Shown piece after piece: positions 1 to 64,000 of a DNA stretch of 64,000 bases. This DNA comes from an uncultured Alphaproteobacteria bacterium. GTDB lineage: Bacteria > Pseudomonadota > Alphaproteobacteria > HIMB59 > GCA-002718135. Made by a program: the position numbers and the translations under genes. The stretch is from contig CACGZD010000005.1 in NCBI GenBank assembly GCA_902577425.1, forward strand, positions 28,935 to 92,934, written 5' to 3'. Position 1 is the stretch's first letter; every line of letters starts with the position of its first letter. The notes under the pieces were generated by a model that worked only from the letters and a program-made list of their open reading frames with translations, was not told where the DNA came from and ran no database searches.

Positions 1-603
1 TATCTTCAAAGCTAAGCTATCATGACCACAAAATAATGCTAAATCTTGAAAATACTTAACTGTTTTCAGCATATTATCTATATTACCACTTGAATCTTTA
101 ATCCCTACAATATTGTTTGGGTATAATTTTAATAATGTCTCAATAATATTAAAATTTAGCACTACGGAAGTTGTTTGAGGAATATTATATAGTAAATAAT
201 GAAAATCAGATGAACCAACTGTTTCAATAATTTTTCTAAAATAATTTATTATTCCATCATCGCTAACATTTTTATAATAAAAAGGCGGCAATAAAAGTAC
301 AGCTCGGCTTTTATTTTTTTCAGCAAATTTTGTTAATTTAATTGCATCTTCAACAGAAGAAGATCCAGTTCCTGGAATTAGTAAATTAGAGTCTAGGTTC
401 TTTGAAAGTAAAAAATCAATTGCATCACATTTTTCTTTTATACTAAAACTATTTGCTTCCCCTGTTGTTCCAAATATTGCTAAACCATCATGACCTTGTT
501 TCATCAAATATTGACAGTGTTCAAGATATAAATTTTTATTTATTGATAAATCATCATTTATAGGCGTTAAAGCGGCACTATAGATACCATTAATTTTATG
601 CAT
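1..603 (-). CDS. Dihydrodipicolinate synthase/N-acetylneuraminate lyase family protein (DapA-like), partial at window edge
   Basis: Manual reverse-strand translation MHKINGIYSAALTPINDDLSINKNLYLEHCQYLMKQGHDGLAIFGTTGEANSFS... is open to base 1; GTTGE motif and KDSSGN motif typical of the DHDPS family. Not in the ORF track. Confidence 0.85.
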   Translation of the reverse strand, partial: MHKINGIYSAALTPINDDLSINKNLYLEHCQYLMKQGHDGLAIFGTTGEANSFSIKEKCDAIDFLLSKNLDSNLLIPGTGSSSVEDAIKLTKFAEKNKSRAVLLLPPFYYKNVSDDGIINYFRKIIETVGSSDFHYLLYNIPQTTSVVLNFNIIETLLKLYPNNIVGIKDSSGNIDNMLKTVKYFQDLALFCGHDSLALKI

Positions 604-1393
604 AAATTGATAATAGAGTAATACCGAGTATAATTCTATAGATTATAAAAATATTAAAGTTCGTATAATGTAATATTCTCATCATAAAATGAATAGATAT
701 TAAAGCTGTAATAAAAGAAATGATTGTTGCCACTAGTGGACCTATCAAATTAAGTTCACTGTTATTTGATGTATAAATATCTATTACACTTAGAGCTAAA
801 GAAGCAATAATAATAGGAATGGATAACAACATAGAAAAAATTGCTGCTGATTCTCTTTTTATATTTAATATTCTTGCTCCTGTTATGGTAACACCTGCTC
901 TGCTAGCTCCAGGTATAAAAGCTAAAACCTGAAAAAAACCAATAATAATTACTTCCAAAAAATTTAAATCTTCCCATTTTTTAGTTGAATTTTTTTTTCT
1001 ATCAGCAAAATACAAAATAATACCAAAAATTATACTAGACCAGGCTATAACTATAACATTCCTTAAGTAATCCATTAAATATTCATAAACAATAAAACCA
1101 ACTATAAGTGCAGGAAAAGTAGCGATAATAATTTTAATTCCCCATAAATGATTTGTCGTAAAATAATTTTTTTTAAAAGAAAAAAAATCAATAATAATAT
1201 TTTTAATGTATTTACGAAGATACATCACTACAGCTCCTAATGTTCCTACATGTACAGCTATATCAGTAAATATTCCTTGATCATTCCATTCTGTAAATGC
1301 TGAAATTAGAATTAAATGACCAGAAGAGCTGATTGGTAAAAATTCAGTTATTCCCTGAATCAAGCCAATAACAATGAATTGAATTTCAAACAC
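596..1393 (-). CDS. uppP: Undecaprenyl-diphosphatase UppP/BacA
   Basis: GLIQGITEFLPISSSGHLIL and PGASRAGVTITGA motifs. Confidence 0.95.
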   Translation of the reverse strand: MFEIQFIVIGLIQGITEFLPISSSGHLILISAFTEWNDQGIFTDIAVHVGTLGAVVMYLRKYIKNIIIDFFSFKKNYFTTNHLWGIKIIIATFPALIVGFIVYEYLMDYLRNVIVIAWSSIIFGIILYFADRKKNSTKKWEDLNFLEVIIIGFFQVLAFIPGASRAGVTITGARILNIKRESAAIFSMLLSIPIIIASLALSVIDIYTSNNSELNLIGPLVATIISFITALISIHFMMRILHYTNFNIFIIYRIILGITLLSIYA

Positions 1394-2907
1394 TATTCAA
1401 AAATTTGTTTTGCCAATGCAGGCCCTGTTTTAAGTGGCTTTGCATTCTTATCTTGAAAATACTTTTCTAAGAAAACTAAATATTTATTATAATCATTTAA
1501 AATTTGTAATTTTTCATCTTTTAATTCATCTTCGCTATCTTCTAAATTTGAAAGTTCAGTATCAATTTGCATCATCGCTTCTGGAATAGTGGTAAAAGGT
1601 CTTTCTTGATTAATTACCAGTCTATCATGAAGTTCGTGGTGAACATTTCTAAAATCATCTTCCGATAATGTGTTTGGGCTTTCATCAAATATTAATCTTT
1701 TTAAAATAAAACTAGCTCTTTCATCACGTATAGTAAGAGCCACTTTATATTTTTCTTCCCAAGTTTTTTTGTCATGAAATTCTCTTAACACCTCTCCTTG
1801 ACCAAACTTTGTAAATAAATTAGCTTTACTTTCAGGAAAAATATTATCTTGAGATGATTCATCTTCTTTTTCAATTTGACGATCAATTTCCATATGTTTA
1901 AATTTATCTGCAAGAACTTTGTTCTTATAAACTTTTTTTGCCCGCTCATTTAATATTTCAGCACCTAGGTCATTATAAGGCTCATGATTAATAGCTAATT
2001 TTCCTGAGAGTAATATTGGGTGTTGGTTGCATATCACATATCTATTTTTCTTTTTAATAAGCTTTTTAAATTCCTCATGATTCGCTTCTATTAATGGATC
2101 AGGATCATGAGCTAAATCAATTGTATGAAACCAACCACTATATTGTGATTCACATACCATGGAGAGTGCTTGAAGCTTCACTTTTCCAGCAAAACTTGTC
2201 ATATAACAAAAACCTCTGTTGTCATTAACATATTTAATAGCGTTTTCTTTATTCATGGTCATTTGTAACTGTTGCCAATTCTCTTGATCCATATCATGCA
2301 CAAATTTGGTCAAAGCTATTGATGTTTTTACATCACTAAATGCATCATGAGCGAACTCAACAGGCAAATTATTTAACTCTGCTAATTGATCAAGCTTAAA
2401 ACTTGGATTTCCCCTTGCTGTTATCGGAGTTTTAATACTTGATGGATTTAAAGCATAAAGTGCTCTTGCTAAACTTAAAGTATCTCCTCTATTCTTACGA
2501 GTAATATAAGGAAAAAATAAATTATTAAATAAATTATATTCTAATACTGACTCATCAAACTCAATAATATTATGGCCAATAAAAACAGTTTCATCATTAT
2601 CCTTTTTCCACTCATCAAAAGTAGAATTAATTTTAGTTATAAGTTCATAAGAAGATAATTTTGCATTTAATGCTTCTTTAATACCTTTTCTGGTTGTAAT
2701 TAATGCACCTGGTTGAGCGATGATAGAAGTTCTAGGCCTACAGAATTCATTTATATTTTTATTTGTAGGTTGAAAATTTTCATCTGTAACAATTGCTGCA
2801 ATTTGTAATATTTGTTCCCATTTTGGTGTTGTGCCAAAAGCATTGCGGCTTTCTTTTTTACCTCTTCCAGTAGTTTCCAAGTCATAAAAAATATATTTTC
2901 CAGCCAT
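1393..2907 (-). CDS. sbcB: Exodeoxyribonuclease I (DEDD 3'-5' exonuclease)
   Basis: IFYDLETTG, GHNIIEFDE, AHDAFSDVKTSIAL exonuclease motifs and ExoI-like C-terminal region. Confidence 0.85.
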   Translation of the reverse strand: MAGKYIFYDLETTGRGKKESRNAFGTTPKWEQILQIAAIVTDENFQPTNKNINEFCRPRTSIIAQPGALITTRKGIKEALNAKLSSYELITKINSTFDEWKKDNDETVFIGHNIIEFDESVLEYNLFNNLFFPYITRKNRGDTLSLARALYALNPSSIKTPITARGNPSFKLDQLAELNNLPVEFAHDAFSDVKTSIALTKFVHDMDQENWQQLQMTMNKENAIKYVNDNRGFCYMTSFAGKVKLQALSMVCESQYSGWFHTIDLAHDPDPLIEANHEEFKKLIKKKNRYVICNQHPILLSGKLAINHEPYNDLGAEILNERAKKVYKNKVLADKFKHMEIDRQIEKEDESSQDNIFPESKANLFTKFGQGEVLREFHDKKTWEEKYKVALTIRDERASFILKRLIFDESPNTLSEDDFRNVHHELHDRLVINQERPFTTIPEAMMQIDTELSNLEDSEDELKDEKLQILNDYNKYLVFLEKYFQDKNAKPLKTGPALAKQIFE

Positions 2908-3039
2908 AAAATATTACTTTTACTTTATTGTTATAAATTTGAAATAATAAAGATTCTGGATTTGTTATTTTTTTGCCTAGAAACACTAAAGTTTTTAAAA
3001 AAACAATTTCCTTATTTTATAGATGATATAATCGTTGAG

Positions 3040-3819
3040 ATGACTAATTTTAACAATATTAAAGCACTATTAATTGATCTTGAAGGCGTTCTTTACAGTG
3101 ATAATAAATTAATACCTGGATCTGTTGAAACTATAAAAAAATTTAGAGAACTAGGCCTAAAATTAAGATTTCTGACAAATACAACAACGGCTCCTAGAAA
3201 ATTTATATTAGAAAAAATATTAAATTTTGGCTTTGATATTGATGAATTAGAAATCTTTACTCCGATAATAGCTACAAAAAATTATCTAAGGGATAATGGA
3301 GTCAAAAAAATATCATTATTTACTAGTATTGAAATTATTGAAGAGTTTAATGATTATGAAATAACACAAAAAAATCCTGAAGCTGTAATTATGGGAGATA
3401 TTTATAAAAATTTTAATTGGGAAATTTTAGACCAAATATTTAAATTAGTATATTTAGATAATTCTGCGCTTATTGCTTTACATCAAAATAAATATTGCAT
3501 GCGAGATGATAAAATATCTCTTGATCTTGGTCCTTTTGTAAAGGCAGTAGAATATGCAAGTAATAAAAAATCTATTTTAATGGGAAAACCTGAAAAAAAA
3601 TTTTTTGAATTAGCTGTGAAAGATGTAGAAGAAAGTAATAAAGATATTTTAATGGTAGGTGATGATATTAGCTCTGATATAGAGGGATCAATAAATGCGA
3701 GCCTAAAAGCCATTCAGGTAAAAACAGGAAAATTTCAAAAAAAAGATTTGGATAATGTTATTCAACCTCATCATCGAATTGAGTCAATTGCTGACTTGCC
3801 AAAATTACTAGGAATGTAG
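3040..3819 (+). CDS. HAD-superfamily IIA hydrolase (LHPP/NagD-like phosphatase)
   Basis: LLIDLEGVLYSD, FLTNTTT, GKPEKKFFELA, MVGDDISSDIEGS motifs. The ORF track start (2812) overlaps sbcB; ATG at 3040 (MTNFNNIKALLIDLEG) is more likely. Confidence 0.85.
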   Translation: MTNFNNIKALLIDLEGVLYSDNKLIPGSVETIKKFRELGLKLRFLTNTTTAPRKFILEKILNFGFDIDELEIFTPIIATKNYLRDNGVKKISLFTSIEIIEEFNDYEITQKNPEAVIMGDIYKNFNWEILDQIFKLVYLDNSALIALHQNKYCMRDDKISLDLGPFVKAVEYASNKKSILMGKPEKKFFELAVKDVEESNKDILMVGDDISSDIEGSINASLKAIQVKTGKFQKKDLDNVIQPHHRIESIADLPKLLGM

Positions 3820-3996
3820 TTAATCTCCTTTTGACCAATAAAAGTGATAAAATGCAGCAGCAACTATAGCAACAAATAATGAAATAAAGGCAACATATAT
3901 TATTGTAGAAATTGCCCACCAGGCAACAACAATTAGCAATCCAATAGCAGTAATAGCTGCCCAAAAATATAATAATCTCTCAAGAAATAACTGCAT
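3820..3996 (-). CDS. Small hydrophobic membrane protein (58 aa)
   Basis: Manual translation MQLFLERLLYFWAAITAIGLLIVVAWWAISTIIYVAFISLFVAIVAAAFYHFYWSKGD; two predicted TM stretches. Below the ORF track cutoff; the track lists a different frame (3758..3964). Confidence 0.6.
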   Translation of the reverse strand: MQLFLERLLYFWAAITAIGLLIVVAWWAISTIIYVAFISLFVAIVAAAFYHFYWSKGD

Positions 3997-4014
3997 TAAT
4001 TTATTTTATAGTAT

Positions 4015-4929
4015 TTAAAGTAATTTATCAATTTCCTCTCGCGTTGGCATTGATTTTGCTGTTCCAACTCTTGTTGTAGAGATGCCTGCAAAAGTATTGG
4101 CAAATATCAATGAATCTTTAATGCTTTTATCTTCACACAGTGCAGTTGCAAAAGCACCGTTAAATGCATCCCCTGCCCCAGATGTATCAACTACTTTATT
4201 GCCTAAATCTAAAGGAGGAACATAAAGACTATTATCTTTGTTTTGAAAATAAACTCCTTTTTCACCTAAAGTTATTACTACATTTTTTATACCAAGATCT
4301 AATAAATCTTTGGATGAATTTTTTGCATCTTCTTCATTCGTAATTTCTTGATTTAAATAAAAACTTGCTTCCGTTTCATTTGGTGTAAAATAATCAATTA
4401 ATGGAAATACTTCTTTTTCAAGTTTTGCTGCAGGTGCTGGATTAAGTATCGTTGTCACATTATTATCTTTTGCTAATTTTAAAGCATAAATAACTGGATC
4501 AATTGGTAATTCTAAATTTGTTAAAAAGAATGAAGCATTTTTTATTTCATCTTCAGCTTTTTTAACATCATCAATTGTAAGTGCTCCAGCAGCTCCCGTA
4601 ACAACAGAAATAGCATTGTCTCCTGTTTCTTTATTTATAAGTATTGCTGCTACGCCGGTATTATTATCATCAGTAACAAACAAATTTTTTGTGCCAACAT
4701 TAGACTCATCATAAATTTTTGTAGCCATTTTGCCATAATCATCATTTCCTATCTTTGAAATAAAACTCACATTAGCCCCAGCCTTGCCAGCAGCTACTGC
4801 TTGATTGGAACCTTTGCCTCCTGGACCAGTAACAAATTCTTCACCCATCACTGTTTCACCCTTTACTGGAATTCTTCCAAAAAAAGCTAAATCTACTACA
4901 AAGATTCCTAAAATACTTAAATTTTTCAT
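4015..4929 (-). CDS. rbsK: Ribokinase-like PfkB family sugar kinase
   Basis: GGKGSNQAVAAGKAGA and DTSGAGDAFNGAFA PfkB signatures. Confidence 0.85.
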   Translation of the reverse strand: MKNLSILGIFVVDLAFFGRIPVKGETVMGEEFVTGPGGKGSNQAVAAGKAGANVSFISKIGNDDYGKMATKIYDESNVGTKNLFVTDDNNTGVAAILINKETGDNAISVVTGAAGALTIDDVKKAEDEIKNASFFLTNLELPIDPVIYALKLAKDNNVTTILNPAPAAKLEKEVFPLIDYFTPNETEASFYLNQEITNEEDAKNSSKDLLDLGIKNVVITLGEKGVYFQNKDNSLYVPPLDLGNKVVDTSGAGDAFNGAFATALCEDKSIKDSLIFANTFAGISTTRVGTAKSMPTREEIDKLL

Positions 4930-4997
4930 TAGATTGTTTTCATTTAATGATTTGAATTAAACTAAATATTTTTTTAATAACTTTCAAGCAACTTTTA

Positions 4998-5858
4998 TTA
5001 ATTTGAAATAAATTCTGCAGCTTTTTTATTTGCTATAATGATAGATTCATTCATATTATTGCCTGACATCCATGCTGCACAAAAAGTGCCTGCAAAAGTA
5101 TCCCCTGCTCCGTGAGTACTTTTTACCTTAACCTTAATACCTTCAAAATGTATTGGTTGTTTGTCTTTTTCACAGAAGACTACTCCTTGTTCGCCTGCAG
5201 ATATAATAACATTAGAAAAACTATTTGATAAAGATTGAGAGCTTTTTAAAATTTCCTCTAATTTTGTAATTTTCATTCCAGTTATATCCTCTGCTTCTAT
5301 AGTATTGACCAACAAAATATCTACATATTGATATAAATCAGAATGTATGTTTTTAGCAGGAGCTGCATTATAAAAAACTTTAATTCCTTTTTCTTTTGCT
5401 TTTTTGGCTGCTAATAAATTTAATTGTTCATCAACTTCATTTTGAATCATCAATACTCCTATATTTTTCCATAAGTTATTATTTAAAAGAGCATTTTTAT
5501 CTATATGAAGATTAGATCCCGAAACAATTATAGCACCATAATCTCCTTCTTTATTTGAAATAGCTACACTCATACCAGAATTATGATGATCTAATTGTTG
5601 AATATACGAAATATCAACATTAGTTTTTTGTAAATTTTTTAAAATATAATTTGCAAAATCATCCTTGCCGATAGCACTTAAGATCTTTGTTGGAACAGGA
5701 TAAAGAGAAGCTGCAACTGCTTGGTTACCTCCTTTACCACCTAATTTAGGATACCATTTTTGACCACTTGTTGTTTCTCCTATACGAGGTAATTGCTGTG
5801 ATTCTAAAAAAATATCATAATGCAAACTTCCAATAACTAAAACTTCTTTTAAAGACAT
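4998..5858 (-). CDS. PfkB family carbohydrate kinase (second ribokinase-like paralogue)
   Basis: GGKGGNQAVAAS and THGAGDTFAGTF signatures. Confidence 0.85.
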   Translation of the reverse strand: MSLKEVLVIGSLHYDIFLESQQLPRIGETTSGQKWYPKLGGKGGNQAVAASLYPVPTKILSAIGKDDFANYILKNLQKTNVDISYIQQLDHHNSGMSVAISNKEGDYGAIIVSGSNLHIDKNALLNNNLWKNIGVLMIQNEVDEQLNLLAAKKAKEKGIKVFYNAAPAKNIHSDLYQYVDILLVNTIEAEDITGMKITKLEEILKSSQSLSNSFSNVIISAGEQGVVFCEKDKQPIHFEGIKVKVKSTHGAGDTFAGTFCAAWMSGNNMNESIIIANKKAAEFISN

Positions 5859-5859
5859 T

Positions 5860-6855
5860 CTAGCTAGAATTTAAATTGTACAAAGCTTTGTTAAATATTT
5901 GATTAGAGGTTATTGAATCTTGATTGGCAATTGCGTGCGTTAAATTATTGTCTCCAGATAATTTTTTTACCACCTCTAGCATTTTCTTTACAGTTCCAAT
6001 GTTGGCTTCACATTCTTTTACAGGATCTAAGCCCGTTGAATCAGGAAAAGTATCAAAGTAAATTACACCATCATAGCCATCTTTATAAACCTGATATAAT
6101 AATTCCATAGTTGCTAATTGGTGTACTGATCCAACCATAAGGCCATCATCTCTTTTTGAATATCCGTCATTTAAATGCAAACCTAATATTTTTGAATTTT
6201 TAGAAATCATAGCTGCTGAAAAAGCTGGCTGTTCATCAGCATACAACACATGAGCAAAATCAAGAGTTACTCCTAAATTAGGAAGATCTACTTCTTTAAT
6301 AGCTAATAAAGTAGAAAAAAGATTTGATAAAAGAGAGTATGCTCTTGGTTCATTAGGTTTATATTCAATGCTTATCTGACATTCCTTATCATGTAATGCT
6401 ACTTCTCGAATTCCATCAATTTCATCTTGCCATAATTTTTTATAATCAGCTTGAAAACCATAATCAAAACCATCTTGTCCAAGCCATAGGGTCATTAAAT
6501 TTGAATTAGACTGTCTGGCAACATCAATACCTTTTTTAGTTAAATCAATTGCTTCTTGTCGGATTTTTTTATCTGGATTAGTAAAAGCACCTAATTTGAA
6601 AGCAGAATTAGTATAATAACGCATAGCAAAACCATTAATTGCAAGGCCATTCGCATTCATAATTTTAAGGATTTCACTAAGATTATTTTCTGAATGGTCT
6701 GGATAATTTAAATCTAAATTAGTAAGGCCATTTACAGAGCCTGCTCTTTCAATGAGTTTTTCAGGAGTTAAGGGTGGAATGTCACTTTTCCAAAAGATTT
6801 CTGGTTTTGAAGCAAAAGAGTTCAATCTAGTTGCAAATTTTTCACCTAACATCAA
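5860..6855 (-). CDS. Sugar phosphate isomerase/epimerase, TIM-barrel (xylose isomerase-like)
   Basis: SIEYKPNEPRAY, GVTLDFAHVLYADE, LGLHLNDGYSKRDDGLMVGSV patterns of AP_endonuc_2-type sugar isomerases. Confidence 0.8.
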   Translation of the reverse strand: MMLGEKFATRLNSFASKPEIFWKSDIPPLTPEKLIERAGSVNGLTNLDLNYPDHSENNLSEILKIMNANGLAINGFAMRYYTNSAFKLGAFTNPDKKIRQEAIDLTKKGIDVARQSNSNLMTLWLGQDGFDYGFQADYKKLWQDEIDGIREVALHDKECQISIEYKPNEPRAYSLLSNLFSTLLAIKEVDLPNLGVTLDFAHVLYADEQPAFSAAMISKNSKILGLHLNDGYSKRDDGLMVGSVHQLATMELLYQVYKDGYDGVIYFDTFPDSTGLDPVKECEANIGTVKKMLEVVKKLSGDNNLTHAIANQDSITSNQIFNKALYNLNSS

Positions 6856-7006
6856 TCATTTTCCTTAATTTTTTTTATAAATATAGGATTTTTGTTATTG
6901 TTCATATGTCTCAGTTATGTATATTAATTTTATATAAAAAATATATTTTATTGATTTTATATCCAGTAATATATGTTTTTTTTTGTAATTTTTCATAGGA
7001 GGGAAA

Positions 7007-8671
7007 ATGAAAAAATCACTATATGAATATGCCATAGCTAAAAGCAAAGCTACTAGACGTACTTTTCTAAAGGGTGCTGCTGGTGCTGGTGCTGTTGCAG
7101 CTATGAGTGGCGGTTTATCTTCAGTTGCAAGCAATGCTTTTGCTTCAAGTGATCTTAGATCTGCTATTCTGAAAATACCAGGCGTAGGCGTTGGTTCTCC
7201 AGGTGATGCAGATTGGCAAAAAGTTGGAGAAATGTGCTTAGGCGGAACTAAAGAAAGAGTTAAAGAAGGTGAGTTTAATGGTGTGGAAATAAGCTTTTTA
7301 GGTTTAGACAGCTTAAATCTTCACAATATGCTTCATAGAGGTTTTTTAAAGCCTTGGGAAAAATACACTGGAGCAAAAATTAAATGGATTGATTTAGCTC
7401 AAGCTGATTACAATGCAAGACTTCAACAATCGATTGCTACAGGAACTGTTGATTTTGATATTGTACAATCAGGAGCTCCATATGAAGGAGATCTGTGTGG
7501 TAAAGGTTTAACATCTGAAATGCCAGGATGGGTTGCTGATCAAATTGATTTAGCAGACTATGTTGGATATCTTCAAGCTCCAACTGGAACTTGGGATGGT
7601 AAAACTTACAGAATTTCAATTGATGGAGACTGTCATAATTTCAACTATAGAACTGATTACTTCGAAAATGAAGATTTAGCTAAAGCTTGGAAAGATGAAG
7701 GTCATTCTGGTAATTGGGAAGTTCCAACAACATGGCAAAAAGTTACAGAAGTATCAAAATTCTTAAAAGGTAAGAAGCATGCCGGATTCCCTGCTTATGG
7801 ATATCTAGATGTCCAAAAAGGTTGGGGTGGATTTGGTTTTTATTTCTTAGGTAGTATTGCTACTGCTTATGCAAAACATCCAGATAGTCCTGCGTTCTTA
7901 TTTGAGCCTGATACTATGAAACCTATGGTTAATAATCCAGCTTGGGTAAGAGCTATTCAAGATGTTCTAGATAGAAGAGACTGTCAGCCACCAGATCAAA
8001 TTAATGCTGATCCTGGTGTAACTGGATTTAGTCAATTCTTAGCTGGAACAGGATCTATGGTATCTTGGTGGGGAGACGTTGGATCTAATGCCAACACTTC
8101 TGATGAATCACTTGTTCAAGGTAATGTAGGTTTTGACATCTTGCCAGGTTCTGATGATGTATACAATTGGAAAACTGGAAAATGGGAAACATTATCAAGT
8201 GGTCCAAACTATGCTCCTAATATGGCTTATATTGGTTGGGGTTTATACTGCATGAAAACTGTAGATATGGACACTACAAAAAGAAAAGCTGCATGGTCTG
8301 CATGTGCACATATTGGTGGAAAAGATCTATCATTATGGATGTCTATGTATCCATCAGGATTCCAACCATATCGAAACAGTCATTTCAATATTGATGAATG
8401 GGTTGGAGCTGGTTACACTAATGCATTTGCTTCAGATTATCTTGCATCAGAAGCTGATTCTTATAATCATCCAAATGCAGCTATTGAACCACGAATTCCT
8501 GGTATATTCCAATATTATAGCATAGCGGAAGATGAATTGTCTAAAATTTATGCTGGTGAATATGATGCTCAAACCGGTGCAGATAATATCGCTGCAGCTT
8601 GGGACAAAATTACTGACCAAATTGGTAGAGAAAACCAAATAAAGCTTTATAAAGCTTCATTAGGTCTTTAA
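7007..8671 (+). CDS. Sugar ABC transporter substrate-binding protein with Tat-type signal
   Basis: N-terminal TRRTFLKGAAGAGAVAA; ORF followed by two MalF/MalG-type permeases; SD aggaggg just upstream. Confidence 0.85.
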   Translation: MKKSLYEYAIAKSKATRRTFLKGAAGAGAVAAMSGGLSSVASNAFASSDLRSAILKIPGVGVGSPGDADWQKVGEMCLGGTKERVKEGEFNGVEISFLGLDSLNLHNMLHRGFLKPWEKYTGAKIKWIDLAQADYNARLQQSIATGTVDFDIVQSGAPYEGDLCGKGLTSEMPGWVADQIDLADYVGYLQAPTGTWDGKTYRISIDGDCHNFNYRTDYFENEDLAKAWKDEGHSGNWEVPTTWQKVTEVSKFLKGKKHAGFPAYGYLDVQKGWGGFGFYFLGSIATAYAKHPDSPAFLFEPDTMKPMVNNPAWVRAIQDVLDRRDCQPPDQINADPGVTGFSQFLAGTGSMVSWWGDVGSNANTSDESLVQGNVGFDILPGSDDVYNWKTGKWETLSSGPNYAPNMAYIGWGLYCMKTVDMDTTKRKAAWSACAHIGGKDLSLWMSMYPSGFQPYRNSHFNIDEWVGAGYTNAFASDYLASEADSYNHPNAAIEPRIPGIFQYYSIAEDELSKIYAGEYDAQTGADNIAAAWDKITDQIGRENQIKLYKASLGL

Positions 8672-8687
8672 TTTTTTATTAAAATTT

Positions 8688-8713
8688 CTAGCGGCTTTAT
8701 TTAAAGCCGCTAG
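8688..8713 (+). promoter_or_regulatory. Intercistronic hairpin between SBP gene and permease genes
   Basis: Perfect 12-bp inverted repeat CTAGCGGCTTTA-TT-TAAAGCCGCTAG without a following T-tract. Confidence 0.7.
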
Positions 8714-8740
8714 TTCTAGTATTATAAATTAACTTTAGTA

Positions 8741-9859
8741 ATGACTAAACCTACTTCAATTGAACGCGATCCTTTGTATGTTGTAGCTCCGCCTATAGTT
8801 ACAAACAAAACTAAAAGATTTGGTCATATTATTGTTTGGGGAACATTTACCTTAATGTTTCTATTAGCTATTATACAATTTCTTAATACCAATGAATATA
8901 TTACTTTTGGTTTTAAGACATGGAGACCTGTTCTTTATGCATATATTCTTTGGGCTTGTGCAATTGGATATTCAAGAGTTTTAATTTATGGAGAAAAAGG
9001 AAAACGAACACTGTTTGTTTTTCCTGCAGTAATGTTTATTTTATCAATTGTTATTTTTCCAATGCTTTTTGGTCTTTATATTTCTTTTACTGATTGGAAT
9101 TTAAGCTCCATAGATGGAAGAGAGTTTAATGGACTAGATAATTTCTATCAAATGATTTCTGATCCATACTATTGGAATGCTTTGAAGAATATGATTTATT
9201 ATGTTCTTGCTGTTTTGGTTGAATTTGCAATAGCTTTTTTGTTAGCTCTATTATTGAATTCACAGATTAGAGGTAGAAAATTTTTTAGAATTGCTTTCCT
9301 AATTCCCTTAATGTTAAGCCCAGTAGCAGTAAGCTGGATGGTTGGAAAATCTATGTTAGAACAACGCTTTGGTCCAGTTGCTAATTTAGGAAGGTTTTTA
9401 GGTTGGGAGACTCCTACTTTCTTTAGTAGTCCAGAAATAGCAAGATTGACTATGATGTGTATGGATGCATGGACATTTATTCCTTTAATGATCATCATGT
9501 TACTTGCAGGACTTCAAGCTTTACCTAAAGAAGTGCTTGAAGCTGCAAAAGTTGATGGAGCTAATAAATGGACGATGTTTAAAAATATAATATTTCCAAT
9601 TATGCTTCCTGTATCCTTAACAACATTAGTTATTAGAATAATTTTTAAATTAAAACTAGCTGATATAATAATTATTGTAACAGCTGGTGGACCTGGAGGT
9701 GCAACTGATAGCGTAACAAGCTTTATAGTTAGAGAATATAGAGATAGGTCAAATGTTGGTTATGGCACACTACTATCTTTTGTATATTTAATTTTGATAA
9801 TCATATTTATGACCATTTTAATCCGTTTTGTTAATAGATGGTTACAGAGGGCAGCTTAA
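8741..9859 (+). CDS. Sugar ABC transporter permease (MalF/UgpA-like)
   Basis: Multiple TM segments and EAA loop EAAKVDGANKWTMFKNIIFPIMLP. Confidence 0.9.
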   Translation: MTKPTSIERDPLYVVAPPIVTNKTKRFGHIIVWGTFTLMFLLAIIQFLNTNEYITFGFKTWRPVLYAYILWACAIGYSRVLIYGEKGKRTLFVFPAVMFILSIVIFPMLFGLYISFTDWNLSSIDGREFNGLDNFYQMISDPYYWNALKNMIYYVLAVLVEFAIAFLLALLLNSQIRGRKFFRIAFLIPLMLSPVAVSWMVGKSMLEQRFGPVANLGRFLGWETPTFFSSPEIARLTMMCMDAWTFIPLMIIMLLAGLQALPKEVLEAAKVDGANKWTMFKNIIFPIMLPVSLTTLVIRIIFKLKLADIIIIVTAGGPGGATDSVTSFIVREYRDRSNVGYGTLLSFVYLILIIIFMTILIRFVNRWLQRAA

Positions 9860-10734
9860 TGAAAAGTAGTTTTAGTGAAAAAATTTTAATTTATGGAATT
9901 CTTTTATTATGGACTTTTATTTGTCTTTTTCCAATTTATTGGACTGCCACAACATCTTTTAAAACTGCCGCAAGTGTTACTCAAGGATTATTGATACCAT
10001 GGATTGATTTTGAACCTTCATGGAAGGGATGGAGAAATCTTGGATTTTCTCCTGATACTATTTTTACAGAATCAAATCCTAGAGAGGAGTTTTTAGCTCG
10101 TTTTTTCAATACCGCAATTATATCTTCCTCTGCTTCAGCATTAGCTGTTATTCTTGGTTCTTTTGCAGCCTATGGCTTAAGTAGATTTAATTATAAATTT
10201 GGATTTATGAGAAATCCTGACATATCATTTTTCTTTTTATCGCAATTAATACTACCTCCAGTAGTTTTGGCTTTACCTGTATTAGTTTTATACAGAGAGC
10301 TTGATTTATTAGATACGCATATTGGAATGATTTTACTATATACGTTGACTGTCCTTCCAATTGTTATTTGGATTATGCGAGATCAATTTAATGCAGTGCC
10401 TATTGAACTTGAGGAAGCAGCATTGGTTGATGGAGCAAGTGTTTGGGTTAGTTTTTTTAAAATTGTTTTACCCATTGTTTTGCCAGGAATAGCTAGTGCT
10501 TTTATATTATGTTTAATTTTGTGCTGGAATGAATATTTTTTAGCAGCATTAATTACTAGCACTGATGCTAAAACAATGCCTGTTATGGTTGCATCTCAAA
10601 TTTCCTCACAGAGTATAAAATGGTGGAACATGGCAGCTATTTCAGCTGCTTTATGCCTTCCATTAATTATAGTGGCAATTTTTTTAGAGAGATATATTGT
10701 AAAAGGAATGGCTGCTGGAGCAGTAAAACAATAA
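9859..10734 (+). CDS. Sugar ABC transporter permease (MalG/UgpE-like)
   Basis: EAA loop EEAALVDGASVWVSFFKIVLPIVLPG; TAATG overlap with the previous gene suggests MKSSFSEK start at 9859 rather than 9838. Confidence 0.9.
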   Translation: MKSSFSEKILIYGILLLWTFICLFPIYWTATTSFKTAASVTQGLLIPWIDFEPSWKGWRNLGFSPDTIFTESNPREEFLARFFNTAIISSSASALAVILGSFAAYGLSRFNYKFGFMRNPDISFFFLSQLILPPVVLALPVLVLYRELDLLDTHIGMILLYTLTVLPIVIWIMRDQFNAVPIELEEAALVDGASVWVSFFKIVLPIVLPGIASAFILCLILCWNEYFLAALITSTDAKTMPVMVASQISSQSIKWWNMAAISAALCLPLIIVAIFLERYIVKGMAAGAVKQ

Positions 10735-10735
10735 T

Positions 10736-12238
10736 TTAATTGTCCATCTCTTTCATTAAATCTTTTGTACTCTCATATAATTTTCGAAAATTTTTATATC
10801 CTTTAGAATAAATATTGAGATTATCAGTTTTTGCTTCAATTTCATAATCTACAGCATTCCAATTATTGATATCATCTTTTTTTAAATCTCCACAAGCATG
10901 AGCAGCCAAAAAAGCATCTCCGTATGAGGCACCTAGAGTAGTTTTGCGTAAAATTTGATTTAAACCAATAATATCTGAAGTAGTTTGAGACCAAATTTTA
11001 TTTTTTGTTCCTCCTCCAACACTATAAAGTTTCCTTGGAACATAATTTAATTCTTTAAAAGTATCAAAAACATGTTTTGTTCCATAAGCTATGCCTTCAA
11101 ATATAGATCTATACATATCAGAACGATTATGAGTTAAATCCAATCCAAAAAAACTTCCTTTCGCATGAGTATCATGAATAGGCGTTCTTTCTCCTGAAAA
11201 ATAAGGAAGAAATATTATTCCTTTTGCTCCTGGAGGAGATTGTTCAGCTTCATTTGCAAGTTTAATGAATATATCATCACCTTGTAAATCTTTTGCAAAG
11301 TTATTTTTAAACCAATGAGTCAAAGTTCCACTTGTTGCCAGACCTCCCATTAAACTATGTTCTCCTTTAAAAAGCCATGGGGCATACCATAATCTTGAGT
11401 CTGATAAAATTGAGTCAGTAATAGATATGAAAAACATTGTGGAACCATACATCATCATCATATCACCTGATCCAGTAACGCCGACGCTTAAAGCTTCTGC
11501 TGCAGCATCAATTGTACCTGAGCTAACTATCGTACCTTCAGCCAAGCCAGTCTCTTTAGACGCTTTAGCTGAAACTTCTCCAATAACTTCATCAGTCCAA
11601 ACTAGTTTTGGTAACTGTTCTAGATCAATTAAATCATTGATAAGTTCATTGCTCCAATCTTGCTTATTGATATCATAAAATGGACTAACAAAAGCAGCAG
11701 AAAAATGATCAGTTGTATAATTCCCAGTTAATTTAGAATTGATAAAGGCTGTACCATTAACGATTTTAAAAGTTTTATTAAAAATTTCTGGACGATTGTT
11801 TTTTAGCCACAAGATCTTAGGGCCTACTTGTTGAGAAGTAAGCGCATTGCCATTGAATTTAAAAATTTTTTCTTCTCCAATATTGTTATTCAAGTAATCA
11901 ATTTCTTTATAAGCTCTAGTATCTACTCCATATAATACTGCATTCATTAATGGTTCACCGTCTTTATCAACTGGTAACATGCAAGGACCAATAGTACTTG
12001 CTGATACCGCTTTAATATCTTTGGGATTACATCCAGACTTTTTAATTAATTCATTAGATACAAAAGTAAAATCACCCCACCAGTCTTCATTCGGTCTATG
12101 TTCTGCCCATCCGCTTTGAGGAACTATCATTTCATGTTTTTTTGCTGATTGGGCTATTACTTCTCCTTTTATATTTACCAGAACGCCTTTTGTCTCATAA
12201 GTTCCTATGTCTATTCCTAAATAATATTTTTCAGTCAT
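10736..12238 (-). CDS. FGGY-family carbohydrate kinase (xylulokinase-like)
   Basis: GIDIGTYETKGVLV, LPYFSGERTPIHD, GGGTKNKIWSQTTSDI motifs. Confidence 0.9.
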   Translation of the reverse strand: MTEKYYLGIDIGTYETKGVLVNIKGEVIAQSAKKHEMIVPQSGWAEHRPNEDWWGDFTFVSNELIKKSGCNPKDIKAVSASTIGPCMLPVDKDGEPLMNAVLYGVDTRAYKEIDYLNNNIGEEKIFKFNGNALTSQQVGPKILWLKNNRPEIFNKTFKIVNGTAFINSKLTGNYTTDHFSAAFVSPFYDINKQDWSNELINDLIDLEQLPKLVWTDEVIGEVSAKASKETGLAEGTIVSSGTIDAAAEALSVGVTGSGDMMMMYGSTMFFISITDSILSDSRLWYAPWLFKGEHSLMGGLATSGTLTHWFKNNFAKDLQGDDIFIKLANEAEQSPPGAKGIIFLPYFSGERTPIHDTHAKGSFFGLDLTHNRSDMYRSIFEGIAYGTKHVFDTFKELNYVPRKLYSVGGGTKNKIWSQTTSDIIGLNQILRKTTLGASYGDAFLAAHACGDLKKDDINNWNAVDYEIEAKTDNLNIYSKGYKNFRKLYESTKDLMKEMDN

Positions 12239-12240
12239 TA

Positions 12241-13335
12241 CTAATTTCTTTTTAAAGAAAAATTCTCATCAATACTAGTAATTGAATGAAAAAGTAGATT
12301 TTCTAAATTAAATAAATCTCGTAAATCACAAACCTCTTTAGAAGAATGGGAATAACGCATTGGAAATCCTAAATCTATACATGCAATTCCTTTATCAACT
12401 AATTGAACATAAGATGAATCTGTTAAAATTCCTGATGTAGCACTTCGTTGTAAATTAATATTGTTTTTTTTAGCGTTTTCCTCAAATAAATTCACTAAAG
12501 ATGGATGTGGTATAAGTCCATTTAAAGTACCTCTGCCATGAAAGGAGTATAAACTCATACATGGACCTTTGCCTAAAAATATATCTCCTTGATTTATCAT
12601 ATCAGGTGTATCGCTTGAAAGCATAAGATCAATTTGAATAGCAACATCGGGCTTTAAATTTTGAGCTACAGGAAGAACACCTCTTAAATTGAATTCTTCT
12701 TGAACTGAAAAAACTATGTGAACCGTAGGTCGATTTTTTTCATCTAATAATCTTTTAGCTATATTTAAGACTACTGCACAACCTGCCCTATCATCAATTG
12801 CTGTGCCGGCAACACAATTAGATCCCATGTCATTAAATGAGGGTAAATAGGTTATAGGTGATCCAATATTAATACCATTTTCTAGAACCTCCTTTTTATT
12901 TGAAAATCCTGCGTCTAAAAACAAATCTTTCACTAAAGAAACTCTATATTTTTCATCTATAGTTGTTGCATGATGGGATTTATTTCCAATAACAGCATTA
13001 AAGTATTGTCCTTTATTATTAACAATAACCATTTCTTGTGATGTTAAAGCTTTTTCAGGAACACCCCCTAATCTTTCAATTCTTATAAATCCATTATCTT
13101 CAATTTTTTTTATAACAAACCCTAGTTGATCCATATGTGCAAATAACATTACAGAAGGTAAATTATCATTGCCTGTCAAAGTACAAATTAAATTACCAAG
13201 AACATCAGAGGTATTTTCCAATTTATTTGTATCTAATTGTGAGGATAAATATTTTCTTACCTCATCCTCATAGCCAGATAATCCTGAAATCAAACATAAA
13301 TCGTGTAAATATTTTTTAATTTGATCAACGTTCAT
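12241..13335 (-). CDS. M42 family metallopeptidase/FrvX-SgcX-like
   Basis: GLSGYEDEVR, FAHMDQLGFVIKKI, DDRAGCAVV, VFSVQEEFNLRG motifs. Confidence 0.85.
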   Translation of the reverse strand: MNVDQIKKYLHDLCLISGLSGYEDEVRKYLSSQLDTNKLENTSDVLGNLICTLTGNDNLPSVMLFAHMDQLGFVIKKIEDNGFIRIERLGGVPEKALTSQEMVIVNNKGQYFNAVIGNKSHHATTIDEKYRVSLVKDLFLDAGFSNKKEVLENGINIGSPITYLPSFNDMGSNCVAGTAIDDRAGCAVVLNIAKRLLDEKNRPTVHIVFSVQEEFNLRGVLPVAQNLKPDVAIQIDLMLSSDTPDMINQGDIFLGKGPCMSLYSFHGRGTLNGLIPHPSLVNLFEENAKKNNINLQRSATSGILTDSSYVQLVDKGIACIDLGFPMRYSHSSKEVCDLRDLFNLENLLFHSITSIDENFSLKRN

Positions 13336-13337
13336 CT

Positions 13338-14144
13338 TTATCGAATTGATTTTATTTTATTCATAAAATCTTTAGCTCTATTTGGATCAACTTGATTCCA
13401 AGTATCTCCATTAACTTTTAAAGATGAACCGATAATAACTCCGTCTGCAATACCTAAAGTTTCTTCAACATTTTTCAAATTCACCCCAGTATTTGCAAGC
13501 ACGGGTGTTTTGGGAATAATTTTTTTTACTGCATATAAATCACTTAATTTTGCAGACTCGCCAGTGATCTGTCCTGAAACCAAGATTGCATCAGGAATAG
13601 AAGAAAATACAACACTTTTAGATCTATCTGCAACTGAACGTTTATCAAGTGAAAAAGCAAATTCAGCACTGATATTATAAAACATCAGTAAATCTTCTCT
13701 GTTTAGACTATTTCTATAACGCATTGCTTTTCCAGCATCAGGATTCCAAAATCCCATATCAGAAGCATATGTTCCAGTAAATATCTCCCTAACAAAGTGC
13801 GCTCCCGTTGAAGCAGCTACAGCAATAGTGCTCATTGGATCCCATAAAATATTCACTCCAAAAGGAATTTTAATTTTATTTTTTAAATTTCCAATTACAT
13901 AGGCCATAGTAGATGATGATGCTTGATTAACATTAAATTCATATGGTCTATCATTTTCATTACCAAACATAACAGCATCCACGCCTGCATCTTGAAGAGA
14001 TATTAAATCTTTTTCGGCCACTTGAATAATATGATCTAAACCTAATTTAGAATCATATAGAGGAGATCCTGGTAAAGCAGGAAGATGTACCATTGCAATT
14101 ATTGGTTTACTTGTATTGAATAAATCTTTAAATTTTTTACTCAT
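13338..14144 (-). CDS. BtpA/SgcQ family TIM-barrel protein
   Basis: PIIAMVHLPALPGSPLYD, DAVMFGNENDRPY, PFGVNILWDP, ILVSGQITGE patterns. Confidence 0.85.
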   Translation of the reverse strand: MSKKFKDLFNTSKPIIAMVHLPALPGSPLYDSKLGLDHIIQVAEKDLISLQDAGVDAVMFGNENDRPYEFNVNQASSSTMAYVIGNLKNKIKIPFGVNILWDPMSTIAVAASTGAHFVREIFTGTYASDMGFWNPDAGKAMRYRNSLNREDLLMFYNISAEFAFSLDKRSVADRSKSVVFSSIPDAILVSGQITGESAKLSDLYAVKKIIPKTPVLANTGVNLKNVEETLGIADGVIIGSSLKVNGDTWNQVDPNRAKDFMNKIKSIR

Positions 14145-14174
14145 AATTATAATGCTTCTAATAAAAAAATTTTT

Positions 14175-14627
14175 TTAGATCATCCAAACACTGCCATCAG
14201 GCTTAAGTACGCCTTTTGTAAATATAAAACAACCATAAGGTCTGGTGTCACTTGTAGTAATAACGGCAAAAGTTTCTTTAGCCTCTAAATAAAATTGTTG
14301 ACGTTCAATAGAACCTATTTTCCAATTTGGACCAGATACTTTATGCACAGTATCAATTAAATCTTGATGAACATCATTTATTTCATCAGGTTTTCCATCA
14401 ATTTCCATTCTCTTTACAGGCTCAGCTATAAAGCTATCCAAAGGGAAAACAGATAAAAGTGCTTCAGCTGCTTGAGGAATATTTAATCCATCCATTCTTA
14501 AAAGATTATCTGTATGTGAGAATGAGGGAAAATTTGCATCACTTAAAACAAATCTATCTCCATGACCCATTGATCGAAGAGTTGCCAAAATATCAGGGCT
14601 TAATAAAGGATTTACGTTAATTAACAT
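14175..14627 (-). CDS. RbsD/FucU-family sugar mutarotase
   Basis: MLINVNPLLSPDILATLRSMGHGDRFVLSDANFPS; track start 14666 would overlap the upstream ALDH gene, so start at 14627 preferred. Confidence 0.85.
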   Translation of the reverse strand: MLINVNPLLSPDILATLRSMGHGDRFVLSDANFPSFSHTDNLLRMDGLNIPQAAEALLSVFPLDSFIAEPVKRMEIDGKPDEINDVHQDLIDTVHKVSGPNWKIGSIERQQFYLEAKETFAVITTSDTRPYGCFIFTKGVLKPDGSVWMI

Positions 14628-14644
14628 ATAAGCAATATAGCATA

Positions 14645-17002
14645 TTATTCTCCATAAGGAATCCAAATGTTTTTAATTTGAGTACTTTGATATAAAAATT
14701 CATTAAGAAATTGATCATTATTGGAAAACCAATCAATATTTTTTTCATCTGGACACCAAAATCTTTTAAGGTTTGAAATAGAATTCTTCTTAACAATACT
14801 TTTTTGTGATTGTTCGTGTCCAAAATACCAAATTCCATCAATATTTTCATGAAGCGAAAGAGTTGCGGTTAAGTCATTTTGTTTAGCTGTCAAAATATTA
14901 ATATATCCACCAGGAATATCAGAAGTATCTAAAACTTGATAAAGCTCAGTTGCTATAAGCGATGTTTTCTCACCTGGTACAATAATATTTGTATTGCCAG
15001 TAGAAAATATAGAGCCTAATACAGTAATTAAATTTAATAAAGGCAAATCATCATTAAGTAACGAAGTTATAACTCCTAGAGGTTCTTTTACAGCTAAAGT
15101 TAATCCTCTCATTGGAGGGTTATGAATATTTCCTTCGAACTTATCTGCCATTGAAGCATAATAAAATAACCTCTCACAAGAAGCGTCGAATTCTTTATTG
15201 GCATTTGATAAAGTAGAACCTGATAAAGCAACTATAAGTTCAATAAATGTATTTTTACGAATCTGTAAATTTTCTGCCAAATAAAATAAGAGTTGTGATC
15301 TATTAAAATTATTAAGCTGTTTTAAAAAAGTCTTAGCTGCTATTTCGACACAATCTCTTACATCTTTTCTATTAGATTGAGCTATATCACAAATAAAAGT
15401 ACCATTGGTTGAATTTAATCCAAATGAATAACCTCCATCTGGTCTTTTTTGTTTTCCACCAATATATAATTTTGGTGTACGATCAATTATCGGTAAATTA
15501 TATTTTGTTTTTTTATTTACCTTATTATTAATTTTTTTCTCAGGAAGTTTGTTTTTAGTATAGGCTCTAATCCCTTCACTTCCTCCTTCTCTTCCAAAAC
15601 CACTTTCTTTAAAACCACCAAAACCACATGAAGCATCAAATAAATTTGTTGAATTAATCCATATTACTCCCGCTTTAATTTTAGGAGCAATATCTAAAGC
15701 TAAGTTAATATTTTCTGACCAAATACTTGCTGCTAATCCATATGGAGTATTATTTGCAATTGCAACAGCCTCACTTGGTTTTCTGAAAGTTAAACTAGTA
15801 AGTACTGGACCAAAAATTTCTACTTGGGCTATAAATGATGCAGGTGTAACATTTGTAAATAATGAAGGGGGGTAAAATAAACCTTCTGTTGGACATGACC
15901 AAGAAGGTTGCCACAATTTAGCTCCATCTTTAATGCCTTTTTTAACAAGTGAATTTATTTTTTGTAATTGCACAGGTGCAACTATAGCTCCTATATCTAT
16001 TGATTTATCTAATGGATTGCCAATTCTTAATTTTTCCATTCTTTGTTTAAGTTTTTTAATAAATTTTTTTTCTATACTCTCTTGTATTAACAATCTTGAT
16101 CCTGCACAGCAAACCTGTCCTTGATTAAACCATATTGCATCGACCACTCCTTCAACGGCGCTATCAAGATCAGCATCTTCAAAAACAATAAAAGGGGACT
16201 TTCCTCCTAATTCCATTGTTAATTTTTTGTTTGTAGTGGATGTTGATTGAACAATTTTTTTTCCAATTTCAGTTGAGCCAGTAAATGCTATCTTTTGTAT
16301 CTCTGGATGCGAAGTGATAAGTTCACCTGTAGATCCATCTCCTGTAATAATATTTATAACACCATTGGGTATATTTGCTTTAATACATAATTCTGCAAAA
16401 TATAAAGCTGTAAGAGAAGTATATTCAGCTGGTTTTAAAACTACAGTATTTCCACAAGCAATTGCAGGTGCTATTTTCCAAGCAAGCATTAATAAAGGAA
16501 AATTCCAAGGTATAATTTGTCCTACAACACCAATTGGTTTCAAATTCTTATCTAATTTTTCTGCCCAACCTGCATGATAATAAAAATGCCTTGCTACTAA
16601 AGGAATATCAATGTCTCTAGTTTCTCTAATTGGTTTTCCGTTATCAATTGATTCTAATACAGCTAAGAAACGAGAATGCTTTTGTATTAATCTTGCAATA
16701 GCATATAAATATTTTGATCTTTGGAAAGAACTAATAGAAGACCATTTTTTTTGAGCCTTTCTTGCAGAATTAACAGCAAGATCAACATCTTTTTTTGTGC
16801 TTATTGTTAAATCAAATAATTTTTTATTAGTTGAAGGATTTATAACCTTAATCTTTTTTGATCCTTTAGAAGTATTCCATTTTCCATTAATATAATTTTT
16901 ATTTGAAGAAGAAATTTTTTTAATCCAATTAATTACTTCAGTGTCATCCTCTGGCGCTGGACCATATTTAATATTTTTAAAATTTTTAATTATTTTATTC
17001 AT
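14645..17002 (-). CDS. Tandem (double-domain) aldehyde dehydrogenase family protein, 785 aa
   Basis: First domain has full ALDH motifs (PWNFPLLML, ELGGKSPF, NQGQVCCAGSR); second domain is ALDH-like but lacks the obvious catalytic Cys/Glu motifs. Confidence 0.9.
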   Translation of the reverse strand: MNKIIKNFKNIKYGPAPEDDTEVINWIKKISSSNKNYINGKWNTSKGSKKIKVINPSTNKKLFDLTISTKKDVDLAVNSARKAQKKWSSISSFQRSKYLYAIARLIQKHSRFLAVLESIDNGKPIRETRDIDIPLVARHFYYHAGWAEKLDKNLKPIGVVGQIIPWNFPLLMLAWKIAPAIACGNTVVLKPAEYTSLTALYFAELCIKANIPNGVINIITGDGSTGELITSHPEIQKIAFTGSTEIGKKIVQSTSTTNKKLTMELGGKSPFIVFEDADLDSAVEGVVDAIWFNQGQVCCAGSRLLIQESIEKKFIKKLKQRMEKLRIGNPLDKSIDIGAIVAPVQLQKINSLVKKGIKDGAKLWQPSWSCPTEGLFYPPSLFTNVTPASFIAQVEIFGPVLTSLTFRKPSEAVAIANNTPYGLAASIWSENINLALDIAPKIKAGVIWINSTNLFDASCGFGGFKESGFGREGGSEGIRAYTKNKLPEKKINNKVNKKTKYNLPIIDRTPKLYIGGKQKRPDGGYSFGLNSTNGTFICDIAQSNRKDVRDCVEIAAKTFLKQLNNFNRSQLLFYLAENLQIRKNTFIELIVALSGSTLSNANKEFDASCERLFYYASMADKFEGNIHNPPMRGLTLAVKEPLGVITSLLNDDLPLLNLITVLGSIFSTGNTNIIVPGEKTSLIATELYQVLDTSDIPGGYINILTAKQNDLTATLSLHENIDGIWYFGHEQSQKSIVKKNSISNLKRFWCPDEKNIDWFSNNDQFLNEFLYQSTQIKNIWIPYGE

Positions 17003-17950
17003 TTATGCTATCGCCAATTTATCATGCGTTGCATATCTGCCAAAAGCATGATGATATAATTGTCTTTCTATATCGATTAATAAACTAGATGCACCAATTC
17101 GCAATAAATTTGGATTTAACCAATCTTCACCCAACTCCTCCATGACTAGGATTAAGAATTCTAAAACAGATTTTGCGGTTGATATTCCTCCAGCTGGTTT
17201 AAAACCAATTTTTTTTCCTGAAAACTCATGAAATTCTCTAATCATTCTTAACATTACCAAACTATTATTTAGATTAGCATTTATACTTTCTTTGCCTGTA
17301 GAGGTTTTAATAAAATCTGCTCCTGCCATCATACAAACTAATGAAGCTTTAGCAACATTACGCATTGTCTCTAAGTCTCCAACTCCTAAAATAGCTTTTA
17401 TTTTGGTTTTATTTGCAGCCAATTTAAAACTTTTCACCTCTTCATAAAGTTTTTTCCAATTATTTTGAATTACAAAACCTCTATTAATAACTATGTCTAT
17501 TTCGTTTGCGCCTGATTTTATTGAATCAACAACTTCTTTTTTTCTAGTTGAAAATGATGATAATCCTGCTGGAAAACCAGTTGATACAGCAGCTATAGGT
17601 AATTGACCATTTAATTGATTTTTAGCCTGACAAACTAAATGATGATAAACACATACTGCCCCTACTCTTACCTCATCTTCATTTATTTCTAGCTTACTTA
17701 AAATATTATTAGCTATAGGGCTTAATGCTTTTTTACAAAGACGATCAACTTTACCAAAAGTATCATCACCACTAAGAGTGGTTAAATCTATTAACGTAAT
17801 AGCTTTTAATAACCAAGAAGCTTGATATTCTTTTTTTACTGATCTTCTTTTAACTAATGTTGAAGTCCTTCTCTCTACAGCACTCAAATTAACATTAATA
17901 TTATTGATCCAATTTAAATCTAAATCAAAAAAAATTCTATTAGATTTCAT
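17003..17950 (-). CDS. deoC: Deoxyribose-phosphate aldolase
   Basis: NEIDIVINRG, KTSTGKESINA, GFKPAGGIST motifs. Confidence 0.92.
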   Translation of the reverse strand: MKSNRIFFDLDLNWINNINVNLSAVERRTSTLVKRRSVKKEYQASWLLKAITLIDLTTLSGDDTFGKVDRLCKKALSPIANNILSKLEINEDEVRVGAVCVYHHLVCQAKNQLNGQLPIAAVSTGFPAGLSSFSTRKKEVVDSIKSGANEIDIVINRGFVIQNNWKKLYEEVKSFKLAANKTKIKAILGVGDLETMRNVAKASLVCMMAGADFIKTSTGKESINANLNNSLVMLRMIREFHEFSGKKIGFKPAGGISTAKSVLEFLILVMEELGEDWLNPNLLRIGASSLLIDIERQLYHHAFGRYATHDKLAIA

Positions 17951-18917
17951 CTTTAATTGGTCTTTCTAATAAATTATTAATTACATCTTGAATACTGTAT
18001 TGATTATATAAAATATTATAAATTGCCTCCATAATAGGCATTTCAATTTTTTTATCATCTGCAATTTTTTTTACAGCTTTTACAGTATAATAACCTTCGG
18101 TAATTTGCTGAGATTTTAATATGTCCTCTATATTAGGATTATTAGTACTTGAAATTAGTTGGCCAAATTTTGTATTTCTAGATTTTAATGAACTACATGT
18201 TAATATTAAATCTCCTAAGCCAGATAAGCCAAAAATTGTCTCTTTTTTTGCTCCCATAGATTCACCAAATCTAGTAATTTCCACAAAAGATCTAGTTATC
18301 AATGCGCTTTTTGCATTTTCTCCTAAATTTAATCCTAGAGTTATACCAGCTGCAATAGCATAAATATTTTTTAGCGCTCCCCCTATCTGGCATCCAATTA
18401 AATCATCTGAATAATAAATCCTAAAATTTTTATCATGAAATAAAACATTTATATTTTCAAAAGTTTTTTTATTGTTTGAAGCAAAGGTAACAGCTGTTGG
18501 TAAGTTCTGAGAAACTTCTTCTGAAAAACAAGGACCAGAAAGTATATTAATATTTTTATTTTTTATAACTTCTTGAACTACATCACTTAAGAAAGAACAT
18601 GATTCAATCTCTATTCCTTTTGAAGCTATAATTATTTCTTGATTTTTGTTTGATAGTTTGACTTTTGATAAAACATTTCTAATTTTCTGAGAAGGTAGTG
18701 TTAAAAATAAATAATCCATATCTTTAGCTTCATTTAAGTCAGCTGTGGCAGAAACATTTTCATTAAAAACAGCATATTTTAATCTTGGATTAAAACGATG
18801 TTCATTAATTGAAGTAGCTATTTTTGTATCTCTAGTGATAATACAGACTTTATTATTGCTAAGCAGTTTTGCTATTGCACTACCCCATACTCCACCACCG
18901 ATTATTCCGATTTTCAT
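17940..18917 (-). CDS. gpsA: Glycerol-3-phosphate dehydrogenase [NAD(P)+]
   Basis: GIIGGGVWGSAIAKLL, LSGPCFSEEV, GGALKNIYAIAAG, GLSGLGDLILTC motifs. Confidence 0.95.
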   Translation of the reverse strand: MKIGIIGGGVWGSAIAKLLSNNKVCIITRDTKIATSINEHRFNPRLKYAVFNENVSATADLNEAKDMDYLFLTLPSQKIRNVLSKVKLSNKNQEIIIASKGIEIESCSFLSDVVQEVIKNKNINILSGPCFSEEVSQNLPTAVTFASNNKKTFENINVLFHDKNFRIYYSDDLIGCQIGGALKNIYAIAAGITLGLNLGENAKSALITRSFVEITRFGESMGAKKETIFGLSGLGDLILTCSSLKSRNTKFGQLISSTNNPNIEDILKSQQITEGYYTVKAVKKIADDKKIEMPIMEAIYNILYNQYSIQDVINNLLERPIKDEI

Positions 18918-19084
18918 ATAAATACCAAGATTAGATGCATATTTAGCTAATTCTGACTAAAAATCAGCTTTTATTTGAAATTTTAAGCAAAATAATAAGA
19001 AAAACATAACAATTGACTACTGTACCTCGATTTTAAATTAGATTATAGGGAAGTTATATAATTATATAATTTCTTGGAGGAAAT

Positions 19085-20266
19085 ATGAAAAAATTACTTC
19101 TTGCAGCTATAATTAGCTTGTCGACTATTTCGACTGCTGCTGTAGCTGAAATTAAAGTGGGAATTATTCTTGGGTTCACAGGACCTATTGAATCTTTAAC
19201 TCCTGCTATGAGAGATGGTGCAAGATTAGCGTTTCTTGAAGCATCTAACTCAGGAAATTTACTAGATGGCGAAACATTCACTATTTTAGAAGGTGATTCA
19301 ACATGTGTTGATTCTGCTGCTGCTACTGCTGCTGCAGAAGGTCTTGTTGCTGATGGTGTTGCTGCAATTATGGGAGCTGATTGTTCTGGTGTTACTGGTG
19401 CAATCAATGCTAATGTTGCAGTACCTAATGGAGTACTAATGGTATCTCCTTCTGCAACTTCACCAGGTCTAAGCAAAATTGCTGATAGTGGAACTTTTTG
19501 GAGAACAGCTCCTTCAGATGCAATGGGTGGTAAAGTACTTGCTAACCTTGCACTTAGCAGAGGAGTTAATAGTATTGCTATAACTTATACAAACAATGAC
19601 TATGGAAAAGGTCTTGCAGATGTTTTTGAAGCTGCATTTAAATCAGGTGGTGGAGAAGTAACCGCAGTTGCTTCACATGAAGATGGAAAAGCTGATTACT
19701 CTTCTGAAGTTGGTGTATTAGCATCAGCTGGTGGAGACGCTCTACTTGTTATTGGTTATTTAGACCAAGGTGGTAAAGGAATGATTGAAGCTTCTCTTGA
19801 TTCTGGAGCATTTGATTTATTTGTTTTATCTGATGGAATGATTGGTCAATCTATTGTTGATGCTATAGGTAGTGACTTAGAGGGATCTTTTGGTTCAATG
19901 CCAGGAGCAATTTCTAAAGGTTCAGCAAAATTTGGTGAACTAGCTGCTGCTAATGGTATGGACGGAAGTGCACCTTATGTTGGGGAGTCTTATGATGCTG
20001 CTGCAATTATTGCACTTGCAATTCAACGTGGTGGATCTGCTGATAGAAAATCAATCCTTTCAAACATTTCCCAAGTTTCTAATGCGCCTGGAATTAAAAT
20101 TCAACCAGGTCAATTATCATATGGGTTACAAATGTTAGCTGAAGGAAACGAAATTAATTATGAAGGTGCAACAGATGTAGAATTTAATGCATTTGGTGAT
20201 GCTGCTGGTGCTTTTAAAGAACTAGAAGTAAGCGGTGGTACCTTTGTAACTGTTGGTCCTTTATAA
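19085..20266 (+). CDS. Branched-chain amino acid/amide-type (Liv) ABC transporter substrate-binding protein
   Basis: Signal peptide; GIILGFTGPIESLTPAMRDGARLA; periplasmic binding protein type 1 fold pattern; strong SD (ggagg). Confidence 0.88.
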   Translation: MKKLLLAAIISLSTISTAAVAEIKVGIILGFTGPIESLTPAMRDGARLAFLEASNSGNLLDGETFTILEGDSTCVDSAAATAAAEGLVADGVAAIMGADCSGVTGAINANVAVPNGVLMVSPSATSPGLSKIADSGTFWRTAPSDAMGGKVLANLALSRGVNSIAITYTNNDYGKGLADVFEAAFKSGGGEVTAVASHEDGKADYSSEVGVLASAGGDALLVIGYLDQGGKGMIEASLDSGAFDLFVLSDGMIGQSIVDAIGSDLEGSFGSMPGAISKGSAKFGELAAANGMDGSAPYVGESYDAAAIIALAIQRGGSADRKSILSNISQVSNAPGIKIQPGQLSYGLQMLAEGNEINYEGATDVEFNAFGDAAGAFKELEVSGGTFVTVGPL

Positions 20267-20291
20267 GACTAATAAGAATATATATTTTCTT

Positions 20292-20318
20292 AAAACCCCA
20301 GTTTATCTGGGGTTTTTT
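20292..20318 (+). terminator. Rho-independent terminator
   Basis: AAAACCCCAG-TTTAT-CTGGGGTTTTTTT hairpin plus T-run. Confidence 0.9.
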
Positions 20319-20363
20319 TATTTTCAATTACTCTTCTTGTTACTGGTGTTAGAATAATTTTAT

Positions 20364-21677
20364 ATGTCCTCTAAATCATCCATTAAAAATCTTTTATATT
20401 TATCGATACCAATTTTTTTTGCAAATCTTGCCTTACCTTTAGTTGCTATTGTTGACACAGGATTGATGGGAAATCAAGATGATGCAAGCTATCTCACTGC
20501 AACAAGTATTGCTTCCAGTTTGTTTTCTATGATTTTCTTAAGTTTTGGATTTTTGCGAATGGGAACAGTAGGAATGGTGGCTCAGGCCTATGGATCAAAA
20601 CAATATAATGAAATAATAGATTTAGTTTTTAGAAATATTACTTTTATAATTGTTATATCATTACTTTTAGTTTGCTTTAAGCATTTCATTTTTAATTTGG
20701 GTTTACAAATCTTTGATTTGTCAAATAACACAGAAAAATATTTTGGTGATTATTTTTATATAAGAATCTATTCATCTTTCGGTGAATTAACTATTTTTGT
20801 TATAACAGGATTATTTATTGGCCTGCAAAAAACAAAAACCTCAAGTTTAATGATTGGCTTCTTTTCTATTACAAATATAATTTTTAGTCTATTTTTTGTC
20901 TTATATTTAAAGTTGAATGTAACAGGTGTTGCCTTAGGTACATTAGTCTCTTCAACCCTAACTTCTTTTATATTTTTAATTTATACTTTCTTTGAATTAA
21001 AAAAATTAATAATTGTAAATTTTGATATCAAAAAAATTTTTAATATTAAAAAAATTCAAAATATATTTAATATTAATTTCAATATTTTTATCAGATCAGT
21101 TCTTCTAACTTTCTCTTTCTTATTTTTTACCTATTTAGGAAATACAATTAGTGAAGATGTTGTTGCTGCTAATACTATTTTAATTAATCTTATTTTTTTA
21201 TCTGCCTTTATTCTTGATGCTTATGCCTTTTCTACAGAAGGTATTGTTGGCTATTCAATTGGATCAAAAAATATTACATTACTAAGAAATGTTATTAAGA
21301 ATTCTTTTATGTTAAGTGTTTTTACAAGTTTATTAATTTCCCTATTATATTTTTCTAGTAAGAACTATTTTATTTCTTTGATGACTGATCTGCCTAATAT
21401 TGAAATAATTAGTTTATCTTACTCCTATTGGGTTGTTATTATTCCTTTAATTTCTTCATTTTGTTATCAATTTGATGGAATTTTTGTAGGTGCATCTCAA
21501 ACAAAAGAATTAAGAAATGCCATGATTATTTCTGTATGTATCTATATTATGAGTGCCGTATATCTAATCAGTAATTTTGGTAATTTAGGATTATGGATAT
21601 CATTCAGTATCTTCTTTATCGCAAGAGCATTAACCCTATTTGCCTATGTTGGGAGAATTTACAAAAAAATAGAATAA
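20364..21677 (+). CDS. MATE family efflux transporter
   Basis: NLALPLVAIVDTGLMG N-terminus, 12-TM pattern. Confidence 0.88.
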   Translation: MSSKSSIKNLLYLSIPIFFANLALPLVAIVDTGLMGNQDDASYLTATSIASSLFSMIFLSFGFLRMGTVGMVAQAYGSKQYNEIIDLVFRNITFIIVISLLLVCFKHFIFNLGLQIFDLSNNTEKYFGDYFYIRIYSSFGELTIFVITGLFIGLQKTKTSSLMIGFFSITNIIFSLFFVLYLKLNVTGVALGTLVSSTLTSFIFLIYTFFELKKLIIVNFDIKKIFNIKKIQNIFNINFNIFIRSVLLTFSFLFFTYLGNTISEDVVAANTILINLIFLSAFILDAYAFSTEGIVGYSIGSKNITLLRNVIKNSFMLSVFTSLLISLLYFSSKNYFISLMTDLPNIEIISLSYSYWVVIIPLISSFCYQFDGIFVGASQTKELRNAMIISVCIYIMSAVYLISNFGNLGLWISFSIFFIARALTLFAYVGRIYKKIE

Positions 21678-21761
21678 ATATTATGATTTTTAAGTCGCGC
21701 ATTATTAATAAGTAAATTAACTCATTGACAAATCAAATCTGAATTGTTTTAAAACATAAAA

Positions 21762-22100
21762 ATGAAAATATTAGTATTTGTGATCTTTTTGCTGACATCT
21801 TTTTGCAAATTTGCATTTTCAGATGAGCATTCAGATGAACAACAAATTATTGAAATGGGCGATATAGAATATGGACAATATTTAGGCGCTGAATGTGCAT
21901 CATGTCATCAACAGACAGGAGCAAGTGAAGGAATTCCTGCAATTAATGGTATGGATGCAGAGGTGTTCGTTGCTTTAATGCTTGCTTACCGATCAAAAGA
22001 GATGGAGAATCCAGTTATGCAAATGATCGCTGGGAGACTTGATGATGAACAAATTGGCTCATTAGCGCTATATTTTAGTCAATTAGAACCTCCAAAATGA
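21762..22100 (+). CDS. Class I c-type cytochrome, FccA-like
   Basis: Signal peptide; CASCH haem motif; distal Met; adjacent to FccB-like flavoprotein. Confidence 0.8.
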   Translation: MKILVFVIFLLTSFCKFAFSDEHSDEQQIIEMGDIEYGQYLGAECASCHQQTGASEGIPAINGMDAEVFVALMLAYRSKEMENPVMQMIAGRLDDEQIGSLALYFSQLEPPK

Positions 22101-22168
22101 CCATATTTTCATTTACTTAAGGCTAAAAGCTGATAACATCTTCTCATTTTATTAATGGGGAGGACAAA

Positions 22169-23437
22169 ATGTCAAAAATTTCAAGACGTCTTTTTAATTC
22201 AGGTCTTGCCGCTGCCTCAGTTGGAACACTTGCATTTCCATCTATTTCGCTTGGTGCTGTACCAAGAGTTGTAGTTATTGGAGGTGGAGCAGGTGGTGCA
22301 ACCGCTGCAAGATATATTGCTAAAGATTCTGGTGGAGCAGTTGATGTTACACTAGTTGAGGCATCAAAGCGATATTACACATGCTTTTTTTCTAATATTT
22401 ATCTAGGTGGATTTCGAAATTATGGTTCAATAGGGCATAATTACTATGGTCTATCTGTAAACCAAGGTGTTAATGTTGTTCATGAGTGGGCCGTATCAGT
22501 TGATCCAGCTAATAGAATTGTCACGTTAGGTTCTGGAAATACACTTTATTATGATAAACTTGTAGTTTCACCAGGAATTGATCTTAAATATGATTCTATC
22601 AATGGATACTCTGCTGCAGTACAAGATAAAATGCCTCATGCATGGAAGTCTGGTACTCAGGTACAATTATTGAGAAATCAGGTTATGAATATGAAAAAAG
22701 GTGGAACTTTTGTAATGGTTCCTCCACCTAATCCATATAGATGTCCTCCTGGACCATATGAAAGAGTGTCTATGATCGCTCATCAATTTAAACAATCTAA
22801 TCCAACAGCAAAAATTGTTATTTTAGATCCTAAACCTAAATTTTCGAAACAAGGTTTATTTGAGGCAGGATGGCAAAAACATTATCCAGGAATGATTGAG
22901 TGGATTAGCTCAGAAGATCATGGTGGAATTAAAAATGTAAATGCTACTAAAATGGAGTTTGTAACAGATTTAGATACATTTAAAGCTGACGCTGCATGTG
23001 TTGTTCCAGCTCAAAAAGCTGGTGCTATTGCAATGGCAGCAGGTGTTAACGATGGTGACTGGTGTCCTATTCAACCTGCATCTATGCAATCTAAAGCAGA
23101 TGAAAACATTTATGTTTTAGGTGATGCGTCTATGGCTAAATCAATGCCTAAGTCTGGTTTTTCAGCCAACAGCCAAGCTAAAGTAGCAGCTAATCATATC
23201 AGAGGTGCTTTGACAGGAAGTAAAGTATTTGATGCTCGTTATTCAAATACCTGCTGGTCACTAATTGCACCTGATGATGATGTTAAAGTTGGTGCTAGTT
23301 ATGTTGCTGGCGCAGAACTTATTGATGTTGAAAGTAAATTTATTTCACAAGCTGATGACAGTAGTGAAACAAGAGCAGCGAATTATCAAGAATCTATAGA
23401 TTGGTACAATGGTATAACTGCTGATATGTTTTCTTAA
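22169..23437 (+). CDS. fccB: Flavocytochrome c sulfide dehydrogenase, flavoprotein subunit (FccB/SoxF-like)
   Basis: Tat-like leader, PRVVVIGGGAGGATAARYI FAD motif, YYTCFFSNIYLGG, YVLGDASMAKSMPKSGFSANSQAK. Confidence 0.88.
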   Translation: MSKISRRLFNSGLAAASVGTLAFPSISLGAVPRVVVIGGGAGGATAARYIAKDSGGAVDVTLVEASKRYYTCFFSNIYLGGFRNYGSIGHNYYGLSVNQGVNVVHEWAVSVDPANRIVTLGSGNTLYYDKLVVSPGIDLKYDSINGYSAAVQDKMPHAWKSGTQVQLLRNQVMNMKKGGTFVMVPPPNPYRCPPGPYERVSMIAHQFKQSNPTAKIVILDPKPKFSKQGLFEAGWQKHYPGMIEWISSEDHGGIKNVNATKMEFVTDLDTFKADAACVVPAQKAGAIAMAAGVNDGDWCPIQPASMQSKADENIYVLGDASMAKSMPKSGFSANSQAKVAANHIRGALTGSKVFDARYSNTCWSLIAPDDDVKVGASYVAGAELIDVESKFISQADDSSETRAANYQESIDWYNGITADMFS

Positions 23438-23463
23438 AACTACTTAATTAATAGAAACAAATT

Positions 23464-23487
23464 AAGGCGGCTTTTAGCCGCCTTTTT
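23464..23487 (+). terminator. Terminator between convergent fccB-like and soxB genes, potentially bidirectional
   Basis: AAGGCGGCT-TTT-AGCCGCCTT followed by TTT and flanked by A/T. Confidence 0.88.
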
Positions 23488-25171
23488 AAATTCCCTTAAT
23501 TGTTACTGGATTGTTATGTTTTGGTTTAATAATTTTTTCACCAGATATATAATCTTCTAATAGTTTATAAATAGGAGGTCCTTTAACATCAGGATTTATT
23601 GATCCCCAACCTCCAATAGAATATTTTTTTTGTGATTCAATTTTTTCACCATTAGATAATTTTAAATCACTTATTCTTTTTCCCATTGTTTCCTTTGGCT
23701 GGCAAGTATATGTCATTCCTCCAACTCTAACCATATCACCACCTTGCTGGAAAAAAGGGTCAGGATTAAAAATATTATCACATACGTCTTCTAAAAGATT
23801 TTTTATATTCTCACCATTCATTTCAGTTCTATATACTTCTGGATAATTCATTGAAGTTTGTGAAAAAATATCGTCAATAGTTATCTTTTGCCCCGGTAAT
23901 AAAGTTGTTCCCCATCTAAAACCTGGGCTTAATGAAATTTCTGTATCCCTTTCCTGAATAATTGCGTCACAAATCACACTATCCCAAGGTCCACCAAAAT
24001 TTCCTCTTCTGTAAAGTAAAGTTTCAGCTTCCCCAACCACACGGTTACATTCTTTTTCATATGGTTCTCTAATTTTATCAATCAATCTTGTCATTTCTGG
24101 ATCAGGTTGAATTACATCTGAAAAAATAGGTATTAAATTTGATGAGAAATCAACAACTTTGCCATTATCAACTTTTAGGTCAATCCTACCTAAATATTTG
24201 CCATGAGACCCAGATGAAAGAAGCAAAGTATTTTTAATTTTAATTGCTCTTGGAATTGCATCATGAGTATGTCCGGTTAATATAACATCAACATTATCTA
24301 GAATAGACGCTAATTTCTGATCTACATCGAACCCGTTATGCGATAATAAAACCACTACTTCAGCACCATTCTTTTTTGCTTTACTTATATTTTTTTGAAT
24401 GGTTTCTGGTCTTATTCCAAAAGACCAACCATCAACTAAGTACCTTGGGTTAGCAATAGGCGTATATGGGAAGTGTTGTCCAATCACTGCAACTTTAACA
24501 CCCCCTTTTTCAAAATAAGAAGTGCTTTCAAAGACAGGTTCTTCCCATTCAGTATCAAAAACATTCCCACCCAGAAATGGAAAATCTATTTTATCAATTA
24601 ATTCACTAAGACGTTCTTTGCCAAGCGTAAACTCCCAATGCCCTACCATAGCATCTGGTTTTAAGAGGTTCATTGCTTCTAACATATCCTCACCTTGAGT
24701 TTTTAGAGAAGTGTATGAACCTTGCCATGTGTCACCACCATCTAATAAAAGTACTTTGTCCTCTCCTCTTTCAGCCCTGATATTTTTAATCAAGGTTGCT
24801 GTTCTATCTAACCCTCCTAACTTGCCGTACTCTCTGGCTAATGGTACGTAATCCAACATAGTATGTGCGTAAGCAAGTGGTGTGTTGGGTTCAATGCCAA
24901 AATAATCTAAAAAAACTTTTCCAACAAGATGAGGCGGAATACCCTCGAATTTTCCAATACCAAAATTTTCTGATGGCGGCCTAAAAAAAACAGGTTTAAG
25001 TTGGCCATGTATATCAGTTATATGCAACAAAGTAATTTGACCTTTTGAGTCAAATTTTAAAAGATCATTTTCAGAAATTTCTTGTTTAGCAGCAACAGCA
25101 CTCCAACTTTTACCACCAATTAACATTGCTGTAATTGAAGCTAATTGGAGAAACTCTCGTCTTGATTGCAT
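23486..25171 (-). CDS. soxB: Thiosulfohydrolase SoxB
   Basis: Tat signal SRREFLQLAS; ITLLHITDIHGQLKPVFFRPPSENFG; DGGDTWQGSYTS; GHTHDAIP; 5'-nucleotidase-like. Confidence 0.95.
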   Translation of the reverse strand: MQSRREFLQLASITAMLIGGKSWSAVAAKQEISENDLLKFDSKGQITLLHITDIHGQLKPVFFRPPSENFGIGKFEGIPPHLVGKVFLDYFGIEPNTPLAYAHTMLDYVPLAREYGKLGGLDRTATLIKNIRAERGEDKVLLLDGGDTWQGSYTSLKTQGEDMLEAMNLLKPDAMVGHWEFTLGKERLSELIDKIDFPFLGGNVFDTEWEEPVFESTSYFEKGGVKVAVIGQHFPYTPIANPRYLVDGWSFGIRPETIQKNISKAKKNGAEVVVLLSHNGFDVDQKLASILDNVDVILTGHTHDAIPRAIKIKNTLLLSSGSHGKYLGRIDLKVDNGKVVDFSSNLIPIFSDVIQPDPEMTRLIDKIREPYEKECNRVVGEAETLLYRRGNFGGPWDSVICDAIIQERDTEISLSPGFRWGTTLLPGQKITIDDIFSQTSMNYPEVYRTEMNGENIKNLLEDVCDNIFNPDPFFQQGGDMVRVGGMTYTCQPKETMGKRISDLKLSNGEKIESQKKYSIGGWGSINPDVKGPPIYKLLEDYISGEKIIKPKHNNPVTIKGI

Positions 25172-25197
25172 TATGTTGCTCTAAAAAATTGCCTTTA

Positions 25198-25854
25198 TTA
25201 ATTATCGTCTTCTGGAGTTACATCAATATCTCTAGCTTTTCCAATAATTTTTGTAGATACTTGACAATTAATCATACAAGGGTTCCCTTGTGTATTCTTG
25301 ATGTCTGGTCTTGGATCAGGCAATAAAAAACCATCTTTATTTGGCATCTCTATTTCACCAATATTTTTATCTGATAAAACAAAATCTTCTTCGATTATGT
25401 CACTCATATATAAGAGATAGGCTACAATTTCATAAGTTTCATCATAAGATAGAGATTGTGCATCACCATATGGCATTGCTCTGTAAATATAATCATATAT
25501 TGTAGATGCATAGGGCCAGTAACTTCCAGTTGTTTTCTCTGGATCATGTGAAGCTAAACTGCCTTCACCTCCAACGAGTGGGGGCCACCTATCTGCTCCT
25601 TCACCAAAATCACCATGGCATCCTGCACATCCTTCAGTGTATATTTCTTCTCCAAGTAAAGCAGTTCCGCTTCCAATTGGTGCGCCTAATCCATCAGGCC
25701 TGACATCAATATCCCATCCTGCAACTTCTTCTTTAGTTGCAATCTGCCCTAAATTGAATTTTCTTTCACTAGCAAAAGTTGTATTTACTAAAAATATTAT
25801 TAATGAAAAGCTTAGTATGAATCTAACCAAGCCTGACATTATCAACCTTTCCAT
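25198..25854 (-). CDS. soxD: SoxD-like c-type cytochrome subunit of sulfane dehydrogenase
   Basis: CAGCH motif, GEGADRWPPLVGG, YIYRAMPYGDAQSLS, NPCMINC; adjacent to soxC. Confidence 0.85.
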   Translation of the reverse strand: MERLIMSGLVRFILSFSLIIFLVNTTFASERKFNLGQIATKEEVAGWDIDVRPDGLGAPIGSGTALLGEEIYTEGCAGCHGDFGEGADRWPPLVGGEGSLASHDPEKTTGSYWPYASTIYDYIYRAMPYGDAQSLSYDETYEIVAYLLYMSDIIEEDFVLSDKNIGEIEMPNKDGFLLPDPRPDIKNTQGNPCMINCQVSTKIIGKARDIDVTPEDDN

Positions 25855-27112
25855 TTTTAGAAACTAGCCAAGTTGCTATTGAATTATTATGATAAATTGA
25901 ATTTACACCTCTGATTTTTTGAAGTTCACCAATAGTTGGTTGGACATAATTTGTCTCATCAATTGCTCTTGATTGTAATAATAATTCCTCACCATTCCAT
26001 TCAAATGGTAAGGTAAATCTAGTTAATGATTTACTTAAAACGGGCGAATGAAGTTGGGCAGTTTTCCAATTCTTGCCACCATCAATAGAAACATCTACAC
26101 GTTTAATTTTACCTCTACCTGACCAAGCAAGACCTCTTAATTGATGTACCCCTTTTGAAAGTATTGGTTTTTCAGGACTTGGAGAAGTTATGACAGACTT
26201 AGCATCCATAACCCATGTAAACATTCTAGCTTTTCCATTTGTTAATAAATCTGTATATTTAGAGGTTTCTTCTCTAGTTAAGTAAGGTTTGTCACCAAAC
26301 TCTAGTCTTCTAATCCATTTGACCCACATGTTACCTTCCCAACCAGGAACTACAAGGCGTGCTGGATAACCTTGCTCAGGTCTTAATGCTTCTCCATTCA
26401 TTGCCCATGCAATGATACAATCATCTAAAATTTTTTCTATGGGAATAGAGCGTGTCATTCCTGACGAATCACTTCCTTCAGCTAAAACCCACTTGGCTTT
26501 TTCTTTTAAGCCTGTCTCTAAAAGAAGGTCTGATAATTTAACACCTGTATACTGAACATTATGAACCATTCCAAATGTGTATTGGCAGCCATTTAATTGA
26601 GATCCCTTCCATTCCATACCGCCATTTGCAGCACACTCAAGAAAATAAAATTTATTTGTTTGTGGAAAGCGTTTTAAGTCATCAAGAGTAAATATCATTT
26701 CTCGATCTACCAAACCATTGATCATCAATCTAAAGTCTTGTGGATTAATAATCGCAACACCTCCATGATGTCTTTCAAAGCATAGGCCATTAGGAGTTAC
26801 AAATCCTTCAAGATCTTGTAATGGAGTAAAATTGACTGAAGATTCAGCACTTGCTGTAAGCCACTCAACATTTCTTCTGATGACATGTCCTTCAAATTCT
26901 GAAGGCATACCGTAAGGATTTACATCAACTCCATCACCAAGGTATTGTGTCCACTCCGGAAGGTTAGGTGGTAAGTTTTCAGGATTTGCCTCTTGTGACA
27001 AAAGGTTTTTTGAAGCCAATGAAATCGCTCCAATACTTGAAGCACCAATTAATAACTTTCTGCGATTAATTTTATTAGAGTTAGACACTTCATTTTTTTT
27101 ATTTTTTCTCAT
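25823..27112 (-). CDS. soxC: SoxC sulfane (sulfite) dehydrogenase molybdopterin subunit
   Basis: Twin-arginine signal INRRKLLIG; FLECAANGG, CQYTFGMVHNVQYTGVKLSDLL, GYPARLVVPGWEGNMWVKWIRRLE. Confidence 0.92.
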   Translation of the reverse strand: MRKNKKNEVSNSNKINRRKLLIGASSIGAISLASKNLLSQEANPENLPPNLPEWTQYLGDGVDVNPYGMPSEFEGHVIRRNVEWLTASAESSVNFTPLQDLEGFVTPNGLCFERHHGGVAIINPQDFRLMINGLVDREMIFTLDDLKRFPQTNKFYFLECAANGGMEWKGSQLNGCQYTFGMVHNVQYTGVKLSDLLLETGLKEKAKWVLAEGSDSSGMTRSIPIEKILDDCIIAWAMNGEALRPEQGYPARLVVPGWEGNMWVKWIRRLEFGDKPYLTREETSKYTDLLTNGKARMFTWVMDAKSVITSPSPEKPILSKGVHQLRGLAWSGRGKIKRVDVSIDGGKNWKTAQLHSPVLSKSLTRFTLPFEWNGEELLLQSRAIDETNYVQPTIGELQKIRGVNSIYHNNSIATWLVSKNGKVDNVRLG

Positions 27113-27114
27113 TA

Positions 27115-27441
27115 TTAAGAAACAGTCATTTCTTTTGAAATATAATATTTTTCCCCATTATCGTCTATCCATTCAAAATCAAATTTACCACTTTCTTTAA
27201 CTTTATATTGAAAAACAATAAATGGATTAGTTGATATAGACGGCTCAAGATCCATCTGGAAAACTTCTTTTCCATTGAATTTAGCACTAAAAGAATTAAT
27301 TATCTGTCTTGGTATTATTTGACCATTATTATCTTTCATTCTACCACTATGCATGGGGTGTCTAATCAATGTTTTAATTTCGATAATCTCATCAATAGAG
27401 ACTTCCTTAGGTACTTTTACTCTTGGTTTAATTGAAGACAT
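27115..27441 (-). CDS. soxZ: Sulfur-oxidation carrier subunit SoxZ
   Basis: RVKVPKEVSIDEIIEIKTLIRHPMHSG; between soxC and soxY. Confidence 0.92.
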   Translation of the reverse strand: MSSIKPRVKVPKEVSIDEIIEIKTLIRHPMHSGRMKDNNGQIIPRQIINSFSAKFNGKEVFQMDLEPSISTNPFIVFQYKVKESGKFDFEWIDDNGEKYYISKEMTVS

Positions 27442-27455
27442 AATTACTCCTTATA

Positions 27456-27920
27456 TTATCCACCACATCCACCGATTGTGACTTTTACTTTTGCATTGGT
27501 CATAAGAAATTGACCATTATTATTTTCAGCTAATAAATAAACATTTTGTGTTTTTGATAATCGTATTCTTGTTGCTGCAGAACATGATCCCATTTCTGGT
27601 GTGAAAGAGAATTTCGCAACATTTGGTGAAGGGTTTCCATCTGCTAAAATATAAACAGTTTTAATATGATCAGACTCAGTCATAGGGCTGTCTATTTCAA
27701 AAGTAACTTTTACCTGATTACCATTTTCTGCAATTTCTGGTAAGTCAAAATAAATGTCACTTTCAGTTGCTCCCAATCCCTTTGTAATTTCATTTATTCT
27801 ATCTAAAGCTTGGCTAGATTGAGCAAATGATATTGAAGGAAAAATTGCTGTTCCTGTAAAACCAGCAATAAGTAGCAAAGCATTTCTTCTTGAAATTTTT
27901 CTTAATTTTTTTAACTTCAT
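27456..27920 (-). CDS. soxY: Sulfur carrier SoxY
   Basis: Tat signal ISRRNALLL; C-terminal GGCGG carrier motif. Confidence 0.95.
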   Translation of the reverse strand: MKLKKLRKISRRNALLLIAGFTGTAIFPSISFAQSSQALDRINEITKGLGATESDIYFDLPEIAENGNQVKVTFEIDSPMTESDHIKTVYILADGNPSPNVAKFSFTPEMGSCSAATRIRLSKTQNVYLLAENNNGQFLMTNAKVKVTIGGCGG

Positions 27921-27998
27921 TTATACTCTCCTCGTCATAAAGATCGCAAATATACAATATATTATTTAATAATGAATTTATTCAAATCAATCAAATAC

Positions 27999-28361
27999 TT
28001 AATCAAAACCAAGAATTTCATCCACTTGCCACCAAAACATTTCTGCACTTGAATATCCTATAATTCGTCCAATTTCTTCTTTTTCCTTAAAAAAAACAAA
28101 TGTTGGTGTAATTTTTGTTTCATAATTTTCTGAGTCATTGCTTATTGAGTATTTATCAAGCTCAATTCTTTCCAAAGGGAAGCTTTTGGCAATATCAGTT
28201 TTAGGGTAAATTTCACCAATTTCTTTTTCCCAAATTTGACAGTAAACACAATAATCAGCTGTTATCATCAGAAGTTTATTATCAGCAAAAGATGATTTTA
28301 CAGGAAATAAAAAAATAACTATTAAAATCAATACTAGATTTCTTTTTTTTGATTTGAACAT
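27999..28361 (-). CDS. Periplasmic thioredoxin-fold protein, SoxS/SoxW-like
   Basis: Signal peptide; CVYC redox motif; ITPTFVFF cis-Pro; adjacent to soxYZ. Confidence 0.78.
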   Translation of the reverse strand: MFKSKKRNLVLILIVIFLFPVKSSFADNKLLMITADYCVYCQIWEKEIGEIYPKTDIAKSFPLERIELDKYSISNDSENYETKITPTFVFFKEKEEIGRIIGYSSAEMFWWQVDEILGFD

Positions 28362-28363
28362 GT

Positions 28364-29737
28364 TTATGAATATCTTATTTTTTCAGGTAAGATTCCTTTA
28401 GGTCTAAACCTCATTATTAATAGTAATATTGAACCCATAATTAAATATCTAAAATAAGGAATGCTGTCTAATAAATGTAATTTAAATTTATTATCTGGAG
28501 CTAATCCTGATGTAAGATTTTCAATGATAAATTGTGAAGCTGGAGCAGCTTCAATCCAAACAAACCAAATAATAAAGCCCCCTAATATTCCGCCTAAGTT
28601 ATTTCCTGTACCTCCCACTATAACCATAATCCATATTAAAAAAGTATATCGTAAAGGTTGAAAACTTGCAGGTGTAAATAAGCCATCTAAAGTAATTAAC
28701 ATTGCACCTGAAATTCCTACAACTGCTGAACCAATAACAAATATATGAAGATGTCTCTTAACAATATCTTTACCCATGGCATTTGCAGAAACTTCATTAT
28801 CTCTTATTGCACGCATCATTCTACCCCAAGGAGATATTTGGGCTTTATTAGCTAAATATAAAATAATTAGTAAAACGATAGAAAATAAACCTGCATAACA
28901 TAATTTTACAAATATACCTGATGCATCAATAACTAAATTGGTTAAATATAACTGTCTATCACTAGAATCAGTAATTCTCTCTAAAGATGTTTTATTAAAA
29001 AAACTTACAAAAGAGATAAACCAATCAGTTTGCTGTAAATTAATCTCATAGGGGACAGGTCTTTTTAATCCAATAACATTTTTAACACCTCGTGATAGCC
29101 AGTCTTCATGTTTTAATACAGCTATAATTATTTCAGAAATACCGAGAGTAGCTATTGCTAGATAATCTGAACGCAAACCAAGAGTTATTTTTCCAATAAT
29201 AAAAGCAACTCCAGCTGCAAAAAGTCCACCAACTACCCAAGAAAAAATTATGGGTAATCCTAAACCGCCTAAAAAACCACTTATTGCAGGATTAACTGCT
29301 TCAATTGCATGAACAGAAGGGCGATAAAAAATATTTATAATTATAATGCCTACAATGATTATAAAAGCAATTAACCAATATTTTTTTTTATTATTTTTAA
29401 ATCTCTTGTTGATGAATATTATTAAAAAAACTGTTGCGATTAAAAGAATAAGACTTGTAATCATGCCTCTTCCTCCAACTCTCCAGGCTTCTCCAACAGG
29501 GGAATAGGAAACTAATACAGCGGCTAGTCCTCCTAGAGCTGTAAAGCCCATAATTCCTACATTAAAAATCCCTGCATAACCCCATTGCATATTTATTCCC
29601 ATACTCATGATTGCTGAGATAATGCACATATTTAATATCGATAGACTTAAAGACCATGACTGAAAAATACCTACAAACAAAAATAACAAAGCCATTATTG
29701 CAATTGATATAGTTTCAGTACTTTTATTTTTAATCAT
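28364..29737 (-). CDS. livM: Branched-chain amino acid/amide ABC transporter permease LivM-type
   Basis: LivM-like TM protein; GTGNNLGGILGGFIIW, SDYLAIATLGISEI. Confidence 0.85.
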   Translation of the reverse strand: MIKNKSTETISIAIMALLFLFVGIFQSWSLSLSILNMCIISAIMSMGINMQWGYAGIFNVGIMGFTALGGLAAVLVSYSPVGEAWRVGGRGMITSLILLIATVFLIIFINKRFKNNKKKYWLIAFIIIVGIIIINIFYRPSVHAIEAVNPAISGFLGGLGLPIIFSWVVGGLFAAGVAFIIGKITLGLRSDYLAIATLGISEIIIAVLKHEDWLSRGVKNVIGLKRPVPYEINLQQTDWFISFVSFFNKTSLERITDSSDRQLYLTNLVIDASGIFVKLCYAGLFSIVLLIILYLANKAQISPWGRMMRAIRDNEVSANAMGKDIVKRHLHIFVIGSAVVGISGAMLITLDGLFTPASFQPLRYTFLIWIMVIVGGTGNNLGGILGGFIIWFVWIEAAPASQFIIENLTSGLAPDNKFKLHLLDSIPYFRYLIMGSILLLIMRFRPKGILPEKIRYS

Positions 29738-30747
29738 AAAGTTCTTCCTTTAAAAATTCCTGAAGGTCGCACTAACAATACAATTACTAAAATAGAAAAA
29801 GAGACAGCAAACTTGTAATCTGTAGAAAGCAATTGAACAAGACCGGAGGGTTCTAAATTTTCTGGAAGAATATATTTTAAAAATTTCTTGTATGCATAAG
29901 TAATCATTATTTCAGAAAATGCTATAACATACCCCCCTACTACTGCTCCAACTGGACTGCCAATACCTCCAACAATTGCAGAAGCAAAAATTGGCAATAC
30001 TAATCCCAAATATGTAAAAGGTTTATAACTCTTATCTAGTCCGTATAGAGTTCCAGCTACGCAAGCTAATGTTCCAACAATTAACCAGGTAATAAAAACA
30101 ACTTTCTCTGGATTAATTCCTGATAACAAAGCTAAATCTTCATTATCAGAAAATGCTCTCATTGATTTTCCAGTTTTTGTTTTTTGAAGAAACCAAAATA
30201 AAAAAATCAACAAAACAATAGTGATAAAAATAGTTATTACTTGTGTAGACTTCAAAGCTAAACCTTCATTTAAGCCAGTCATTTCCTTAAATTGTTTTGC
30301 TTTAATGATAAATTTTTGACCATCAAAAAACTTTTTGTCATTTGGTCCTATAATAATTCTAATGATTGCATTAACTACAAACATTACTCCTATAGATGCC
30401 ATTGCAATTACAACAGGGGCACTTTTTTTAATTCTATAATAACGAAAAACTAATCTATTTGTTAATAGGCATAATATAATGGTAAAAAAAATTGAAAATG
30501 GTATTGCTAATAATGCAGTAGGTAAAATGCCTAAATTAATTCCATATGATTGAAAAAACCAAGTAATTAAAATTGTAGTCATAGCACCAAAAGACATCAA
30601 TTCACCATGGGCAAAATTAGCAAATCTTAAAATTGCATAAATAAATGATACACCTAGTGCGCCTAAAGCAAGTTGAGAGCCATAAGATAAAGCGGGAATA
30701 AATACAAAATTAAGCAAGACAACAATAGCATTTAAAAAATCTATCAT
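29734..30747 (-). CDS. livH: Branched-chain amino acid/amide ABC transporter permease LivH-type
   Basis: RFANFAHGELMSFGA, ALLSGINPEKV, AIVGGIGSPVGAVVGGY. Confidence 0.88.
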   Translation of the reverse strand: MIDFLNAIVVLLNFVFIPALSYGSQLALGALGVSFIYAILRFANFAHGELMSFGAMTTILITWFFQSYGINLGILPTALLAIPFSIFFTIILCLLTNRLVFRYYRIKKSAPVVIAMASIGVMFVVNAIIRIIIGPNDKKFFDGQKFIIKAKQFKEMTGLNEGLALKSTQVITIFITIVLLIFLFWFLQKTKTGKSMRAFSDNEDLALLSGINPEKVVFITWLIVGTLACVAGTLYGLDKSYKPFTYLGLVLPIFASAIVGGIGSPVGAVVGGYVIAFSEIMITYAYKKFLKYILPENLEPSGLVQLLSTDYKFAVSFSILVIVLLVRPSGIFKGRTL

Positions 30748-30750
30748 TTT

Positions 30751-31455
30751 TTATCCTCCTAAAAATGATTTACGAACATCTGGATTTTCTAATAATTCTT
30801 TTCCTGATCCTTCATTTCTATTTTTGCCGTTGACTAACACATATCCTCGATCAGCTATATTCAGAGCTTGTTTAGCGTTTTGTTCAACCATTAAAATACC
30901 AACTCCAGTTTTGCCAACCTCAATAATTCTAGAAAAGAGCTCATCCATAACTATTGGTGAAACACCAGCCGTAGGCTCATCTAACATAAGAATCTTTGGC
31001 ATAGTCATCAACGCTCTACCAAAAGCTACTTGTTGTCTTTGACCACCAGATAATTCACCTGCATTTTGATTTCTTTTTTCTTTTAATATTGGAAAAAGAT
31101 CATAAATTTGCTCTATTGTTTCATGAATATTATCTTTTCGTAAAAAAGCTCCCATTTCTAAATTTTCTTCAACAGTTAGACCTGTAAAAACATTTTGATT
31201 TTGAGGAACGAAGGCAATACCTAAACTAACTCTTTGCTGAGGAAGCATACTATCTATCTCATTACCTGAAAACTCAACTGATCCTTTAGACAACTTAAGC
31301 ATTCCTAACATTGCTTTCATGGCAGTAGATTTTCCTGCTCCATTAGGTCCAACTATAACAACTATCTCTCCTTGGTTTACAAAAAGATTAAGATCATTAA
31401 TGATGTCTACTCCTCCATAACCTGCAGTAATATTTTTTGCTAATAAACTAATCAT
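30751..31455 (-). CDS. livF: ABC transporter ATP-binding protein LivF-type
   Basis: GPNGAGKST, LSGGQRQQVAFGRALM, LMLDEPTAG. Confidence 0.92.
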   Translation of the reverse strand: MISLLAKNITAGYGGVDIINDLNLFVNQGEIVVIVGPNGAGKSTAMKAMLGMLKLSKGSVEFSGNEIDSMLPQQRVSLGIAFVPQNQNVFTGLTVEENLEMGAFLRKDNIHETIEQIYDLFPILKEKRNQNAGELSGGQRQQVAFGRALMTMPKILMLDEPTAGVSPIVMDELFSRIIEVGKTGVGILMVEQNAKQALNIADRGYVLVNGKNRNEGSGKELLENPDVRKSFLGG

Positions 31456-31456
31456 A

Positions 31457-32230
31457 TTATACTTTTTTAACTTTTAACCCTCTACCCAAATACGCTTCAA
31501 TTACATCTTCATTAGTTTTAACCTCTGAAAATTTGCCTTTAAATAATACGCTTCCTTCAGCCATAACTATTACAGGATCACAAATTTTTTCAATTAAATC
31601 CATATCGTGTTCTATAACAAAAAAAGTATAGTTTTTTTCTTTATTTAATCTCAATATTGCATCACTAATATCATTTAATAATGTTCTATTAACACCTGCT
31701 CCAACCTCATCAAGTAAAACTACTTTTGAATCAACCATCATTGTTCTTCCTAATTCTAGTAATTTTTTTTGACCTCCCGATAGATTACCTGCTAGTTCTT
31801 GAGTAAGGTGATTTAAATTTAGAAATTCTATTACTTCAATTGCTTTTGTTCGAATTTCTTCCTCTTGTTTTTTTACATCATTATTTCGAAACCATGCATA
31901 AATCAAATTTTCTCCATATTGATTTGGAGGTACCATCATTAAATTTTCTAGAACCGTTAAAGTTGAAAATTCATGAGCTATTTGAAAAGTTCTTAAGATA
32001 CCTTTGCTAAAAAGATTATGGGGTTTTAATCCTGTAATATTTTGATTTTCTAAAAATATTTCTCCTTCATCTGGAACATAAACTCCAGCTATAGTATTAA
32101 ATAGTGTTGTTTTGCCCGCTCCATTTGGTCCAATTAAACCTGTAATAGAACCTTTTTCAATCTTCATGGAAGCATTATTTACAGCTCTTAGCCCACCAAA
32201 ATTTTTATTAATATTTCTAATCTCTAACAT
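31457..32230 (-). CDS. livG: ABC transporter ATP-binding protein LivG-type
   Basis: GPNGAGKTTLFN, NLSGGQKKLLELGR, FFVIEHDMDLI. Confidence 0.92.
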   Translation of the reverse strand: MLEIRNINKNFGGLRAVNNASMKIEKGSITGLIGPNGAGKTTLFNTIAGVYVPDEGEIFLENQNITGLKPHNLFSKGILRTFQIAHEFSTLTVLENLMMVPPNQYGENLIYAWFRNNDVKKQEEEIRTKAIEVIEFLNLNHLTQELAGNLSGGQKKLLELGRTMMVDSKVVLLDEVGAGVNRTLLNDISDAILRLNKEKNYTFFVIEHDMDLIEKICDPVIVMAEGSVLFKGKFSEVKTNEDVIEAYLGRGLKVKKV

Positions 32231-33330
32231 TAGTTTTCTAATTTTTTATTATTATAATTTATATCAATGTTTAGTAATAAACCAAAAGATATCATTACAG
32301 CAAGCATAGCAGTTCCTCCATACGAAATAAGAGGTAGGGGGATTCCTACTACTGGCATTAAGCCAGTTACCATAGACATATTTAATAACACATATAAAAA
32401 TATATTACATGCTATGCCAAGACTTAAAACTCTTCCAAAAATATGAAATGATCTAAAACTTATATAAAAACAAATTAAAATTATTAATGAAAATAAAATC
32501 AGAACAAAAATAGTCCCTATAAAACCAAATTCCTCTCCAATTAATGTAAATATAAAATCAGTTTGTTTTTCCGGAAGAAATTCTAGATATGATTGAGTTC
32601 CTTGTAAAAAACCTTTTCCAGCAAGGCCTCCAGAACCTAAGGCTATTTTTGATTGAATCAACTGATATCCTTGCCCAAGAGGATCATTTTCAGGATTTAA
32701 GAAAGACAAAATTCTTTTCTGTTGATATGGTTTAATATAATTCCACAAAAAAGGAATCGAAATTAAAACGGATATAGAGCCAACTATAAATTTCCATATT
32801 TTAACACCAGAAATAAACATTACCATTATTCCCAAAATTAATATAGTTAATGCTGTACCCAAGTCAGGTTGTAATAATGTAAGAACAAAAGGTATGCCTA
32901 TAATTAGTATAGGAAAAAATAAATATATTACATTGCCAATTTTTTCATATTTAATGTTATTATAATACTTAGCTAAACTTATAAGTATTCCAATTTTTAT
33001 TATTTCTGAAGGTTGAATGCTGATACCAAAAATTTTGATCCATCTTTCAGCGCCTTTACCTAACGATCCAATAACTTCAACAGAAAGCAATAAAATTAAA
33101 CAAAGCAACAAAAATGGATATGCATATTTATAAATTAATTTTATGTCAATTAATGCAATTAATAACATAAAAATAAAAAGTGCACAAAATCTTACTAAAT
33201 GTCTTACTGACCAAGGATAAAAATTACCATCTGCAGCAGAATACAAAGCTGCAAGGCCAATAAGAAATATTAAAATAATTAGAAAAATAAGTAGAAAGTT
33301 TATTTTAAAAAAATTATTAAAAATAATCAC
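32230..33330 (-). CDS. rodA: Rod shape-determining protein RodA (SEDS glycosyltransferase)
   Basis: AADGNFYPWSVRH, LQPDLGTAL, QSYLEFLPEKQTDFIFTLIGEEFGFIG, LPLISYGGT. Confidence 0.95.
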   Translation of the reverse strand: MIIFNNFFKINFLLIFLIILIFLIGLAALYSAADGNFYPWSVRHLVRFCALFIFMLLIALIDIKLIYKYAYPFLLLCLILLLSVEVIGSLGKGAERWIKIFGISIQPSEIIKIGILISLAKYYNNIKYEKIGNVIYLFFPILIIGIPFVLTLLQPDLGTALTILILGIMVMFISGVKIWKFIVGSISVLISIPFLWNYIKPYQQKRILSFLNPENDPLGQGYQLIQSKIALGSGGLAGKGFLQGTQSYLEFLPEKQTDFIFTLIGEEFGFIGTIFVLILFSLIILICFYISFRSFHIFGRVLSLGIACNIFLYVLLNMSMVTGLMPVVGIPLPLISYGGTAMLAVMISFGLLLNIDINYNNKKLEN

Positions 33331-35129
33331 TATATTGTATCCTTGATAAATTGAAATACATCTCTAGCAATTGGCGCAGCTGTTGAGGCCCCGGATCCTC
33401 CATGTTCAATTACTACAGATAAAGAATATCTAGGTTTTTCTGAGGGCATATAGCCCACAAATAATGCATGATCTCTATTTTTCCACTCAACTTCTTTTTT
33501 TCTAAAATTATCACTTTCTCTCTCAGCCATTGTAATCTTTTTTACTTGCGAAGTTCCTGTTTTACCTGAAAAATCAAAATTGCTAGCTTTAGAATTAATA
33601 GCGGTTCCTTTTGGCTCATTAACAACTTTAAACATAGCTTCTTTTATAATTTTTAGAGACTCTGAATATTTGTTCATTTTATTAAAACTTGTTTTCTGAG
33701 AAATTTTTAAAATTGAAGGATTAATTTTTTTTCCCCCTGATGCAATTCTTGCTGTCATTATAGCTAGCTGAAGTGGAGATGTTAAAACATACCCCTGTCC
33801 TATTGCTGCATTTAAAGTTTCTCCTCCATACCAACTTTCTTTATATGTATTTTTCTTCCATTTTTTATTTGGAATAATTCCTTTTTTTTGATTTAATAAT
33901 TGAACATTATAAGTTTGACCTAAACCAAAATCTTTTGCTACTTCTGCAATTCTATCAATGCCAACTTTAATGGATAAATTGTAAAAGAAAACATCACATG
34001 ACTCTTGTATAGCTGATACAATATTCATATTACCATGTCCTTTATTTTTCCAACAATGAAAAAATCTATCGCCAAACTCTATTTTACCTTCACAAAAAAC
34101 TTTATCATTTTTATCTATTAATCCATCTTTTAAAGCAGCTATAGCTACTATCATTTTAAAAGTTGATCCAGGAGCGTATAATCCTTGGATAGATCTATTG
34201 GTTAAAGGAGATAAATAATTATTTAGTAGAGAATTCCAATAATCTACATTTGGTTTTTGAATTATTAAATTAGAATTAAAATTAGGAGTAGAAACCATAG
34301 ATAATATTTCTCCTGTTTCTATATCCAATAAAACAATTGAACCTGCTTTATGTTCAGCAATTCTGCCAGCTAAATATTTTTGTATTTTTGAATCTATAGA
34401 TAGATTAATTTCTTTTCCTTTAGTACTTAATTTTTTTGAAATTTCTCTGATTATTCTTCCAGATGAATTTACTTCTACTTCTCTATTGCCTGGTTGACCA
34501 ACTAATAATTCATTAAATGTTTTTTCTAAACCTTGCTTACCTATATTTAATAATGGCATATTCGAGATATAGGGTAAATTTAAATCTTTCTTTGATGGCT
34601 TATTAACATAACCTAATAAATGGGAGAAATATTCATTTTGAGGATAAAATCTTTGAAAATCTTCTACTAAAGAGATTCCTTCTAAATAATTTTTATTAGT
34701 CTCAATTATTTCTAAAGTTTTCCAATCTAAATTTTCTTTAACTTTAATCTTTTCAAACTTTTTAACAGTCTTGCTTAAATTAATAATTTTTCTTTTAGTT
34801 TGAAAATCTAAATCAATAAAATTTGATAAATCATTTAATGCTTTATTTAAATTTTTTGTTTGTTCAGGCGTTATATACAAATCAAAAACTTTTAAATTTG
34901 AAGCTATAATATTACCTTTTCTATCTTTGATTATTCCTCGAACAGGATATAAAATCTCAACATTTATTTGATTGTTTTTTGATAATGTTTCATATTTTGA
35001 AGAATTAGTAATTTGAATATCAAATAGTCTATAAGATATTACAGAAAAAAGACCAAGTTTAGTTAATAATAAAAAAAAAGACCTTCTATTTAAATTTTTT
35101 ATTTGTTTTTTTTGATCAAAATATTGCAT
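33330..35129 (-). CDS. mrdA: Penicillin-binding protein 2
   Basis: PGSTFKM (SxxK), FSGKTGTSQ (KTG), SEDS partner rodA adjacent. Confidence 0.95.
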   Translation of the reverse strand: MQYFDQKKQIKNLNRRSFFLLLTKLGLFSVISYRLFDIQITNSSKYETLSKNNQINVEILYPVRGIIKDRKGNIIASNLKVFDLYITPEQTKNLNKALNDLSNFIDLDFQTKRKIINLSKTVKKFEKIKVKENLDWKTLEIIETNKNYLEGISLVEDFQRFYPQNEYFSHLLGYVNKPSKKDLNLPYISNMPLLNIGKQGLEKTFNELLVGQPGNREVEVNSSGRIIREISKKLSTKGKEINLSIDSKIQKYLAGRIAEHKAGSIVLLDIETGEILSMVSTPNFNSNLIIQKPNVDYWNSLLNNYLSPLTNRSIQGLYAPGSTFKMIVAIAALKDGLIDKNDKVFCEGKIEFGDRFFHCWKNKGHGNMNIVSAIQESCDVFFYNLSIKVGIDRIAEVAKDFGLGQTYNVQLLNQKKGIIPNKKWKKNTYKESWYGGETLNAAIGQGYVLTSPLQLAIMTARIASGGKKINPSILKISQKTSFNKMNKYSESLKIIKEAMFKVVNEPKGTAINSKASNFDFSGKTGTSQVKKITMAERESDNFRKKEVEWKNRDHALFVGYMPSEKPRYSLSVVIEHGGSGASTAAPIARDVFQFIKDTI

Positions 35130-35620
35130 TATTTAATTAAATCAATCTTAGAAAATATTACAAACAAAGGATAAGATAATACTAAAGATAACACAAAAAC
35201 TTTAATCATAAAAAATAAATTTATTGGATAACTAAATAAAATAAAAGATAAAAATATTTCAATAAAAATCATTGATATCTGAAGAAATATTAAAAAAAAA
35301 TAAATTCTTAAATAATTAAAATTTATGATATATTTTTTAAAAAACTGCAATATTAATAATACAAACACAAAAGTTAATAGATGAGGGCCTATTTCATTAA
35401 TCCATAATAAATCTAAACCTAAACCATATAAAAAAAAAATAAAATAAAGACTTTTTCTAAAATGATAAATCCCAAGATAAATAATTAAATAATGAAAAAC
35501 GCAATATAGAGAATAATATATTATTAAAAGATCATTTATTGGATTTACAACAATTGCAAAAATAATTAACAAAATAATATTATAAACTTGAAAAGAAGTT
35601 AGATGCAAAAAAGATCGCAT
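35129..35620 (-). CDS. mreD: Rod shape-determining protein MreD
   Basis: Hydrophobic small protein between mreC and mrdA. Confidence 0.75.
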   Translation of the reverse strand: MRSFLHLTSFQVYNIILLIIFAIVVNPINDLLIIYYSLYCVFHYLIIYLGIYHFRKSLYFIFFLYGLGLDLLWINEIGPHLLTFVFVLLILQFFKKYIINFNYLRIYFFLIFLQISMIFIEIFLSFILFSYPINLFFMIKVFVLSLVLSYPLFVIFSKIDLIK

Positions 35621-36444
35621 CTATTTTGATTTTACAACTTGCAAATAGTTAAGATTATTAAAATCAACATAAGGTAAGGCGATATAATGATCTGCATTAA
35701 CTTTTATCACTTTAGCTACCAATATATCTCTTGGAAATATTTTTGCATTTCCACTTGTTACTAGTAAATCTCCAAGTCTAGGCAATTTATTATTTTGAGT
35801 GTAACTACTAATTAAAAATTTACCATCTGCAGAACCAGTAAGCATAGAATAAGAATTATCCGATAAGGTTTTTACAGGAACTGAAGAAGAGGAATCATTT
35901 ATTAATAATACTTTTGATTTAGAATTTGTAGATAATATAGTTTTTCCTACTAGCCCTTTTTCATTAATAACAGCTAAATCGTTTACAATATTATAATTTA
36001 AACCAGCATTAATTGTTACTTGATTTGTATATATGCCAGGGGTTTGATTAATCACCGCAGCTGTTTTGATAATATCAACCTGATGTGAAGTAGAATTTAA
36101 TAATTTTTTAAAAACTCTATTTTCCCTAGAGTTTTTTATAGCTAAAGTTTGCCATTTCTTTAAACGTATAATTTCTTCTTTTAATTTCAAGTTTTCATGT
36201 TCTAAATATTGAATATTTTGAATACGTAAATTTAAATTATTTATAGTAGTGATAGGAGAAGAAATAATTTTTGTTACTGGTAACAAATAATCAACTCCAT
36301 AACCTTTTACTTTATCAATCAGAAAGTAATCTGTTTTATTGAAAATAATTAAAAAAAAAGTTAATAAAAATAATAAGGGTAATAAAAAACTTGGTATTGA
36401 TTTTTTTTTAGTAGAAGAACTAGTATTAAATCTCTTAAACATCA

Positions 36445-36445
<1 letters not shown>
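35621..36445 (-). CDS. mreC: Rod shape-determining protein MreC
   Basis: N-terminal TM, coiled coil, AAVINQTPGIYTNQVTINAG, GNAKIFPRDILVAKV; synteny. Confidence 0.9.
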
Positions 36446-37500
<1,055 letters not shown>

Positions 37501-39063
37501 TTATACGCCTTCAATTTTTAATTCAGAAATTTGTTCATTTTTTGATCTTGTTTTTTTATATATCAATTTATTTAATGCATTTATATATGCTTTAGCTGAA
37601 GCCACAATAATATCCGGATCTGATCCTTTTGCTTGAGAAGTTAATTGATCATCTTCTAATCTCACAGTAACTTCACCTTGTGCGTCAGTCCCAGCAGTTA
37701 TTGCATGAACTTGATATAACTTAAGTCTATAATTTGTTTTAGTTAATAATTTAATAGCGTTAAATGTTGCATCTACAGGGCCATTTCCATTAGTTTCAAT
37801 ATCTTCACTTTTATCTTCAATTAATATTGTAAGCTTAGCTTGATGTTTTTCTAACGATCCAGCATTAACATTTAAATTAACAAATTTTATTTTTTCATTA
37901 AATGAAGCAGCTCTGTCTCCTACTAGGGCAATTAAATCTTCATCAAAAATTTCTTTTTTTCTATCTGCAAGATCTTTAAATCTTCCAAATAGTTCCATTA
38001 AAGCATTGTCTCCCAATTCATATCCTAATTCTTTTAATTTTTCAGAAAATGCATGCTTACCTGAATGTTTACCTAAAACTAATGAGGATTCAGTCAACCC
38101 TACTGTTTCTGGAGTCATAATTTCATATGTTTCAGCATTTTTTAGCATTCCATCTTGATGTATTCCAGCTTCATGTGCAAATGCATTTGCTCCTACTATA
38201 GCTTTATTAGGTTGAACAGAAAAACCTGTTATAGATGATACTAGTCTAGATGCTTTTGTAATAGATTGAGTTTTAATATCAGTATGAAAAGGTATAAGAT
38301 CTTTTTTAACCTTTAAAGCCATTACTATTTCTTCTAAAGCAGCATTTCCAGCTCTTTCGCCTAATCCATTAATAGTACATTCAACTTGACGGGCTCCTTC
38401 TTGAATTGCAGCTATACTATTAGCAACAGCTAGACCTAAATCATTATGAGTATGAGTAGATAAAATTGCTTTGTCTATATTTGATACATTATTTTTTACT
38501 GACTTAAATATTGAACCAAACTCAGTAGGTAAAGTATAGCCAACAGTATCAGGAATATTAATTGTAGTAGCGCCACATTCGATGGCCAATTCAATACATT
38601 GATATAAAAAATCTAAATTTGATCTTCCTCCATCCTCACAACTCCATTCAATATTTGGGCATAAATTTCTAGCAAAAGTTACAGTTTGTTTAATTGCTTC
38701 TAAAACTTCATTTTCTGATTTCATTAATTTATATTTCATATGAATCGGACTTGTAGCAATAAAAGTATGAATTCTTGGAGAATCTGAAAATTTTACTGCT
38801 TCCCATGCTCTTTCGATGTCACCTAACTTTGCTCGAGCTAATCCAGCAATAGTCGGTCCCTTAATATTTTTACTAATTTCAGAAACAGCCTCAAAATCTC
38901 CATTAGAAGCTATTGGAAAACCAGCTTCAATAATATCAACTTTTAAATCAGACAAAACTTCAGCTATTTGAATTTTTTCTTCTAAATTCATTGAAGCACC
39001 TGGAGATTGTTCACCATCTCTTAAAGTGGTATCAAAAATGTAAACCTTCTCAGTCATAATCAA
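37501..39063 (-). CDS. leuA: 2-isopropylmalate synthase
   Basis: IFDTTLRDGEQSPGASM, THTHNDLGLAVANS, GLGERAGNAALEE. Confidence 0.96.
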   Translation of the reverse strand: MIMTEKVYIFDTTLRDGEQSPGASMNLEEKIQIAEVLSDLKVDIIEAGFPIASNGDFEAVSEISKNIKGPTIAGLARAKLGDIERAWEAVKFSDSPRIHTFIATSPIHMKYKLMKSENEVLEAIKQTVTFARNLCPNIEWSCEDGGRSNLDFLYQCIELAIECGATTINIPDTVGYTLPTEFGSIFKSVKNNVSNIDKAILSTHTHNDLGLAVANSIAAIQEGARQVECTINGLGERAGNAALEEIVMALKVKKDLIPFHTDIKTQSITKASRLVSSITGFSVQPNKAIVGANAFAHEAGIHQDGMLKNAETYEIMTPETVGLTESSLVLGKHSGKHAFSEKLKELGYELGDNALMELFGRFKDLADRKKEIFDEDLIALVGDRAASFNEKIKFVNLNVNAGSLEKHQAKLTILIEDKSEDIETNGNGPVDATFNAIKLLTKTNYRLKLYQVHAITAGTDAQGEVTVRLEDDQLTSQAKGSDPDIIVASAKAYINALNKLIYKKTRSKNEQISELKIEGV

Positions 39064-39088
39064 CCATTTTTATATACTAATAATCATA

Positions 39089-40649
<1,561 letters not shown>

Positions 40650-40650
<1 letters not shown>

Positions 40651-42422
40651 TATACTAATACCTTTCCTTTTTCTGCAGATGTTTCATCTTGCTTCTGGTA
40701 CTTATTTAATAACATTTCATTATGTGCAGATCCGCTTTGAATCATAGGAAAGCAATTTTCTTCTTTGTCTACCCATATATCAGCAATAACTGTTTCTTTA
40801 GAAGAAATCATTTGCAAAATAACATCGTCAAGTTCATTAACATTTTTAGCTCTTAGACCTTTAGCTTTAAAGCTTTCAGCAAGTTTTACAAAATCAGGTA
40901 AACTATCAGTATAACTTTCAGAATATCTTCCTCCATGCAATAATTCTTGCCATTGTCTAACCATGCCCATGTATTCGTTGTTTAAAATAAAAATTTTAAC
41001 TGGAAGTCGATGCTGTACAGCAGTACTCATTTCTTGAATATTCATTAAAATTGATGCATCTCCAGCAATATCCACAACTAGAGAGTCTGGGTTAGCTATT
41101 TGTGCTCCAATAGCTGCTGGAAAACCATAACCCATAGTACCCAAACCTCCAGATGTTAACCATCTATTAGGTTCTTCAAATTTGTAGTATTGGGCTGCCC
41201 ACATTTGATGTTGACCTACTTCTGTTGTAATGAAAGTTTTCTTATCTTTCGTCAGTTCATATAATCTTTTTATAGCATGTTGTGGTTTAATTGATCCTTC
41301 GCCTTGATCATAATTTAAACAATCAATTTTTTTCCATTCTTCTATTTTATTCCACCATTTTATTAAATCTTCTTTTTGACTTTTATAATTATTATTTTCC
41401 CAAGATGAAAAAATTTGATTCATAACAGATTCAATATCTCCAATAATAGGAACGTCTATTTTTATAGTTTTATTAATATTGCTTGGATCTATATCAATAT
41501 GTATTTTTTTAGAATTAGGAGCAAAAGCATCAAGTCTTCCAGTCACTCTATCATCAAATCTAGCTCCAATATTAATCATTACATCGCATTCATGCATAGC
41601 CATATTCGCTTCATACATTCCATGCATTCCTAACATTCCCAAAGAATATTTATTTTTAGCTCCTATTACACCAAGTCCCATTAGTGTCATAGTTGCAGGA
41701 GCTTTTGTTTCTTCAACAAATTTTGTAACTAACTGTGAAGCTTTTGGACCAGAATTGATACATCCTCCACCAATATAAAATATTGGTTTTTTTGCATTTG
41801 CTATTAACTTTGTTGCTTCTTCTATGTTTTGATCATTAGCTCTAATTTTTGGTTCAAATAATCTATGGGAATCAATTTTTACTTCTTTAGAACTTTGATA
41901 ATTACCTTTTGCAAATTGAATATCTTTTGGAATATCAATTAAAACAGGTCCAGGTCTACCATTTGCCGCAATAGAAAAAGCCTCATGAAAAACTGAAGAG
42001 AGTTTATTTACATCTTTAACTAAATAATTATGTTTAGTACAAGGTCTTGTAATTCCAGTTGTATCGCATTCTTGAAATGCATCACTTCCAATTAAATGTT
42101 GAGGTACCTGACCAGTAATGCAAACAATAGGAATACTATCCATCATAGAGTCGGTTAATCCTGTAACTACATTTGTAGCTCCAGGACCAGAAGTCACTAA
42201 AACAACTCCAATTTTTCCTGATGATCTAGCATATCCTTCAGCAGCATGAATTGCACCTGCTTCTTGCCTAACTAAAATATGACGGATTGAATTTTGTTTA
42301 AATAAACTATCATAAATAGGCAATACCGCTCCTCCCGGATAACCAAATACAACTTCAACTCCTTGCTCCGTCAAAGATTTAAGTACAATTTCAGCTCCTG
42401 TAATATTATCTGTCATTTCCAT
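40650..42422 (-). CDS. ilvB: Acetolactate synthase large subunit
   Basis: FGYPGGAVLPIYD, RQEAGAIHAAEGYARSSGKIGVVLVTSGPGATN, TPP-binding GDASILMN. Confidence 0.97.
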
Positions 42423-42473
42423 GCCCTCTTAGGCTGTGGATAAAACAAAATCAATAAATTAGTTAATTTTAGC

Positions 42474-43400
42474 CTATATTTTGATCAATTTTTCATCAAT
42501 TTCATTTGGAAATTGATCAAAAACCTTATTTATAGATAGTCTTGAAGATCGCCACCAAGTTAGCTGACGTTTGGCATAATTACGTGTTACCTGCTGACTT
42601 TTTTTAATACATTCTTCAAGATCTATTTTTCCACATAAATAACTTGTAATCTCAGGTACACCGTGAGCTTTCATTATAGGTAAAGATACATCTAGTTTTA
42701 GTGAAATTAATTTTTTAACTTCTTCTATAGCACCTTCATTTATCATCGTATTAAAACGAGAATTAATTTTTTTATAAATATCATCCCTTGGGGGAATAAA
42801 TAAAAAAATTTTATTAGAAAAATTTTTAAGAAAAATTTTATTCTTTTTATTCATCCAATAACTATATTTTTTTCCAGTAGATTGGTATACTTCCCATATT
42901 CTTCTTATTCTTGAAGAATCTTGTAAAGAGATTTTAGATAAAGATTCAGAATCAAACTTATTAATAATTTCTGTAAATTTTTTAGCACCAACCTCTTTCA
43001 GCAATGACAAAGAATCATTTTTATATTTCTCTGAAATTGGTGGTATAGGAATAAGTCCATTTAAAAGAGAATCAACATACATCCCAGACCCTCCAACTAT
43101 AATTGAAGGGAGATTATTTTTTTCATTATCTTTTATAATCGTTAAAACATCATTACACCAATTTGATACATTGTATCTAACTGTAGCATCTACATAACCA
43201 TATAATTCATGTTTTGCTTCTAAGAGATCTTTTTTTGATGGTCTTGCAGTTAGTATATTTAAATTTGAATATACCTGCATGCTATCTGCATTTATAATTA
43301 CTCCATTAATTTTTTTTGCAAGACGAATTGCTAAAGATGATTTACCTATACAAGTTGGGCCTGCAATAAAATAAAGAGTTTGGTTTAAATTATTTAACAA
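42474..43400 (-). CDS. miaA: tRNA dimethylallyltransferase
   Basis: IAGPTCIGKSSLAIRLA, NADSMQVY, ITSYLCGKIDLEE. Confidence 0.93.
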   Translation of the reverse strand: MLNNLNQTLYFIAGPTCIGKSSLAIRLAKKINGVIINADSMQVYSNLNILTARPSKKDLLEAKHELYGYVDATVRYNVSNWCNDVLTIIKDNEKNNLPSIIVGGSGMYVDSLLNGLIPIPPISEKYKNDSLSLLKEVGAKKFTEIINKFDSESLSKISLQDSSRIRRIWEVYQSTGKKYSYWMNKKNKIFLKNFSNKIFLFIPPRDDIYKKINSRFNTMINEGAIEEVKKLISLKLDVSLPIMKAHGVPEITSYLCGKIDLEECIKKSQQVTRNYAKRQLTWWRSSRLSINKVFDQFPNEIDEKLIKI

Positions 43401-44778
43401 ATTTAATAGTTACCCAGAGTGATTGATCTTCTCTTTGAATTCTTAATAATAATGAACCCCTTCCTGTTTTTTCAATATCATTAATTAAATCTATAAATTC
43501 TCTAGAATTATTTACTACTTCTCTATTTACTTCTTTAATTATATCTCCTTCTTGAAGATTTGAAGTTGAATTACTACTAGTAACTATTACTCCAAAATTT
43601 TCTTTGCTATCTTTAATAGATAAATCTAAATTTTTTAAAATGAATATTTCTTTGTCAATTTCATCTTTAATGTTTTTTCTCTCTACAAAGCTTTCTTCGG
43701 GTAATTCTCCTAGTTTAACTTCAATTGAAATAGTTTTATTTTTTCTCCATAATTCAACTATAGCTATAGAACCTACATCTGATTCAGCTACGACCCTTGG
43801 AAGATCTGTCATTTTATTAATTTGAATATTGTTAAATTTTAAAATAACATCTCCTTCTTGCAGACCTGCTTTTTTTGATGGTCCATTTGGATTAATGTTA
43901 GATATAAATGCACCCTTTTCATCTGGAAGACCTAAACTTTCAGCAATCTCTTTTGAAACTGGTGTAATTTGAACTCCCAACCATCCTCTTTTAGTTCTTC
44001 CAAATTCCTTAAGTTGCTTAACGATTTTAAGTGCGCTATTAGATGGTATGGCGAAACCTAAGCCTATACTTCCACCAGTCTGAGAAATAATAGCTGTATT
44101 AATACCAATAACTTCTCCATTAATATTAAATAAAGGACCTCCGGAATTACCTCTATTAATAGAAGCATCTGTTTGTAAAAATTTAACATAAGGACCATTA
44201 CCTATGTCTCTAGAAATAGCTGAGATTATACCAGCAGTAACTGTTCCTCCTAGTCCAAGAGGGTTTCCAATTGCAATAGACCAATCTCCTACTCTAATAG
44301 TATCAGAATCACCCCATTTGACAGCTTTTAAATTTTCTTTTCCTGAATCAATTTTTAAAACTGCTAAATCTGCCTTAGGATCTCTGCCAAGTAAAGTAGC
44401 TTTGTATTCATTTTGATTGTGTAATATGACTGTAATCTCATCTGCGCCCTCAATAACGTGACTATTAGTTACAATAATTCCAGAATTGTCTACAATAAAA
44501 CCTGAACCTAGACCTACCATTGGACGTTGTTTTGGAGAACTTTGTCTTTCATTATCAAAATATTCTTTAAAAAATTCATCGAAAGGTGATCCTTCGGGAA
44601 AACGGGGAATGGGCTGATTATTTTTATTTTCCACAATAGTAGTGGAAGCAATACTAACAACAGCAGGTAATAATTCTTCAACTAAGTCTGCAAAACTATC
44701 TGGAGTTGCCTTAACATTAAAAGAAAAAATAAAAAAATTTACAAAAAAGATAAAACTTAAAAAAATTTTGTTTTTCAT
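43390..44778 (-). CDS. degP: DegP/Do-family periplasmic serine endoprotease with PDZ domains
   Basis: LGSGFIVDNSGIIVTNSHVIEGADEI, DPKADLAVLKI, QTDASINRGNSGGPLFN. Confidence 0.95.
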   Translation of the reverse strand: MKNKIFLSFIFFVNFFIFSFNVKATPDSFADLVEELLPAVVSIASTTIVENKNNQPIPRFPEGSPFDEFFKEYFDNERQSSPKQRPMVGLGSGFIVDNSGIIVTNSHVIEGADEITVILHNQNEYKATLLGRDPKADLAVLKIDSGKENLKAVKWGDSDTIRVGDWSIAIGNPLGLGGTVTAGIISAISRDIGNGPYVKFLQTDASINRGNSGGPLFNINGEVIGINTAIISQTGGSIGLGFAIPSNSALKIVKQLKEFGRTKRGWLGVQITPVSKEIAESLGLPDEKGAFISNINPNGPSKKAGLQEGDVILKFNNIQINKMTDLPRVVAESDVGSIAIVELWRKNKTISIEVKLGELPEESFVERKNIKDEIDKEIFILKNLDLSIKDSKENFGVIVTSSNSTSNLQEGDIIKEVNREVVNNSREFIDLINDIEKTGRGSLLLRIQREDQSLWVTIKFVK

Positions 44779-44789
44779 ACTATCAATTT

Positions 44790-44990
44790 TTATGTTTTAT
44801 AAAATTTTAAAGTGAAATAAATAAGGCACAAACCTAATATTATTAAAATACTTGAAAAATTACGTATTTTTTCTGCTTTTATATCTTTAACCATTTCTAA
44901 CATTCCTTTGATTTTTTTTGCAAAGAAAAAATAAACCAGACCTTCAAATAACAAAACAAAACCTATTCCAAAAAGAAATAACTCAAGCAT
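44790..44990 (-). CDS. DUF2065 (YjeT-like) small membrane protein
   Basis: 66-aa two-TM protein between hflC and degP. Confidence 0.75.
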   Translation of the reverse strand: MLELFLFGIGFVLLFEGLVYFFFAKKIKGMLEMVKDIKAEKIRNFSSILIILGLCLIYFTLKFYKT

Positions 44991-45865
44991 TAATTGTCAG
45001 ATTCTATTTCCCCAAAAAATTTTTCACAAACCTGGCCAGGAACTATAACCATTGACATATCTGTATCTCCAAATGTTTCTTTGCAAGCTTGCATAGTTCT
45101 TAAAAAATCAAAGAATTCTTGATCCAAGCCATAAGCATCACCTAAAATTTTATTTTTAAGCGCATCTCCTTCACCTCTAAGAATGGATGAGGTTCTTTCT
45201 GCCTCAGCTACTATAACTGTTTGTTGTCTGTCTGCTGAAGCTCTGATTTCTTTTGAAAGCTCCTCACCTTCAGCTCTAAGTAAATTTGCTTCTTTGTCTC
45301 TTTCCGATCTCATTCTTTGATACACATTATTTGAAACTTGTTCTGTTAAATCTGTTCTTCCAATCCTTATGTCTATAATCTCAACACCAAAGCTTTTTTC
45401 TTCATTTTTAATTTGTACCTGAATTGAAGCCATTATTGTTGCTCTATCTTCACTCAATAAAGAGGAAAGAGAATATTGAGCTATTACACCTCTTACCGCA
45501 GCATTTATAATTCTACCAAATCTATCTGAAAAAGTAGCTTCATTTCTGACTGTTTGAAAAAACTTTAAAGGATCAGTAATCCTATATCTTGCAAAAGAGT
45601 CAACTATAATTCTTTTTTGGTCTGATAAAATCATTTCTTCAGGTTGAGGATCAAGATTCAACATTCTTGAATCTAAAAATACTGCATCTTGAATAAAAGG
45701 AATTTTAAATTGTAAGCCTGGTTTTGAAATTACCTGTCTTGGTTCTCCAAATTGAAGAACAATTGCTTGTTTTGTTTCATTAACAATAAAAAAAGCTCCA
45801 GTAAAAGTAAGAAAAACTATAAAAATTATTAAAATAGTTATGATATTTCTTGGTTTAAAATTCAT
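44990..45865 (-). CDS. hflC: Protease modulator HflC (SPFH)
   Basis: VNETKQAIVLQFGEPRQVISKPGLQFKIPF. Confidence 0.95.
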   Translation of the reverse strand: MNFKPRNIITILIIFIVFLTFTGAFFIVNETKQAIVLQFGEPRQVISKPGLQFKIPFIQDAVFLDSRMLNLDPQPEEMILSDQKRIIVDSFARYRITDPLKFFQTVRNEATFSDRFGRIINAAVRGVIAQYSLSSLLSEDRATIMASIQVQIKNEEKSFGVEIIDIRIGRTDLTEQVSNNVYQRMRSERDKEANLLRAEGEELSKEIRASADRQQTVIVAEAERTSSILRGEGDALKNKILGDAYGLDQEFFDFLRTMQACKETFGDTDMSMVIVPGQVCEKFFGEIESDN

Positions 45866-46965
45866 TAGTTATTAACCTTGCTATTTTTTAATTCATTTAA
45901 AGGCAGATAAGGAACAACTCCTTGTCCGTTGCCTGAGTCATCTAAAATAATTTTATTTGGACCTTCTAAAACTTCTCCTAAAGTTTCTAATAGTATTCTT
46001 CGTTTTGTTACTTCTGGTGCTTCAATATAACTATTGTAAACATCAATAAAGTTTTGTGCTACACCTTCGGCTTGTTTTACAACTTGTTCTTTATAAGCAC
46101 GAGCTTCTTCAATTAGTTTTGCTGCTTCTCCTCGAGCATTAGGAACAATTTTATTAAGATAGGAATTAGCCTCGTTTACTAATCTTTCTTTATCTTGCCT
46201 AGCTCTTTGAACTTCATCAAAAGCATCAATAACTTGATCAGGGGGATCGACACTTTGTAATTGTATAGATTGAATTAATATACCACTTTCATAACTATCT
46301 AAGATATCTTGTAATAAATTTCTTACATCTTGTTCAACTTCTTGCCTACCTTCAGTTAAAAGAAATTGTAAATCTCTTTGTCCAACAATTTCTCTCATTA
46401 CACTTTCCGCCATATCCTTAACTGTTAATTCTGGATTACGTAGTTTAAATAAAAAGTTTCCAGCATCTTTGATTTTATATAGTACTGTAAATCTTGCATC
46501 AGCAATGTTTTGATCTCCAGTTAGCATTAAACTTTCTTCAATGACTTTTCTTTCAGCATTTGTATTTGCAGAGAAGCCTAAATCTGAAGCAGATCTAAAG
46601 CCAACATTAATTTTTCTTATGACTTCAACTTTTGGAGTAATAGTCTGCCCTATAGGTGTGGGAAAAAAATAATGAAGCCCAGGTTGAGTGGTATTCTGAT
46701 TCCATTTACCAAATAACAATTCAATTCCTTGTTCATCTGGCTCAACTCGATAAAATCCAGTTGCTAGCCAAAGTAACAAAGCTACTAAAATTAAGAGAGA
46801 TACATTTCTAGGTCCGCCAATTTTAAATCTAGTAAATTTTTCTCTAGCTTTTTTAATTGAGTCCTCAAAATCCATATTATTGGGACCACCACTACCACCC
46901 CATGGATTATTTCCATTACCAGAACCCCAAGGGTTATTATTGTTATTATTTTTATTATAATTCAT
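45865..46965 (-). CDS. hflK: Protease modulator HflK (SPFH)
   Basis: NPWGSGNGNNPWGG N-terminus; GFYRVEPDEQGIELLFG. Confidence 0.95.
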   Translation of the reverse strand: MNYNKNNNNNNPWGSGNGNNPWGGSGGPNNMDFEDSIKKAREKFTRFKIGGPRNVSLLILVALLLWLATGFYRVEPDEQGIELLFGKWNQNTTQPGLHYFFPTPIGQTITPKVEVIRKINVGFRSASDLGFSANTNAERKVIEESLMLTGDQNIADARFTVLYKIKDAGNFLFKLRNPELTVKDMAESVMREIVGQRDLQFLLTEGRQEVEQDVRNLLQDILDSYESGILIQSIQLQSVDPPDQVIDAFDEVQRARQDKERLVNEANSYLNKIVPNARGEAAKLIEEARAYKEQVVKQAEGVAQNFIDVYNSYIEAPEVTKRRILLETLGEVLEGPNKIILDDSGNGQGVVPYLPLNELKNSKVNN

Positions 46966-47055
46966 TAGAAAAGCTTGAATTTGATATATTTCATTCTATT
47001 ACCATTTAATTCTATATTATCTACTTATATTTGTTTAAAAATAGAAAATTCAAGT

Positions 47056-48099
47056 ATGTCGGAACAATTAAAAACAGCTATTTTTGAAAAATTAAAAAAT
47101 TTACAAGATCCTATTTCAAAAATGCCGCTAGATCAAAGAAATCCTAATTTATCAATAGTCATAGAAAATGAAAAAGCCTTGATCTCACTAACTATTAATC
47201 CAAATCAAAAAGACAAATTTCAAAATTTCAGTATTGATATAAAAAATAGTTTAAAAAATATAAGTAATTTACAATCTGTCAATGTAGTTTTTACTGCTGA
47301 ACAAAAATTAAAAACATCAAATATTTCAAATAAAAAATTTAATATTAATGCCAAACATATTATAGCAATTGCAAGTGGTAAGGGTGGAGTTGGAAAATCA
47401 ACATTTGCAGTCAATCTTGCAGCAGCTTTAAAAATCAATGGGAAAAAAATAGGTATTTTAGATGCAGATATTTATGGACCCAGTGTTCCAAGAATGATGG
47501 GTGTGTCTGATAAACCAAAAGCAAATGAAAATAATAAACTAATTCCCCTAATAAGTAATGATATTAAATGCATGTCTATTGGTTTTTTAGTAGGAGTTGA
47601 TACACCAACTATTTGGAGAGGACCAATGGTAATGAAGGCTCTTGAACAGATGTATAATGGAGTTGAATGGGGTGAGTTAGATTACTTAATTATAGATTTG
47701 CCCCCTGGCACAGGAGATGCCCAACTCACACTTGCTCAAAATTCAAAACTAACTGGATCAATCATAATATCAACCCCTCAAGATGTCGCTCTAATTGATG
47801 CAAAAAAAGGAATTAATATGTTTAAAAAAGTAGGAGTAGATATTTTAGGTATAGTAGAAAATATGAGTTATTTTATTTGCTCTAATTGCAATAAAAGACA
47901 TGAGATATTTTCTCATGGAGGAGTAAAAGAAGAATCAAAAAAACAAAAAGTTAATTTTTTAGGAGAATTACCCATAGATCAAAATTTAAGAATAGGTTCT
48001 GATGATGGATTTCCTATTTGTATTTCAAATCCAGAGAGTGAAATTGCAAAAAAATATTTTGAGATTGCCAATAAAATTAATTTACAATTTAATAATTAA
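47056..48099 (+). CDS. mrp: Mrp/ApbC Fe-S cluster carrier P-loop ATPase
   Basis: IASGKGGVGKSTFAVNLA, LDADIYGPSVPRMMG, CSNCNKRHEIFSHGG; likely start MSEQLKTAIF at 47056 rather than 46975. Confidence 0.93.
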   Translation: MSEQLKTAIFEKLKNLQDPISKMPLDQRNPNLSIVIENEKALISLTINPNQKDKFQNFSIDIKNSLKNISNLQSVNVVFTAEQKLKTSNISNKKFNINAKHIIAIASGKGGVGKSTFAVNLAAALKINGKKIGILDADIYGPSVPRMMGVSDKPKANENNKLIPLISNDIKCMSIGFLVGVDTPTIWRGPMVMKALEQMYNGVEWGELDYLIIDLPPGTGDAQLTLAQNSKLTGSIIISTPQDVALIDAKKGINMFKKVGVDILGIVENMSYFICSNCNKRHEIFSHGGVKEESKKQKVNFLGELPIDQNLRIGSDDGFPICISNPESEIAKKYFEIANKINLQFNN

Positions 48100-48935
48100 A
48101 CATTCATAGTTGCTTTTATAGTTGGATGAGGATCATAATTTTCTAAAGTAAAATCTCTTAGAGAATAGTCAAATATATTTTTTTTATTAAACACTAAATT
48201 CGGTAGTTGTTTAGGTTTTCTCGAAATTTGTTCTTCTACAGCCTCAAAATGTTGATGATATATATGATAATCACCTAAAGTAAGTATAAATTCTCCAACT
48301 TCCAATAAACATTCTGCTGCAAGTAAATGAAGAAATAGGCTGTAACTTGCTATATTGAAAGGAACACCTAAAAACATATCACATGATCTCTGATATAATT
48401 GGCAGCTAATTTTATTTTGGGCAACATAAAATTGTGAAAAAGCATGACAAGGAGGTAATGACATTAAATGAAGTTCTGCAGGATTCCATGCAGATAGAAT
48501 ATGTCTTCTTCCATTTGGATCTGACTTAATTCCATTAATAAGATTTTTAACCTGATCTACACCATTAAAATCTCTCCATTGCACTCCATAAATTCTCCCA
48601 ACATCTCCTTCAAACTTAGCTTTATCTATCCAATAATTTGAATTAGCATTCTGTGTCCAAATAGTTTTTTTATCTTTTAAATTTTCTCTATTATCCTCAT
48701 ATAATATTTCAGCAAGACGTCTTTCATCATTTGATCCTTCAAGAAACCACAAGAGTTCTGACACAACTGATTTCCATGCAAGTTTTTTTGTGGTCATAGC
48801 AGGAAAACCTTTTTGTAAATCAAATCTCATTTGAAACCCAAAATTTTTTCTAACTTTGCCAGCTCTACTTTCAACATCAGAACCATTTTCAAAACAATAT
48901 TTAAGAGCTTCGATATACTGTTTCATTTTTTCCAA
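48096..48935 (-). CDS. thyA: Thymidylate synthase
   Basis: LPPCHAFSQFYV, CQLYQRSCDMFLGVPFNIASYSL. Confidence 0.97.
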   Translation of the reverse strand: MEKMKQYIEALKYCFENGSDVESRAGKVRKNFGFQMRFDLQKGFPAMTTKKLAWKSVVSELLWFLEGSNDERRLAEILYEDNRENLKDKKTIWTQNANSNYWIDKAKFEGDVGRIYGVQWRDFNGVDQVKNLINGIKSDPNGRRHILSAWNPAELHLMSLPPCHAFSQFYVAQNKISCQLYQRSCDMFLGVPFNIASYSLFLHLLAAECLLEVGEFILTLGDYHIYHQHFEAVEEQISRKPKQLPNLVFNKKNIFDYSLRDFTLENYDPHPTIKATMNV

Positions 48936-49411
48936 ATTTCAAAATGACAAGTATTGTCATTATCTATTTTTTTAACCATTTTCATTGATCTATTTATCAT
49001 ATTTAAATCTATTGTTTTATCACATTTAAAATCACCGTATATTCTAGTTAAATAAAACTCTTCAATTAACTCAAAAAGTTGATTTAGAATTTCTGATCCT
49101 CCAATAATATAAAAGTCTTTGTTATTATATTTTTGAGCTAAATTAATAATGCCATCAATAATATTTCCAGAAATATATTCATCTGCACCAGGATATTTTT
49201 TTTTATCTTGATTTGTGATCAAGATATTTAATCTATTGATTAAAGGAGATGGCATAAAAGGATCTTCCCAAGTAGCCCGACCCATTACAACAACTGCATT
49301 TAAGGTGTTTGTTTTAAACCACCTTAAATCTGATGAATTTTTAGGCCATGGCATACTGCCATCTTTACTTATGCCACCTTTATCATCTACTGCCATTATT
49401 GCTTTAAACAT
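48923..49411 (-). CDS. folA: Dihydrofolate reductase
   Basis: MFKAIMAVDDKGGISKDGSMPWP, VVMGRATWE, FYIIGGSEI. Confidence 0.94.
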   Translation of the reverse strand: MFKAIMAVDDKGGISKDGSMPWPKNSSDLRWFKTNTLNAVVVMGRATWEDPFMPSPLINRLNILITNQDKKKYPGADEYISGNIIDGIINLAQKYNNKDFYIIGGSEILNQLFELIEEFYLTRIYGDFKCDKTIDLNMINRSMKMVKKIDNDNTCHFEIWKK

Positions 49412-49494
49412 AAATTAATGAATTTAATTTTACTTATTATTTCATTTAAAAATGCCTTCGACAATCAATAAATAGTCACTTTATATTAGGTTAA

Positions 49495-49790
49495 TACACA
49501 ACCCTTTCTTGTTGCTTATCTTTGGTTTATATAGGTAATGTTGGTTTACCAACTATAGTGATAAACGCTTTATGTAATAGGTTGTGCGGACCCGGGGGCG
49601 GTACCCGGCGCCTCCACCATTAAATATGGGGGCGAAATAGGTTTGACGTTGACCAAAAGATAAAGACTTTACTCGGTATTGTACCACCGTTATCGGACTA
49701 TTTTTATAAATGCTAACGATAATAGATTAGCTATCGCTGCCTAGATTCTAGGTTAGCGCGGTCAGGGGCACCGGGCAACAGAACGCCCCA
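49495..49790 (+). ncRNA. ssrA: Circularly permuted two-piece tmRNA (acceptor piece ending at 49619, coding piece starting at 49628)
   Basis: T-arm/acceptor GGACCCGGGGGCGGTACCCGGCGCCTCCACCA precedes the 5' tmRNA start GGGGGCGAAATAGGTTTGACG; tag ORF 49712..49744 reads ANDNRLAIAA-stop. The 5' and 3' ends are approximate. Confidence 0.93.
49778..49789 (+). repeat. 12-bp direct repeat copy 1 (tmRNA 3' end; candidate att site)
   Basis: ACAGAACGCCCC, identical to 53130..53141. Confidence 0.75.
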
Positions 49791-49795
49791 ATAAT

Positions 49796-50518
49796 TTAAC
49801 TCTTATATTTTAAACAAATTAAAATATCTTTGAATAAAATCTTATTAGGATAAATATCTTTGATTTCTTTAATTCCTTTATTTATTTGGTCTTTATTTAG
49901 ATTAACAAGACATGAAATGTATCTATGTTTTAACATTTGAATATATCTACTTTTAGTTATTGAAACTTTAAACTTAAATTTATCAATCTTATAATTTTTT
50001 AATATTTTACAAGTTGATTTAATCATTATAGAATCTCTAATCAATCCCTTATTTAGTTTTTGTTTCATTAGTTTAAAACATGGGATTTCATTATTTATGG
50101 TATTTAAAGAAAATATAATTAATACACCATTTTTCTTTAAATTATTTTTACAAACTTTTATTAATTTAGATCTTTTATTTTTATTAAAAAAATGAAGGGT
50201 TTGCTTAATCATTATTAAATCAAATTTAATTTGATTAGTTTTAAAGAATTTAAATACATCTTCATTTCTAAAATCTATACTTTTATCAACATCCTTATGA
50301 ACTATCGGATCAATTCCAATTGGTTTATTAAGTAGTTTAATCTTCCTAGATATAGTACCAAAAATTTTACCTCTACCACATCCAATGTCTAATATTTTTG
50401 AATTTTTATTAAGTTTTTTCTTCTTAAGTAAAAAACTATTAAATGAATTAATATAAGCCGATGAAGATAACCATGTTTTGTTATCCCAGTTCTTTAATTC
50501 TTTTATTTTATTTTTCAT
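49796..50518 (-). CDS. Class I SAM-dependent methyltransferase
   Basis: KILDIGCGRGKIFGTI motif I; DLIMIKQTLHFF post-motif pattern. Ends a few nt from the tmRNA 3' end. Confidence 0.75.
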   Translation of the reverse strand: MKNKIKELKNWDNKTWLSSSAYINSFNSFLLKKKKLNKNSKILDIGCGRGKIFGTISRKIKLLNKPIGIDPIVHKDVDKSIDFRNEDVFKFFKTNQIKFDLIMIKQTLHFFNKNKRSKLIKVCKNNLKKNGVLIIFSLNTINNEIPCFKLMKQKLNKGLIRDSIMIKSTCKILKNYKIDKFKFKVSITKSRYIQMLKHRYISCLVNLNKDQINKGIKEIKDIYPNKILFKDILICLKYKS

Positions 50519-50554
50519 TAAACAGTTCCAATCATAATATGCTATTAATATTAT

Positions 50555-51139
50555 GTGAATAATTTTACTAATCTTAAATCAAAAATAACAAAACTATGGG
50601 AAAAAAATTTAAAATCAAAAGGTGTAAAATTTCCATCTGGAAGCAAATTAATTGAATTAATTTGTTTGTTTGTTCATATGCCCAATCCTATTTCACAAGA
50701 TGAGATTGAAAAATGGCATATCAAAAATGGTAAGGAATATAAAAGACAAGCAAGACATTTGTCTGATGCAGGATGGTACATAAAATCTGGGAACATAAGA
50801 TTTACAAGAGGTATTTATGAAAAAAATTTTAAAAGAAATCAGATTTGTCTTCACTCAGTAAAAGAACCTAATCCTGTATGGAGCAGACACAATCAAAAGA
50901 GAATAAATAATTTATCTGATTTAGAATGGAAAGCAATATTAGATAAATTTAAAGATAGAGGTTGTGCAGTATGTGGAAGAAAAATGAAACATTACGATAA
51001 GGGACATGTTTTAAAGTCAAAATCATATGATAAATTTAATATTGTGCCAATGTGTGTGGAATGCAATAATTGGGGTCAAGAAGTAGAGTTTAAAGAGTAC
51101 AGAGACTTAGTATATCGACCTATTATTAAAAATAAATAA
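50555..51139 (+). CDS. HNH endonuclease, putative restriction enzyme
   Basis: CAVCGRKMKHYDKGHVLKSKSYDKFNIVPMCVECNNWG: CxxC...H...N...CxxCN zinc/HNH pattern; GTG start; in a gene set with a DNA methyltransferase. Confidence 0.75.
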   Translation: MNNFTNLKSKITKLWEKNLKSKGVKFPSGSKLIELICLFVHMPNPISQDEIEKWHIKNGKEYKRQARHLSDAGWYIKSGNIRFTRGIYEKNFKRNQICLHSVKEPNPVWSRHNQKRINNLSDLEWKAILDKFKDRGCAVCGRKMKHYDKGHVLKSKSYDKFNIVPMCVECNNWGQEVEFKEYRDLVYRPIIKNK

Positions 51140-51840
51140 TGATTTCGGAAACTTATTCAAAAAAAATAAACTCATGTTTAAATGCATTAACTCAGTTAGA
51201 AATTCAACTTGAAACTATAATTAAAAATTACAAAGGTAATAAAATGCCTGAATCCGAAATTGATAAAAGTGAATTTTTTAATTCAATTTTAAAAAAAGAT
51301 TTAAAGAAAGAACATATAACCTATATGAATAATAAATTAGAAAAATTGCAACATTTTAGAGATCATAGAAAACCATATGAATATGGTATTGATTTAGTTT
51401 TGGGATGGATAATTGAAGATGGTGTTTTAGAACTTTTAAAACAGTCTCAAATTCATTCAATTTTAACTGGGAATGATAGATATAGAGAATTTCTACATCC
51501 TAGAAAAATTTCAACTCAACCTGATATTGAAATTGAAACAAATAAAAAAAATAAAAAACTCTTAGAAATCATGTTCAGTTGGAAAGATACTTGGAATAAA
51601 AAGGGACATATTGACTTAAGGGATAGTAAATTAAAAAAATTAAAAGAGCATAAAGCATTATTTTTAGGCATTGAACCAATGTCATCATTAGCTTTTTTAA
51701 TTGATTTCGAGAAAGAGCAGAGTGATTGGGAACAAACTAGAATATCGGGTTATGGAGGAAAGATAGGTTATACAAATAATAATATTAAAAAACATTTAAA
51801 AAGTTTAAAAGATATTTTAAAAATTATTAAAAGTATTTAA
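51139..51840 (+). CDS. Unknown protein in R-M cluster, possible restriction endonuclease or partner subunit
   Basis: TAATGA overlap with the HNH gene and immediately upstream of the C5 methyltransferase; PDIEIE...LLEIMFSWKDTW weakly resembles a PD-(D/E)xK core. Confidence 0.5.
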   Translation: MISETYSKKINSCLNALTQLEIQLETIIKNYKGNKMPESEIDKSEFFNSILKKDLKKEHITYMNNKLEKLQHFRDHRKPYEYGIDLVLGWIIEDGVLELLKQSQIHSILTGNDRYREFLHPRKISTQPDIEIETNKKNKKLLEIMFSWKDTWNKKGHIDLRDSKLKKLKEHKALFLGIEPMSSLAFLIDFEKEQSDWEQTRISGYGGKIGYTNNNIKKHLKSLKDILKIIKSI

Positions 51841-51859
51841 CATTACTTAGGAGATTTTT

Positions 51860-52945
51860 TTGAAAAAATTAATTGGTATAGACTTGTTTTGTGGTGCTGG
51901 TGGTTTTTCTCTTGGGTTAAGTAAAAATAATATAAAAATAGTTCTGGCAAATGAGATAGAGAAAGATTTTGCAAAAACTTTTGAACATAATCATCCTAAA
52001 ACAAAGATGTTGAATGAAGATATTCATAATGTGGATTTTAAAAATGAATTAAAAAAAATTGGATATAAAACTATAGATATATTATGTGGTGGACCGCCGT
52101 GTCAGGGTTTTAGTACCGTTGGAAGTAAAAATAAAAAAGATAAAAGAAATTCTTTGTTTTGGGAATTTTTAAGAGCAGTTAATGAAACTATACCAAAAGC
52201 AGTTATTTTTGAAAATGTTGCTGGTTTTAAGTCACTCTATAATGGACAAGCATATGAAACCTTAATTAAAGAACTTGAAAATATTGGATATAAGGTATTT
52301 ACAGATGTTTTAAATGCTGCTGATTATGGATTACCACAACTTAGAAAAAGAACAATTGTTGTAGGTATTACTAAAGAATGTACATTTGAATTTCCAAAAA
52401 CTATTAGATCTAAGAATAAAAATTTATTTGAAGATAAATATTTAACAATTATGTCTGCAATATCTGACTTGCCCAAATTAAATGTTGGTGAAGAAAAAAA
52501 TAAATATTCTTGTGAACCAAAAAATGATTATCAAAAAAAAATGAGGGGAAATATCAAAATACTAACAGAACACAATTGTTCAAATTATGGAGAGAGAATG
52601 CAAAAAATTATCAGTTTAGTCCCACCAAATGGAAACATTAGTGATTTGCCTCTTAGTTTAAGACCAAAAAAATATTTTAATAATGTTTATGCTAGAATAG
52701 ATCCAACACAACCTTCTCCAACAATAACAAGAAACTTTGGTACTCCATCATCTACAAGGTGTATCCACCCGTTTCAAAACCGTGCACTATCAACAAGGGA
52801 GGGCGCAAGATTACAAGGGTTCCCTGACAAATTTATTTTTTATGGAAGTAAAACTAGCAAGAATCTTCAAATAGGTAATGCGGTCCCACCATTATTGGGA
52901 GAAATAATTGGAAAGCAAATCATAAAATCACTTAATTCTAAATAA
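51860..52945 (+). CDS. DNA (cytosine-5-)-methyltransferase
   Basis: DLFCGAGGFSLG, GGPPCQGFSTVG, FENV, LQIGNAVPPLL motifs; TTG start preceded by SD TAGGAGA. Confidence 0.95.
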   Translation: MKKLIGIDLFCGAGGFSLGLSKNNIKIVLANEIEKDFAKTFEHNHPKTKMLNEDIHNVDFKNELKKIGYKTIDILCGGPPCQGFSTVGSKNKKDKRNSLFWEFLRAVNETIPKAVIFENVAGFKSLYNGQAYETLIKELENIGYKVFTDVLNAADYGLPQLRKRTIVVGITKECTFEFPKTIRSKNKNLFEDKYLTIMSAISDLPKLNVGEEKNKYSCEPKNDYQKKMRGNIKILTEHNCSNYGERMQKIISLVPPNGNISDLPLSLRPKKYFNNVYARIDPTQPSPTITRNFGTPSSTRCIHPFQNRALSTREGARLQGFPDKFIFYGSKTSKNLQIGNAVPPLLGEIIGKQIIKSLNSK

Positions 52946-53129
52946 TCTTTCTGAGAACTTTATAAACATGATCGAAACAAAAGATGTTTAATCAATATTA
53001 GAGAATGACAAAGACTAGGAAGAATCAAAACAAGAAATCTAACAAATAATGAAAACTTACTTTGAAGTTTCTACGAAGAAGTTTCCAAAAGTCTTTATTT
53101 TCTGTTAAAAATGATTTAATGGTCGTTCT

Positions 53130-53141
53130 ACAGAACGCCCC
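53130..53141 (+). repeat. 12-bp direct repeat copy 2 (candidate att site)
   Basis: ACAGAACGCCCC, identical to tmRNA 3' segment 49778..49789, followed by a T-rich tract. Confidence 0.75.
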
Positions 53142-53279
53142 TTTCTTTAAAATAACCTTTATTTCTTCTTACTTTTTATTTTAAAACGAGAAAACACTTA
53201 GCAGACACACTAAAGTCGCAAAATTCCTAATTGAGTTATTGCAATCGATGTTATTTGATAGTACGCGCTTAGTAAATAT

Positions 53280-53849
53280 ATGGATAAAAAAACAAAATTA
53301 GAAACTTTACCTAACAACGCTGCTGATGAAGGTAAACAGGTTTTTTTAAATATAAATGATCGTGTTGGAGATAATCCTAATAAAATGGTTATTGGGAGCG
53401 GAACATCTTTTAAAGGTTCTGATATTAACACTGATTATATTGAAATATATGGAAAAGTGGAAACAAGTATTCACTCAAAAATTATTTATGTCGGCTCTGC
53501 TGCAGAAATTATTGGACCAATTACATGTAATCAAATTGAAATACATGGATCAGTAAGTGGGGGTATCCAAGTAAATGGAAAAGCAACAATAAAAAAAACT
53601 GCTACAGTAGTCGGTACCCTTAGGTATGATATAATTTCTGTTGAAGAAGGGGCAAGTGTTTATTCAGATTTACACTGTACAAAAGCTGATCAAAAATTAG
53701 TTGATAAGATCTCACATCTAAAAAAAACAATGAAGCAGGGTGATTTAAATACAATCACATCACTCATTGTTGAAAATAAAGAGACTAAAATAGAAGAACC
53801 TGCAAAACCTGAACAAGAGAGAAAAAAGAAACGTTCGTTCTTTTCATAA
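53280..53849 (+). CDS. Bactofilin family polymer-forming protein
   Basis: IEIYGKVETSIHSKIIYVGSAAEIIGPITCNQIEIHGSVSGGIQVNGKATI beta-helical repeats. Confidence 0.85.
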   Translation: MDKKTKLETLPNNAADEGKQVFLNINDRVGDNPNKMVIGSGTSFKGSDINTDYIEIYGKVETSIHSKIIYVGSAAEIIGPITCNQIEIHGSVSGGIQVNGKATIKKTATVVGTLRYDIISVEEGASVYSDLHCTKADQKLVDKISHLKKTMKQGDLNTITSLIVENKETKIEEPAKPEQERKKKRSFFS

Positions 53850-53865
53850 AAATTTCTTATAAATT

Positions 53866-54402
53866 ATGTTATCAGTTATAATTGCTTCACTTATAATCTT
53901 TTATGTTTTATTATTGTTTCTTCCTGCGGTATTATTACTCATTCTTGTAAATAAAAAAGAATATATTGAATTACCTGAAGGTCAAAAATATGCAGGTTTT
54001 TGGCATAGGGTTTTGGCTGGTCTAATTGATTTTGTCATTTTATATATATCAAGTTGGATATTTGGTTTTGGTTTTGGTTTTATGATTTTGGCAAATGTGA
54101 GTTATGAAGTGTATGAGTACTGGTCATATGGAATAAGTATTGTATGGATTTTTGTATATCTTTTTTATTATGTATTATTCCAAATGTCTTCAAAACAAGC
54201 AACATTGGGCATGATGGTAGTTGGTATAAAAATATATGATGAAGAACTTAATAGAGTAGGTTTTTGGAGATTGACTGGAAGATATTTTACAACAGGACTT
54301 TCAAATATTATCTTATGGATAGGGTTTTTTATGATTGGCTGGACAAAAAGAAAACAAGGTTTACACGATATTGTCGCAAGAACTATTCATTTAAAAAAAT
54401 AA
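53866..54402 (+). CDS. RDD family membrane protein
   Basis: AGFWHRVLAGLIDFVILYI ... QATLGMMVVGIKIYDE ... QGLHDIVARTI. Confidence 0.85.
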   Translation: MLSVIIASLIIFYVLLLFLPAVLLLILVNKKEYIELPEGQKYAGFWHRVLAGLIDFVILYISSWIFGFGFGFMILANVSYEVYEYWSYGISIVWIFVYLFYYVLFQMSSKQATLGMMVVGIKIYDEELNRVGFWRLTGRYFTTGLSNIILWIGFFMIGWTKRKQGLHDIVARTIHLKK

Positions 54403-54522
54403 ATAAACTAAATCCTAAGAAGATAATTAATTTTATGAAAATATCATTTTTATTCATTAATTATTCCCTAATTTTACTTAAAGCAAGTTGTAGATACCCT
54501 AAAGTAGTACTATAATTTATTT

Positions 54523-55191
54523 ATGAAATTAATATTATTAATTGCATTCTCTATTTATTTTTTAAATATACAAAGCCTTCAAGCTAAACAGGAAGGTTAC
54601 ATGGATTATGAAGATTTTCTTTTTGATGTAAAAGATTATGTTGGAAAAGATGTAAAGGTGCAAGTTTATTTATTAGATGTGAATCTACCTGATAGGATTG
54701 CTAATGTTGATGAGCATGTAGATATAGATATGGAATTAATTAAAAAAGAGGAAATTTTAGATGTATCAAAACTTTGTGATTTTGATACTACTTGTTGGCT
54801 AGATGTAGAGGGTAAAGTTGTAAAAAACCCAAATATATTTCCCGCTTATATTTTGAGAGCAGAAAAAATAAAACTCTATTTTCTAATTGGTGTGGCAGTG
54901 TCAGAATCAGGATATGCATATATAAATACAAGTGAAGAAGGTGCGGTTGAATATTTAAGAAAAAACACAAATGAAGAATATTTATCTGGTTATGTCTGGG
55001 CAGATGGAAGCGGAACATTAGCAGTTGGTCATGGTCTTGGTCCTTCAGAGTTTTTTGCAGCTTGGAGTTTCCATAAAGATAAAACAACTGCAATTGTAGA
55101 AGCATTAAATAATTGCAATGATGAAATTAGTGGTGTTTTAAACATAGGAGTTGAATGTGGAGAGATCACTTTTAATATACCATGGTGGTAA
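54523..55191 (+). CDS. Secreted hypothetical protein
   Basis: N-terminal signal-like MKLILLIAFSIYFLNIQSLQA; no recognised domain. Confidence 0.6.
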   Translation: MKLILLIAFSIYFLNIQSLQAKQEGYMDYEDFLFDVKDYVGKDVKVQVYLLDVNLPDRIANVDEHVDIDMELIKKEEILDVSKLCDFDTTCWLDVEGKVVKNPNIFPAYILRAEKIKLYFLIGVAVSESGYAYINTSEEGAVEYLRKNTNEEYLSGYVWADGSGTLAVGHGLGPSEFFAAWSFHKDKTTAIVEALNNCNDEISGVLNIGVECGEITFNIPWW

Positions 55192-55306
55192 ATAAAAATA
55201 TTCATTTACATCTACAAAACATTCCAAAAAATTCTTGTTTTTTTAGATAACTTCTATAAGTTTATTTTAAAGTAGTATTAAATAATTACAAAGATAGGAT
55301 AAAAAT

Positions 55307-55603
55307 ATGGAAAAAGGAATGCTTGTATTAGCAAAATTTAAATCGGGAGAGGGAACGTTTGAAAAATTCATGGGATGGATGCAGTCTGATGAAGGAATGG
55401 GTGTAAGAAAAAGTATTGCTCATGTTGAAAAAACGGTTCCTGCAGTAGCACCGGATAAAAGTTACATTATGTTTAAACTCTCAGTTCATAATGAAGAAGG
55501 TTTGAAAGAATTATCTTCAGGCAATAATCCTATAGCAAAACCGATTTGGGATGAATGTATTGAAAGTATTCAAATATGGGAATTAAGTTCAGTTAATATT
55601 TAA
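55307..55603 (+). CDS. Hypothetical protein (98 aa), possibly ferredoxin-like/ABM fold
   Basis: Complete ORF with ATG and upstream SD-like aggat; no clear family. Confidence 0.55.
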   Translation: MEKGMLVLAKFKSGEGTFEKFMGWMQSDEGMGVRKSIAHVEKTVPAVAPDKSYIMFKLSVHNEEGLKELSSGNNPIAKPIWDECIESIQIWELSSVNI

Positions 55604-55735
55604 GTCTTATATTTTTTTTAAAATCGTTTAATTATCGAGCAAAATGAAGATAAATTTAAAATCTTTGATAAAAAAATAAAATGCAATAATTGCAAAAAAA
55701 ATTATATTTTAAATAACAAAATATTTAATTTGTCA

Positions 55736-56497
55736 TCAACAATGATAAACATCAAAATATTTTTCATTATAAGTAAAAGCTATAGGTCTAAAATAAAAAC
55801 AATTTGATCTAATTTTAACAAAATTATCATTAATACTTATTAACTTTGAGTGTCCTTTTTTTAATTTAAAATTTTTACCATTTATATCAAATTTAACTGA
55901 TTTACTTGCTGGATTGGTAAAAAAAAGTTCATTTTTTTCAGATGAATAAAAAAATTTTTGAATTAAATAATTTTTGTTTTTTATAAACGAAGTTTGAACC
56001 AATTCATTTTGATTGTTAGTATAATAGTCGAATGTTCTAACTAATGTATTTCCATGAACAAAACTATAAAATTCTTTATCTTTTGAAAAACCTGTATAGC
56101 ATTTATTATTAACAGATATATTTTGGGATTTTTTTTCATCCATTATATGATAGGCATAAAAAACACCATAATCTTCAATTCCTCCAAGTAAATTTTTACT
56201 AATTACTACTTCATTTGAAAAATCTAGATCATAAATTTTTTTAATAGTTATTAAATTGTTAAATTTTGAATAAAAATGTAATTCAACATGAGATTTTTTT
56301 ATTTTAAAATATAATTTTAAAATATCTGAAAATTTGAACTTTGTTGTAAAATTATTATCTGTTCTCCAAATAAAAGCATCACTTGTTGAAGATTGATTAG
56401 ATACTTTTTTTTGGATTCCTTTGGGAATGATATTTAATGTATTTCTTACTTGAATGGAAAAATCTAAATTAATTATTTTTCTAATTAATGATTTCAT
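55736..56497 (-). CDS. Hypothetical protein, overlapping partner of the upstream ORF
   Basis: ORF 253 aa; ATGAAATCATTAATTAG start/stop overlap with 56481..57251. Confidence 0.6.
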   Translation of the reverse strand: MKSLIRKIINLDFSIQVRNTLNIIPKGIQKKVSNQSSTSDAFIWRTDNNFTTKFKFSDILKLYFKIKKSHVELHFYSKFNNLITIKKIYDLDFSNEVVISKNLLGGIEDYGVFYAYHIMDEKKSQNISVNNKCYTGFSKDKEFYSFVHGNTLVRTFDYYTNNQNELVQTSFIKNKNYLIQKFFYSSEKNELFFTNPASKSVKFDINGKNFKLKKGHSKLISINDNFVKIRSNCFYFRPIAFTYNEKYFDVYHC

Positions 56498-57251
56498 TTA
56501 ATTCTCTTTTAAATTTTTTTACAATATCTATTCTGTCTGAATTAAGAATATTACTAGTAGGTGGATTAGTATGCTCCATAGATATTTGACCATTTTTTTC
56601 GGAAATGTAAATAGGAATACCAACATAATTTTTAGAAACTAAAAACATTTCAGGTAAAATATATTCTTTTTTTATTTCAAAAAAATTTGAGTAGTTAGTT
56701 TTTGCTTCAAAAAAAGTTTTAATTTTTTTTTCTTTAAGATCAACAATATAAATTTTAAAATTTTCTTGTATTGGAAGCTCATAAATATTTTTAAAAAAAA
56801 TATAATTTTTGTCGGCATTAAAATTAGTAACTGATGCCAATGATGTAACTACTGATCCTTTTACTGGAGTCATTTTGTAAGGATAATCAGACTGATATGA
56901 AGAAAATCCCCCCTTATTTATATTTACACGTAAATTTGATCTGTAGTGATATCCATGAGGAACCAGAGAAGTAAATTCATTGAGTACAATTAATTTATTC
57001 GATTTAAATTTTTTTAAATTTTCGTGACGACCTATAAAAAAAATATCATTATTATTTACATCTGAACTATTAACATGAAAAAAAAAATTGTTCTTTTTAG
57101 ACTTATCAAAAATTTCAATTTTCCATTCTAAATCTTGAATTTTTAATTTATATAAAATTGTTTCTTCTAAAAAAGTTCCATCATTTTTAAAAATAGGTAT
57201 TTCTAATTTTGAGGAAAAAAGATTATTCTGAATTCCGAAAAAAAAATTCAT
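56481..57251 (-). CDS. Hypothetical protein
   Basis: ORF 256 aa, beta-rich, no recognised family. Confidence 0.6.
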   Translation of the reverse strand: MNFFFGIQNNLFSSKLEIPIFKNDGTFLEETILYKLKIQDLEWKIEIFDKSKKNNFFFHVNSSDVNNNDIFFIGRHENLKKFKSNKLIVLNEFTSLVPHGYHYRSNLRVNINKGGFSSYQSDYPYKMTPVKGSVVTSLASVTNFNADKNYIFFKNIYELPIQENFKIYIVDLKEKKIKTFFEAKTNYSNFFEIKKEYILPEMFLVSKNYVGIPIYISEKNGQISMEHTNPPTSNILNSDRIDIVKKFKRELNEIIN

Positions 57252-57312
57252 GTATTTTTTTTATTGTAAATGAATATACTCATTTTAAATATATATACTA
57301 AATCGGTTATAA

Positions 57313-59022
57313 TCAACATTTAAATAATACTAAATTTTTTGATCTTTTATTAATATCATTATAACTTATTTTTGAAATCCAAAGAGGATATTCTTTATAT
57401 ATGACTTTGCAATTTTGATTTTGATTTATTTTATTAACTATTTGATTTTCTACAGTTAATAAATAATCTATATTGTTAATATAAATATCATTTACATTAT
57501 TAATTAATTTAAGATTAAGTCTTATTTTATTTTTTTGCAATTCATTATTATCAATCTTTAAATCATAATAGATATTATTATCATAATTTATATTATCTTG
57601 TTCAATCTTTATACAAGTGCCTGAAGAACAAAGTCCAGAATATATAATTTCATTATTATTTTTATAAAGAAGAAAATTTTTAAAATTAAAATAATAATTT
57701 TGTGTTATATTTTCGATATTAAATGGATTAATTGAGTTTCCTTTATCAATATTATCTTTGGTATTTAATATTAAAATATTTTTAATATCTTCATTATAAT
57801 AAATTTTTTTAAGTACCTGTAATTCAGGTCTAAGACTAAAAAAAGTAAAATAAATAATGCCAAATAAATTAAATATAAAAAAAACTGTAAAAATTTTTTT
57901 TGAGAATTTTAGATTTTTTAACAAATACTTAGAATTATCAAAAGTGTAAGCTATAAAGTAAGGGCTTAAAGCTAAAACAGGAAATATATATCTTAGTTCT
58001 TTATAAGCAATAAAAGAATGAATAATAAAATAAGGAAATGTTGCCCAAACAATAATATCCTTGGGATTTTTAATCCAAAAAAATAATATACTAATAATTA
58101 TTAAAATACTTAAAGGAGGGAAAAATTCTAAAAGAATTAGTTCAAAATAATGATATATAGGAGAAATAGCCCATATCCCATTGCTATAAAAATCATTTTG
58201 GGAACCAAATTTTAAAAAATTTAAAGCAGTTAAATTTTCAAATAAAAAATTAATTAAATTGAAATTAGGATTTAAAAAAAGAGAAGGATTATAAAAACCC
58301 CAAATATTAATTAATTGTTCAATTAAAAAAACTAAAAATAACCCTAAAGATAATAAAAAAAGTAAATTTATTTTTCTTAATAATTCTTGATTATTAAAAA
58401 TTAAGTACCATAAGCATACAAAAAAAATTGAAACTCCAATATTATATCTAAATACAAATGATAAACCTAGTATTATGCCTATTGAAAAAAATATTTTTAT
58501 ATTATTACTTCTAAGGTTAGATATAATTAATGCTAGAGCTATTAAAAAAAATGATGAGGAAAAATTTTCTGCAGAAGTTCTTGTATGAAATAAAAAATTA
58601 AACCAAAAAAAATAAATAAGAAAAAAATAAAATTTTTTAGCTATAGAATTATGAAATAATAAATTAGTTTTATTATAAAAAAAATGAATAGAATAAAAAC
58701 CAATAATTGAAGAAAATAATCTAAATGTGAAAGTGTAAGTAAAGGGATCATTAATAGAAAAAAAATCTAATATTTGAGCTAAGATATAATATACTGAGGG
58801 CTGAAACCATGATCTAAATTTTATACCTGAAACTATATAATTTTCTTGATTAAAATTTAGAAAGCAAGGATTTGAAGAGAATCCTAACTTAAAATTGACA
58901 TATTCTAAAATGCAAGATTGTTCATCTGCATGATACCAACCAGTGACAAAATACGCTGCTAAAAGATGAAGTATTAATGATATGATAATTAAATTTTTAT
59001 TTGATATATTATTTATCCTCAT
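57313..59022 (-). CDS. Multi-TM glycosyltransferase (GT-C; Alg9/PIG-B mannosyltransferase-like)
   Basis: TGWYHADEQSCILEYVNFKLGF first-loop motif, many TM segments, FIAYKELRYIFPVLAL (KElRF-like) motif. Confidence 0.75.
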   Translation of the reverse strand: MRINNISNKNLIIISLILHLLAAYFVTGWYHADEQSCILEYVNFKLGFSSNPCFLNFNQENYIVSGIKFRSWFQPSVYYILAQILDFFSINDPFTYTFTFRLFSSIIGFYSIHFFYNKTNLLFHNSIAKKFYFFLIYFFWFNFLFHTRTSAENFSSSFFLIALALIISNLRSNNIKIFFSIGIILGLSFVFRYNIGVSIFFVCLWYLIFNNQELLRKINLLFLLSLGLFLVFLIEQLINIWGFYNPSLFLNPNFNLINFLFENLTALNFLKFGSQNDFYSNGIWAISPIYHYFELILLEFFPPLSILIIISILFFWIKNPKDIIVWATFPYFIIHSFIAYKELRYIFPVLALSPYFIAYTFDNSKYLLKNLKFSKKIFTVFFIFNLFGIIYFTFFSLRPELQVLKKIYYNEDIKNILILNTKDNIDKGNSINPFNIENITQNYYFNFKNFLLYKNNNEIIYSGLCSSGTCIKIEQDNINYDNNIYYDLKIDNNELQKNKIRLNLKLINNVNDIYINNIDYLLTVENQIVNKINQNQNCKVIYKEYPLWISKISYNDINKRSKNLVLFKC

Positions 59023-59113
59023 AATTTTTATATGTTTAAAATATAATTAGAAATACAATATATGTATGATCATTATAGTAGATTTGTCTCAATTGAAAAT
59101 ATAATAAAAAAAA

Positions 59114-60055
59114 TTAAATTTCAGCTAATGCTAATAAGTGTTGATAAGCGCTTTCAGATAAAGCTACCAAATCATATCCTCCCTCCAAAAAAGAAATAAT
59201 TCTTCCTTGGGAATGATTTTCTGCTATTTGCACTATTCCCTTAGTGATATGATAAAAATCTTTTGAGTTTAAATTTATATTAGCAAGGGGGTCTCTTTTG
59301 TGAGCATCAAAACCAGCAGAAATTAAAATTACTTCAGGTTTAAATTTATCTAATTTTGCTAAAATTTTATTATTAAATATACTAATAAATTCTTTTCCAT
59401 TAATACCTGATTTTATTGGAGCATTAAAAATATTGCCAACTCCAATTTCTTCTTCTAACCCAGTACCTGGGAACAAAGGTGATTGATGAATTGAGCCATA
59501 TGAAACAGTTTTGTCATTGTAAAATATTTCTTGAGATCCATTGCCATGATGAACATCAAAATCTACAATAGCAACTTTATTAATTTTATATTTTTGTTGC
59601 AAATATCTTGCAGTTACAGCTACATTATTAATAAAACAGAAGCCATTAGCTCTTATTGTTTCTGCATGATGCCCTGGCGGTCTTATTAAGCAAAAAGTTC
59701 TTTTATTGTTATCTTTCATAATTGTATCGGCACTAGCAATGCCAGCTCCACAAGATCTTAAAATCGCATTTTTACTATCAGGACATAAATAAGTATCAGC
59801 ATAGGGTTCTTTTTCTATTCCTTGAAGGCCAGATTTTGGAATTAATAAAAATATTTCTTCAATATATTTTTTTGGATGTACCAAATTAATTATTTCTAAT
59901 TTTGCTAATGGAGATTTTTTTATAGAAATTTTAATTTTTTTAATTTTATTAATCATTTGTAAAATTACTTCTAATCTATGCTTTCTTTCAGGATGATTAT
60001 CACCATTATTTTGCAATAGACAATCAGGATGGAAGTATACAATTATTTCTTTCAT
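59114..60055 (-). CDS. Histone deacetylase/acetoin-utilisation (AcuC)-family amidohydrolase
   Basis: LIRPPGHHAETIRANGFCFINNVAVTARYL, VDFDVHHGNGSQEIFY, SAGFDAHKRDPLA, EGGYD. Confidence 0.93.
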   Translation of the reverse strand: MKEIIVYFHPDCLLQNNGDNHPERKHRLEVILQMINKIKKIKISIKKSPLAKLEIINLVHPKKYIEEIFLLIPKSGLQGIEKEPYADTYLCPDSKNAILRSCGAGIASADTIMKDNNKRTFCLIRPPGHHAETIRANGFCFINNVAVTARYLQQKYKINKVAIVDFDVHHGNGSQEIFYNDKTVSYGSIHQSPLFPGTGLEEEIGVGNIFNAPIKSGINGKEFISIFNNKILAKLDKFKPEVILISAGFDAHKRDPLANINLNSKDFYHITKGIVQIAENHSQGRIISFLEGGYDLVALSESAYQHLLALAEI

Positions 60056-60092
60056 AAATTTTATTTAATAAGTATTAATAAATATAATAAAA

Positions 60093-61256
60093 TTATAAAT
60101 ATTTATCTATTTTGCTAATTATAGATTCTTTTAATTTTATATATGCATCAATATCTTTATTATAAAAAATTTTTTTAGTAAAATTTAACCTTTCATTAGA
60201 AAAATCATCACTTTTCATATATTTAATGATTGATAATTTTAAATCTTCAAATGTATTACAAATATAACCTGGTCGTAAATCTTTTTCTATATCAGATTTA
60301 TCCCAATTAAAATTCTTTTTAGGTTCTATAAAAATCATTTTTTTATTTAAATATATAGCTGTACTTAGAATACCAGAAGTTTCTCCTATAACAATATCGC
60401 TTGCCAATAATACTTTATCACTGCCATCTTCAATTTTATCAAAATGTTTTTTAGTTGGGAAAATACTCGTATTTTTTTTTGTTTTTATTTTTTGTATAAA
60501 AATATTTTTTGTGAAATTAGCCATATAATAATGAAATTTAATAATTAGATTCATTTTATTTTCCTCTAAAAAATTAGCAAGTTCTTCAAGTTTTTCAAAT
60601 TGACCATTAAAAGCATCTGGAAAAATCTTATCATTTTCAAAAGCATTCCAAGTTGGTGCATAAAGTACTGTTGTCCAATTTTCATTTAAATTATAGTTTT
60701 GTAACAATGCTTTTTTATCATTATTGTTAAGAGATTGATTATTTATAAATGGGGATAATTTTAAATCTCCTATTACTTCTAGTTGGTTTTCAGCAAACTT
60801 AAATCTATTATAGCATTTTTTAATTCTATTTTTGATATATGGACTTGGCAAAAAAATAAAATCATATTTTAGATTAATAGGATTTAAAAAATGCATTTTA
60901 TATGACAACGCATGTAAAACTGTTGCTTTAGGGCATCTTGTGTCTATGTTATAAAGATTCGTATTAGTATCTGTTAAGTAAAAGATAGGCTTAAATTCTT
61001 TATTTAATTTATTTATATTACTTTGCATTTTATTTTTGAGTGCAATTTTTTTGCCAAAGAAAAAATTTAAAAATTTATATTTAATTCCACCTTTAATAGA
61101 GATTAATTTTATTCTATTTTTATTAATACCTAGAGATAACAATTCATTATAAAGAGACATATTAGTAACTATCCAAATAATATTAATTTTAGATATTAGT
61201 AACTTGTCTAAATTTAGTAACATATTAGCAGAAAGAGCGAAAAAAATGATATTCAT
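60093..61256 (-). CDS. CDP-glycerol glycerophosphotransferase-like/glycosyltransferase
   Basis: VLYAPTWN, IIKFHYYM, SDIVIGETSGILSTAIYLNKKMIFIEP. Confidence 0.7.
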   Translation of the reverse strand: MNIIFFALSANMLLNLDKLLISKINIIWIVTNMSLYNELLSLGINKNRIKLISIKGGIKYKFLNFFFGKKIALKNKMQSNINKLNKEFKPIFYLTDTNTNLYNIDTRCPKATVLHALSYKMHFLNPINLKYDFIFLPSPYIKNRIKKCYNRFKFAENQLEVIGDLKLSPFINNQSLNNNDKKALLQNYNLNENWTTVLYAPTWNAFENDKIFPDAFNGQFEKLEELANFLEENKMNLIIKFHYYMANFTKNIFIQKIKTKKNTSIFPTKKHFDKIEDGSDKVLLASDIVIGETSGILSTAIYLNKKMIFIEPKKNFNWDKSDIEKDLRPGYICNTFEDLKLSIIKYMKSDDFSNERLNFTKKIFYNKDIDAYIKLKESIISKIDKYL

Positions 61257-61388
61257 ATTTTGTTCAAATGTTAATGCTTTATTAACATTTAAAATTTTAT
61301 AATTGACTAATTATAGTGATAATTTTATGGTAAGTACAATAATTTAAGTAGTAAAATATATTTTACTTCTTTTATCAAATTTTAAATC

Positions 61389-61401
61389 TATAATATATAA
61401 T
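61389..61401 (+). promoter_or_regulatory. Candidate -10 elements immediately upstream of asnB
   Basis: Two TATAAT hexamers (61389..61394 and 61396..61401) within 14 nt of the GTG start. Confidence 0.45.
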
Positions 61402-61407
61402 ATTTAC

Positions 61408-63327
61408 GTGTGTAGTATCCTGGGAATTTTAGATTTTGATAAGATTTTTAATGATAAAGAAATTGAAATAAAAAAAATAAATAAATTATTAAAACATAGA
61501 GGTCCTGATGATGAAGGATATTACAATGATGATTATGTATCTTTAGCTTTTAATAGATTATCTATCCAAGATCTTAATAAAGGAAATCAACCTATTAAAA
61601 AAGATCATGTAATTTCTATATTTAATGGAGAAATTTATAATTTTATTGAATTAAAAAAAGAGCTTGAAGATTATGGTTTCAGTTTCAATACTAATTCTGA
61701 TAGTGAAATAATACCTGCAGCATATTTAAAATGGGGAATAAATTGCATATCTAAATTTAATGGAATGTTTTCAATATGTATATATGATTTAAATAAAAAA
61801 AAAATTTTTTTAATAAGAGATAGGGTTGGTATAAAACCATTATTTTATTCATCATACAATAAAAAATTAGTTTTTAGTTCAGAAATAAAAGCAATAATTA
61901 ATTTTTCAAAATTTAAAAAATCTGTAAATTTTAATGCAATTGCTTCTTATTTATATTTTAGATATCCTCTAGGTAAAAACAATAACTTTTTTGAAAATAT
62001 AAAAAAAGTACAACCAGGAACTTATGTTGAAATTGATATTTTGAAAAAAAAATTTTCTGAAAATCGTTATTGGAAAATTCCTAAAATAGAACATCATAAA
62101 AATACAAGTTTAAATGATTATTTAGAAGAATTAGATTTTAAAATGACTAAATCTATAAAAAAACATCTTATAAGTGATGTTCCCGTTGGAATTTTATTAT
62201 CTGGAGGTTTAGACTCAGCATTAATATCATCTCTTGCATCGAAATTTAATTCACAAAAAATAAAAACTTTTTCGGTAAGTTTTAAAGATAAAAAATATGA
62301 TGAAAGTCATAAAGCAAATATGATGTCTAAATATATAGACTCAGATCATTCATATGTTGAAGTTGAGAAAAATGAATTTTTTGACAACCTTGAAAATATT
62401 ATAAAAATTAAAACATCTCCTTTATCTATTCCACATGAATACCCAATTTATAAATTAAGTAAAAAAATTAGAGAAACTACTAAAGTAGTATTGAGTGGTG
62501 AAGGTGCAGATGAATTTTTTGGAGGTTATGCAAGATTACAAAATTCAGCTTTTGATTTTAATAAAGCAAGAACATTAGGAATTTTTAATAATGCAAAATT
62601 ATTAAAGAAATTATTTTCAGTAGATCAAAATTTTGATTTTCTTAAAAATGATTTTATAGATTATTTTTTTTATAAATATAATTGGTTTCCTTTTAAAGAA
62701 GTGACAGAGTTAATAAATAGAGATATTTACAATAAAATTGATATTCAAGATGTAAAAAAACCGTGGCTAGAAATTATAGAGAATTATAAATCATGTAATA
62801 ATTATGATCAAAGCTTGCTACTTTTTCAATCAAATCATCTTCAATGTTTACTTGATAGATTAGATGCAATGACAATGGCTAATTCAGTGGAAGCAAGGGT
62901 TCCTTTTTTAGATCACGAATTAATAGAATTTATAAATACTGTTCCTTTTAAATATAAAATAAAGTGGAAATCTAAATTAAACATCATTAAATCAATTTTT
63001 AATGATAATTTTAGTTTTTCTGAGAGATATGACACTAATAAATTTTTGCTTAGAAAAATTAGTGAAAAATATTTACCTTCTAAAATATCTAAAGATAAAA
63101 AACTTGGTTTTCCGGTGCCAATGAACGATTGGATGAAAGATGAGAGATCAAAAGAAATACTATTAGACAGCAGAACTTTAAATAGAAATTTTTTTAACAA
63201 GAATATGATTGAGAAATTATTTAATATAAAAAGTAATAATATGGATCCATACGATTTTTCAGGTAAAAAAATATGGATGTTAATTAATATAGAGCTATGG
63301 ATGAGAAATTTTATTGATGTAAAGTAG
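61408..63327 (+). CDS. asnB: Asparagine synthase (glutamine-hydrolysing)
   Basis: GTG start then C2 nucleophile (MCSILGI); LKHRGPDDEG; VGILLSGGLDSALISSLA; VVLSGEGADEFFGGY. Confidence 0.95.
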   Translation: MCSILGILDFDKIFNDKEIEIKKINKLLKHRGPDDEGYYNDDYVSLAFNRLSIQDLNKGNQPIKKDHVISIFNGEIYNFIELKKELEDYGFSFNTNSDSEIIPAAYLKWGINCISKFNGMFSICIYDLNKKKIFLIRDRVGIKPLFYSSYNKKLVFSSEIKAIINFSKFKKSVNFNAIASYLYFRYPLGKNNNFFENIKKVQPGTYVEIDILKKKFSENRYWKIPKIEHHKNTSLNDYLEELDFKMTKSIKKHLISDVPVGILLSGGLDSALISSLASKFNSQKIKTFSVSFKDKKYDESHKANMMSKYIDSDHSYVEVEKNEFFDNLENIIKIKTSPLSIPHEYPIYKLSKKIRETTKVVLSGEGADEFFGGYARLQNSAFDFNKARTLGIFNNAKLLKKLFSVDQNFDFLKNDFIDYFFYKYNWFPFKEVTELINRDIYNKIDIQDVKKPWLEIIENYKSCNNYDQSLLLFQSNHLQCLLDRLDAMTMANSVEARVPFLDHELIEFINTVPFKYKIKWKSKLNIIKSIFNDNFSFSERYDTNKFLLRKISEKYLPSKISKDKKLGFPVPMNDWMKDERSKEILLDSRTLNRNFFNKNMIEKLFNIKSNNMDPYDFSGKKIWMLINIELWMRNFIDVK

Positions 63328-63391
63328 ATTAATAATTTTTAATATTTAAATTCTTTATTTTTAATAATATATTTCATATTATTATAATCTT

Positions 63392-64000
63392 CTACATTAT
63401 CAATTTCTTTCCAAAAAAAATTTTTGCAATCATAATATTTAATATTATAGTATAATAATCTTTCTTATTATTTTTAAAATATACTAAATTTTTTTTAATT
63501 ATTTTTACTCCATACTTAGATATTTTTGAAATACCAATAAAATTCCCTTGCCCATTTTTAACAGAAATATGACTGCCTATTTCTATTAAATTTGATTGAT
63601 TAATTCTTACCCTCATAGTTCCATCTAGAACTTTACTTGTATCAATAACTGTTAAAAAATCAGTTTTATAATCAATAATATTTTTTAGAATTTTTTCATC
63701 AAAAACTAAATCAGCAAAAAAAAAATAAGTTTCATATTTCAAATAATCTTTTGCAAACAAAAGTGTCTGTAAATTGTTTGTATTTTTATAGTTGTTAAAA
63801 AAAATTAATTTTACATTCTTATTAGATAGTTTAGTCTCTAATAATTCTCTTTTATAACCAGTTATAATAATAATTTCAGAAAAATTATTTTTTTCAAGAA
63901 TTTTAATTAGTCTTTCTATAATAGATAAATTATTTTTATTAAAAGTTAATAAACTTTTTGGTTTATTAAAAAAATTTGAAATTCTTTTATTTGAACCTGC
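63392..64000 (-). CDS. Nucleotidyltransferase family protein (sugar-nucleotide/phosphocholine cytidylyltransferase-like), partial at window end, probable C-terminal frameshift
   Basis: Manual translation extends the track ORF to the window edge: AGSNKRISNFFNKPKSLLTFNKNNLSIIERLIKILEKNNFSEIIIITGYKRELLE...LFAKDYLKYETYFFFADLVFDEK. A second frame after the homopolymer encodes WKEIDNVEDYNNMKYIIKNKEFKY, ending at 63339. Confidence 0.7.
   Translation of the reverse strand, partial: AGSNKRISNFFNKPKSLLTFNKNNLSIIERLIKILEKNNFSEIIIITGYKRELLETKLSNKNVKLIFFNNYKNTNNLQTLLFAKDYLKYETYFFFADLVFDEKILKNIIDYKTDFLTVIDTSKVLDGTMRVRINQSNLIEIGSHISVKNGQGNFIGISKISKYGVKIIKKNLVYFKNNKKDYYTIILNIMIAKIFFGKKLIM

Follow-up and report, generated by a model that had tools for sequence, protein, structure and literature searches.

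Many small gene cassettes, almost all without an integrase of their own, are stacked behind the tmRNA gene (ssrA) in streamlined ocean bacteria of HIMB59/AEGEAN-169 and also of SAR11, in what looks like a previously undescribed cassette-style route of gene gain and loss in some of the most abundant cells on Earth. We came upon the pattern through a 12-bp repeat, ACAGAACGCCCC, in a window of 64,000 nucleotides (the whole stretch of DNA that we analyzed) from a HIMB59 genome. The preliminary description had noted that this sequence, at the 3' end of the tmRNA gene, recurs about 3 kb downstream, and had read the bracketed interval as a restriction-modification (R-M) island without an integrase.

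The repeat is real. Both copies are exact, at 49778-49789 and 53130-53141, and they are the only two in the 1,519,505-base genome, in which the pattern read backwards gives none. The expected number of second exact copies within 3.4 kb is 1.2e-5 from base composition or 8.5e-6 under a first-order Markov model. The gene content of the interval is also as described, with one correction: this tmRNA gene is circularly permuted, so its 3' end is the end of the mRNA-like coding piece and not the tRNA-like CCA end, which lies near 49620. The features of the region are as follows.

49501-49792 (+), permuted (two-piece) tmRNA gene ssrA, RF01849 at 234 bits, carrying the attachment core in its last bases
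49778-49789 (+), core copy 1, ACAGAACGCCCC, attB/attL inside the 3' end of the tmRNA coding piece, at the same position in relatives
49796-50518 (-), generic class-I SAM methyltransferase (Pfam methyltransferase hits), cargo; the unit of core plus methyltransferase, 49774-50521, is 90% identical to genome G001
50555-51139 (+), HNH-motif protein, probable nuclease of the R-M cargo; the HNH-like motif was seen by eye, with no Pfam, NCBIfam or PADLOC hit and no match in plasmids
51139-51840 (+), 233-aa protein without family hit, candidate restriction endonuclease; found in 1 of 162 genomes of the order, the window's own; its only plasmid homologue, at 24% identity, lies next to a DNA methyltransferase in Thermus
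51860-52945 (+), C5 DNA methyltransferase, PF00145 at 5.6e-81 and PADLOC MTase_II at 1.6e-114, with HaeIII/HhaI methylases in PDB
53060-53079 (+), right-end arm words CTTTGAAGT and CTACGAAGA, 11 bp apart (R1 class, CTACGAAG type), the class having fixed positions -82/-71
53130-53141 (+), core copy 2, the junction between two different cassette ends
53142-53214 (+), left end of the next cassette, similar to L1-class left ends, with the arm-like word AGCAGACACA at 53200-53209
53280-53849 (+), bactofilin gene (PF04519), cargo of the second cassette, whose right end is lost; 88.6% identical to cassette G086_c2 and 86.7% to G101_c2, both lying between cores
53866-55191 (+), RDD membrane protein and 222-aa protein, between the broken bactofilin cassette and the presumed resident flank, with no copy in the compared loci
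55307-55603 (+), 98-aa gene, likely resident flank, next to ssrA in G001 and the conserved gene after the array in family f2, one of the families of the order

For the cargo as a candidate type II R-M system, the C5 methylase is certain, while the endonuclease is indicated only by motif and context. A single-sequence structure prediction of the 233-aa protein gave an unusable model (pLDDT 37).

The interpretation offered in the preliminary description is partly supported. Site-specific insertion at the ssrA 3' end and the absence of an integrase from the island are both supported, and so is the outcome of the test it had proposed: genomes exist in which tmRNA is joined directly to the conserved downstream gene through a single core (loci L043, L278, L282 and L283), and many carry other cargo between the same cores. 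However, a single four-gene R-M island was not supported. The unit at 49774-50521 matches G001 as a unit of its own and homology stops at 50521, so the R-M genes plus the right end appear to be a second piece fused to it. Nor was bactofilin supported as the resident flank. It is itself cassette cargo, since 53150-53859 is 88.6% identical to a bactofilin cassette lying between two cores in G086, and the window copy has lost its right end. The contrast between the sequences that follow the two copies (TTTCTTT versus AATAATTT) had been taken to suggest that the insertion separated the tmRNA from its original terminator flank, but TTTCTTT is the left end of the next cassette and not a displaced terminator. 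Finally, a view of the segment as a local curiosity was not supported; it belongs to an order-wide, in fact multi-order, array system.

Across 101 loci of the same order, 223 copies of the core lie in one orientation and 1 in the other. Of 90 ssrA loci, 60 hold between 1 and 7 complete cassettes, 118 in all, with a median length of 0.8 kb; these fall into 83 cassette families, 74 of which are singletons. Order-wide, 125 of 162 genomes hold the core, and the reversed pattern, used as a control, gives a count near zero. The same arrays occur in Pelagibacteraceae (SAR11), where by a hand count about 126 of 296 genomes hold two or more copies in one orientation.

Empty sites exist, in which one core is joined to the rhodanese gene that elsewhere follows the last core, and content changes even between close relatives. 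On a tree of 67 genomes, we counted 16 changes for the commonest cassette and 17 for array versus single core. Cassettes are also shared horizontally: those common to families f1 and f2 are 88-90% identical in DNA where tmRNA is 72% identical, and a whole 0.4-kb cassette is shared between SAR11 and HIMB59 at 84%. Cassettes could also spread by homologous recombination through the conserved ssrA and flank.

About half of the distinct cassettes carry matching short repeats at both ends, as in lambda-type att sites. Specifically, 41 of 77 share a word of at least 8 nt between their two ends at fixed offsets from the core in steps of about 11 bp, whereas permuted pairings give a mean of 6.3 and a maximum of 15. 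This evidence for arm-type sites is by sequence only. The remaining 36 of 77 show no clear left-right word match, and some very small cassettes seem armless. In the SAR11 sample the match test is weak (11 of 44; permuted mean 4.0, maximum 13). Within the 26-member family of 800-bp cassettes, conservation of the arm words showed no clear excess over the spacer, partly because of alignment gaps, and we did not use it as evidence.

Among the 101 loci of the HIMB59 order, only five keep an integrase or a remnant of one. Genome G062 has an intact PF00589 integrase beginning about 90 bp after the ssrA core, and G028, G064, G107 and G115 have broken ones at the same kind of place. In G028, cassettes lie in tandem with the integrase-bearing element; its ends carry the word GTGCCGTTT, and the integrase-less cassette G110_c1 carries the same word. 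No excised circle or attP was seen. A scan of viral contigs with CAACAGAACGCCCC returned chance matches plus viral tmRNA genes and no integrase at a tmRNA core, and phage records gave no attP-like match. Papers on AEGEAN-169 and HIMB59 islands do not mention tmRNA or ssrA.

We consider it likely, though not certain, that these are integrase-less integrative cassettes that use the 3' end of the permuted tmRNA gene as a shared attB and are moved in trans by tyrosine integrases. In this view, each cassette is a circle-to-be with one 12-bp core, short arm words repeated near both ends, and one to a few cargo genes, usually read towards ssrA. Recombination at the core would insert the cassette between ssrA and the flank and rebuild the tmRNA 3' end exactly, because the core carries it; repeated insertion would give same-orientation arrays, and excision would give empty sites. 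Because nearly all cassettes lack an integrase, one from a related complete element, as in G062, or from a transient helper presumably acts in trans, reading the arm words. The window would then hold a degraded array: a methyltransferase unit fused to an R-M cassette that kept only its right end, followed by a bactofilin cassette that kept only its left end. The cores and their orientation, the empty sites, the turnover, the horizontal sharing, the arm words and the presence of an integrase next to the core are all direct observations, and the recombination is well supported. In contrast, the circular intermediate, the action of an integrase in trans and the history of fusion in the window are inferences from them.

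An alternative that we regard as unlikely is plain accretion and decay, in which every segment began as an ordinary ssrA-specific island with its own integrase and the small segments are deletion remnants that no longer move. Integrase fragments of decreasing size right after the core in G028, G064, G107 and G115 fit this view, as does the degraded array of the window itself, and Dehalococcoides ssrA islands also occur with and without integration modules (PMC3146451). However, only 5 loci have an integrase trace, 74 of 83 cassette families are singletons with intact cores, and integrase-less cassettes with both ends intact recur in other genomes and positions at 97-98% identity (G086_c4 and G089_c2; G044_c4 and G052_c1) and cross family borders.

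Less likely still is an integron-like system served by a resident chromosomal recombinase, namely the lone tyrosine recombinase (genome G000, contig C3, 3436-4491, 352 aa) that is conserved in family f1 and SAR11. It is the only PF00589 protein in many array-bearing genomes, including the SAR11 genomes G366 and G579, each a single contig. Despite this, family f2 has the same arrays but Xer-type recombinases instead, no core copy lies near the gene in G000, and the protein more plausibly replaces XerC/XerD. We also considered, and find very improbable, that the 12-mer is a functional RNA or terminator element copied or conserved for expression. ACAGAA does belong to a motif conserved in alphaproteobacterial tmRNA, and the second copy can be drawn by eye as a hairpin with its right end, but the single-core alleles (which already disfavor this reading), exact junctions, strict orientation, arm words and cassette turnover are not explained.

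SAR11 and AEGEAN-169/HIMB59 are dominant ocean bacteria with tiny genomes, and how they gain genes one or two at a time is an open question. A defined slot behind ssrA, with readable cassette boundaries and arm-word addresses, makes gene turnover countable in single-cell and metagenome data and gives direct candidates for the enzyme. It is possible, although we hold this only tentatively and at somewhat less than even odds, that this is a third natural cassette system beside integrons and CALINs, in which ssrA acts as the fixed capture site, cassettes are minimal att elements with arm-word addresses, and integrases supplied by transient helpers load, exchange and unload single genes in SAR11 and HIMB59. 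Such a system would give streamlined genomes a rotating accessory gene slot.

Among known systems, the ssrA islands of Dehalococcoides (PMC3146451) are likewise tandem elements downstream of ssrA bounded by repeats of its 3' end; 15 of 31 lack the integration module, and they are proposed to be mobilized with neighbors. They use a CcrB-like serine recombinase (DsiB) and are larger, whereas here the large serine recombinase family PF07508 was found in 0 of 99 genomes, the integrase is a tyrosine integrase, the median cassette is 0.8 kb, arm words lie at the ends, and attachment is at the non-tRNA-like 3' end of a permuted tmRNA gene. Cis-mobilizable elements (CIMEs) resemble the cassettes in being flanked by att sites on both sides, in lacking recombination or transfer genes, and in lying in tandem next to relatives. 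Known CIMEs derive from ICEs and are few per genome, while here no conjugation module was identified and whole arrays of tiny elements exist in three families. As in genomic islands of the Islander type (PMC4383910), which insert at tRNA or tmRNA genes with a tyrosine integrase, the RNA gene is regenerated at its 3' end with a displaced fragment at the other end, and related integrases sit by tRNA genes in these genomes, but almost no cassette carries the integrase and the window island has none. Integrons and CALINs share same-orientation arrays of small cassettes, mostly of 1-3 genes, with huge diversity and no recombinase in the cassettes themselves. They differ in that no IntI-type integrase (TIGR02249) passes the cut-off in 99 relatives, the anchor here is a host RNA gene, the ends show lambda-like arm words in 11-bp steps, and the cargo is mostly read towards the anchor (97 minus to 32 plus).

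We first verified the repeat itself. The 12-mer ACAGAACGCCCC occurs at positions 49778-49789 and 53130-53141 and nowhere else in the 1.52-Mb genome, whereas a second exact copy within 3.4 kb is expected about 1e-5 times in this composition; the repeat pointed out in the preliminary description is therefore real. The first copy lies in the last bases of a permuted alphaproteobacterial tmRNA gene (RF01849, 49501-49792). Because the gene is permuted, this is the 3' end of the mRNA-like piece and not the tRNA-like end, and the ACAGAA part belongs to a motif conserved in alphaproteobacterial tmRNA. A non-tRNA-like 3' end of a permuted ssrA gene is reported to have been noted as an attachment site in cyanobacteria (Williams 2003).

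The genome belongs to an order, inferred to be the HIMB59/AEGEAN-169 group, whose array-bearing members include MarineAlpha5 and AG-447 single-cell genomes. Downstream of ssrA, relatives carry up to eight copies of the core. Over 101 loci we counted 223 copies in the ssrA orientation and 1 in the other, and 60 of 90 ssrA loci hold at least one complete cassette, giving 118 cassettes of 120-3676 bp (median 817 bp). These fall into 83 families by DNA, 74 of them seen once. The order-wide count of the exact core has almost no background, in that the reversed pattern is essentially absent. In one genome (G018, short contig C33) we found a second, divergent tmRNA gene, 71% identical to the window's, with a degenerate second core 177 bp on; this may be contamination.

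At four loci (L043, L278, L282 and L283) a single core joins tmRNA to the ribosome-binding site and start of a rhodanese gene, an empty site, while at four others (L048, L049, L050 and L051) the same gene start follows the last core. On a tree of 67 genomes built from the neighbouring DHFR/ThyA DNA, presence of the commonest cassette requires 16 changes and array versus single core requires 17, although homologous exchange of the flanks could inflate these counts. Near neighbours with short branches have unrelated arrays. In L043 (3061-3495) and its equivalents in many g6 genomes, SspB (PF04386), which in E. coli is the ClpXP adaptor for ssrA-tagged proteins, is encoded a few genes downstream of ssrA next to gpmA and fumC.

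Cassettes are also shared horizontally. Cassettes G044_c2 and G086_c5 (named by genome and cassette), from different families, share 817 bp at 88%, and G048_c2 and G005_c2 share 494 bp at 90%, while their tmRNA genes are 72% identical. Cassettes G044_c4 and G052_c1 are 98% identical at different array positions. Between orders, a 0.4-kb cassette of a Pelagibacteraceae genome matches a HIMB59-order cassette over its length at 84%.

The left ends of the cassettes fall into classes with two or three copies of a short word about 46-72 bp from the core, in steps of about 11 bp: GCACACACT and variants (class L1), ACGCGTC (class L2), CTACGAAGT (class L3), GTGCCGT (class L6), GAGCGACTT (class L7) and others. 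The same word recurs in the right end of the same cassette at about -50, -82/-71 or -105/-94. In 41 of 77 distinct cassettes the two ends share a word of at least 8 nt, while shuffling left and right ends among cassettes gives a mean of 6.3 and a maximum of 15. This is the layout of the core-type plus arm-type sites of lambda-like tyrosine integrases, although binding to the words is itself inferred. A class of 0.2-0.5-kb cassettes (for example, L034 c3, L041 c1, L322 c1 and L399 c2), often with a single gene and with tmRNA-like right ends, seems to have no arm words, and these may move differently.

Five loci keep an integrase or a piece of one just after a core: an intact reading frame in genome G062 (PF00589, 1.8e-25), one with a single frame break in G028, and fragments in G064, G107 and G115. 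The G028 element has GTGCCGTTT words at both ends, and cassette G110_c1 carries the same word without any integrase. Related integrases (about 25-37% identical) sit beside tRNA genes in these genomes, with paired words in the same place. In 99 relatives, no integron integrase passes its cut-off and no large serine recombinase is present. The window genome has one tyrosine recombinase, on another contig (C3, 3436-4491, locus L255), of a lone type conserved in one family of the order (f1) and, at 33-43% identity, in SAR11. A second family (f2) has arrays but Xer-type enzymes instead, so this gene is an unlikely general cassette enzyme. Family f1 and Pelagibacteraceae each carry one such conserved recombinase of 304-384 aa (L255, L256, L417 and others), and no XerC/XerD pair was found, while family f2 has Xer-type enzymes of 329 and 286 aa: a likely replacement of the dimer-resolution system.

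A class-wide sample showed clustered cores outside the order in genome G366, which is most likely Pelagibacteraceae (SAR11). Of 296 genomes of that family, 256 have the core and, by hand count, about 126 have two or more in one orientation, with up to seven. We read in detail twenty stretches from such genomes plus the G366 locus: arrays start at tmRNA, cassettes are small, ORFs run towards ssrA 68 to 14, paired words stand near left ends, and no integrase was found in the arrays. The left-right word test is weaker here (11 of 44, against a permuted mean of 4.0 and maximum of 13). A few core pairs in genomes G582 (L408, L409) and G634 (L413) lie away from tmRNA, as do core copies in L323 and L324. 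Some of these outlying copies have tmRNA-like upstream sequence and some have the context taaagaatgggatctgtgacacgca beside the 800-bp cassette, so that they are possible secondary sites or displaced cassettes. Viral contigs (L196, L210, L244 and L254) carry permuted tmRNA genes (tags ADENLALAA and AKTINADENLALAA) ending in the same CAACAGAACGCCCC, in line with the phage tmRNA of PMC9004378.

In light of these arrays we reread the window. The stretch 49774-50521 (core plus methyltransferase) matches genome G001 at 90%, and the match stops just past the methyltransferase start. No other compared locus has these R-M genes, and the 233-aa protein occurs in 1 of 162 genomes of the order. The right end before the second core is of the CTACGAAG type, with words at 53060 and 53071, but the left end has none; most simply, we infer two insertions fused by deletion near 50522-50554. 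After the second core an L1-type left end begins and leads into bactofilin, whose DNA matches the bactofilin cassettes of genomes G086 and G101 until just past the stop codon, where the right end is lost. The best candidate for the resident flank is the 98-aa gene at 55307, which is next to ssrA in G001 and follows the arrays in family f2, although in G001 and a SAR11 genome it lies between two cores. The R-M reading rests on a certain C5 methylase, an HNH motif seen by eye, and a 233-aa protein whose only plasmid homologue sits beside a methyltransferase. The preliminary description, which took the interval as one R-M cassette inserted at ssrA and flanked by bactofilin, is thus only partly supported in its interpretation.

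Across 124 cassette proteins Pfam finds 53 families, none in more than four members, including trypsin-like peptidases, DUF805, methyltransferases, acetyltransferases, HNH and Exo_endo_phos nucleases, and bactofilin. Cassette genes run against ssrA 97 to 32. Many different proteins share a nearly identical signal-peptide start (MKTLLTLFVLFFSSS..., for example in L033, L320, L331 and L292; in SAR11, MKKLLAIVVLGLLWSGNA..., L394-L398), as if leader and cargo were shuffled as modules: 54 pairs share the leader, and only 6 of these also match in the mature part.

Taken together, our analysis shows a shared core, strict orientation, single-core alleles, fast turnover, transfer between families, arm-like words and, in one intact case, an integrase at the core, while excision as circles and action of the integrase in trans are inferred. 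Papers on the clade do not mention ssrA, and our literature searches found no description of such arrays, although these covered open-access papers only and a description elsewhere cannot be excluded. The nearest described system is the ssrA islands of Dehalococcoides (PMC3146451), which are tandem and partly integrase-less but use a serine recombinase.
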